DNA of 30,712 nucleotides from a virus: positions 1-30,712 of the IMG/VR virus record IMGVR_UViG_3300027852_000134. One strand, 5' to 3'. Below the pieces are notes generated by a model. It worked only from the letters and a program-made list of their open reading frames with translations, made no database searches and was not told where the DNA came from. Position 1 is the first letter of the stretch; every line of letters starts with the position of its first letter. Made by a program: the position numbers and the translations under genes. Below, piece after piece: positions 1 through 30,712 of this stretch.

Positions 1-1
1 T

Positions 2-499
2 GAAGGAGGTAAACAGATAACAGAAGATACAGGGAGTCCTGTACTCCAACCAAAGGTGTTCATCAACTTTGAGTTCACCACTGAACTGTTTGACTACAAT
101 GATGAGGAGAAACCATTCTGGGTTGGTAAGGAATTTACCATCTCAAATGATGAGAGATCCAACCTCTATGCCCTGATGGAATCGGCAGGACTTGATCCCA
201 CCCATGGCAATGTGGGTGATCTCCTGGGTCTGGCAGTCATGGCATCAGTGGGTGCCACATCAGGTGGTAAAGCAAAGATAGTTACCATCACCCCTGTACC
301 GAAGGGTCTTGATGTACCCAACCTGTACAATGAGACAGTCCTGTTTGACTTGGATGCTTTCAATCATGAACTCTATGAGTCTCTCCCTGATTGGTTGTCA
401 CTTAAGATTGATCAAAGGGTGCAGAAGAATGGAGGTGCACCACCATCAAACAGTCTGGAGAATGAGACTGGTATGATGAATGATGATATACCTTTCTAA
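2..499 (+). CDS. ssDNA-binding-like phage protein, 5' end cut by window edge
   Basis: The frame is open from base 2 with no stop, so the gene starts left of the window. A GTG at 56 is an internal codon more likely than the true start. The layout resembles phage single-stranded DNA-binding proteins: a Phe-rich strand (VFINFEF), a central VGKEFTIS segment, a conserved-looking SNLYALMESAGLD helix, and a C-terminal low-complexity linker ending in an acidic tail, NDDIPF. An acidic tail ending in Pro-Phe is the hallmark by which SSB proteins contact partner replication enzymes. The adjacent exonuclease genes suit a role in protecting ssDNA during replication or recombination. The assignment rests on the tail and context; the N-terminal part cannot be seen. 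Confidence 0.6.
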   Translation, partial: EGGKQITEDTGSPVLQPKVFINFEFTTELFDYNDEEKPFWVGKEFTISNDERSNLYALMESAGLDPTHGNVGDLLGLAVMASVGATSGGKAKIVTITPVPKGLDVPNLYNETVLFDLDAFNHELYESLPDWLSLKIDQRVQKNGGAPPSNSLENETGMMNDDIPF

Positions 500-552
500 G
501 AGGTAATACTACGTTACACTGGCACAAGGATGTGCCTCTTTGGAGATTAGAT

Positions 553-735
553 ATGATAACAATCGTAGTACCTGAATGGTTTGTCTGGTTATTCATAGTT
601 TGGATGTTCATGTTGGCCATCGATGCAGGAATGAATATTTACATGAAACACCTGATCAGCAGACTGAATAAAAGTACCACTAAACTTAATGAGGCTTTGG
701 GGCGGAATATTGAATCCCAGGAGAAAGATAAATGA
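553..735 (+). CDS. Small single-pass membrane protein, 60 aa
   Basis: The ATG at 553 is preferred over a GTG at 532 because a GGAG ribosome site lies at 542-545. Residues about 7-30 form one strongly hydrophobic, Trp/Phe-rich segment (PEWFVWLFIVWMFMLAI), followed by a polar, Lys/Asn-rich tail likely to be cytoplasmic and helical. I do not recognise the family. The stop overlaps the next ATG (ATGA at 732-735), so the two tiny membrane genes are translationally coupled. Membrane peptides among early phage genes often interfere with host envelope functions or superinfection, but nothing here shows which. Confidence 0.6.
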   Translation: MITIVVPEWFVWLFIVWMFMLAIDAGMNIYMKHLISRLNKSTTKLNEALGRNIESQEKDK

Positions 736-875
736 TAATACATCTCTGGTTGGCATTAACATTAATTAATCTAGTGATAGCTCTCATTGGTGGTGAATTT
801 CATCTTACTATGGCTTGGGCTTCTTGTACCTGTGCCTTAATCTTAAATTATCTACCAAGGACAGATGAATGTTAG
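732..875 (+). CDS. Tiny hydrophobic membrane protein, 47 aa
   Basis: This frame is short but tightly framed. Its ATG overlaps the previous stop (ATGA), and its TAG at 873-875 overlaps the ATG of the exonuclease gene at 869. Nearly the whole product is hydrophobic, with two potential short transmembrane stretches (IIHLWLALTLINLVIALIGG and MAWASCTCALILNYL) and a CTC cysteine pair. The family is not recognised. The two-sided overlap and lack of any other use for this DNA are the main support for translation. Confidence 0.5.
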   Translation: MIIHLWLALTLINLVIALIGGEFHLTMAWASCTCALILNYLPRTDEC

Positions 876-1786
876 ATCTAAGTCAACTCCCAGCAAAGAA
901 AGTGATGTACCCCAACGGGAAACACCTTCTGATTGATGGTGATTTCATAGTGCATTCATCTGCCTCCAGTGCTGATGGGAGAACTTATATTATCTCCAAA
1001 CACAAAGATACTAGAGGGTATGGGGAAACATTCAAATATAAGAAAGATGCACGGGAATGGTGTGTTCAAAATGGAGTTGATGAAGCTCAAATTCAATTGG
1101 AGTACCACCCAGAACCAGTGGAGAATGCCCTACACAATGCTAAGACCCAATTGGCAGGTATCATCAAAGGATGTGCATCAGATAACTATCAAATCTATGT
1201 GCATGGTGGTGGCAATTTCAGACATGATATCTACCCAGACTATAAGGCACACAGAGCGGAACAAAGGAAACCAGAACACCTGGAAGCAGTGAAGGATTAC
1301 TTGGTGAACAGGTGGGGAGCAATAAAGGTTGAAGGTATGGAGACTGATGATAAGTTGGGTATCCAACAGATGAAAGGTATCAGGATGGCTGAAGATACTC
1401 TTGAATCTTCATCCACCATGATAGTATCCCATGACAAAGATCTGGATATGATACCTGGGTGGCATTACAAGATTAAGTATGGTAAACCAGTTGACCAAGG
1501 GGAGACCTATTTCATTGATGAACTAGAAGGATGGAAATTGTTCTTCACCCAATGTCTGACTGGTGATTCAACTGATGGCATCCCTGGGTTGTACAAAATC
1601 ACAGGTGATAAAGCAACTAGATTGAAGAAATTTACTATTGATAAATGTGAAAATCCTCAAGATATGTGGGAAGCAGTAAAAATATTCTGGGGACAGGATT
1701 ACCAGGAAGAATTAATGATAACAGCCAACTTACTTTGGATCAAAAGACAAGAGGGAGAAGAAGATTGGATACACCTACTTACTTAG
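869..1786 (+). CDS. 5'-3' exonuclease, T7 gp6-like
   Basis: A FEN/PIN-type 5'-3' exonuclease of about the usual phage length (305 aa). The metal-binding and DNA-binding motifs are visible in order: LLIDGDF with acidic residues D23 and D25; NFRHDIYPDYKAHR at 116-129, the conserved arch-region motif; METDDK at 157-162; SHDKDLDMIPG at 187-197; and TGDSTDGIPG at 231-240, which leads into a helix-turn-helix-like DNA contact (LYKITGDKATRL). In T7-like phages this enzyme degrades host DNA into nucleotides, removes RNA primers and prepares ends for recombination. The start at 869 has AAGG just upstream (856-859) and overlaps the previous stop. It fits with the RNR downstream as a nucleotide-supply pair. 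Confidence 0.9.
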   Translation: MLDLSQLPAKKVMYPNGKHLLIDGDFIVHSSASSADGRTYIISKHKDTRGYGETFKYKKDAREWCVQNGVDEAQIQLEYHPEPVENALHNAKTQLAGIIKGCASDNYQIYVHGGGNFRHDIYPDYKAHRAEQRKPEHLEAVKDYLVNRWGAIKVEGMETDDKLGIQQMKGIRMAEDTLESSSTMIVSHDKDLDMIPGWHYKIKYGKPVDQGETYFIDELEGWKLFFTQCLTGDSTDGIPGLYKITGDKATRLKKFTIDKCENPQDMWEAVKIFWGQDYQEELMITANLLWIKRQEGEEDWIHLLT

Positions 1787-1944
1787 TGAACCCCTACTTA
1801 AATGCTTTCATTGACCTAATGGATGATGAAGATAACTTAGATAGAACAGATACAAAATATGAAATATTGATGAATCATATGTGGGAGGCTGAATGGAAGA
1901 TATGGATTGCAGGGGTACTCACTGGATCAACCAAACAGGAATAG
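1786..1944 (+). CDS. Hypothetical 52 aa acidic protein
   Basis: The best start is GTG 1786, overlapping the exonuclease stop (TAGTG). No strong ribosome site is seen, so coupling is assumed. The product is acidic at the N-terminal half (DLMDDEDNLDRTD) and Trp-rich at the end (MWEAEWKIWIAG). It overlaps the start of the GIY-YIG gene by 52 bases in another frame, which is long for this genome. Without it the 106 bases between the exonuclease stop and the next start would be empty, which is unusual here. No family is recognised. Confidence 0.4.
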   Translation: MNPYLNAFIDLMDDEDNLDRTDTKYEILMNHMWEAEWKIWIAGVLTGSTKQE

Positions 1945-2348
1945 ATTTTGAGAAGAATCTGGATGATTATCTGGGTTTTATATATTGCATAACTCAGAAG
2001 TCCACTGGCAGACGATACATTGGCAGAAAACAAATATGGTACAAAAGAGGAAAGAATTACTATGAAGGAGATTGGAGAACATATAGAAGCAGTTCAAACG
2101 TGGTACGCAGAATCATCAGCGAATCTGGAGATCATGATTGGACTTATGAAATCATTGGAGTTTTCAAGACAAAATCAACAATGCGATATGGAGAGACGGG
2201 CAGTATTGTCTTGTCTGGAAGCTACGAAAAACCAGACAGAGGGTTCAATGGTAGAATTGATGCGTGCAAAGGGAAAATTAAATGGGAAGATGGGGACTGG
2301 CAGCAGTGGCAAAGAATCAGACAATACTTCAGAGCAACTGGAGCTTGA
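1893..2348 (+). CDS. GIY-YIG family endonuclease
   Basis: The 151 aa product carries the signature of a GIY-YIG nuclease. GFIYCI at 28-33 stands for GIY, and RRYIGRK at 40-46 contains YIG. Arginines follow at 62-73, a catalytic-type glutamate is at E101 (YGETGS), and a late asparagine N119 (RGFNGRI) fits the family. Such small GIY-YIG proteins in phages are usually free-standing homing endonucleases that cut a related phage's genome and spread their own locus. It lies between two exonuclease genes, so one of these could be its target locus, which is inference. It ends 3 bases before the next ATG. CpG dinucleotides appear more frequent here than in the flanking genes by eye. Confidence 0.75.
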   Translation: MEDMDCRGTHWINQTGIDFEKNLDDYLGFIYCITQKSTGRRYIGRKQIWYKRGKNYYEGDWRTYRSSSNVVRRIISESGDHDWTYEIIGVFKTKSTMRYGETGSIVLSGSYEKPDRGFNGRIDACKGKIKWEDGDWQQWQRIRQYFRATGA

Positions 2349-2351
2349 CCT

Positions 2352-3110
2352 ATGAGAATATTGTATTTAGATATTGAAGTAGCTCCTAATCTTGCGACTG
2401 TATGGGCTATATTCAATCAGAACATTGGAATCAACCAACTGCTGGAGACTTCCAGGATCATGTGTTATGCAGCTAAGTGGGCTGACACTGGTAAGGTGAT
2501 CTTTGATTCAGAGTTTAAGTCTGATCATGACACCATGATGCAGGGCTTGTGGGATCTGATGGATGAAGCTGACATAATTATTCACTACAACGGTAATAAG
2601 TTTGACATCCCTGTAATCAACAGGGAGTTTCTCTTCTACGGTATGTCACCCCCAACCCCCTACAAGAACATAGACCTGTACAGAACCATTAAGAAGAGAT
2701 TCAGGTTCACCTCCAATAAGTTGGATCATGTGGCACAGGAGTTGGGTCTGGGCAAGAAGGAAGAAACAGGTGGACACCAGCTATGGCTGGATTGCATGGA
2801 TGGTGATGGCAAAGCATGGAAGAAGATGGAAAAATATAACAGGCAGGATGTCCTATTGTTGGAAGAACTGTATGCAGTGATACTGCCCTGGATAGACAAC
2901 CATCCCAACATGGCCTTGTGGGTCAACCCCACCAAACCCACATGCACTAACTGTGGATCGGAGAGGATTAAGATGAATGGGAGAGAACACACCAAGACTC
3001 AGAGTTATCAGAGGTATAAATGTCTTGATTGTGAGATACCTCTCAGGGGTAGGTTCAGTGTGTTGGATAAAGATGTTAAAGAAAATATACTTGTACAGGT
3101 GGCACCATGA
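2352..3110 (+). CDS. DEDD-type 3'-5' exonuclease with C-terminal zinc ribbon
   Basis: The N-terminal 180 residues show an RNase H-like 3'-5' exonuclease of the predicted PolB-related type. LDIE gives D7 and E9, HYNGNKFDIPVINREF gives D85, and YNRQDVLLL gives D166, together the four acidic metal ligands. The C-terminal part is a separate zinc ribbon with CTNC at 198-201 and CLDC at 224-227, probably for nucleic-acid binding. It may act as a separate proofreading or degrading exonuclease, since no polymerase domain is attached. Its stop overlaps the next gene (ATGA at 3107-3110). Its start lies three bases after the GIY-YIG stop. Confidence 0.8.
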   Translation: MRILYLDIEVAPNLATVWAIFNQNIGINQLLETSRIMCYAAKWADTGKVIFDSEFKSDHDTMMQGLWDLMDEADIIIHYNGNKFDIPVINREFLFYGMSPPTPYKNIDLYRTIKKRFRFTSNKLDHVAQELGLGKKEETGGHQLWLDCMDGDGKAWKKMEKYNRQDVLLLEELYAVILPWIDNHPNMALWVNPTKPTCTNCGSERIKMNGREHTKTQSYQRYKCLDCEIPLRGRFSVLDKDVKENILVQVAP

Positions 3111-3277
3111 GTTATAAACCTAAATGTGGGATATGTGGGAGTACTAATGTATATTTATTTTATCGACATTCAACCCCTTATGGTGGACCTAACATGAAAC
3201 ATCAATGTGGTAATTGTGGATACAAATGGTATCTCACAATTGATGAGGTTCAAATAGAACGTGAGAATGAATTATGA
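3107..3277 (+). CDS. Zinc-ribbon microprotein, 56 aa
   Basis: This short gene is framed by ATGA overlaps at both ends (3107-3110 and 3274-3277), so it is very probably translated. It encodes two CxxC knuckles, CGIC at 7-10 and CGNC at 34-37, separated by a 23-residue loop, then a Trp/Tyr strand. This is a complete four-cysteine zinc ribbon. The function is unknown. Possible roles are nucleic-acid binding or an adaptor for the exonuclease upstream, which has a similar ribbon at its own C-terminus. Confidence 0.65.
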   Translation: MSYKPKCGICGSTNVYLFYRHSTPYGGPNMKHQCGNCGYKWYLTIDEVQIERENEL

Positions 3278-3528
3278 AACTAATAGAATATTGTCAGTGT
3301 GAAATTTGTAAAGAGATTTATCTAGAGGAGAGTCTGGCCAAATCTTGTGAGAAATCTCACGTAGCCAATACTGAACTTGAGATTACTGAAGTAAAATATC
3401 TACCCCCTGATTGTTCAGAGTATGATTTCCCTGAACAGGTGATTATAGAAAGGAAAAACTATAGTGGTTGTGCTGCTATTTATTACAGGGACAGAGAAGG
3501 CAGTGTAGAGGATATTTATGATGAATGA
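3274..3528 (+). CDS. Hypothetical protein with C2HC zinc-finger-like motif, 84 aa
   Basis: Near the N-terminus there is C9-x2-C12-x12-C25-x3-H29, a spacing like that of a single zinc finger. The rest is acidic with several Tyr residues and no recognised domain. The gene starts inside the stop of the zinc-ribbon gene upstream and ends inside the start of the MazG-like gene, so it belongs to the same tightly coupled operon. A DNA- or RNA-binding role is plausible but not shown. Confidence 0.55.
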   Translation: MKLIEYCQCEICKEIYLEESLAKSCEKSHVANTELEITEVKYLPPDCSEYDFPEQVIIERKNYSGCAAIYYRDREGSVEDIYDE

Positions 3529-3808
3529 CATAGATGAATACCAGGAGTGGACAAAGACCACTATTGGCTATGAGACTAAGAAAGAGGCATCCCTGTTGTA
3601 TTCAGGGTTGATAAAGACAATAGGAGAAATGTCTGGTCTGGCTGAAAAGTTTTATAGTGGTGAAGGAAGTTATTCATCCTGGACTCATGATGCCAAAGAA
3701 AAGTTGGGCACTATCCAGTGGTATCTGAACAGATATGCAGACTCAATGGAATGGAAGATGAGTGACATACTTGAAGAAAATATTAAGATGATGGAGAAAA
3801 AGAAATGA
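3518..3808 (+). CDS. MazG-like protein with degenerate active site
   Basis: The protein resembles small phage MazG/all-alpha NTP pyrophosphohydrolases. It has an N-terminal EYQEWTKTT helix, a GLIKTIGEMSGLAEKF helix where the family usually has a GLAGEVGELAE-type sequence, a KLGTIQWYLNRYAD helix in place of ELGDVLWYLAR, and the typical SDILEENIKMMEKK end. The metal-binding EExxE and ExxD acids are mostly replaced (Glu to Thr, Glu to Lys, Asp to Thr). It may therefore have lost catalysis or taken a regulatory role, as discussed in the findings. Start 3518 or 3521 both suit an AGAGG at 3507-3511. The stop overlaps the next ATG. Confidence 0.55.
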   Translation: MMNDIDEYQEWTKTTIGYETKKEASLLYSGLIKTIGEMSGLAEKFYSGEGSYSSWTHDAKEKLGTIQWYLNRYADSMEWKMSDILEENIKMMEKKK

Positions 3809-3987
3809 ATAGATTTATTGTAAGTTGGAATGCTGGTTATGGGACTTCTTATGATGAAGTTGAAGCTGAGACAGAAGCCGAAGCTAGAGAAATAGCCTAT
3901 GAATTGTGGAAGGAAGAGGTAGAATCTAATGCTGAGTATGATGTGATTGGGGAATGGACTGAAGAATTGGAAGAGGAGTTTCTATGA
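3805..3987 (+). CDS. Very acidic small protein, 60 aa
   Basis: About 19 of 60 residues are Asp or Glu against three Arg/Lys, giving a strong negative charge. A strand-like N-terminus (NRFIVSWNAGYGTSYDEVEAE) is followed by an acidic helix (TEAEAREIAYELWKEEVE). The layout recalls small DpnD/PcfM-like phage proteins, but I cannot place it with confidence. It is coupled at both ends (ATGA at 3805-3808 and 3984-3987). Such charge is seen in DNA-mimic inhibitors, which is speculation here. Confidence 0.55.
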   Translation: MNRFIVSWNAGYGTSYDEVEAETEAEAREIAYELWKEEVESNAEYDVIGEWTEELEEEFL

Positions 3988-4304
3988 GCAACCCACTTAA
4001 CACACAAATAGATGGGGATCACTACAAAGATCTGCCCATACAACCAATGGAGTTCAGCTACTACAATGGTCTGGATGCACTCCAGCATACTGCCATCAAA
4101 TATATTGTGAGGTTCAGAGAGAAAGGAGGGCTTCAAGATTTAAAAAAAGCTAAACATGTTCTTGATATGCTGATTGAACTTGAGTATCCAAGCCCTAATG
4201 GAAATCCAGTAAGAGTATCTGGTGTGCCCTATGAAGTAGAAAATAAATTCAATGACCTGAAGTTTGATCCTGAAGAGGGCTTTATAAATAATGAGCATAG
4301 CTGA
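3984..4304 (+). CDS. DUF3310 family protein
   Basis: The segment GDHYKDLPIQPMEFSYYNG, then HTAIKYIVRFREKGG and QDLKKAKHVLDMLIELE, matches the pattern of phage DUF3310 proteins (HYK...P.E, a central AIKYI.R helix, a DL.KA..YL.. helix). T7 gp1.7, a nucleotide kinase, carries a domain of this type, so a role in nucleotide metabolism next to the RNR is reasonable but unproven. The C-terminal 40 residues look like a disordered tail. The start overlaps the upstream stop. Confidence 0.7.
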   Translation: MSNPLNTQIDGDHYKDLPIQPMEFSYYNGLDALQHTAIKYIVRFREKGGLQDLKKAKHVLDMLIELEYPSPNGNPVRVSGVPYEVENKFNDLKFDPEEGFINNEHS

Positions 4305-4365
4305 TATTTTTGCAATAATTCTTGTTGTATTAATGTTGAGCTTACTATGGGTGATGGAAAATTAA
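4291..4365 (+). CDS. Possible 24 aa membrane microprotein
   Basis: A short frame (ATG 4291, TAA 4363-4365) fills the gap before the RNR gene and encodes an almost wholly hydrophobic peptide (ADIFAIILVVLMLSLLWVM). A purine-rich GAAGAGGG stretch at 4272-4279 could serve as ribosome site, at a rather long spacing. It overlaps the end of the DUF3310 gene and stops one base before the RNR ATG. It is similar in style to other tiny membrane genes in this arm. Chance occurrence cannot be excluded. Confidence 0.3.
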   Translation: MSIADIFAIILVVLMLSLLWVMEN

Positions 4366-4366
4366 A

Positions 4367-6061
4367 ATGAGTGACAAAGACTATGGACCTGAATTACCAA
4401 TTTCAAAAGAAATACATGCACAAAAACACAGACTGGAAGGAGAAACCTTCAGGGAACAGACTGCCCGTATAGCAGCAGCATTGAAAGACAGTGATGAGCA
4501 CTTCCATGACTTCAGGTATATGCTCCTACGACAGGCTTTCATGCCTGGAGGTAGGATACAGAGCAGTATGGGTAGTCCCAGACAGACAACAGCATTCAAT
4601 TGTTTTGTATCAATGACCATTCCAGATTCAATGGATGGTATTATGGAAGCTGCCAAGGAAGCAGCACAGACTATGAGGTTAGGTGGTGGTATTGGATATG
4701 ATTTTTCGACTATTAGACCGAGTGGGGATCTTATTGTTAGTCTCGATAGCAGCAGCAGTGGGCCTCTTAGCTTTATGCGGATTTTTGATAGTATTTGCTC
4801 CACTGTTAGCAGTGCTGGGCATCGTAGGGGTGCTCAGATGGGTGTACTCAGAGTGGATCACCCCGATATTGAAGCATTCGTAGAGGCAAAGACCAACAGG
4901 ACTGAGTTCACACAGTTCAACCTGTCTGTGGCAGTTACAGATGAATTCATGCAGGCAGTGATTGATGAGACTTCCTTTGATCTGGTGTTCAACGGTAGAG
5001 TCTACAAGAGAGTGGATGCAAAAGCCCTGTGGGATCAGATCATGAGAGCAACATGGCATTGGGCTGAACCAGGGATTCTGTTCATCGATACCATCAATCG
5101 GATGAACAACCTCTCCTACTGTGAGACCATATCCAGTACAAATCCCTGCGGCGAACAGCCCTTGCCACCCCACGGTGCATGCCTGTTGGGGTCTTTCAAT
5201 CTTGCAAAGTATGTGCATGGCGATACATTTGATTGGAAAACTTACAGCTATGACATTTCAACAGCAGTGAGAGCAATGGATAATGTGGTGGACAATACCA
5301 TCTATCCACTCCCAGAACAGGAGGCAGCAGCCAAGAGCAAGAGAAGGATGGGGCTTGGCATCACTGGACTGGCCAATGCAGGTGAAGCACTGGGGTATCC
5401 CTATGCTTCAGAGGAGTTCATAGCATTCACAGATGAGGTGATGAAGACCCTGGCCAATGATGCGTACATGGCTTCCTCTCTCCTGGCAAAAGAGAAAGGT
5501 TCTTTCCCTCTCTACGATGAGAAGGGATTCCTGGATTCTCCCTTTGTTCAAAAACTGAATGCAGATGTAATCAAATCCATTAGGAAGAATGGTATGAGGA
5601 ATTCCCACCTGATATCAATAGCCCCAACTGGTACCATATCATTGGGAGCAGACAATGTATCTGGTGGTATTGAACCAGTGTTTGCCCATTCCTACAACAG
5701 AACCATCAAAGAACCCAATGGTTCTGAGAGGGTTGAATTGGTTGAGGACTATGGGGTGAGAGTGTTTGGGGTGAAAGGTAGGACAGCTTCAGAACTCTCT
5801 CCGGCAGAACATCTGTCTGTACTGGCAACTGTGACTAGGTGGGTTGACTCGGCAGTATCCAAGACCATTAATGTTGGTGATGACGTTACCTTTGATGAGT
5901 TTGAATCCATCTACATGGATGCTTGGAAGTTGGGTTGTAAGGGAGCAACTACGTTCCGCAGTGCTGGAGAAAGATTCGGGATCTTAAATAAAGTTGAAGA
6001 AAAGAAGACTGAAGGTGCTTGCTATATATCAGAAACCACAGGACAAAAAGAATGCAGTTAA
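4367..6061 (+). CDS. nrdJ: Class II (B12-dependent type) ribonucleotide reductase
   Basis: This enzyme converts ribonucleotides to deoxyribonucleotides. The 564 aa chain shows the ten-stranded barrel landmarks: NCF at 78-80 (redox Cys C79), SSAGHRRGAQMG at 148-159, NPCGEQ at 259-264 with catalytic Cys261 and Glu263, GACLLGSFNLA at 270-280, and PTGTISLGADN at 420-430. C-terminal cysteines C552 and C563 are placed to act as a reductant shuttle. The form NPCGEQPLPP...GACLLGS and the lack of any separate small-subunit gene beside it argue for the adenosylcobalamin-dependent class rather than class I. A codon-usage patch lies near 4700-4870. The last 10 bases overlap the HNH gene start at 6052. 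Confidence 0.88.
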   Translation: MSDKDYGPELPISKEIHAQKHRLEGETFREQTARIAAALKDSDEHFHDFRYMLLRQAFMPGGRIQSSMGSPRQTTAFNCFVSMTIPDSMDGIMEAAKEAAQTMRLGGGIGYDFSTIRPSGDLIVSLDSSSSGPLSFMRIFDSICSTVSSAGHRRGAQMGVLRVDHPDIEAFVEAKTNRTEFTQFNLSVAVTDEFMQAVIDETSFDLVFNGRVYKRVDAKALWDQIMRATWHWAEPGILFIDTINRMNNLSYCETISSTNPCGEQPLPPHGACLLGSFNLAKYVHGDTFDWKTYSYDISTAVRAMDNVVDNTIYPLPEQEAAAKSKRRMGLGITGLANAGEALGYPYASEEFIAFTDEVMKTLANDAYMASSLLAKEKGSFPLYDEKGFLDSPFVQKLNADVIKSIRKNGMRNSHLISIAPTGTISLGADNVSGGIEPVFAHSYNRTIKEPNGSERVELVEDYGVRVFGVKGRTASELSPAEHLSVLATVTRWVDSAVSKTINVGDDVTFDEFESIYMDAWKLGCKGATTFRSAGERFGILNKVEEKKTEGACYISETTGQKECS

Positions 6062-6432
6062 GAGCTTGTCAAACATGTGGAGTTGAAAAACCTTTAGATG
6101 ATTTTTATATCAGACGTAAGATGAGAGGTAAAGAAGTATATCTTCCTTACAACAGTTGTAAAGTATGTGCGATAAAAAAGGCAACTGAACGTGGTAGTAA
6201 GAAAGAAAAAAGATGTAGAAAACATCTTGATGCCTATAAATTGAGAGTAGGTTGTAGTATGTGTGGTTATAAAGAAGCAGCTTGTGCATTAGATTTTCAT
6301 CATACAGATAAAAATAAGCATGGGGGAGTTGCTAGTATGTTGACCAATAAACTTAGTACTCTTATGTTGGAAGTAAGAAAATGTATAGTAGTTTGTGCTA
6401 ATTGTCATAGAGTTTTACATAAGGATGAATAA
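6052..6432 (+). CDS. HNH endonuclease, likely free-standing homing type
   Basis: The product (126 aa from ATG 6052) has N-terminal zinc knuckles CQTC and CKVC, then GCSMCG, an ALDFHHTDK segment with the central HH, and a closing CIVVCANCHRVLH. This is the H-N-H nuclease core braced by CxxC pairs. An upstream in-frame start at 6019 lies inside the RNR gene and is less likely; AGGA at 6039-6042 suits 6052. Base composition is clearly more AT-rich than in the RNR gene, which fits a mobile insert. HNH proteins beside RNR genes in phages are commonly selfish homing nucleases directed at RNR, which is inference here. Confidence 0.78.
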   Translation: MQLRACQTCGVEKPLDDFYIRRKMRGKEVYLPYNSCKVCAIKKATERGSKKEKRCRKHLDAYKLRVGCSMCGYKEAACALDFHHTDKNKHGGVASMLTNKLSTLMLEVRKCIVVCANCHRVLHKDE

Positions 6433-6434
6433 CC

Positions 6435-6590
6435 ATGTGGATGAAAAAATTAATTAAGGGGAATGCTCTTAAAACCTACAAATATAAATGCGGTACCTGT
6501 CTTGCGGAAGAAGATAGGTTTGTCAAGTATAAGACTTGGATCTACTGCATTAAGTGTGGAAATAAAATGTGGCTGAAGAGAGGTGAGTGA
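6435..6590 (+). CDS. Zinc-ribbon microprotein, 51 aa
   Basis: A short gene with two CxxC pairs, CGTC at 19-22 and CIKC at 38-41, in a basic context (KKLIKGNALKTYKYK), forming a minimal zinc ribbon. It begins just after the HNH stop and ends in a TGATG overlap with the next gene. It resembles the 56 aa ribbon protein at 3107 in plan but not in detail. No function is recognised; nucleic-acid binding is the simplest guess. Confidence 0.55.
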   Translation: MWMKKLIKGNALKTYKYKCGTCLAEEDRFVKYKTWIYCIKCGNKMWLKRGE

Positions 6591-6784
6591 TGTTCGATCC
6601 TGATATCACCATACGTATAGATATGGATGGTTTTATATCCACTAAAGATTGGATGGATGCAGACTGGGGTCAATTAAAAGTCCCTAATCATACATACTCC
6701 AGACATCTATTTGAAGTGAAGCCTGAACTGGAGAGGTTGGGTATCACTGAGAAACAGTTGTTGGAATCTTTGAGAGGGATGTGA
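6590..6784 (+). CDS. Hypothetical protein, 64 aa
   Basis: ATG 6590 overlaps the preceding TGA (TGATG), and a purine-rich AGAGAGG at 6577-6583 precedes it. A GTG at 6587 is an alternative start. The product has an acidic N-terminal beta-like part (DPDITIRIDMDGFISTKDWMD) and a C-terminal helix (ELERLGITEKQLLESLRG). No motif or family is recognised. The tight packing between coupled genes supports real translation. Confidence 0.5.
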   Translation: MFDPDITIRIDMDGFISTKDWMDADWGQLKVPNHTYSRHLFEVKPELERLGITEKQLLESLRGM

Positions 6785-6785
6785 T

Positions 6786-7022
6786 ATGAAACTAGCTGGA
6801 TGGGCTTTATTTATTATATCGTTAGGTATTATTTTTATGTTATTGCTAGTTGATGGAAAAGATTTTCATGGTCCATCCTATGTGATGGGTTTTATGATAG
6901 GACCATTAGCACTTGGCCTTAACCTTGGTATTGATAGTGGAGTAACCTATGAGAGGAAAGAAAGCAAAGAGACTGAGAAAGATGGCAAGGGAGATGCACA
7001 TGCTGGACCCTTCAAAAAGTGA
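6786..7022 (+). CDS. Two-pass membrane protein, 78 aa
   Basis: Two hydrophobic segments are visible, residues 3-22 (LAGWALFIISLGIIFMLLLV) and about 32-52 (YVMGFMIGPLALGLNLGI). A highly charged tail (RKESKETEKDGKGD) follows and is likely cytoplasmic. The start follows the previous stop by one base. It could be an early membrane effector or a superinfection-exclusion-type protein, but nothing specific is shown. Its end overlaps a small basic frame starting at 6949. Confidence 0.5.
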   Translation: MKLAGWALFIISLGIIFMLLLVDGKDFHGPSYVMGFMIGPLALGLNLGIDSGVTYERKESKETEKDGKGDAHAGPFKK

Positions 7023-7086
7023 GAGAAGGATCTATAAGATACTGAAGGGTAGACCACAGAAAAGAGATATGTTGATATTTATTTAG
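6949..7086 (+). CDS. Possible small basic protein, 45 aa
   Basis: This frame overlaps the charged tail of the membrane protein by 74 bases and fills the otherwise empty 7023-7086. The product is strongly basic and helical (MRGKKAKRLRKMAREMHM, then SERRIYKILKGRPQKRD). Tiny phage proteins of this style, starting MRGKKAK-like with a later Tyr-x2-Lys motif, are common, which is why it is listed. It could bind nucleic acid. Translation is not certain. Confidence 0.4.
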   Translation: MRGKKAKRLRKMAREMHMLDPSKSERRIYKILKGRPQKRDMLIFI

Positions 7087-7096
7087 GAGATAAGCA

Positions 7097-7477
7097 ATGG
7101 GTATGAAAGATTGGTTTTCAAAGAAATCTACACCATCTGCTGTTGAGTTTACAGAGGCTATGATTAACATGAGACAAGAGGAAGAGAAGATAAGAGCAGA
7201 TCTCATGGAAACAGCAACAACTGCTTTCCCCCCAACCTTTAGTACTGCTGTTGCTTCAACAAGACCAGGAGCAGTGTATCCAACAGCACCATTTCCTCCA
7301 CCAGCAGCATGGTGTTCCACCACCACCACTTTCCCCAATGACCATATTCTTGTGGGAGATTATGTATTTGAACGTGAGTTCTTGCAGGATCTGGCACACA
7401 TACTGGGAACACACCACATGTCTCCCAATCAACTGATAAAGGCAATTGGAGGAGCATTCAATGATCTGGACAATTAA
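7097..7477 (+). CDS. Hypothetical protein with Pro/Ala-rich linker, 126 aa
   Basis: The start has a clear AGGAG at 7085-7089, eight bases before the ATG at 7097. The N-terminal 45 residues look helical and charged (VEFTEAMINMRQEEEKIRADLMETATT). A proline/alanine/threonine-rich linker of about 45 residues follows (FPPTFSTAV, FPPPAAW, TTTTFP). A C-terminal module ends in HILGTHHMSPNQLIKAIGGAF, probably a small helical domain. No family is recognised. Confidence 0.5.
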   Translation: MGMKDWFSKKSTPSAVEFTEAMINMRQEEEKIRADLMETATTAFPPTFSTAVASTRPGAVYPTAPFPPPAAWCSTTTTFPNDHILVGDYVFEREFLQDLAHILGTHHMSPNQLIKAIGGAFNDLDN

Positions 7478-7628
7478 TGCTGTGGCAGAGGATGGTACAT
7501 CATGGGCCATGTACTTTGATTGTGACACCAGGGAACAGGCTGAACATATTGTGAACATGTTGAAGCTGAATACTGATGATGCAGGAGTATGTGAGATGGT
7601 GGAGATATGTTCGGAGGATTTACATTGA
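7461..7628 (+). CDS. Hypothetical protein, 55 aa
   Basis: The start ATG 7461 is chosen because GGAGGAG at 7448-7454 lies six bases upstream; an upstream TTG at 7446 would sit beside that site. The product mixes short strands and a helix (DCDTREQAEHIVNMLKL), a pattern often seen in small phage proteins with an alpha/beta fold. It starts inside the preceding gene and ends inside the next one, showing coupling. Function unknown. Confidence 0.5.
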   Translation: MIWTINAVAEDGTSWAMYFDCDTREQAEHIVNMLKLNTDDAGVCEMVEICSEDLH

Positions 7629-7975
7629 CCTATTCAATATATCTGGGAGAAGGATGTTATGCCAATAAGGTAGGCACCCTGGACTCCAAAGGCAGGCTGG
7701 TGGGTAAGTACCACCCAGGGCTGGACACTCTGCTGGATCAAATCCAGAGAGCCAACAAGAGGACACCCAAAGGGTTAACAGTGATGAGAGGTAACTCATC
7801 TGCCAGGAAGGATAGGGTAACTCTTAGTAGGGTGTGGGCAGGAAAGGCAGAAGCTAAGAAAAAACTACCTGTAGAGGAGATCAAGGAGAGACATGGGAGG
7901 GGGGTGACCTTGAGAAACCTATCCATCATATATAAGGTCTCAATACCCCAAATCAGAAAAGCATTGAAAAGCTAA
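7607..7975 (+). CDS. Putative DNA-binding protein with C-terminal helix-turn-helix, 122 aa
   Basis: The N-terminal 80 residues include a beta-rich part (LTYSIYLGEGCYANKVGTL) and a basic stretch (KDRVTLSRVWAGKAEAKKK). The last 35 residues, with PVEEIKERHGRGVTLRNLS and then YKVSIPQIRKAL, match the helix-turn-helix at the end of resolvases and related regulators. It could be a small transcription regulator or DNA-binding accessory protein of the early operon. No catalytic resolvase domain is present. ATG 7607 is preceded by GGTGGAG. Confidence 0.5.
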   Translation: MFGGFTLTYSIYLGEGCYANKVGTLDSKGRLVGKYHPGLDTLLDQIQRANKRTPKGLTVMRGNSSARKDRVTLSRVWAGKAEAKKKLPVEEIKERHGRGVTLRNLSIIYKVSIPQIRKALKS

Positions 7976-8024
7976 TTATGGCATTTTTTGTGTTTTTTGA
8001 GCCTTTAAAATCAAGGAGTTACAA

Positions 8025-8072
8025 GTGACAAAGTGGCTACCCTTACCTACCCTACAGGGTACCCCTAATTAG
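8025..8072 (+). other. Possible 15-codon leader peptide
   Basis: A perfect AAGGAG at 8013-8018 stands six bases before GTG 8025, which opens a 15-codon frame (TKWLPLPTLQGTPN after the start) ending in TAG at 8070-8072. That stop adjoins the AGGAG of the next gene. A leader peptide that controls the next gene is one reading. The frame also runs through a nested TACCC/GGGTA repeat, so the DNA itself may be the signal. Confidence 0.25.
8034..8071. repeat. Nested TACCC/GGGTA palindromes
   Basis: In about 30 bases there are three direct TACC(C) units (near 8038, 8044 and 8048) and an inverted GGGTA at 8057-8061. TACCC-TACA-GGGTA can pair as a five-base stem, and GGGTACCC is itself a palindrome. 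It sits in one of the few short non-coding gaps of the left arm (7976-8082), so a protein-binding or RNA-structure site is possible. Confidence 0.35.
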
Positions 8073-8082
8073 GAGTTTTGAA

Positions 8083-8265
8083 ATGAAAACTTTACAAGAT
8101 AAACTACCTCACAAACTTACATTATCAGGTGCTTATATGATGGTAGACATGAGGACCAGAGAGGTTGAAACAGTGGAAGAACTTCTTGAAGAATTACAGA
8201 GATTACTTGATCTGTCTCCCATCTCTGAAGTATTGGTTACTTCAGCACATTCAACAGGGCAGTGA
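8083..8265 (+). CDS. Hypothetical protein, 60 aa, last gene of left arm
   Basis: A good AGGAG at 8071-8075 precedes ATG 8083. The product has a strand-like start (KLTLSGAYMMVDMRTREVE) and an amphipathic leucine-rich helix (TVEELLEELQRLLDL). No family is recognised. Its last 29 bases overlap the end of the convergent lipoprotein gene on the other strand, and a hairpin lies at this point. This is the boundary between the early (+) and late (-) transcription units. Confidence 0.5.
   Translation: MKTLQDKLPHKLTLSGAYMMVDMRTREVETVEELLEELQRLLDLSPISEVLVTSAHSTGQ
8225..8245. terminator. Hairpin at the convergent gene junction, candidate bidirectional terminator
   Basis: CTGAAGTA at 8225-8232 and TACTTCAG at 8238-8245 form a perfect eight-base stem with a five-base loop. 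It lies within the end of the + gene and spans the stop codon of the - gene at 8237-8239. There is no T-run on either side, so it is not a classical intrinsic terminator. Its place at the meeting point of the two operons is the argument for a stopping or RNA-protecting role. Confidence 0.35.
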
Positions 8266-8500
8266 GGATAGCCACCAACACCTGTCTGGGTGGGAAGTTG
8301 GAGCATGAGAACTTGGAGTCCTCTGGTCCACACAGGTCTTCCTCACCTGTGGTGTTGGTCTCCACCAGTTCTTGCATTTGGGTGGGACTTGCTGGTTGTT
8401 CTGCAACTATAGGTTTAGGTTCTACCACTTCTGGAGGTGGACTTTCAAAACAACCCACCAGTAAGAACAGAACCAGGACTAGGCTAAGTTTCTTGATCAC
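8237..8500 (-). CDS. Lysis lipoprotein, o-spanin or u-spanin candidate
   Basis: The 87 aa product begins with a textbook lipoprotein signal (MIKK, hydrophobic core, lipobox LVGC at 14-17), so it would be lipidated at Cys17 and sorted to the outer membrane. A proline-rich stretch follows (ESPPPEVVEPKP), as in Rz1-type o-spanins. The C-terminus is hydrophobic (VLVAILTALLNVL, 74-86), which recalls unimolecular spanins that span both membranes. It lies directly after the endolysin, overlapping it by 17 bases, the usual spanin position. The start is GTG 8500 with a GGGGG-type ribosome site. Confidence 0.6.
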   Translation of the reverse strand: MIKKLSLVLVLFLLVGCFESPPPEVVEPKPIVAEQPASPTQMQELVETNTTGEEDLCGPEDSKFSCSNFPPRQVLVAILTALLNVLK

Positions 8501-9086
8501 TAACAGCCCCCTTCCCCAGAGGTAATTGCTTAATGGCTGGTAATGGAGCAGACTTGGGCCACCTGTAGCTCAGTACCCTGGATCTTGGTTTGGCAGCAAC
8601 AGTAACAGCATTACCTTGATTACCCCCCAAGACCAACAGTTGTCCAGTGCTGGTCTCCCCCACCACAAATCCTACATGTCCTTTCCAACCTTTCTTCTTC
8701 TCTCTCCAGAATACAACTATGCATCCCACCGCTGGGCCATGGAGCTTCACTCCCCACTTGTTGTATGATCTGGCATTGGCCTTCCTGGTACTGACTATCC
8801 CAACCTCTTCAAGCACCCCACCTACAAATCCTGCACACCAGGGAGTTTCATCATCCGTGAATGGTGCTCTTATCAGTCTCCACCACTCCAGTATTTTAGG
8901 GTTGTGCCTGGAGCCTCTCCATTCTTTCAGCCCCAGATAGGTTTTTGCCTTGTCAAACCATGGGGTGTTACTACTAACTGGATCAAGAAGTTTTCTCAAT
9001 CTCTTAATTTCTTTCAGAGCAAGTGCCATCACCTTTGCATCAGTTGCACTCAATCTTGTTTCAAGTTGTTTCACAATATCAGTCAT
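8484..9086 (-). CDS. Endolysin, TIGR02594/CHAP-like peptidoglycan hydrolase
   Basis: ATG 9086 is chosen because it overlaps the upstream stop (TAATG), giving 200 aa. Residues 1-35 form a charged helix (TDAKVMALALKEIKRLRKLL). Residues about 42-178 are a papain-like amidase/peptidase domain of the TIGR02594 type, with nucleophile Cys84 in DETPWCAGFVGG, His137 in KGHVGFVVG, and LGGNQGNAV supplying the third polar residue (N156 or N159). No signal peptide is seen, so access to the wall would need a holin. It would cleave cell-wall peptide bonds at lysis. Lysis-gene neighbours on both sides support the call. Confidence 0.8.
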   Translation of the reverse strand: MTDIVKQLETRLSATDAKVMALALKEIKRLRKLLDPVSSNTPWFDKAKTYLGLKEWRGSRHNPKILEWWRLIRAPFTDDETPWCAGFVGGVLEEVGIVSTRKANARSYNKWGVKLHGPAVGCIVVFWREKKKGWKGHVGFVVGETSTGQLLVLGGNQGNAVTVAAKPRSRVLSYRWPKSAPLPAIKQLPLGKGAVSDQET

Positions 9087-9190
9087 TATTTCAACCACGC
9101 ATGTAGTAATGCTCCAAGAAAGGCTATGACTGTTGCAGCAGCAGGGAGCAAGATCACTGTCAGAAAGTCATGCATTGCACTACCCACCAT
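9086..9190 (-). CDS. Candidate mini-holin, 34 aa
   Basis: A short frame between the coiled-coil membrane gene and the endolysin. Its ATG (9188-9190) overlaps the upstream gene's end, and its TAA (9086-9088) overlaps the endolysin ATG. The product is MVGSAMHDF followed by one hydrophobic helix (LTVILLPAAATVIAFLGALL) and a short HAWLK end. A small one-helix membrane protein directly before the endolysin is what a class III or pinholin-type holin would look like. An inner ATG six codons in could give a second, shorter start as in dual-start holins. No homology is claimed. Confidence 0.5.
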   Translation of the reverse strand: MVGSAMHDFLTVILLPAAATVIAFLGALLHAWLK

Positions 9191-9485
9191 TCTTTTCACA
9201 ACATTTCTCCACTTCATCACATTTAGTTTGTAGAGTATTCAGTCTGTACTCCAGACTTCTTACCGCTGGCATGGCTCTGGATTCTTTTCCTAATTCAAAT
9301 CTTATATCATGGATATGATTCTCCAGAGTATGAATTTGATTCTCCAAAGCCTTCCCTTCAGTCCCAGTGAATGGATCAGGTCTGGGATCTGCTCCCATGT
9401 TCAGGCCAAGACTTGCCCCACCACCACTCAACATAGCGGTCAGCAGGAATATGGCCATATCTCTTGGTTTTTCTATTGCAGGCAT
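9180..9485 (-). CDS. Membrane-anchored coiled-coil protein, i-spanin-like
   Basis: The ATG at 9485 overlaps the upstream stop (TAATG), giving 101 aa. A TTG 21 bases upstream is less likely. Residues about 10-30 form an N-terminal hydrophobic anchor (MAIFLLTAMLSGGGASLGL). From 45 on there is a heptad-rich helix (ALENQIHTLENHIHDIRFEL, SLEYRLNTLQTKCDEVEK) ending with cysteines C89, C95 and C96. One N-terminal anchor plus a periplasmic coiled coil is the topology of Rz-type i-spanins, and the lipoprotein gene two genes on could be its partner. A T7 gp17.5-like holin is the alternative. Confidence 0.5.
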   Translation of the reverse strand: MPAIEKPRDMAIFLLTAMLSGGGASLGLNMGADPRPDPFTGTEGKALENQIHTLENHIHDIRFELGKESRAMPAVRSLEYRLNTLQTKCDEVEKCCEKNGG

Positions 9486-10261
9486 TAGCTTATTAGTATT
9501 TCCCAATCAATTGAAAAGTAGTTGGAGCCATTGTTGTAGAGGGTGAAGGAACCATTGTCAGTGCTGATTACCTTGGTTTGAGAACCATCAATGGTAATAC
9601 CCTCAAAAGAACCATCTGATATTGTTGCCGCATACTCTGTGAGGAGTAAGTTGTCTACTCCTACAGCAATACTGGTCTCTGCATTAATGGAGGCTGCATA
9701 CTCTGTGAGGAGTAAGTTGTCAACCCCAACAGAGATGTTGGTTCCTGCACTGATGGTTGCAGCATACTCAGTCAGGATAAGATTATCAACATCTGCTGAG
9801 ATACTTGTCTCTGCGTTGACACTGGCTGCATATTCAGTGAGTATCAGATTGTCAACACCAGCATTAATATTGACATTATCTCCAGCCAGAATTGTGGCTG
9901 GGTATTCTGTGAGTATTAAATTATCAACACCTACACTTACAGATGTCTCGGCATTAACTGTTGCCGAATACTCTGTCAATAGTAGGTTATCTACTCCAGC
10001 AGAGATACTAGTCTCTGCATTAACAGTGGCAGCATACTCTGTGAGTATTAGATTATCTACACCCGCAGAAACTTCTACATCAGTGGTGGTTTCCACTGTT
10101 GCTGCATATTCAGTTAGTATTAGATTGTCAACACCTACACTAACTTCAGTGGCACCACCAGAAACAATGAACTCTACATAGCCAACACCAGGAATCAGAT
10201 ATGTGCCGGAGCTAGCAGGCTCCTCTACATAGCCAATACCGGGGATGAGAAATGTCGCCAC
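9485..10261 (-). CDS. Repeat-containing virion or receptor-binding protein, 258 aa
   Basis: Two copies of a [FY]LIPG[IV]GYVE motif open the protein, a module seen at the start of fibre-type genes in marine phages. The body is eight tandem units of 22-24 residues, each with the core VDNL[IL]LTEY[ASP]A[TS][IV] joined by short NAETSIS-like linkers. A C-terminal stretch (TKVISTDNGSFTLYNNGSNYFS) looks like a capping domain. Such regular short repeats usually build an extended beta-structure. The gene follows the large fibre-like gene directly (TAA then GTG 10261) and precedes lysis genes, so a tail spike or fibre component is likely. Exact role unknown. Confidence 0.55.
   Translation of the reverse strand: MATFLIPGIGYVEEPASSGTYLIPGVGYVEFIVSGGATEVSVGVDNLILTEYAATVETTTDVEVSAGVDNLILTEYAATVNAETSISAGVDNLLLTEYSATVNAETSVSVGVDNLILTEYPATILAGDNVNINAGVDNLILTEYAASVNAETSISADVDNLILTEYAATISAGTNISVGVDNLLLTEYAASINAETSIAVGVDNLLLTEYAATISDGSFEGITIDGSQTKVISTDNGSFTLYNNGSNYFSIDWEILIS
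9631..10148 (-). repeat. Eight tandem 66-72 bp coding repeats
   Basis: Read on the + strand, the landmark CATAYTC-type sequence recurs at 9631, 9697, 9763, 9829, 9901, 9967, 10033 and 10105. That is six steps near 66 bases and two steps or linkers of 72, all multiples of three. Copies differ mostly at third codon positions, so the repeat is old and kept by selection on the protein. Unequal crossing-over could change the copy number. Confidence 0.85.
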
Positions 10262-11650
10262 TTAACTTACTCCAACATCGTGACTCACAAACAGGTCATC
10301 TGCGCCTATGCTGGCCTTGCCGAAACAGATGAATACCTCGGCCCAACCTTCACCACCAGTACCGGCAGTGGTCAGTGTTATTTCTTCAGCCACGCCCAGA
10401 GTTTTACCACCCTTAGTCCATGTTGCAGATGATGCGGTATTGTAAGTTCCAACAGCAGCGGCCAAGGAATTTGCAAGCCCAGTTGTTTCAATTGAAAACC
10501 CTGGATCACCGCTGTTTGGTATATGCGCCTCTATCCATGCCTCATCATTCTCAAACCTGGAGCCTGTACCAGCTCCCAGGCTGTCATGTGCCAACTGAAC
10601 AACAATGTCCTTAGCCGATGAAAAATCAGCACGGACTTTACCTAGTGAAAATCGGAATGGCGCTTGTGAGGCTGCCTTGGCAGATGTTAAGACATTGAGA
10701 GAGAAATCCTGCCCTTCTACGGTATCGGCAGCATTATCATAGACTGATCCATCAGTGAGGAACTGACCGAATATATCTCGCCTTGCCCTTACTGATCTAT
10801 CGTTACCATCGTCACAGTTTTCTAGTGTTATGATTGACCCCGCAGATGTTGGCTCTTCACCCAGCGCCCAACTTGCAGGCATTTTACAATCATATAAGTT
10901 TATTAAATTAACATCCTCTGAAGCTGCCGCCGTAGCATCCATAATAGATGCACCTGATGCTAGATTTGTTAAATCAACACCATAACAGTTTAATGTCCCA
11001 CCACCATTACCATCTAGCGCACATAAAAAACCTGGCCCGGTAGTGTTGTTATATATAGAGCCGCCGTACACATTTATAAGCACCCCAAGTCTTATCCTGA
11101 CGATAGAGCTTGAAGCATGCTCTGACGCTCTTAAGACTGATTCACGTATATTTATCGTTACTCCGTCTACAGAAGCCTCTGTATAATAGGACGAACTAGC
11201 TGTACCATAGATGGCTGCACCTAATTGACAGTCCTTCAGATTATATACGGCACCAGAAACGGTAAAACGCATATTATCCTCGGCCTCCAACGTCACCCCT
11301 TCAATCCTAACATTCCCACCTGCCACGCCACCCACTTGATAATTGCCGGAAGTATTATGCTCATCGGCCCCAGCCTTATATGTATCTGCGCTTGTATCGT
11401 CAACACTAATAATTATTACGCCACTAGGTACAGTTATTAGCTCATGCGCCCCAAATGCAGCGGCATGAACATCAGAACAACAGATAAAATCCCCGGCAAC
11501 AGGAGGAGAGGCATCAGCAAGGGCTGTGCCTATATCCACATATACATCAGCAGCCTCTAGCCCCGCAGAGCCAAACGCACCACTCTCCTGGGTTTTACTG
11601 CCGCCAGAAGTTCTAGTACCCAGCCCTGACTTAACATAGAAATAACCCAT
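10262..11650 (-). CDS. Large fibre-like protein, probable beta-helix
   Basis: The 462 aa product is rich in Gly, Ala, Ser, Asn and Thr, with short regular strands in the centre. Segments such as NVRIEGVTLEAEDNMRF, YNLKDCQLGAA, TINIRESVLRASE, LINVYGGSIYNNTT and TLNCYGVDLTNL suggest stacked turns of a right-handed beta-helix. The last 150 residues (SSAKDIVVQLAHDS and later) look like a separate C-terminal domain. A tail fibre, spike or other adhesin is the best reading, at the usual place after the internal virion genes. The start overlaps the upstream stop (TGATG). CpG is visibly more frequent here than in much of the window, suggesting exchange of the host-range locus. Confidence 0.55.
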   Translation of the reverse strand: MGYFYVKSGLGTRTSGGSKTQESGAFGSAGLEAADVYVDIGTALADASPPVAGDFICCSDVHAAAFGAHELITVPSGVIIISVDDTSADTYKAGADEHNTSGNYQVGGVAGGNVRIEGVTLEAEDNMRFTVSGAVYNLKDCQLGAAIYGTASSSYYTEASVDGVTINIRESVLRASEHASSSIVRIRLGVLINVYGGSIYNNTTGPGFLCALDGNGGGTLNCYGVDLTNLASGASIMDATAAASEDVNLINLYDCKMPASWALGEEPTSAGSIITLENCDDGNDRSVRARRDIFGQFLTDGSVYDNAADTVEGQDFSLNVLTSAKAASQAPFRFSLGKVRADFSSAKDIVVQLAHDSLGAGTGSRFENDEAWIEAHIPNSGDPGFSIETTGLANSLAAAVGTYNTASSATWTKGGKTLGVAEEITLTTAGTGGEGWAEVFICFGKASIGADDLFVSHDVGVS

Positions 11651-12183
11651 CAGTCGTCCTCAATTTCTTCCTGCTCAGCATCAAACAAAGCCATTTGTGC
11701 TTTAACCGTACCCACATCGTCCAGAATGGCATTGATCCTGCGATTCATCTTCAACACTTGCTGGGTGGTGATGTCCAACCAGTTAGCCAGTTGGTTGGCA
11801 TTGTAGTTAGCCCTCAGATAATCAATCAACGGTTCCAGAGCCACTACTATGCGCGGGTCTCTCTCCCTCATCATGTAGCGGATTAGCTTCTTTGCAATGC
11901 GCTTGGATGTAGACCACTTAGGGTTAAGAGTGATGGTTAGTGAATCCTCTGACTCCACCCGCTCTATTATTTGGTTATCTTCATCGTTAGCAGCACCAGT
12001 TAATAGCTGTTGTGCTTTCTTATTTGCATGGGCAGACGCATCAAAACCTGCATCAGCAACAATGGGACCGATTTCATGAGTAGATTGCACATTGTCGTTA
12101 TCTTCCAACACAATCGAATAGTGCAGTCTGCGATCAGAACCGCCGCTATCATGGGTAATAGTTACGCTAATTATTGAAGCCAT
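11650..12183 (-). CDS. Hypothetical virion-region protein, 177 aa
   Basis: The start has GAGGTT upstream (AAGAGGTTATACC then ATG). The first 55 residues are beta-like (SVTITHDSGGSDRRLHYSIV). The middle is charged and helical (WSTSKRIAKKLIRYMMRERD). The end is a likely coiled coil with an acidic tail (MNRRINAILDDVGTVKAQM then DAEQEEIEDD). It may assist assembly of the next protein, a fibre-like product, as small chaperone or adaptor proteins often do. No family is recognised. Confidence 0.4.
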   Translation of the reverse strand: MASIISVTITHDSGGSDRRLHYSIVLEDNDNVQSTHEIGPIVADAGFDASAHANKKAQQLLTGAANDEDNQIIERVESEDSLTITLNPKWSTSKRIAKKLIRYMMRERDPRIVVALEPLIDYLRANYNANQLANWLDITTQQVLKMNRRINAILDDVGTVKAQMALFDAEQEEIEDD

Positions 12184-12194
12184 GGTATAACCTC

Positions 12195-12632
12195 TTAAAC
12201 TATTGTGAAAATACCAGATGCATTCCAGGTAATGGTTAGATCACCTGCCGACATGTCAACTGGACCACCAAGGTCTACAAAAGCCAGTGCATCTTTGCCT
12301 GCATCGGTGTAGTTGAAAATAATGCCCCAATAGGCATCAACATCATTGGAAGCATCCTGTGCCCAAGTTGGATTGGTTGCTGAATCGAAAGTCATGGTCC
12401 CTGCTGCTTCAGTTACTAGAGCAGACAGTGCCCCAAGACTTGTGCCATCTGTTACATATGTTCCAGCAGCACCCACCTGAGTGAAATCACCAATTACTGG
12501 AGTTGCTGTACCTGCTGCTGGGGTTGCTGTATCATCACAAATCGCAAGATGGAATAGATCGGTACTGGCCCAATCCCCATCCAACATCTTTGCCTTTGCC
12601 TCTTCAAATACTACTATATCACCCTGTGCCAT
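12195..12632 (-). CDS. Putative virion protein, 145 aa
   Basis: The start ATG follows an AAGAGGT ribosome site. The pattern is familiar in phage particle genes: an N-terminal segment with DLFHLAICDDT, a central DSATNPTWAQDASNDVDAYW, a predicted strand GIIFNYTDAGKDALAFVDL and a closing LTITWNASGIFTI. Proteins of this general plan occur among tail or decoration genes of many phages, but I cannot name the family. It lies between the collagen-like protein and the fibre-side genes, so a distal-tail or fibre-linked location is likely. Confidence 0.45.
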   Translation of the reverse strand: MAQGDIVVFEEAKAKMLDGDWASTDLFHLAICDDTATPAAGTATPVIGDFTQVGAAGTYVTDGTSLGALSALVTEAAGTMTFDSATNPTWAQDASNDVDAYWGIIFNYTDAGKDALAFVDLGGPVDMSAGDLTITWNASGIFTIV

Positions 12633-12644
12633 TTTAACTACCTC

Positions 12645-13187
12645 TTAAGTTAGAACTTCAACTGTTATATTAAATGCTCCGGCGGTGCCGGATTCATCTT
12701 TCACTGCAATCACTTGTGTGGATCTAATTCCGGTAGGAAGATAGATTGTGGTATCTGCCCCCGTATTCACTCCGAATATGTTGAGACCATCTATTAATCC
12801 TCCCCCTCTTACAGTGTAGGTAGTGTCCAACACTTGTTCATAATGTATGGATGTAGACAATCCCCCAGCTACTACCGAAGTCTGTCCATCCTTACCTTTG
12901 GTTGAAGCCACGAATGCTTCATCTTCTTTTAGTACTTCTGCTACTTCTGTTGCTGTAGGGGGGTGTCCAGATATGCCATTGAGACCATCCTTACCCTTTG
13001 GTCCTGCCACACCCCTTGGCCCATTGAGACCATCCTTGCCATCTCTTCCAGGAGCACCATCCCTCCCATCTTTTCCATCTCTACCATTCAGACCATCCTT
13101 ACCAGCAATACCAATAAACTTTTCAATTGGTATGACTGAATCCAGTTTAGTTATCTTGGATATCTTTTTTCTCTTAACCACTGACAT
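12645..13187 (-). CDS. Collagen-like virion protein, 180 aa
   Basis: Residues about 29-75 consist of Gly-X-Y triplets (GKDGLNGRDGKDGRDG, APGRDGKDGLNG, PRGVAGPKGKDGLNG), the sequence of a triple helix, rich in GKDG and GRDG units that stabilise bacterial and phage collagens. The basic N-terminus (VKRKKISKITK) probably docks on the particle. The C-terminal 80 residues (TVRGGGLIDGLNIFGV, TTIYLPTGIRSTQVIAVKD) look like a globular trimeric tip. A tail-fibre or spike trimer is likely. The ATG comes just after the upstream stop, with a GAGGTGG inside the previous gene's end. Confidence 0.7.
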   Translation of the reverse strand: MSVVKRKKISKITKLDSVIPIEKFIGIAGKDGLNGRDGKDGRDGAPGRDGKDGLNGPRGVAGPKGKDGLNGISGHPPTATEVAEVLKEDEAFVASTKGKDGQTSVVAGGLSTSIHYEQVLDTTYTVRGGGLIDGLNIFGVNTGADTTIYLPTGIRSTQVIAVKDESGTAGAFNITVEVLT

Positions 13188-13189
13188 GT

Positions 13190-15568
13190 TTATGCCACCT
13201 CGACATATTCACCATCGATGATGTATTTCCCAGGCTCTAGTTGGGAGAAATCTCTGGTAGTGTCTTTCTTGGATGCCATCAACTGTTGGAGAGCTGCTTT
13301 CAAAGCACTGGTGCTTACATGCTTTAACCCTTCCCACTCATTGCGGAGTTCTCTCACAGCTTTGTTTACATCACCACCTGCCCTGGTAAGTCTACCTCGA
13401 AGAAGTTCTTGGAATAATTCATCTTGTAGATCTTCATCAAATCTTTCTTCACCACTAAGACCAAGTTTAGACTTCAATGCTCTAAGGGTTTTACCAACTA
13501 TTTGATATCTACCCACTGGGGTTGCCACTCTTCCAACTTTAGATTTTGAATAGCTCTTGTAGTCTGGACTTTGCTGGAAAGCAATGACTTCATCCAGAGT
13601 CATATTAGTGATCTTAACTCCTTTGAATTGCTGCTTCTCTGCTGAACCAAGTAGGATATTGTAATCACCGCCACTCTCAGTTTTATCAATCAGTTTGAGA
13701 AGTGCTCTACTTTCTTCTGGGAGATCACTTTTATGGGATGGTTTAGGTTCCTGCTTTCTTCTATCATACCCTTCAGGGATTGGTGGTACTTCTTTCTCAC
13801 CAATACCATCCCAGAACTCCTGGATCATAGGACCAAGTGCACCCTTTTCAGATTTCTTATGTTCAGTGCTTGGTGCAGCAGGGCTGTTGGGATCTATCTC
13901 CCCTTCTTTCTCTCCAGGTTCCAATCCTCTGAACTGCTGCATCACTCCTTCAATCCAGATGTCAGTGTCCAAACCATACTGCCTGGAGATGTTCATGTAT
14001 TTGTTCAATAGATCTATATCTGAATCTTCAGGGACACCATGGGCAGGATTGACTCCAGCCTTTCCTATTTGATCTGTCCGTACAAATCTTCCACCACTGA
14101 ACCCCACACCCCAGTCTTCTGACTGCATACGTTCATTGACTTTATTGACTACTGAAGCAGTGAAACTATCTCTGGCATTCCTCACCCCTTCCACGGCACC
14201 AGCATCTTTAATGGTCTCACCAAATACTTCTGGTTTACTGTAAGCCAAGAAATCAGTTGGGGTAGTGCTGAGATTGATCTCTCTCCTTGCCTTATCCTTC
14301 AGTTCAGGTGGCATATCTGGATCACCCATCACTTTAGCTGAAAGACCCTTCATGTACATATCCATATATTTATTGTTAAGGTAGAAGTCACCCTGCCCCA
14401 TCTTCTTAAACATGTCAGGATACATGTGTGGAAGAGACATTTTAATATGTTGAAGAAAGATCATTGCTTCCGGATTGGTCTTGGCTGCTTCACGAATCAT
14501 GTGGAGAGTAGCACCATTCAGGATCATTTTATTGTAATCAAAAATCTTACTCTGCATTTTCATGGCCACATCTGGACCATACACATCCAGAAGATTAGCA
14601 TAGCCTGGATTAAACTTATGCATATTGGCTACACCACCATCCTCCAGAGCCTTTCTTTGATTAGATAGATATTTGTTTTTATCCTTGGCTTCAGTGAATG
14701 CTTCCACATCTGTAAAAGCAGTATTGATGGAGTCCTTGAGACCATTAACTTGTTCTCTGCTGAAACTTATACCTGATTCTTTCAATTCAAGAACTTTGGT
14801 ATGCAATAGATCCAGTTGTTTCATCTTCTCGTCTGCAATAATTTTAATCCAATCCGCAGAATCGATTGAAGTGGGATCTGCCTTTTGGTCTGTATAGATT
14901 TTACTCAACAACCCCTGCACAGCCACTCTGGAGTTTTTAAAAGTAATACTATCCATCCCCGCAAATCCATCCACACCCCTGGCTTCTTCCTGGTCTCTTT
15001 CAAACTCATACTGTGCAGCTTCAATAACACTTCTCTGAGATACACCAGACTTCAGGGCTTGAATATTCAACTCCTGTCTGGCTTTCTCTTCAGCAGTGAC
15101 TCCTCCACCACCTCCACCTGAGTACCTACCTCCACTGCCTGAATAGAGACTTGCCATCTTGCGAATCTCTGGACCTAGCCATGGATACTGACTGATGGCA
15201 CCCCTCACCAAGGTCTTTCTGCGAACAGCGGCCTGCTTGCGGGAGACTACCCCGGTAGCAGCACCCCTATCAAGCTTATTCAACTGTTGGTTTATAGATT
15301 CAACAGTGTCCAGATCATTCCTGGTCAGGGCTTCCCCCCACTTACGGTTGAGTTCATCTTCTTGTCTGGAAAACATGGAATCCTGTTCTTCAAGATCTTG
15401 GAACTCAGTCCTATAATCTTCCATGATCATTCTATCTCTCACATCTAAAGCACCCTGGATACCTGAACTAATTGCTTTAGCCATTGCGCCCGATGATCTG
15501 TCCACAACTCCAGGTGCAACAAAATATTCAGGTCTAGTTTCTTGGACTTGTTCTATAAACTTAGCCAT
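13190..15568 (-). CDS. Internal virion protein with C-terminal muramidase domain, 792 aa
   Basis: Most of the chain is helical and charged, as expected for a T7 gp15/gp16-type ejection protein. Near residues 620-770 there is a lysozyme-like domain of the lambda-lysozyme (COG4678) type. LIDKTESGGDYN carries the candidate catalytic Glu near residue 629, followed by MTLDEVIAFQQ, TPVGRYQIVGKTLRALKSKLG near 684, and FDEDLQDELFQELLRGR. Such a domain opens a local hole in peptidoglycan as DNA enters. A short Gly-rich break (YSGGGGGG) lies near residue 150. The start overlaps the upstream stop (TAATG). In T7 the murein-cutting domain is on gp16; here it is on the smaller protein. Confidence 0.75.
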   Translation of the reverse strand: MAKFIEQVQETRPEYFVAPGVVDRSSGAMAKAISSGIQGALDVRDRMIMEDYRTEFQDLEEQDSMFSRQEDELNRKWGEALTRNDLDTVESINQQLNKLDRGAATGVVSRKQAAVRRKTLVRGAISQYPWLGPEIRKMASLYSGSGGRYSGGGGGGVTAEEKARQELNIQALKSGVSQRSVIEAAQYEFERDQEEARGVDGFAGMDSITFKNSRVAVQGLLSKIYTDQKADPTSIDSADWIKIIADEKMKQLDLLHTKVLELKESGISFSREQVNGLKDSINTAFTDVEAFTEAKDKNKYLSNQRKALEDGGVANMHKFNPGYANLLDVYGPDVAMKMQSKIFDYNKMILNGATLHMIREAAKTNPEAMIFLQHIKMSLPHMYPDMFKKMGQGDFYLNNKYMDMYMKGLSAKVMGDPDMPPELKDKARREINLSTTPTDFLAYSKPEVFGETIKDAGAVEGVRNARDSFTASVVNKVNERMQSEDWGVGFSGGRFVRTDQIGKAGVNPAHGVPEDSDIDLLNKYMNISRQYGLDTDIWIEGVMQQFRGLEPGEKEGEIDPNSPAAPSTEHKKSEKGALGPMIQEFWDGIGEKEVPPIPEGYDRRKQEPKPSHKSDLPEESRALLKLIDKTESGGDYNILLGSAEKQQFKGVKITNMTLDEVIAFQQSPDYKSYSKSKVGRVATPVGRYQIVGKTLRALKSKLGLSGEERFDEDLQDELFQELLRGRLTRAGGDVNKAVRELRNEWEGLKHVSTSALKAALQQLMASKKDTTRDFSQLEPGKYIIDGEYVEVA

Positions 15569-18500
15569 TAGTTGTCACCACTAAACATAACATCTGCTCC
15601 ACCACTTGTAGGTTCTGGGTCTTTCATCCACCCCATGATCATCTTCTTCTGTGCTTCCTGAGTATGTTCTTTACCAGCCATGATTTCTTTATTGACCTTC
15701 TCCATGATCTCAATAGCCTTCAGTTCATTTACTTCGGAAAATACAATTGCCTTCAGTTGTTTGAATTCCTTCTGTTGGTCTTCAGTCGGAGTACCCTTGT
15801 AGATATATCTTTTTAGGAGTTTACGATAGGCATTACCTATCTCCCCATAATCTTTATTCCTAGATTTGAGCCAGTTCTTGGTTTCATAATAGTCATTGAT
15901 GACTCTGGGTTGAAATCCAAGTGCTCTGCCATAGATGGCTGCTCTGCTGACTTCAGTATCAATGTCCTTAAGTTTCCTTCCTTTGGAATCTGTAATCTCC
16001 TGGAGTTTCTCCCAGTGTAAGGCTTGGTGAGCACCCCTGTAGCTGGAGAAGATATCCCCAACCGCATGAAGGGCTACTGCCAACTCTTCCATATTGAAAT
16101 CGATATCCTTGGGATTCATCAGGATTGGTGCTACAGCAGCCATACCTTGGAATGCTCTCTTGGGTACTTCGCCAAATGCGCCCAGTGCCAGATCTTTAGG
16201 TGGTGTACCATTCAAGAATAGCTTCTCTATGGTCTGTTCCATACCAGATAGGAAAGCACCCCTTTCACCCACATTAAATCTTTCACCTGAGATCATCTGT
16301 GCCATCAAACCCCAAGCACCATCTGTGGCAAAAGCATTCCACTCTTCTGGAGTTTCTCCAGGCTCATACCCTGCCATGTTGGTGAGTTCAGCCAGCATCC
16401 ACTTTCCGAAAGGTACACCTGCTCCACCATATAGGGCCAACTGTCCTGTGAGGATAGCAGCCTTTTGTGAGCCAGTAAACTTCTGTGAGGCACCTGGAAA
16501 GATGTTGGGGAGCATTGCCTCGATACCTTTGGTGGTTACCTGCATGAACTGGGTGGGCAAGGAGAACACCCCTTTCTGCCAATGAGCACGGTTAGCCCTA
16601 TTCAAGTTCAACATCTTCTTTGTGGTGTTGGTGACGATCTGTTTCAAAGCATCATCATCAATAACAGTTGATTTACCAGCAGCTTTCTGAGCCTTCAACC
16701 ACAGATCTCTGGCTGTGAGGAAGGCATAGCCACGGGTAAATCTCTCACCCTCGGTGAAGAAGATCAACCCTTTATTGGCTGCTTGTGCTAATGCTTCCCT
16801 CCCCATACCAAAGCCTTGAGCCACAGCATTATAATCAGCAGTGGATCTGACAGATTCATATAGTCCTGTCTTCTCCATCTGAGTTAATACTTCCTTCAGT
16901 TCTTTTGGGTCTTTACCCATGGACTTTGCTGTTCTGGTAACTGCTTCTGGATTACCTCGGACAAAATAAGCCATCCTGAGAGCAGCAAGATCACCCAGTC
17001 TCTTGGGTGCAGAGAGAGGATCGATGGACAGAGCTACAGCAGCACCCTGTGCCTGTACAAATAACTGAGCAGGGTTAAACCACCCAAGCAATGAATGGAA
17101 TGCAGCACCACGCATAGCTGAATAAGGATCTTTGGATGCAAGATCCATAACCCCTCTTCGAAGTTTTCCACCAAGAAGTGGTTTACCCTCCATCCACTCA
17201 GCAGCCCTTCTGGTGCCATTGGTCCATGCTATCTCAGAATTAGTGGGCATCCTCAATTGATCCCTAATCCATGTCTGCATTTCAGTGAGTGCAGTATGCT
17301 CCTTTGAACCTGGAGAGGCTATGACATTAGCATTAATCCCTTTTCCTGGATCATCAATCCTGCCCTTCGCAGAGTTGAGCCATCTCTGAATCATGCCCAT
17401 TCTCCACTCATTCATTGGAAGGGTGGTGGCTACATTCTGAAGATTTCTCTGCATAGCTTCATGGGCAGATATGAACTTGGGGGCATCACCTTGGAGGCCA
17501 GTTAGGATATCATGTGTTGCTCTGGGGCTGGTATACAGACTTCCAAAAGAACTGATAGCCTCAGCTTCTCTGGATTCCTCTGACAACTCTCTGTCATGCA
17601 GGGCTTTGAACTCAATATTCTTCCCTGTCTCATCTGCCAATTTTTGTTCTTGCTTGGCATAGGTCTGAGCATCAGTGAGATTGTCAAATCTTCTGTGGGT
17701 TATGATACGACCCTTTGGAACTGAGATCCCATCAACCACATCAGTTCTGAAACTCTTTACAAAGTACCAAGCATTCTCCGCTATGTCTGGAACATAACCT
17801 GGATTCTTATTCAGCACAGTACCGGGGAGATCCTGGATCTTATCTGACTTAACAATGGCATGCCTGAATCTACCATGTCCAATATCAAAAGCATTTTTGG
17901 TGGAAATCAGTGTATAACCTTCCTCTTCCATTCTTTTCCAATCCACCCCATGGACTGGTCTGACTGATCCTGCACCTCTGGTGTCCCACACCTGTAGATT
18001 CTTATCACGTGGGAGAGAGTTCAACTTAATTGGTTTACCTATAACACTCAGTTCTGCGGTGGCCAGAGAATCAAGAATGTTGATATCCTTGTAACCATCA
18101 AACTCCAGTTGTCTCCTAACCTGTTTATTCTTGAGATAGTGGAGAGCATCAAAGATATCTCTCTGTGCAAAATAGGAGGATATCTCTTTTGGATCTTTAA
18201 GAGATATGCCTCCAGTACCAATTCCACTTTGGAGTTCTTCTACAGTGAAAACTTTACCTTCTCTTTTATTCCAATCATTACCTGCCCTCAGTACGGCATC
18301 AACCTTCTGGCGAGATTCTCTGTTCAAGCCTTTTCGAGATACTCTGGCAGCATCATTCAATACCTGAAGAGTTGCTCCTTGTGTGTAGCCTATGCGAGTG
18401 GCAACCTCAACAGCATCCTTGAGAATACCATCAATTACAATTTCAGGGGATGAGAGTTTAGATCTAATTATACCCGCATCCAGAACATCCAATCCACCAA

Positions 18501-19827
18501 TACTGTTCTTAGTATAGGTCACTGGTATCTGATTTTCGATACCCTCCAGTTTGTATTTGACCACAAACCCAGTATCAGTACTGTCAGTTATCTCAGCACC
18601 TTCCACGTGCCAACCATAGTTTTCCCAGTAATCCTTCTTTAAGTCTTCCAGAGATTCAAGAGCTTTCTCTTTGATCCTCATATCTTCTGATACTGTAACA
18701 GCAGACTCTTTGAGATATCCCTTACCAGACATAACAGGATCTAGGGTAGTTTGAACTGCTCCTCTTCTTAATTCTATCTCTGCTGCCAACTTGGTAGAGT
18801 CAGCAGCTAGTCCATCAGCAGCTTCAGGAATCACTTTCTCATAATTAAAAGGATTCATGTTTGCAGCAGCTACGATTGGGTCTTGCTGTAGAGCTTCAGC
18901 CACAGCTTCATCCCCTGCCGCTGCTGTATTAGCTCTGGCAGCAGTTTCAACATCCCCAGTCTTGGCAATCTGCCTGATAGCATTGGCTTGTTTCGCAGTC
19001 TTAATTAGTTTCCACAGACCAGTGAGACCTATGGTTGCATAGTCAATTGAATTAAAGGCAGTGGCCAGATCTATATCATCCTCATAATGAGGATTGATAA
19101 ACTCCATGGCCAACATAGCAGCCTTATGTTCATTGACCGTTCCAAAGTCTTTGGTTGCTTCCACAATATCCTGCAACAGATGGGGCCAGAGCTTTAATCT
19201 CTCTCCCATGGGGAGCATCCTGACCCCAAGAATCATCTGCTTCAACTCTTCGAAAGGATTTGCAGATGCATCGATCCCATACTTGTTCACCAGACTGTTC
19301 ACATCCCAAGGTTGATCCAACATCAGGAACAACTCAGCATAGTTGGTGATGGCACCGAGAGTAGAAGTCTTCTCTATCATTTCCCCAACGGTTCTTGCAT
19401 AATACAATTGTTCAGCACGTTCTCTATCAACTTTACCTTCAATGGCTAGAATATTTGCATGTTCCAATGCATCTGGTCCAGTTGTTAATTCCATGTTCTC
19501 TTCTGTTACTTCCAGGTAATCTTCTACTGCTCCCAGATTCTCAATTTGATCCTCACCAATAGTTTCTGCCACCACCCCTTGAAGAAGCTCATCGTAGTGA
19601 AGATGATATTCAGCAGTGATTCCATCAATTACTGTCTGTTTGTCTGAAGTTGCCAGTTCAGCACTGGTTTGTAAAAAAGCATCTTCCAGGCTTAATTCAG
19701 AATCCATATTACTACGAATTGACGCACCATGAGCAGCAATTAAAGCAGCTTCTTTTTTATTGGCCAGAGGAGTTTCTTCCATTAAAGAAGAAACATCATA
19801 GCCTGCATCAAGTGTAGTAAATTCCAT
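15568..19827 (-). CDS. Large internal virion (ejection) protein, T7 gp16-like, 1419 aa
   Basis: At 1419 aa it is the longest gene in the window and has the size of T7 gp16. It lies in the right place, after tail tube and small internal virion genes. The N-terminal 900 residues are mainly helical with coiled-coil potential. The C-terminal half has landmarks common in podovirus ejection proteins: AFHSLLGWFNPAQLFVQAQG, FFTEGERFTRGYAF, LNLNRANRAHWQKG, FSLPTQFMQVT, and a hydrophobic GQLALYGGAGVPFGKWM. It would leave the capsid at infection and help form the channel across the envelope. I see no lysozyme motif in it. Stop and start overlap the flanking genes (TAATG on both sides). Confidence 0.68.
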   Translation of the reverse strand: MEFTTLDAGYDVSSLMEETPLANKKEAALIAAHGASIRSNMDSELSLEDAFLQTSAELATSDKQTVIDGITAEYHLHYDELLQGVVAETIGEDQIENLGAVEDYLEVTEENMELTTGPDALEHANILAIEGKVDRERAEQLYYARTVGEMIEKTSTLGAITNYAELFLMLDQPWDVNSLVNKYGIDASANPFEELKQMILGVRMLPMGERLKLWPHLLQDIVEATKDFGTVNEHKAAMLAMEFINPHYEDDIDLATAFNSIDYATIGLTGLWKLIKTAKQANAIRQIAKTGDVETAARANTAAAGDEAVAEALQQDPIVAAANMNPFNYEKVIPEAADGLAADSTKLAAEIELRRGAVQTTLDPVMSGKGYLKESAVTVSEDMRIKEKALESLEDLKKDYWENYGWHVEGAEITDSTDTGFVVKYKLEGIENQIPVTYTKNSIGGLDVLDAGIIRSKLSSPEIVIDGILKDAVEVATRIGYTQGATLQVLNDAARVSRKGLNRESRQKVDAVLRAGNDWNKREGKVFTVEELQSGIGTGGISLKDPKEISSYFAQRDIFDALHYLKNKQVRRQLEFDGYKDINILDSLATAELSVIGKPIKLNSLPRDKNLQVWDTRGAGSVRPVHGVDWKRMEEEGYTLISTKNAFDIGHGRFRHAIVKSDKIQDLPGTVLNKNPGYVPDIAENAWYFVKSFRTDVVDGISVPKGRIITHRRFDNLTDAQTYAKQEQKLADETGKNIEFKALHDRELSEESREAEAISSFGSLYTSPRATHDILTGLQGDAPKFISAHEAMQRNLQNVATTLPMNEWRMGMIQRWLNSAKGRIDDPGKGINANVIASPGSKEHTALTEMQTWIRDQLRMPTNSEIAWTNGTRRAAEWMEGKPLLGGKLRRGVMDLASKDPYSAMRGAAFHSLLGWFNPAQLFVQAQGAAVALSIDPLSAPKRLGDLAALRMAYFVRGNPEAVTRTAKSMGKDPKELKEVLTQMEKTGLYESVRSTADYNAVAQGFGMGREALAQAANKGLIFFTEGERFTRGYAFLTARDLWLKAQKAAGKSTVIDDDALKQIVTNTTKKMLNLNRANRAHWQKGVFSLPTQFMQVTTKGIEAMLPNIFPGASQKFTGSQKAAILTGQLALYGGAGVPFGKWMLAELTNMAGYEPGETPEEWNAFATDGAWGLMAQMISGERFNVGERGAFLSGMEQTIEKLFLNGTPPKDLALGAFGEVPKRAFQGMAAVAPILMNPKDIDFNMEELAVALHAVGDIFSSYRGAHQALHWEKLQEITDSKGRKLKDIDTEVSRAAIYGRALGFQPRVINDYYETKNWLKSRNKDYGEIGNAYRKLLKRYIYKGTPTEDQQKEFKQLKAIVFSEVNELKAIEIMEKVNKEIMAGKEHTQEAQKKMIMGWMKDPEPTSGGADVMFSGDN

Positions 19828-20273
19828 TAACTGAACATACCCCCAATACGATCTGCGTTACTGAAGATGGTACTTCCGATACCACCAATGGCACCCCACT
19901 TCATGGCATCAGCTTGATAGTCAGCAGCTTTCTGGTTGTAGTGAGAAGCTGTCTGTCCTTCCTTCTGCACTGCCTGTGAGAATGCCATGGTAGACCCCAT
20001 CTGAGCCACCACTCCCTGTTGCCCTGCCTGTGATCCACTGGCCGTACCCACCCCTGAGCCTGAAGCTCTGGCAGCAATCATGCCTCTCTTGACTCTGGCA
20101 TCTCTCACGGCTCTAATACGTTCTCTCGCAGCCTTCTGATCAGCTATTCTTTGCTGTGCGGCCAGAGCATTCTTCTGGGCCTTTGCTGACTTCTTCTGAG
20201 CTTTAGCTTGTTTAGCAGAAGAGTAAAAAGAGACTGCTGCTCCTATGACTGTTGCTACTATTGACCCACCCAT
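19827..20273 (-). CDS. Small internal virion protein, T7 gp14-like
   Basis: The 148 aa protein has a short hydrophobic start (GGSIVATVIGAAVSFY). A long Ala/Lys/Gln-rich helix with gp14-like features follows (KQAKAQKKSAKAQKNALAAQ, then RIRAVRDARVKRGMIAARASGSG), and it ends in a Gly/Ala-rich segment with a weak hydrophobic stretch (WGAIGGIGSTIF). This composition and the place before the two giant ejection proteins match T7 internal virion protein B, which inserts in the outer membrane. The ATG lies inside the upstream gene's end (16-base overlap). Confidence 0.6.
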   Translation of the reverse strand: MGGSIVATVIGAAVSFYSSAKQAKAQKKSAKAQKNALAAQQRIADQKAARERIRAVRDARVKRGMIAARASGSGVGTASGSQAGQQGVVAQMGSTMAFSQAVQKEGQTASHYNQKAADYQADAMKWGAIGGIGSTIFSNADRIGGMFS

Positions 20274-20563
20274 TTCATCACCTTTTTAAATTCACCATCT
20301 GCATTGTAGATACATATACTTGTTTTTTCAAACCCAAACTTGGTTACAAACTTAAATAATTTCTCATCACCTGGAGTTAATGCCGCATAGAGAGGCTTCC
20401 CACTCAACTGATCCATCATGATTTTCCATACTTTCTTACAATGTTTATATGCGGCCAAAGTCCATACATTGATATCACAATGGATCAGGTAACCCAGGTC
20501 CGGATTGAATTCCAGGAATACTTCACCAACTTCATCCTTATATATAGAAGGATACCCCCTCAC
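20258..20563 (-). CDS. Small virion-region protein, T7 gp13 position, GNAT-like end
   Basis: GTG 20563 overlaps the upstream stop (GTGA) and is preferred over a TTG at 20596, giving 101 aa. The segment KVWKIMMDQLSGKPLYA and then GDEKLFKFVTKFGFEKTSI resembles the end of acetyltransferase-like folds (Phe-Gly-Phe after an alpha helix). Short GNAT-like proteins occur at this place in T7-like gene maps, where T7 gp13 sits. There is no clear acetyl-CoA loop, so an enzymatic role is uncertain. Confidence 0.4.
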   Translation of the reverse strand: MRGYPSIYKDEVGEVFLEFNPDLGYLIHCDINVWTLAAYKHCKKVWKIMMDQLSGKPLYAALTPGDEKLFKFVTKFGFEKTSICIYNADGEFKKVMKWVGQ

Positions 20564-22758
20564 GGTACAGTTGTTCCTGCGGCTGAAGCTGCCCAACCCA
20601 GAAGTCTAAGATCTTTCTCATCCTCTGAATAGATGTAGAGACTGACTGCTTTACCTTTCCCTCGCAGTTTATTCTTTGTGGTAACCACATCAAAACCATA
20701 GTCAAAGGTATCTGTTGAGCCGGAGGGAATGTAGTGTCTCTTCAACCTGTAGGCTTGAAAGGGATTCCCCCATCTCCCAGAATTAGTTGAATTCGACCAC
20801 CCCCATTGTGCTTGGACCATGCAGGAACTTGGATTGGTGTAATCAACCCCAGTACCAGAAGTGTCATACCCATCTTCAGTTCTTTCAAAATGGAAGAAAA
20901 TATAAGGCACCTGCTTTTTGCTTGTGGTATCCCCATAGATCTCATAACCCGTGTTTAGGTAGGAGAGGAATGACACACCAGCGGCATCGGCAGATTCCCA
21001 ATCCAGGAAGTCAGAATCCTTGTAGTAGGAAAAAGTAAAGCTGTATGTGGATGTTGGAATAAGTGTGAGATATTTAGTCACCGTATTGTTGGTAGTTGCT
21101 GGCATCGACTGTGTAACTGTCACATCGATACCATCTTCCTGCACTTGGTCTCCACCAACCACCACATTCTGTACATCCTCCAAGGTGAGAAAATCATGCA
21201 CCGTCATGTAGGATGCCACGTAGGGGGATGTCAGCTCCAGATCTTCAATTTTATTCTTATAAAATGCTCCCATTAGGGTATCCAGGATCAATTCTCGATT
21301 ATACTTATTTTTAAATGTTGTTCCCAGATATGAATCTTCGGTGTTGTACAACCATGATACTTTCTTGTTGATGGGATCATAGGTTCCAATACTGTTCTTT
21401 CTCCCCACCGATTTAATACCAGTGAACAGAGATTGAACTGTGTGTTGTGAAATGTTGTTTACGATTAGACTACCAGATACTTCCTCTGGTTGGATTGCAT
21501 AGATCCCACCCACTGACCAGTAGTAGACCACATCCTCTGCTATAACTATTGAGCTGGCATTGACAGATCCAATGTTGGTGATCTGTTCAATCTCTTGATC
21601 TGTTGCGGTGAATCCTTTCTCTGTGGAGAAGATTCTCCACACCCCATTATCCGCAAACACCAGGATGTTGCCACTGTAGGGGATGATCTTATAGATGATG
21701 GAAGCTTCAGGGATAGTGACATATCCACCATCGGTATCAATCAGATCAGTTACATGTTCAGAAGTTGGATCTGCATCCTGATAGCATCTCTCCAGGTCTT
21801 CCAGATTGTCCATGGTCTTGGTGAAGAAAATAAATCCAGTGTAATCAGGGGATCTGGAATCGCCGGAGGTGACATCTGAGATAATGCCGGAATAGAACAT
21901 ACGACCTGAATAAGAACAGGCAGAGGATATGAAACCATTCTCGGTATCAACCGGGACCGTGGCTACACCTGACTCATCCCCCCTGGAAGTACCTCTGGCA
22001 AAAGCATCAATTATGTACTTTCCTCTGGGAGCAGAGGTGGTACCGAAGAACTGCTTGGCCAGAGTTGCTGCCGCAAAAGTCTCATTTGAGTCTTTACCCA
22101 GATATTGGATATCAGCATTGGAAGGATATTTCACCAGATTGATATTGGCATCCAACCAACCTTGGTTATAGAGATTGTAGTTGTGATTGTCCGACAGGGT
22201 TGCTGGTTGTTCATCCACTTCCAAGCCATCATCTACACCCCAAAGATCTCTGACTTTAATACTGATATCTGTCTTGGTAATGGTATCTGTCAGTGCATCA
22301 TAGGATAGATAGAAAGGATCTGTCTCTCCAGTGGTTACAATCAACACCCCATTGATTGCAGTCATTTGAAATTGCCGTGTGCCTGAAGATGCCAGGTCAA
22401 CTGAACTACCACCATTCTTTAAGTTGGAAGATATCGCAGACTCAAAGGCATCTGCAAAGAATATCTTATAGCCAATCTGGATTACGGCAAAAGAGAGACT
22501 GGGATCATTGTCCACATTATCCCACCTGTAGGTGGATATAGCAAGACTTTCCATGGAAGCTGAGTTGAAGGTAGTGGATACACCTGTGTATAGATTTTCA
22601 TAATCCATCCCCAACCTTCTCTGTCTTGAGCCAGTACGATTCAGAACAAAGTTTTCTTCATCAATGGAAGCATTCTCAGGAAATGTCAGAGGACTGGCTT
22701 CAGTGATAATTCCTTTAACGAAGGTTCTGAATTCTTTGGTCGTATTCTTGCGTCCCAT
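20560..22758 (-). CDS. Tail tubular protein B (nozzle), T7 gp12-like
   Basis: The 732 aa protein has the typical opening of tail nozzle proteins: FVKGIITEASPLTFPENASI, then NFVLNRTGSRQRRLGMDY, which sets the tail tube end. The rest is beta-rich, with repeated short strands and propeller-like elements (YKIIPYSGNILVFADNGVW, VYYWSVGGIYAIQPEEVSG). Length and place right after tail tube A agree with T7 gp12. It closes the tail tube and carries fibres. The stop overlaps the next start (GTGA), and the ATG overlaps the upstream small gene (TGATG). Confidence 0.82.
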   Translation of the reverse strand: MGRKNTTKEFRTFVKGIITEASPLTFPENASIDEENFVLNRTGSRQRRLGMDYENLYTGVSTTFNSASMESLAISTYRWDNVDNDPSLSFAVIQIGYKIFFADAFESAISSNLKNGGSSVDLASSGTRQFQMTAINGVLIVTTGETDPFYLSYDALTDTITKTDISIKVRDLWGVDDGLEVDEQPATLSDNHNYNLYNQGWLDANINLVKYPSNADIQYLGKDSNETFAAATLAKQFFGTTSAPRGKYIIDAFARGTSRGDESGVATVPVDTENGFISSACSYSGRMFYSGIISDVTSGDSRSPDYTGFIFFTKTMDNLEDLERCYQDADPTSEHVTDLIDTDGGYVTIPEASIIYKIIPYSGNILVFADNGVWRIFSTEKGFTATDQEIEQITNIGSVNASSIVIAEDVVYYWSVGGIYAIQPEEVSGSLIVNNISQHTVQSLFTGIKSVGRKNSIGTYDPINKKVSWLYNTEDSYLGTTFKNKYNRELILDTLMGAFYKNKIEDLELTSPYVASYMTVHDFLTLEDVQNVVVGGDQVQEDGIDVTVTQSMPATTNNTVTKYLTLIPTSTYSFTFSYYKDSDFLDWESADAAGVSFLSYLNTGYEIYGDTTSKKQVPYIFFHFERTEDGYDTSGTGVDYTNPSSCMVQAQWGWSNSTNSGRWGNPFQAYRLKRHYIPSGSTDTFDYGFDVVTTKNKLRGKGKAVSLYIYSEDEKDLRLLGWAASAAGTTVP

Positions 22759-22925
22759 CAGCTTTTCTTTTTAGTGCTCTGGAAAAAATCAATTGCTCTC
22801 TGTGCTTCCATCCTGGAAGTGAATGAAGTTTTCAAAACATTGGGGAGTTCCCCACCCCCAATCCACTTGGCTTTATACCCTCTTGGTGCATCATTAATGA
22901 TTGTAAGTTTTTTTGCAACTGGCAT
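22758..22925 (-). CDS. Hypothetical protein, 55 aa, between tail tube genes
   Basis: ATG 22925 overlaps the tail tube A stop (TAATG), and the TGA at 22758-22760 overlaps the tail nozzle start (TGATG). It is therefore translated in series between two structural genes. The product is basic (MPVAKKLTIIND, APRGYKAKWIGGG, RMEAQRAIDFFQSTKKKS) and resembles a small alpha/beta module. No family is recognised. A virion or chaperone part is suggested only by its place. Confidence 0.55.
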   Translation of the reverse strand: MPVAKKLTIINDAPRGYKAKWIGGGELPNVLKTSFTSRMEAQRAIDFFQSTKKKS

Positions 22926-23677
22926 TATTTATGTCTCCCATAGTCGGGGGTTTGTAAATCACCATCATTGCGCCACTTCTCTCTTGAAGCCCAAATCCTC
23001 TGTCTCCGACTACGTTGTTCTTCTTTAGCATTGGGGGATTGCCTCAGTGCATTGAATGCCACTGACTTGGCTTCAGCCAACAAGTAAGGAAAATTCTTTG
23101 AGGGAAGGTTTGGGATCGTGGCATCAGCTATAGTTAAAGATGGTTCTGCATACACATATGCTTGGGTCTTGGAAGTCTGGAGAGTTGAATCTACGTCTGA
23201 ATCGTAGGAATCAAATACCAGGTTTATGTCATCAAATGAAGTGTAGTAGGTTGGTGCTTGATTATTCAGAATCAAGACATCCACCCCTGAGTCATCTGTG
23301 ATTACATCTACAGTGGATTCATCTGAATTCCTGGCATTGGTCAATAACATAAATTCAGCAGGTGATTTCCAAATGACATCTGCATATTTTTTCTTGGTAT
23401 CAGTGTCCGTGGCTTTGTCATACTTGAGCCAAATCACTTCCTGGACATCATCACCAATGGACATGTGGGTGGGTCTACTGCTGGTTCCACTGGCAGTCAA
23501 CTGAACCATGGTCTTCAAGTGTGGCCATTGCCTGTCTGAGATTATCTCCTCATAGGTGGTCTTCACAATCTCTGCTATCTGTTGGGCCTCAACAGTATCA
23601 TTGATTGAATTGACCTCATCAGAATCCATGTCATTCAGAATGTTTTGCACTAAAGCAAGTAATGTCATTTTAGACAT
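22925..23677 (-). CDS. Tail tubular protein A, T7 gp11-like adaptor
   Basis: The 250 aa protein begins MTLLALVQNILNDMDSDEVN, followed by AQQIAEIVKTTYEEIISDRQ and WPHL. This is the usual opening of podovirus tail tube A/adaptor proteins, in which a helical N-terminus packs against the portal. A beta-rich middle and the helical closing part (FPYLLAEAKSVAFNALRQ, then RSRRQRIWASREKWRNDG) also fit. It would form the ring between portal and nozzle. The next gene is coupled to it by TAATG. Confidence 0.8.
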   Translation of the reverse strand: MSKMTLLALVQNILNDMDSDEVNSINDTVEAQQIAEIVKTTYEEIISDRQWPHLKTMVQLTASGTSSRPTHMSIGDDVQEVIWLKYDKATDTDTKKKYADVIWKSPAEFMLLTNARNSDESTVDVITDDSGVDVLILNNQAPTYYTSFDDINLVFDSYDSDVDSTLQTSKTQAYVYAEPSLTIADATIPNLPSKNFPYLLAEAKSVAFNALRQSPNAKEEQRSRRQRIWASREKWRNDGDLQTPDYGRHK

Positions 23678-23678
23678 G

Positions 23679-24245
23679 TTATGATGCCTTTAAAAGGGTT
23701 GTACAAAATTGAGCAGACTCTACAACAATATCATCCGTATCACCACCATTATCAGATTCAATGTATACAGTTAATACTTCGGCAGCAGTTAGAGAAACTA
23801 TACCACTAAAACTTGCACTACCTGTATCAGTACTACCAGACATTTCTCTACGACAAGACATATAATTTTCAACCCCATCAACTCTCAAATGAAATTGATA
23901 TTCTCCAGCATCACCAGCAGCCGAGGTTGCAAATGTGATCTGGAAACAAATTGAATAGTCCCCAGATTGTATCACAGTAATATTATCAGAAGTATGACTT
24001 ACAGTTATATTATAGGATGGCATATTGGTATCAAATGCTGCTAATGCTTTGGCAGTTGTACCAATTGAAGCTATGGCAATTGAAGCATCATTACTATAAA
24101 TACCACCATAAGTAGCCCCTGGTTGTGCAGTCCAATCACCAGATGCAGCACCATCAGCTACATATACTTCACCTGCACTGGCAGCAGCACAACCTTTAGG
24201 TTCATGTATTTCTGGATCAGTTATTACGTTATGTTCTTGGGCCAT
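23679..24245 (-). CDS. Capsid-adjacent protein with possible C1q/TNF-like domain, 188 aa
   Basis: Residues about 60-188 show a regular jelly-roll pattern: VSHTSDNITVIQSGDYSICF, QITFATSAAGDAGEYQFHLR, VDGVENYMSCRREM, GSASFSGIVSLTAAEVLTVY and a final SAQFCTTLLK. The alternation of strands and the late TAAEVLTVYIES turn resemble C1q/TNF-like trimers found on phage heads or fibres. The N-terminus (EIHEPKGCAAASAGEVYVAD) looks like an attachment arm. It may decorate the capsid or form a fibre tip. The domain call is by eye and needs a structural search. Confidence 0.4.
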   Translation of the reverse strand: MAQEHNVITDPEIHEPKGCAAASAGEVYVADGAASGDWTAQPGATYGGIYSNDASIAIASIGTTAKALAAFDTNMPSYNITVSHTSDNITVIQSGDYSICFQITFATSAAGDAGEYQFHLRVDGVENYMSCRREMSGSTDTGSASFSGIVSLTAAEVLTVYIESDNGGDTDDIVVESAQFCTTLLKAS

Positions 24246-24264
24246 CAGTCTTACCTTGATAGAT

Positions 24265-24288
24265 GGGGGAGAGAGATATTACTCCCCC
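24265..24288 (-). terminator. GC-rich hairpin after capsid-adjacent gene
   Basis: In the 63-base gap 24246-24308, GGGGGAG at 24265-24271 pairs with CTCCCCC at 24282-24288, a seven-base stem with a ten-base loop. A second CTCCCCC at 24288-24294 could pair instead. There is no T-run after it in the direction of transcription. It could lower read-through after the capsid genes or stabilise an mRNA end, comparable in place to the terminator after gene 10 in T7. Confidence 0.35.
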
Positions 24289-24308
24289 TCCCCCTATTAC
24301 ACTACTAC

Positions 24309-24956
24309 TTACGCACCACCTGGACCTTCAGCCGTATAATTTACAACTATACGGATCTTCCCAGTCATGGTGGCCTGTCCAGCACTATCATCAGAAACAA
24401 TGATAGCAGTCAGGTTTGCGGCATCTGCACCGATACTCACAGTTTCACCTGGAGTTGCAGCAGTACCATAGTCTGGGACTAAGGCAGCACTACCACCCTG
24501 ATGATACGCTCCACGAACTTCCGCAATATCATTGGAAGTAATTGTGAGAGCACCGTCAGTGGCATCGATAAGACCATCGGCATCAATAGCCGTTGATCCA
24601 TCGGATGCTTTAACTAGACCCACCTGGATGGAACCAGATGTAGCTGCTGAACCACCAGTGGTCACAACAGCAGTCAGGTTCTCAGCCCTGCAAGACAGAA
24701 TCTTGGCATAGGCAGGAATCACCTGTTCTAGGTTAGAAGTTGACCCTGAGAGGATCGTGGTGGAGTCTGCGATACCGGCAGCAGTCTGAGTGACTGCGGT
24801 TGCCAGATCGATTACCCACACCAGTTCTTTCTCATAGCCCTTAGTGGAAGGAGTACCACCATATCTTTGATCAGTAGTACGAGGACCATAGTGATTGGTT
24901 ACACTATTGATTCCAGTCCCGGCACTATTGTTAAAGTCTGTCCGTTCAAAACCCAT
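24309..24956 (-). CDS. Capsid-adjacent structural protein, 215 aa
   Basis: It directly follows the major capsid gene and has a very strong ribosome site (AGGAGGT at 24962-24968, five bases before ATG), a sign of high expression. The sequence is Ala/Thr/Gly/Ser-rich and beta-like, with no Cys except one (ILSCRAENLTAVV). It has repeated AVVTTGGSAATSG, ADGLIDATDGALTITS and IGADAANLTAIIVSDDS segments. Head decoration is a fair guess. No family is recognised with certainty. Confidence 0.5.
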   Translation of the reverse strand: MGFERTDFNNSAGTGINSVTNHYGPRTTDQRYGGTPSTKGYEKELVWVIDLATAVTQTAAGIADSTTILSGSTSNLEQVIPAYAKILSCRAENLTAVVTTGGSAATSGSIQVGLVKASDGSTAIDADGLIDATDGALTITSNDIAEVRGAYHQGGSAALVPDYGTAATPGETVSIGADAANLTAIIVSDDSAGQATMTGKIRIVVNYTAEGPGGA

Positions 24957-24961
24957 AATAT

Positions 24962-24968
24962 ACCTCCT
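24962..24968 (-). promoter_or_regulatory. Strong ribosome binding site for capsid-adjacent gene
   Basis: AGGAGGT, read on the - strand, is a full match to the anti-Shine-Dalgarno sequence with a five-base spacer to the ATG at 24956. Most other genes in this arm rely on stop/start coupling, so this site marks a highly translated product. Confidence 0.75.
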
Positions 24969-24971
24969 ATC

Positions 24972-25943
24972 TTAATAGACTGCTGGGTTAGAGATCAGAA
25001 TACCCAGAGAGTCCACTCGTTGGGCACCAAAGCCAAACCGAGAGGTAACCTGGAATTTATCTTGACGATTGTCATGATCACGCCATCCTTCTGCCTTTGG
25101 CATCCTGCGCCATGCTTTCATGATTGGTCTGGTATTATCATCGACCACACACATGAACACATTTGCAGTATCACCTGCAACAGAAGCAGTGGTGTTGCCA
25201 TCACGATCCACCAGTGAACTTTCAGCAGCAGTTACCTGATGCAGACGGTTGGAAACATAGATGTCCCATCCGTAGATGTTCCTGACGAACTGGTGATTCC
25301 TGCGGAAACCATCAGTAACCATACCTTCAAAGTGAGGGTTGTTGGAAATGTTCACGATGTTGGTGATGGTATCACAAGTCAATGCTATGGCTGGATCTAC
25401 GATGGCAATTCGACCACCTTGTGGGTTGTTGGCCTTGTCAAATGCATAACGCATGTAGGCAAAGTCCTGGAGTTCCACGGCACGTGAAGTACCATTGGCA
25501 ACAAACCGATGCTTTACACCATTGACATTGTTGTTATCGTCATTGGTCTGAGCAGCATTACATGCGGCCAGGAACTTGGTTTCAACATCCTGCTGGAGTG
25601 CTCTCACTGATTCCTGTGCTCTCATGGAACTCAGAGTTTCAATCTGTGCACCATCTTCACGCAGGTCATCATTGACAAACCATGCATCACCAGTGTACTC
25701 GGTGATGCCCAGAGTTACCGTGGAGGTATCAATGGCATTGAAGGTCAGAGGTACGTCTTCTGCAACATCCTGGATGGATGCGCTACCAACTGACTTGATG
25801 TTAAGGGTTGTGCCAGAACCAAAGTCCGATACATCTCGGCAAAATGATTCTGGGAGCAGCTCATCATGGAGATTTTCCAGAATGAACTTTGAATACTGCT
25901 GCGCTTCGATGAAGGCAGTAGTATTGGTTGTATTTTGAGACAT
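24972..25943 (-). CDS. Major capsid protein, HK97-like
   Basis: The 323 aa protein has the usual size and the usual N-terminal arm (FIEAQQYSKFILENLHDELL). It then shows SGTTLNIKSVGSASIQDVAE, a spine helix (IETLSSMRAQESVRALQQDV), GGRIAIVDPAIALTC, and a VRNIYGWDIYVSNRL segment typical of podovirus capsid proteins. It ends FQVTSRFGFGAQRVDSLG, a common capsid C-terminus. It lies right after the scaffold gene, with the best ribosome site in the window. It forms the icosahedral shell. Confidence 0.85.
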   Translation of the reverse strand: MSQNTTNTTAFIEAQQYSKFILENLHDELLPESFCRDVSDFGSGTTLNIKSVGSASIQDVAEDVPLTFNAIDTSTVTLGITEYTGDAWFVNDDLREDGAQIETLSSMRAQESVRALQQDVETKFLAACNAAQTNDDNNNVNGVKHRFVANGTSRAVELQDFAYMRYAFDKANNPQGGRIAIVDPAIALTCDTITNIVNISNNPHFEGMVTDGFRRNHQFVRNIYGWDIYVSNRLHQVTAAESSLVDRDGNTTASVAGDTANVFMCVVDDNTRPIMKAWRRMPKAEGWRDHDNRQDKFQVTSRFGFGAQRVDSLGILISNPAVY

Positions 25944-25951
25944 TGTTTATG

Positions 25952-25958
25952 TCCTCCT
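25952..25958 (-). promoter_or_regulatory. Strong ribosome binding site for major capsid gene
   Basis: AGGAGGA read on the - strand, eight bases before ATG 25943. It occupies much of the 30-base gap between scaffold and capsid genes. The strong site fits the need for hundreds of copies per particle. Confidence 0.75.
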
Positions 25959-25973
25959 GTTTGGGTTAGGAAC

Positions 25974-26651
25974 TTACGTTCCCTCTATATCAACTAGTTT
26001 CCCCGCCGCTGCCCAAGCATCATTCAACTGTTTGGTTGAGGCACCATATGGTACCTTGGCACTTGGCTTTTCAGCATCGGGGATAATTGTTTCAGTGTTC
26101 ACAGACCCACTTGAAGTTGGGGCCGAGGGAGCACCATCCATCTTAAGATCAAAGTAGGAAAGCACAGCTTTTGGTGATTTACCCGCCAGTTCTTGAAATG
26201 TCTGTACTCCAAGTCCAAGGTCATTGGCCTTTTCGATAAACAATTCTTCTGCCTTTGGTCCAAAAACTTCCTGCATCTTTGCCACTACACTCTTCTGATT
26301 GGATTGAACGCTCTGTGCTGACTCTCTTGCAGACAGTTGACGATCAACTAGTTCTGCCACATCAGCTAAGTCAATATTGGAGGACGGGTCTTGCCCACTG
26401 TTGGGTTGACTTTTTATTTCTTGGAGAAGTTCTTCAGTAGTTTGTCTCTTACTGAGATCATCTCTGAATGTGGAATTTTCAGCTTCCAGGGTCTTGATGT
26501 GCTCCTGAGCACTTGCTAAGGCTTTGAAACCTTCTTCCACACTGTCATACTTTGGAGTACCATCTTCATTCTGTACCATCTGAAGAACTTCTGGCAACTC
26601 CACTTCTTCATTGCTTTGCTGGTCGGCAAATATTTCTACATCATTGGTCAT
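25974..26651 (-). CDS. Capsid assembly scaffolding protein
   Basis: The 225 aa product is acidic at its N-terminus (DVEIFADQQSNEEVELPEVL), then has a coiled-coil centre (FKALASAQEHIKTLEAENST and RQTTEELLQEIK). It also has a helical segment (KMQEVFGPKAEELFIEKAND) and a disordered Ser/Pro-rich part (GAPSAPTSSGS). The C-terminus is helical, with KVPYGASTKQLNDAWAAAG. This is the pattern of podovirus scaffolds (T7 gp9-like), in which the C-terminal helix touches the capsid protein. The gene is immediately upstream of the capsid gene. Its ATG overlaps the previous stop (ATGA). Confidence 0.78.
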   Translation of the reverse strand: MTNDVEIFADQQSNEEVELPEVLQMVQNEDGTPKYDSVEEGFKALASAQEHIKTLEAENSTFRDDLSKRQTTEELLQEIKSQPNSGQDPSSNIDLADVAELVDRQLSARESAQSVQSNQKSVVAKMQEVFGPKAEELFIEKANDLGLGVQTFQELAGKSPKAVLSYFDLKMDGAPSAPTSSGSVNTETIIPDAEKPSAKVPYGASTKQLNDAWAAAGKLVDIEGT

Positions 26652-26899
26652 GATTTTGGTTCCTTTGTAATAGTGATTAAATCTATAACTTTCCGCAAGG
26701 TTCTTTGCGAACCAAGCTGGTCAGCTTGATATTCGCTCCATGCAGGCAGTTTATAATTCTCTACACTACTACTGGAACGGATTGAACTTTCAAGATCCTT
26801 CTTGAGGACTTTGATCAACTTATCAAAGTATCTCTTGGCCCTCTGTGCTTCTACATCCGTGAATTCTGTTGAGAGTTTGGATTTCTTCTTAATTGTCAC
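26648..26899 (-). CDS. Small head-region protein, 83 aa
   Basis: The start is GTG 26899, overlapping the portal stop (GTGA), with no strong ribosome site, so it probably depends on coupling. The product is basic and helical (VEAQRAKRYFDKLIKVLKKD), has a Ser-rich joint (SSIRSSSSVENY) and ends in a second helix (GSQRTLRKVIDLITITKE). A small gene of this kind between portal and scaffold is seen in many podoviruses. Its function is unknown. Confidence 0.55.
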   Translation of the reverse strand: MTIKKKSKLSTEFTDVEAQRAKRYFDKLIKVLKKDLESSIRSSSSVENYKLPAWSEYQADQLGSQRTLRKVIDLITITKEPKS

Positions 26900-28668
26900 T
26901 GTAGGGGTATTTCCTCTTCTTCCCCTTCAGAGCCATCTGGAGTTATCTGCTCCACTTCCAAATCTTCCTGAATTTGATTAATATATCTTTGAGTTTCTGC
27001 CTGTTCAAAGACCGCAACATTTTCTTGAAATATTCCAAATTTTTCTACTCCCAAACCTTCCTCAACCATGTTGGCAAGTTTCTTAGCTGAAGTATGTGGT
27101 GCAATCATCTCCCCTATCGGTGAATTGAAGATCATGGATAGGTTTTGAAATAGTTGAGACTGAGAAGCAAAGTGCTTGGCCCCAACTGGTCTTATCTTGC
27201 CTTTTGCGGTGATATCTTCCTTTCTGATTTTGAGAAATTCTACAACTCCAAGATCATCATCGATCACCCTCACCAGATCTGTTCCATCCACATTTCTCCT
27301 GGCAACTTCCAGCATATTGTTCAGCAGCTTTTCAAGCATCAGTTCAAAGGTTCTGAGTTTCTCCATGAACATCCTGTCTGCCCTGGAACCCAGATCTTGC
27401 ACTTCAAAGGCTGTCTTCTCACCTGGAGTTCTGATTCCCCTCACCTGTTTGGGGGCACCTGCCATGTCCTCCATTCTTTGCTCAAGAACTGAGATGTCCT
27501 GCTTGGCACCTATGATACCTTGCAGGTTCTTGCCCAATTCGGTCACTTCCCCATCATCACCCAGGAATATCTGAGCCAGAGGACCATACTCAAACTCCTC
27601 CACATTACCTTTGAATGCGAGAATTGGCAGTACTGAGAGATCCATGGCATCAGCAGCCAGATTCTCCAGATGATCTATCCGGTACTGAAGACCCACAAGA
27701 TTATCAAGTGGTCCCATAGCGTACAGATTGTCAGGTCTTGGCCTCCAGCCACAATGCACTTTAGTGCTTCTACCAAACCAAGAAGGATGAGGAATGTCCC
27801 TGATGATAAAGCTGCGATCAATAACAGTAATGAGCCTATTTCTTTTAAGTTTACCCTGCTCATCATGTATTGATCCTTCAAACTCCAGTATTTCGACATA
27901 ATCAGATTGAAAATAATCCTGTAGAGTTCCAAATCCATCTACGGTGAATGCATCATTTTTGGCATTGTCTGCGGCATCGATGCTCCCCATGTGACCACGA
28001 ACATCTTCTGCTTTCTTGAGAATATCCAGGTTGTACTGGAATTCTGGTTTGGTCTCTGCTTCATCCTTCAACTCCCCAAAGGTTTTTATGTATCTTGTTA
28101 TTTTGGGGGAATCTACGAAGGACTTGGCAGCAGGATTGAATACTATGTCAAAGATTGAATGTCTTGTGGCCCTGGGACCAACATAACCTGGGATTATTTC
28201 CCCATCTGCATTCTGGTGAGATTCATTGATGTATTCAACATCACCCACCACATTCCCATAGTCTATGAAATCATACACCAGTTGGGAAACTGTCTCTTCG
28301 AAGTCCCCTTCCTTGAGCTTGTTACGCATGTATGCCTGAATGGATTTGGCTTTGCCCTGATCCACCGACTCTGGGTCTCCACCTTCCCATATCAACCAAT
28401 CATCTTTTGGGAACAGTGCTGCCATGTAGTTGGCATGGAGAGTGTCCCTGATCTGAGTCAGCTTGGGGGTGGTGGTAGTATTCTTCCATGGGAGACTGGA
28501 ATTGGATGTGGTGGAAGTGTCGGTGGCAAAGAGATAATTACGGAGTTCTACCCAATCCGCTATCTTCTCAGATCTCTTGGACTGCCACTGAAACCAGAAA
28601 TTGGCTATGTTCTCAGCAGTTCTATCCCTATCAAAGAGATCAGTTACTTCCAGGACTTTACCCACCAT
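26896..28668 (-). CDS. Portal (head-tail connector) protein
   Basis: The 590 aa protein has the landmarks of podovirus portals: an N-terminal helix with WFQWQSKRSEKIADWVELRN, a segment RDTLHANYMAALFPKDDW, then VYDFIDYGNVVGDVEYI, MGPLDNLVGLQYRIDHLENL near the middle (wing/stem), and MEDMAGAPKQVRGIRTPGEK as the crown side. It ends in an acidic tail (DGSEGEEEEIPLQ). Twelve copies would form the ring through which DNA passes. It directly abuts the large terminase (TAA then ATG). Confidence 0.85.
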   Translation of the reverse strand: MVGKVLEVTDLFDRDRTAENIANFWFQWQSKRSEKIADWVELRNYLFATDTSTTSNSSLPWKNTTTTPKLTQIRDTLHANYMAALFPKDDWLIWEGGDPESVDQGKAKSIQAYMRNKLKEGDFEETVSQLVYDFIDYGNVVGDVEYINESHQNADGEIIPGYVGPRATRHSIFDIVFNPAAKSFVDSPKITRYIKTFGELKDEAETKPEFQYNLDILKKAEDVRGHMGSIDAADNAKNDAFTVDGFGTLQDYFQSDYVEILEFEGSIHDEQGKLKRNRLITVIDRSFIIRDIPHPSWFGRSTKVHCGWRPRPDNLYAMGPLDNLVGLQYRIDHLENLAADAMDLSVLPILAFKGNVEEFEYGPLAQIFLGDDGEVTELGKNLQGIIGAKQDISVLEQRMEDMAGAPKQVRGIRTPGEKTAFEVQDLGSRADRMFMEKLRTFELMLEKLLNNMLEVARRNVDGTDLVRVIDDDLGVVEFLKIRKEDITAKGKIRPVGAKHFASQSQLFQNLSMIFNSPIGEMIAPHTSAKKLANMVEEGLGVEKFGIFQENVAVFEQAETQRYINQIQEDLEVEQITPDGSEGEEEEIPLQ

Positions 28669-30216
28669 TTAACGTACCCCACCAAATCTGGAGTGATAGA
28701 CTACATTTGATTTCTTCATTCCCATCTGTCCTCTGTGACTTGGAGATACCGCCACATCAACTGCTGCTGTGAGTGCATCCAAGACATCATCGTGTGGTGG
28801 ATTCTGCATGGTCAATTCTTCTTCCAGTATTTGGCAGTTACCACCTTTGTAGTGCCACATCTGGAGATTATCATATCTGGGCGAGAGAGTTGCATTGATC
28901 CTCTCTTCCTTTGTCCCTTCATGTCGGGAAGGTCTGTATTCATCAATTGATAGTACCAACCCATTGGGTTTTATGTAGGAACTCTTAAGCTCCTTGACTA
29001 TAGCTTCTTGAGCAACTGTTACTTCTGCTCTAAGTTTACGAAACTCCCACTTATTGTGGAGAGTCATGATCTCTTCAAAGTACTTCTTGATGGAGTTGGT
29101 CTTGAACCTGACTATATCAAGAATGTAGTAGTTGTTTGCATGATCCACCCCCACAACCACAATGGCGGTGAAGTCAGCCAATTTCTTCAGACTGAAGGCA
29201 AAGTCAATTGCGGCAAATACATTCAGCTTTCTGTCTTTGTAGAACCAGTAGCCATTTTCTTGTGAGATGTGCTTTCTGTCATACCATTGGAAATTCTTTG
29301 GGTTGATACGAGCATTATCTGGGTCATTGGGGTTATTGTAGTACTGGGCAAAAAACTGAGTGCGGTCAGCATACTTTGCCCGTTTCTTTGCCAATTCATT
29401 TTCGTCAAATCCAAAGAATCTCCCATCCTTCCTCATTGTTTTGGGCCAGAGGAATTCACCTTCTTCCTCCACCACTTTCTGGAAAATCTCATAGAGAGGT
29501 TCTCTGTTAACTAACTCCCCCTTCTTGTAGATATCCAGCATTGACTCCTGCATGGTTGCGTAGATATCTTTAGGGTGGTACCTTGTCCCCACCACAGTTG
29601 TCTTAGCTCCAGTGGTTTCAATGGAAGCAAGTTGGGAATACATCATCACGACTTTTCTACGACCGTCCTCAGTATAGGCATTAAGTGGTACAACAATATC
29701 ATCCAGAAAAATATGGTTGGCATGAAAGCCCGTGATGTTAGTAGTAAGGCCAGCAGCTTTAACCGTTGGATCACGCACTCCTTCCAAACCACGCTGAGGA
29801 TGATCAACTGCTATTTCCATGGCTGACCATTTTTCTCTCTTCCCTTCATCCGGATGAATCATGTCTGGCCAGAACCGGGTGTATACTTTCGAATCTAAAA
29901 TATTCTTAATCGCGTAGAGCTGCTTCTCGGCAAGATCTGCGGTGGCAGACACATAGAGTATGGTGATCCATGGAGTCTTGGTGATGACCCACGCCGCATA
30001 CACTGCCGCACAGTGTGACTTCTGGTGGTCACGGGGTAGAAGGCACAATTGATTGTCCAACGCTGCCTGTCTGGTCCAGAAATGAAACAACTCTTCGTGG
30101 ATAGCTCCGTATACCCTGTGGGGAAGGACCAGGCGAGCAAAATAAAAAAGATCAGCTTCAGCCCTGTCTCTGATTTCCTGTCTTTTCTGCTCTCTTGTTT
30201 GCCTGCCACTGGTCAA
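28669..30216 (-). CDS. Terminase large subunit
   Basis: The packaging motor ATPase and nuclease, 515 aa. ATPase landmarks: PRDHQKS at 61-67 as the Walker A-like loop, YVSATADLA at 88-96, HIFLDDI at 168-174 as Walker B, and VVGTRYHP at 208-215 as motif III. Nuclease landmarks: AAIDFAFS with D338, RAEVT with E398, and HDDVLDALT with D476/D477, a metal-binding triad of the RNase H type. The start is TTG 30216, the only usable codon after an in-frame stop, and overlaps the small subunit stop (TTGA). It pairs with the portal next to it. Confidence 0.88.
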   Translation of the reverse strand: MTSGRQTREQKRQEIRDRAEADLFYFARLVLPHRVYGAIHEELFHFWTRQAALDNQLCLLPRDHQKSHCAAVYAAWVITKTPWITILYVSATADLAEKQLYAIKNILDSKVYTRFWPDMIHPDEGKREKWSAMEIAVDHPQRGLEGVRDPTVKAAGLTTNITGFHANHIFLDDIVVPLNAYTEDGRRKVVMMYSQLASIETTGAKTTVVGTRYHPKDIYATMQESMLDIYKKGELVNREPLYEIFQKVVEEEGEFLWPKTMRKDGRFFGFDENELAKKRAKYADRTQFFAQYYNNPNDPDNARINPKNFQWYDRKHISQENGYWFYKDRKLNVFAAIDFAFSLKKLADFTAIVVVGVDHANNYYILDIVRFKTNSIKKYFEEIMTLHNKWEFRKLRAEVTVAQEAIVKELKSSYIKPNGLVLSIDEYRPSRHEGTKEERINATLSPRYDNLQMWHYKGGNCQILEEELTMQNPPHDDVLDALTAAVDVAVSPSHRGQMGMKKSNVVYHSRFGGVR

Positions 30217-30712
30217 TGTTTGGACATCCTCTCAATGTCATCATCCAATTCTTCTGCTATCCTGTTGTGAATCTTTGCTTCTTTCTCAATCTTCTTCTTG
30301 GATGGTCTACCTCTCTTGTCATCCTTTGCCCACCCTTTCTCCGCCATCCATTTGGCAGAGGTTATCCTGGTTCTGGACTCGGAAGAGGCATCTTTGGCTA
30401 TGCCCCTGATGGCTTCAGATCTTAGGATCACCTCCAGTTCATCTCTCCACTCTTGGATATACTCCTGGAACCACTGAACGCTGCAAAGCCATTTCCAATG
30501 TCTCCAAGATCCCAGTAATTTCATTGCGGCACTATATTCTGTTAGGTCACGTTCCTCCAGATATATCTGTCTGGCCGAGGGGTAGGTCACCCCATATATA
30601 GTATGTGGTTCATCCTTGAGGGTGTATAGGGGAGGGTATTGCTCTCTCAACCCAGGTTCAGAAGTTTCGAAAAAGATGCTCCTGGTTCTCCACCTACCTT
30701 GATCATCCTTAA
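30213..30712 (-). CDS. Terminase small subunit, 5' end beyond window
   Basis: The frame stays open to base 30712 upstream of the TTG at 30650. The extra sequence (DDQGRWRTRSIFFETSEPGL) reads like the start of this family, so the real start lies outside. Landmarks include EQYPPLYTLKDEPHTIYGVT, YPSARQIYLEERDLTEY, KLLGSWRHWKWLC, and a charged C-terminal helix (KDDKRGRPSKKKIEKEAKIH) that may contact the large subunit or DNA. It would recognise phage DNA to start packaging. The place before the large subunit supports the call. Confidence 0.65.
   Translation of the reverse strand, partial: KDDQGRWRTRSIFFETSEPGLREQYPPLYTLKDEPHTIYGVTYPSARQIYLEERDLTEYSAAMKLLGSWRHWKWLCSVQWFQEYIQEWRDELEVILRSEAIRGIAKDASSESRTRITSAKWMAEKGWAKDDKRGRPSKKKIEKEAKIHNRIAEELDDDIERMSKH

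Follow-up and report, generated by a model that had tools for sequence, protein, structure and literature searches.

Gene content of the locus

The window, by which we mean the whole 30,712-base stretch of virus record analyzed here, carries on its minus strand, in order, terminase, portal, capsid, tail, and internal virion protein genes, a block of six genes, and lysis genes (some names assigned by gene order). The terminase shares 62% identity with its counterpart in the podovirus record MW202697 and 61% with the one in the Zobellviridae phage MEP401; no relative of its internal virion protein was found in viral contigs. In ICBM1, also of the Zobellviridae, an endolysin gene directly follows the internal virion genes, and in MEP401 a gene for a minor structural protein comes next, then a short one annotated as hypothetical. 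Given these gene orders, the six-gene block is an accessory insertion relative to both phages.

Along the minus strand, the block encodes a collagen-like protein with G-x-y repeats (12645–13187), a 145-aa phrog_644-type protein assigned by PHROG match (12195–12632), a 177-aa protein ("MID"; 11650–12183) with relatives at the same position in loci L010, L027, and L123, a 462-aa beta-helix-like protein (10262–11650), a 258-aa repeat protein (9485–10261), and a 108-aa protein (9180–9506). The beta-helix-like label was inferred from the look of the sequence, without a computed fold. The repeat gene, known from the ORF list and its translation and delimited exactly in the preliminary description, starts with GTG, abuts the stop of the preceding gene, and has a Shine–Dalgarno-like GGAG (10270–10273, minus strand, read from the sequence) 8 nt ahead of its start. 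Both of its putative partner genes lie upstream—the beta-helix-like gene directly adjoining, the phrog_644-type gene third in order. Collagen-like repeats also adjoin phrog_644 in L086 and L118.

Just downstream of the block are genes for a CHAP endolysin (8484–9098) and an Rz-like spanin. The CHAP protein has its best PHROG match in phrog_1259 (E 9e-40), which groups baseplate hub and tail lysozyme proteins and not endolysins. The 108-aa gene overlaps the end of the repeat gene; by eye, its product has a hydrophobic stretch and a coiled-coil look, and beside the endolysin and spanin it is possibly a holin candidate.

A repeat protein of two modules

The repeat protein comprises two separable modules, a 22-residue repeat (hereafter the LTE repeat) and a double head. 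Eight repeat units of 22 or 24 residues occupy residues 38–217 (9611–10150, minus strand), with VDNL-x-LTEY-x-A recurring at residues 44, 68, 90, 112, 136, 158, 180, and 202. The seven steps between these copies measure 24, 22, 22, 24, 22, 22, and 22 residues; the eight copies counted in the preliminary description are thus confirmed, but its six steps of 66 bp and two of 72 bp must be corrected to five and two. The head spans residues 4–31 (10169–10252, minus strand) and consists of two LIPG-x-GYVE segments, which could be aligned with 15 other heads; LIPG[IV]GYVE recurs at residues 5 and 22, a step of 17 residues, as had been described. The C-terminal 41 residues (9488–9610, minus strand) have no recognized relative and are modeled by AF2 at low confidence. 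A 196-aa frame antisense to the repeats (9591–10181, plus strand) was considered a by-product of the repetition.

The repeats far exceed chance. A two-unit DNA pattern matched the window five times, each time within the repeat gene, and gave no match in 100 shuffled windows; among 2000 shuffled versions of the protein, none had more than one stretch with at least six of the nine fixed motif residues. Between units, the codon differs in 190 of 329 same-residue codon pairs (58%), from which it follows that the units are old and have been kept alike by selection at the protein level. Tandem Repeats Finder recovered only two blocks from the DNA, with a 66-base period and 80–81% match; together with the codon differences, this indicates that no recent expansion of units has occurred in this gene.

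The LTE repeat as a phage family

Matches to the two-unit DNA pattern comprised 24 stretches in viral contigs and one short frame in genome contigs; the latter (L046), the sole match in bacterial genomes, is an 18-aa frame considered to be chance. The proteins carry between 4 and 41 units by a loose count, several of them being cut by contig ends. Among the 379 units collected from 50 distinct proteins, steps of 22 residues predominate (210), followed by 24 (32), 23 (12), and 25 (5). Positions 9, 11, 12, 13, 16, and 18 (L-x-L-T-E..A-x-V) were fixed or restricted by the search expression; beyond it, 90% of the units have V or I at position 2 and 69% have A at position 4. The window repeat shows the same 22-residue pattern, with its V-x-A, L-x-L-T, and A-x-V positions.

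The distance from the V-x-A motif to the L-x-L that follows it is preserved in 246 of 256 steps of 22 residues and in 36 of 36 steps of 24 residues, as against 18% of random positions; for the rarer steps of 23 and 25 residues, the place is kept in 3 of 14 and 4 of 5. Because it is kept in all 36 steps of 24 residues, the two extra residues of these steps lie in one loop, and this fixed insertion gap is a structural constraint that is independent of AlphaFold.

The family was not found as such in the curated libraries that were searched. The LTE repeat had no Pfam match and no common PHROG, and its profile (A7), searched to E 10, matched none of the PDB chains; the window's repeat protein (P0001) gave a best PDB hit at E 0.37, which was rejected. 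Neither the repeat protein nor a 1199-aa relative from L009 matched the named phage collection by direct search. Hits in Pfam, NCBIfam, and PHROGs to PP-binding, fn3_6, DUF3199, ribonuclease Z, and the like were considered chance, mostly lacking an individually significant stretch. When 44 three-unit windows were compared with PHROGs, seven families were each hit by one window (best phrog_18467, E 8.6e-7), and one of these seven may hold such repeats. A search of open-licence literature for a phage-fiber 22-residue or 22-amino-acid repeat or rope protein found no paper.

In 3 of the 20 proteins scanned, the repeats are fused to Laminin_G_3 (L100, L117) or DUF2341 (L061, L100), which suggests, as far as domain composition goes, that in some phages the repeat protein carries its own cargo in the same chain. 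These fusions also bear on a reading of the window's product as a non-virion protein, lysis-linked or secreted, for example, in keeping with the CHAP endolysin and Rz-like spanin genes just downstream. That reading appears highly improbable, since beyond the fusions the same modules occur among capsid, head–tail connector, and tail genes in other contigs (partly judged by eye).

Fold of the repeat

From the single sequence, AF2 drew a three-strand solenoid with pLDDT of 72–91 over residues 61–200; the mean over the whole model was 66, and the five models ranged from 47.7 to 66.3. Foldseek found no match for this model at E <= 0.001 in PDB or BFVD. VIA, which re-ranks Foldseek candidates only, aligned the model to solenoids such as HxuA (4i84; Z 17.8, 174 residues). 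Across the 379 units, the small or hydrophobic residues that are conserved make up three short stretches of alternating pattern (several of these positions having been fixed by the search, V-x-A not).

It is possible, if somewhat unlikely, that the repeats form a rigid beta-solenoid shaft that stands by itself, with phrog_644 only anchoring it, capping one end or helping it to fold, and with no bead per repeat. The three predicted strands per unit and the VIA alignment to HxuA are consistent with such a shaft, and the conserved positions and the place of the insertion would suit a three-sided rung. Against this, one study describes AF2 as drawing confident solenoids for meaningless repeats (PMC11795689), the mean pLDDT is modest at 66, and Foldseek returned nothing significant. 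Given this bias as described there, the AF2 solenoid cannot decide between a repeat that folds alone and one that folds on a partner. The stacked beta-structure proposed in the preliminary description therefore retains the support of the three alternating stretches and the single insertion gap (36 of 36), but that of the AF2 solenoid is weakened. The number of units found beside phrog_644, from about 4 (L027) to about 30 (L001), is neutral with respect to a cap.

Phrog_644 as the constant neighbor of the repeat

The window's phrog_644-type protein matches phrog_644 at E 1.2e-6, a family to which PHROGs assigns neither a function nor a link to repeat proteins; we found no mention of it in open-licence literature. 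The protein shares 57–78% identity with 9 of its 11 relatives in repeat-bearing contigs, and 48% and 32% with the other two. A scan with it used the best 80 of 126 relatives, of which 67 loci, in contigs not picked for repeats, remained after removal of 13 that share a contig with the first set (near-duplicates such as L082/L083 and L091/L092 were kept). With a profile built from 18 first-set windows, LTE repeats were detected in 51 of these 67; an earlier LTE model had contained windows from tested loci, and this is the count from the test repeated without them. The repeats lie on the phrog_644 strand in all 51 cases, downstream in 46 and upstream in 5. All 16 misses have less than 4 kb downstream of phrog_644, and all 39 loci with at least 4 kb carry the repeat, the 4-kb cut having been set within the analysis script. 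In control loci chosen by terminase (best 80 of 134 relatives), LTE repeats or phrog_644 occurred in 0 of 80, a limited control since these loci are related to one another. By the strict LTxY expression, repeats were found in 22 of the best 80 phrog_644 loci.

A period scan that made no use of the motif placed a tandem-repeat gene within four genes of phrog_644 in 52 of 75 loci, with a period of 22, 44, or 46 in 48 of the 52; four of these matches (L073, L086, L118, L125) look unlike LTE repeats. Among the more distant genes of these loci the corresponding figure is 11 of 395, and among genes in head-only loci it is 10 of 210; these comparisons count genes where the test counts loci, and the 10 of 210 includes head proteins with other repeats. 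Same or identical loci (L016/L023/L089, L014/L024/L063/L064, and others) were kept in the locus counts. In MW202475, a phrog_644-type gene (E 4e-35) is likewise followed, about 1.4 kb away, by an ORF recognized by the LTE model (E 7e-4).

Seen from the repeat, phrog_644 lies within the locus in 18 of 27 first-set LTE loci. Eight of the nine others start at a contig or locus end; the exception is L015, with no phrog_644 in its 11.6-kb contig. The PHROG model itself detected phrog_644 in 7 of 20 records, one of the seven being among the 10 head-only records, and missed L010, L014, and L024, in which our own model finds it. The pairing of phrog_644 and LTE-repeat genes is thus near-obligate, and the window conforms to it, with a phrog_644-type gene within about 5 kb on the same strand.

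The double head and the beta-helix-like protein

A second pairing concerns the head. With a profile seeded by the window protein plus four relatives, a member of the beta-helix-like family was found beside the double head in every one of the 15 stretches that the head pattern had picked out, and in five of them this member is cut by the locus end; because L035/L036 and L038/L039 carry the same genes, these represent at most 13 distinct cases. In the window, the tandem head likewise stands beside a beta-helix-like gene of about 450 aa. Four more records with a beta-helix-like gene came from searches that made no use of the head pattern: the repeat led to L010 and L019, phrog_644 to L123, and the beta-helix-like protein to L219. 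All four have, by eye, a tandem head or a head variant. L219 was the only new contig from the scan with the beta-helix-like protein, the other five matches being already known, and a YQIPGWGY double head follows the gene. In L123, the head is inside an 849-aa repeat protein, and two genes separate it from the beta-helix-like gene. The preliminary description placed the repeat protein next to a fiber gene; the neighbor is beta-helix-like and accompanies the double head in all 15 stretches, its label being taken from the look of the sequence.

For the window's beta-helix-like protein, Pfam and the PDB gave no match and PHROGs none that was significant, and a direct search of viral contigs returned nothing. 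It and two relatives likewise had no match in the named phage collection.

The bodies behind the head vary: LTE repeats in the window, L027, L010, and L019, other tandem repeats elsewhere, Laminin_G_3 in L033, and a DUF1833 minor tail domain in L044. The head is therefore a separate module. In L032, L034, L036, L040, L043, L045, and L219, the double-head proteins contain tandem repeats of a different type, such as ATGSYALTGQDAGLL in L219 (by eye), so that different repeat families seem to act as spacers behind the same head. In L044 (231–812), the fusion is to the DUF1833 domain (phrog_396, E 1e-26), which would, judged by the domain match, put the head at the tail tip in that phage.

The two pairings can be seen to come apart in a pair of related loci. 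Between L010 and L016, phrog_644 is 93.8% identical and the repeat regions are 80% identical over 241 residues, with 8 units in the former and 12–13 in the latter. In L016 other genes, not convincingly similar (best E 0.24 and 2e-4), stand in place of the 172-aa and beta-helix genes, and the head has been replaced as well. As read from this swap, the head goes with the beta-helix-like protein and the repeats go with phrog_644.

The same comparison bears on the suggestion in the preliminary description that the repeat protein is a length-variable module, changed by recombination between repeats, that masks the fiber or tunes its reach. Unit number does vary among related phages, as the copy-number comparison it had called for shows (8 against 12–13), and proteins with 4 to about 41 units are found; in the window's gene, however, the units are old (58% codon difference, two DNA blocks of 80–81%), with no recent expansion. 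A role as a masking or reach-tuning module whose length changes by recombination seems quite improbable. Tethering of the beta-helix-like protein would match the gene pairings better.

Predicted fold of phrog_644 and possible site on the virion

An AF2 model of phrog_644 built from 71 sequences reached a pLDDT of 94.7 and a pTM of 0.90. Foldseek returned nothing significant for it (best E 1.7). In the VIA re-ranking of the Foldseek candidates, the top row was 9f4a_A0, from the baseplate cup and tail tube/sheath interface of a Klebsiella phage (Z 11.2). Next of interest is 8jou_a, from the entry titled "Fiber I and fiber-tail-adaptor of phage GP4," which the predicted fold matches over 123 of 136 residues at an rmsd of 3.5 and a Z of 7.8, a level that the tool calls usual without a clear match. 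Further rows comprised two neck or connector chains (Z 5.6), phiKZ gp139 (4.7), tail fibers of phage 7-7-1 (4.0), and two phi812 baseplate chains (3.9). Each of the top eight among the 13 rows is a phage protein, and seven belong to entries on necks, connectors, baseplates, or fibers.

A different indication came from the phrog_644 profile (A2), whose one PDB match up to E 10 was a 160-aa minor capsid protein (7kmx_a, E 0.0063, chain residues 27–107). We take 7KMX to be the decoration protein gp53 of phage XM1. A published account describes gp53 as a 160-residue decoration protein that sits as trimers on the capsid (PMC10457771). On this analogy, phrog_644 would be a capsid decoration protein and the repeat protein a filament of the head surface hung on it. 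The profile match to 7KMX is weak, and the phrog_644/repeat pair does follow the major head protein (coat) gene in L001 and the coat gene in MW202475; but no decoration-protein chain, 7KMX included, is among the fold matches, which come from neck, baseplate, and fiber entries instead, and the window has this pair between its internal virion genes and its lysis genes, a long way from the gene for the capsid. We consider a decoration role unlikely.

Gene neighborhoods elsewhere are mixed. When 132 genes located upstream of phrog_644 were compared with PHROGs, no family had more than five members, and most were tail fiber and collagen-like. In L032 and L038, the head/beta-helix pair adjoins head–tail connector genes or lies one gene from them. 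From gene positions and the predicted fold, a site at the neck or head–tail junction would be favored over the capsid surface.

The adaptor of a known accessory fiber also recurs in these loci. Gp77 (PF23148), which following Pfam we take to be the fiber–tail adaptor of GP4, scored above the Pfam cut-off near an LTE or head gene in L009, L013, L022, L045, and L043, and below it in L036. A search of 39 records gave seven matches at E <= 0.1, four of them above the cut-off. The 30.7-kb window record had none, a record that may be a fragment, in a search that also missed the L043 gene. These counts are limited to searches independent of a profile (A1) made from six Gp77-like genes, which contains its own six genes; that profile matches 8jou_D at E 6.7e-6. 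Two very long LTE proteins, of 1199 aa (L009:1–3600) and 895 aa (L022:1–2688), with 41 and 32 units by the loose count and both cut at the contig end, have a Gp77-like adaptor gene slightly downstream.

A putative accessory fiber of bead and rope

A repeat family with a near-obligate partner is probably part of an accessory virion fiber. In the specific form that we consider somewhat better supported than not, judging from gene pairings and models, the repeat protein would be the rope, or tether, of such a fiber on the outside of the virion, its head docking the beta-helix-like protein and its repeats docking phrog_644. The N-terminal double LIPG–GY head would plug into the beta-helix-like protein encoded directly upstream, which may serve as an exposed spike; the eight LTE repeats, with three short beta segments each, would give a regular shaft or rope rich in beta structure, with copies of the small phrog_644 protein either holding it or threaded along it. 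The number of repeats would then set both the amount of bound phrog_644 and the length of the fiber. We infer that these proteins are present in the virion and that paired proteins bind each other, with perhaps one bead per repeat or group of repeats.

The fiber I of Ralstonia phage GP4 (PDB 8JOU) reportedly consists of beads joined by an elongated rope protein. The proposed fiber may resemble it in that the predicted phrog_644 fold aligns to 8jou_a and in that Gp77 occurs near an LTE or head gene in five records; unlike it, neither the LTE repeat nor phrog_644 has a sequence match to any 8JOU chain, and the window has no Gp77 match. Because the ropes showed no relation in sequence and the window yielded no adaptor, we do not claim membership of a GP4 type, and the likeness is architectural. 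A second parallel, drawn from description only, is the neck fiber of Anabaena phage A-1(L), an accessory fiber of several proteins resembling a chain of beads: it is described as having a gp82 trimer anchored to the neck by a ring of 15 subunits, followed farther out by gp81 and gp80, which are flexible (PMC10966104).

More tentatively, and with rather more doubt than confidence, the loci may represent a widespread and undescribed surface-fiber platform, in which an obligate phrog_644 bead and LTE rope would carry exchangeable cargo on the free end—lectin-like domains fused to it (Laminin_G_3 or DUF2341), or a doubled LIPG–GY plug capturing a beta-helix spike encoded by its own gene—and repeats would count beads and length. 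If bead and rope are borne out, the repeat number would be a direct genetic ruler of fiber length, and the exchangeable head would show how unrelated phages can trade surface spikes. For phrog_644, a family of unknown function in at least 126 viral contigs, the pairing supplies a constant partner and a proposed position in an accessory fiber that can be tested.

In L040 (315–3212), the second gene after that of the double-head protein, in a phage structural region, encodes a 965-aa product that by eye looks like a glycosyltransferase.
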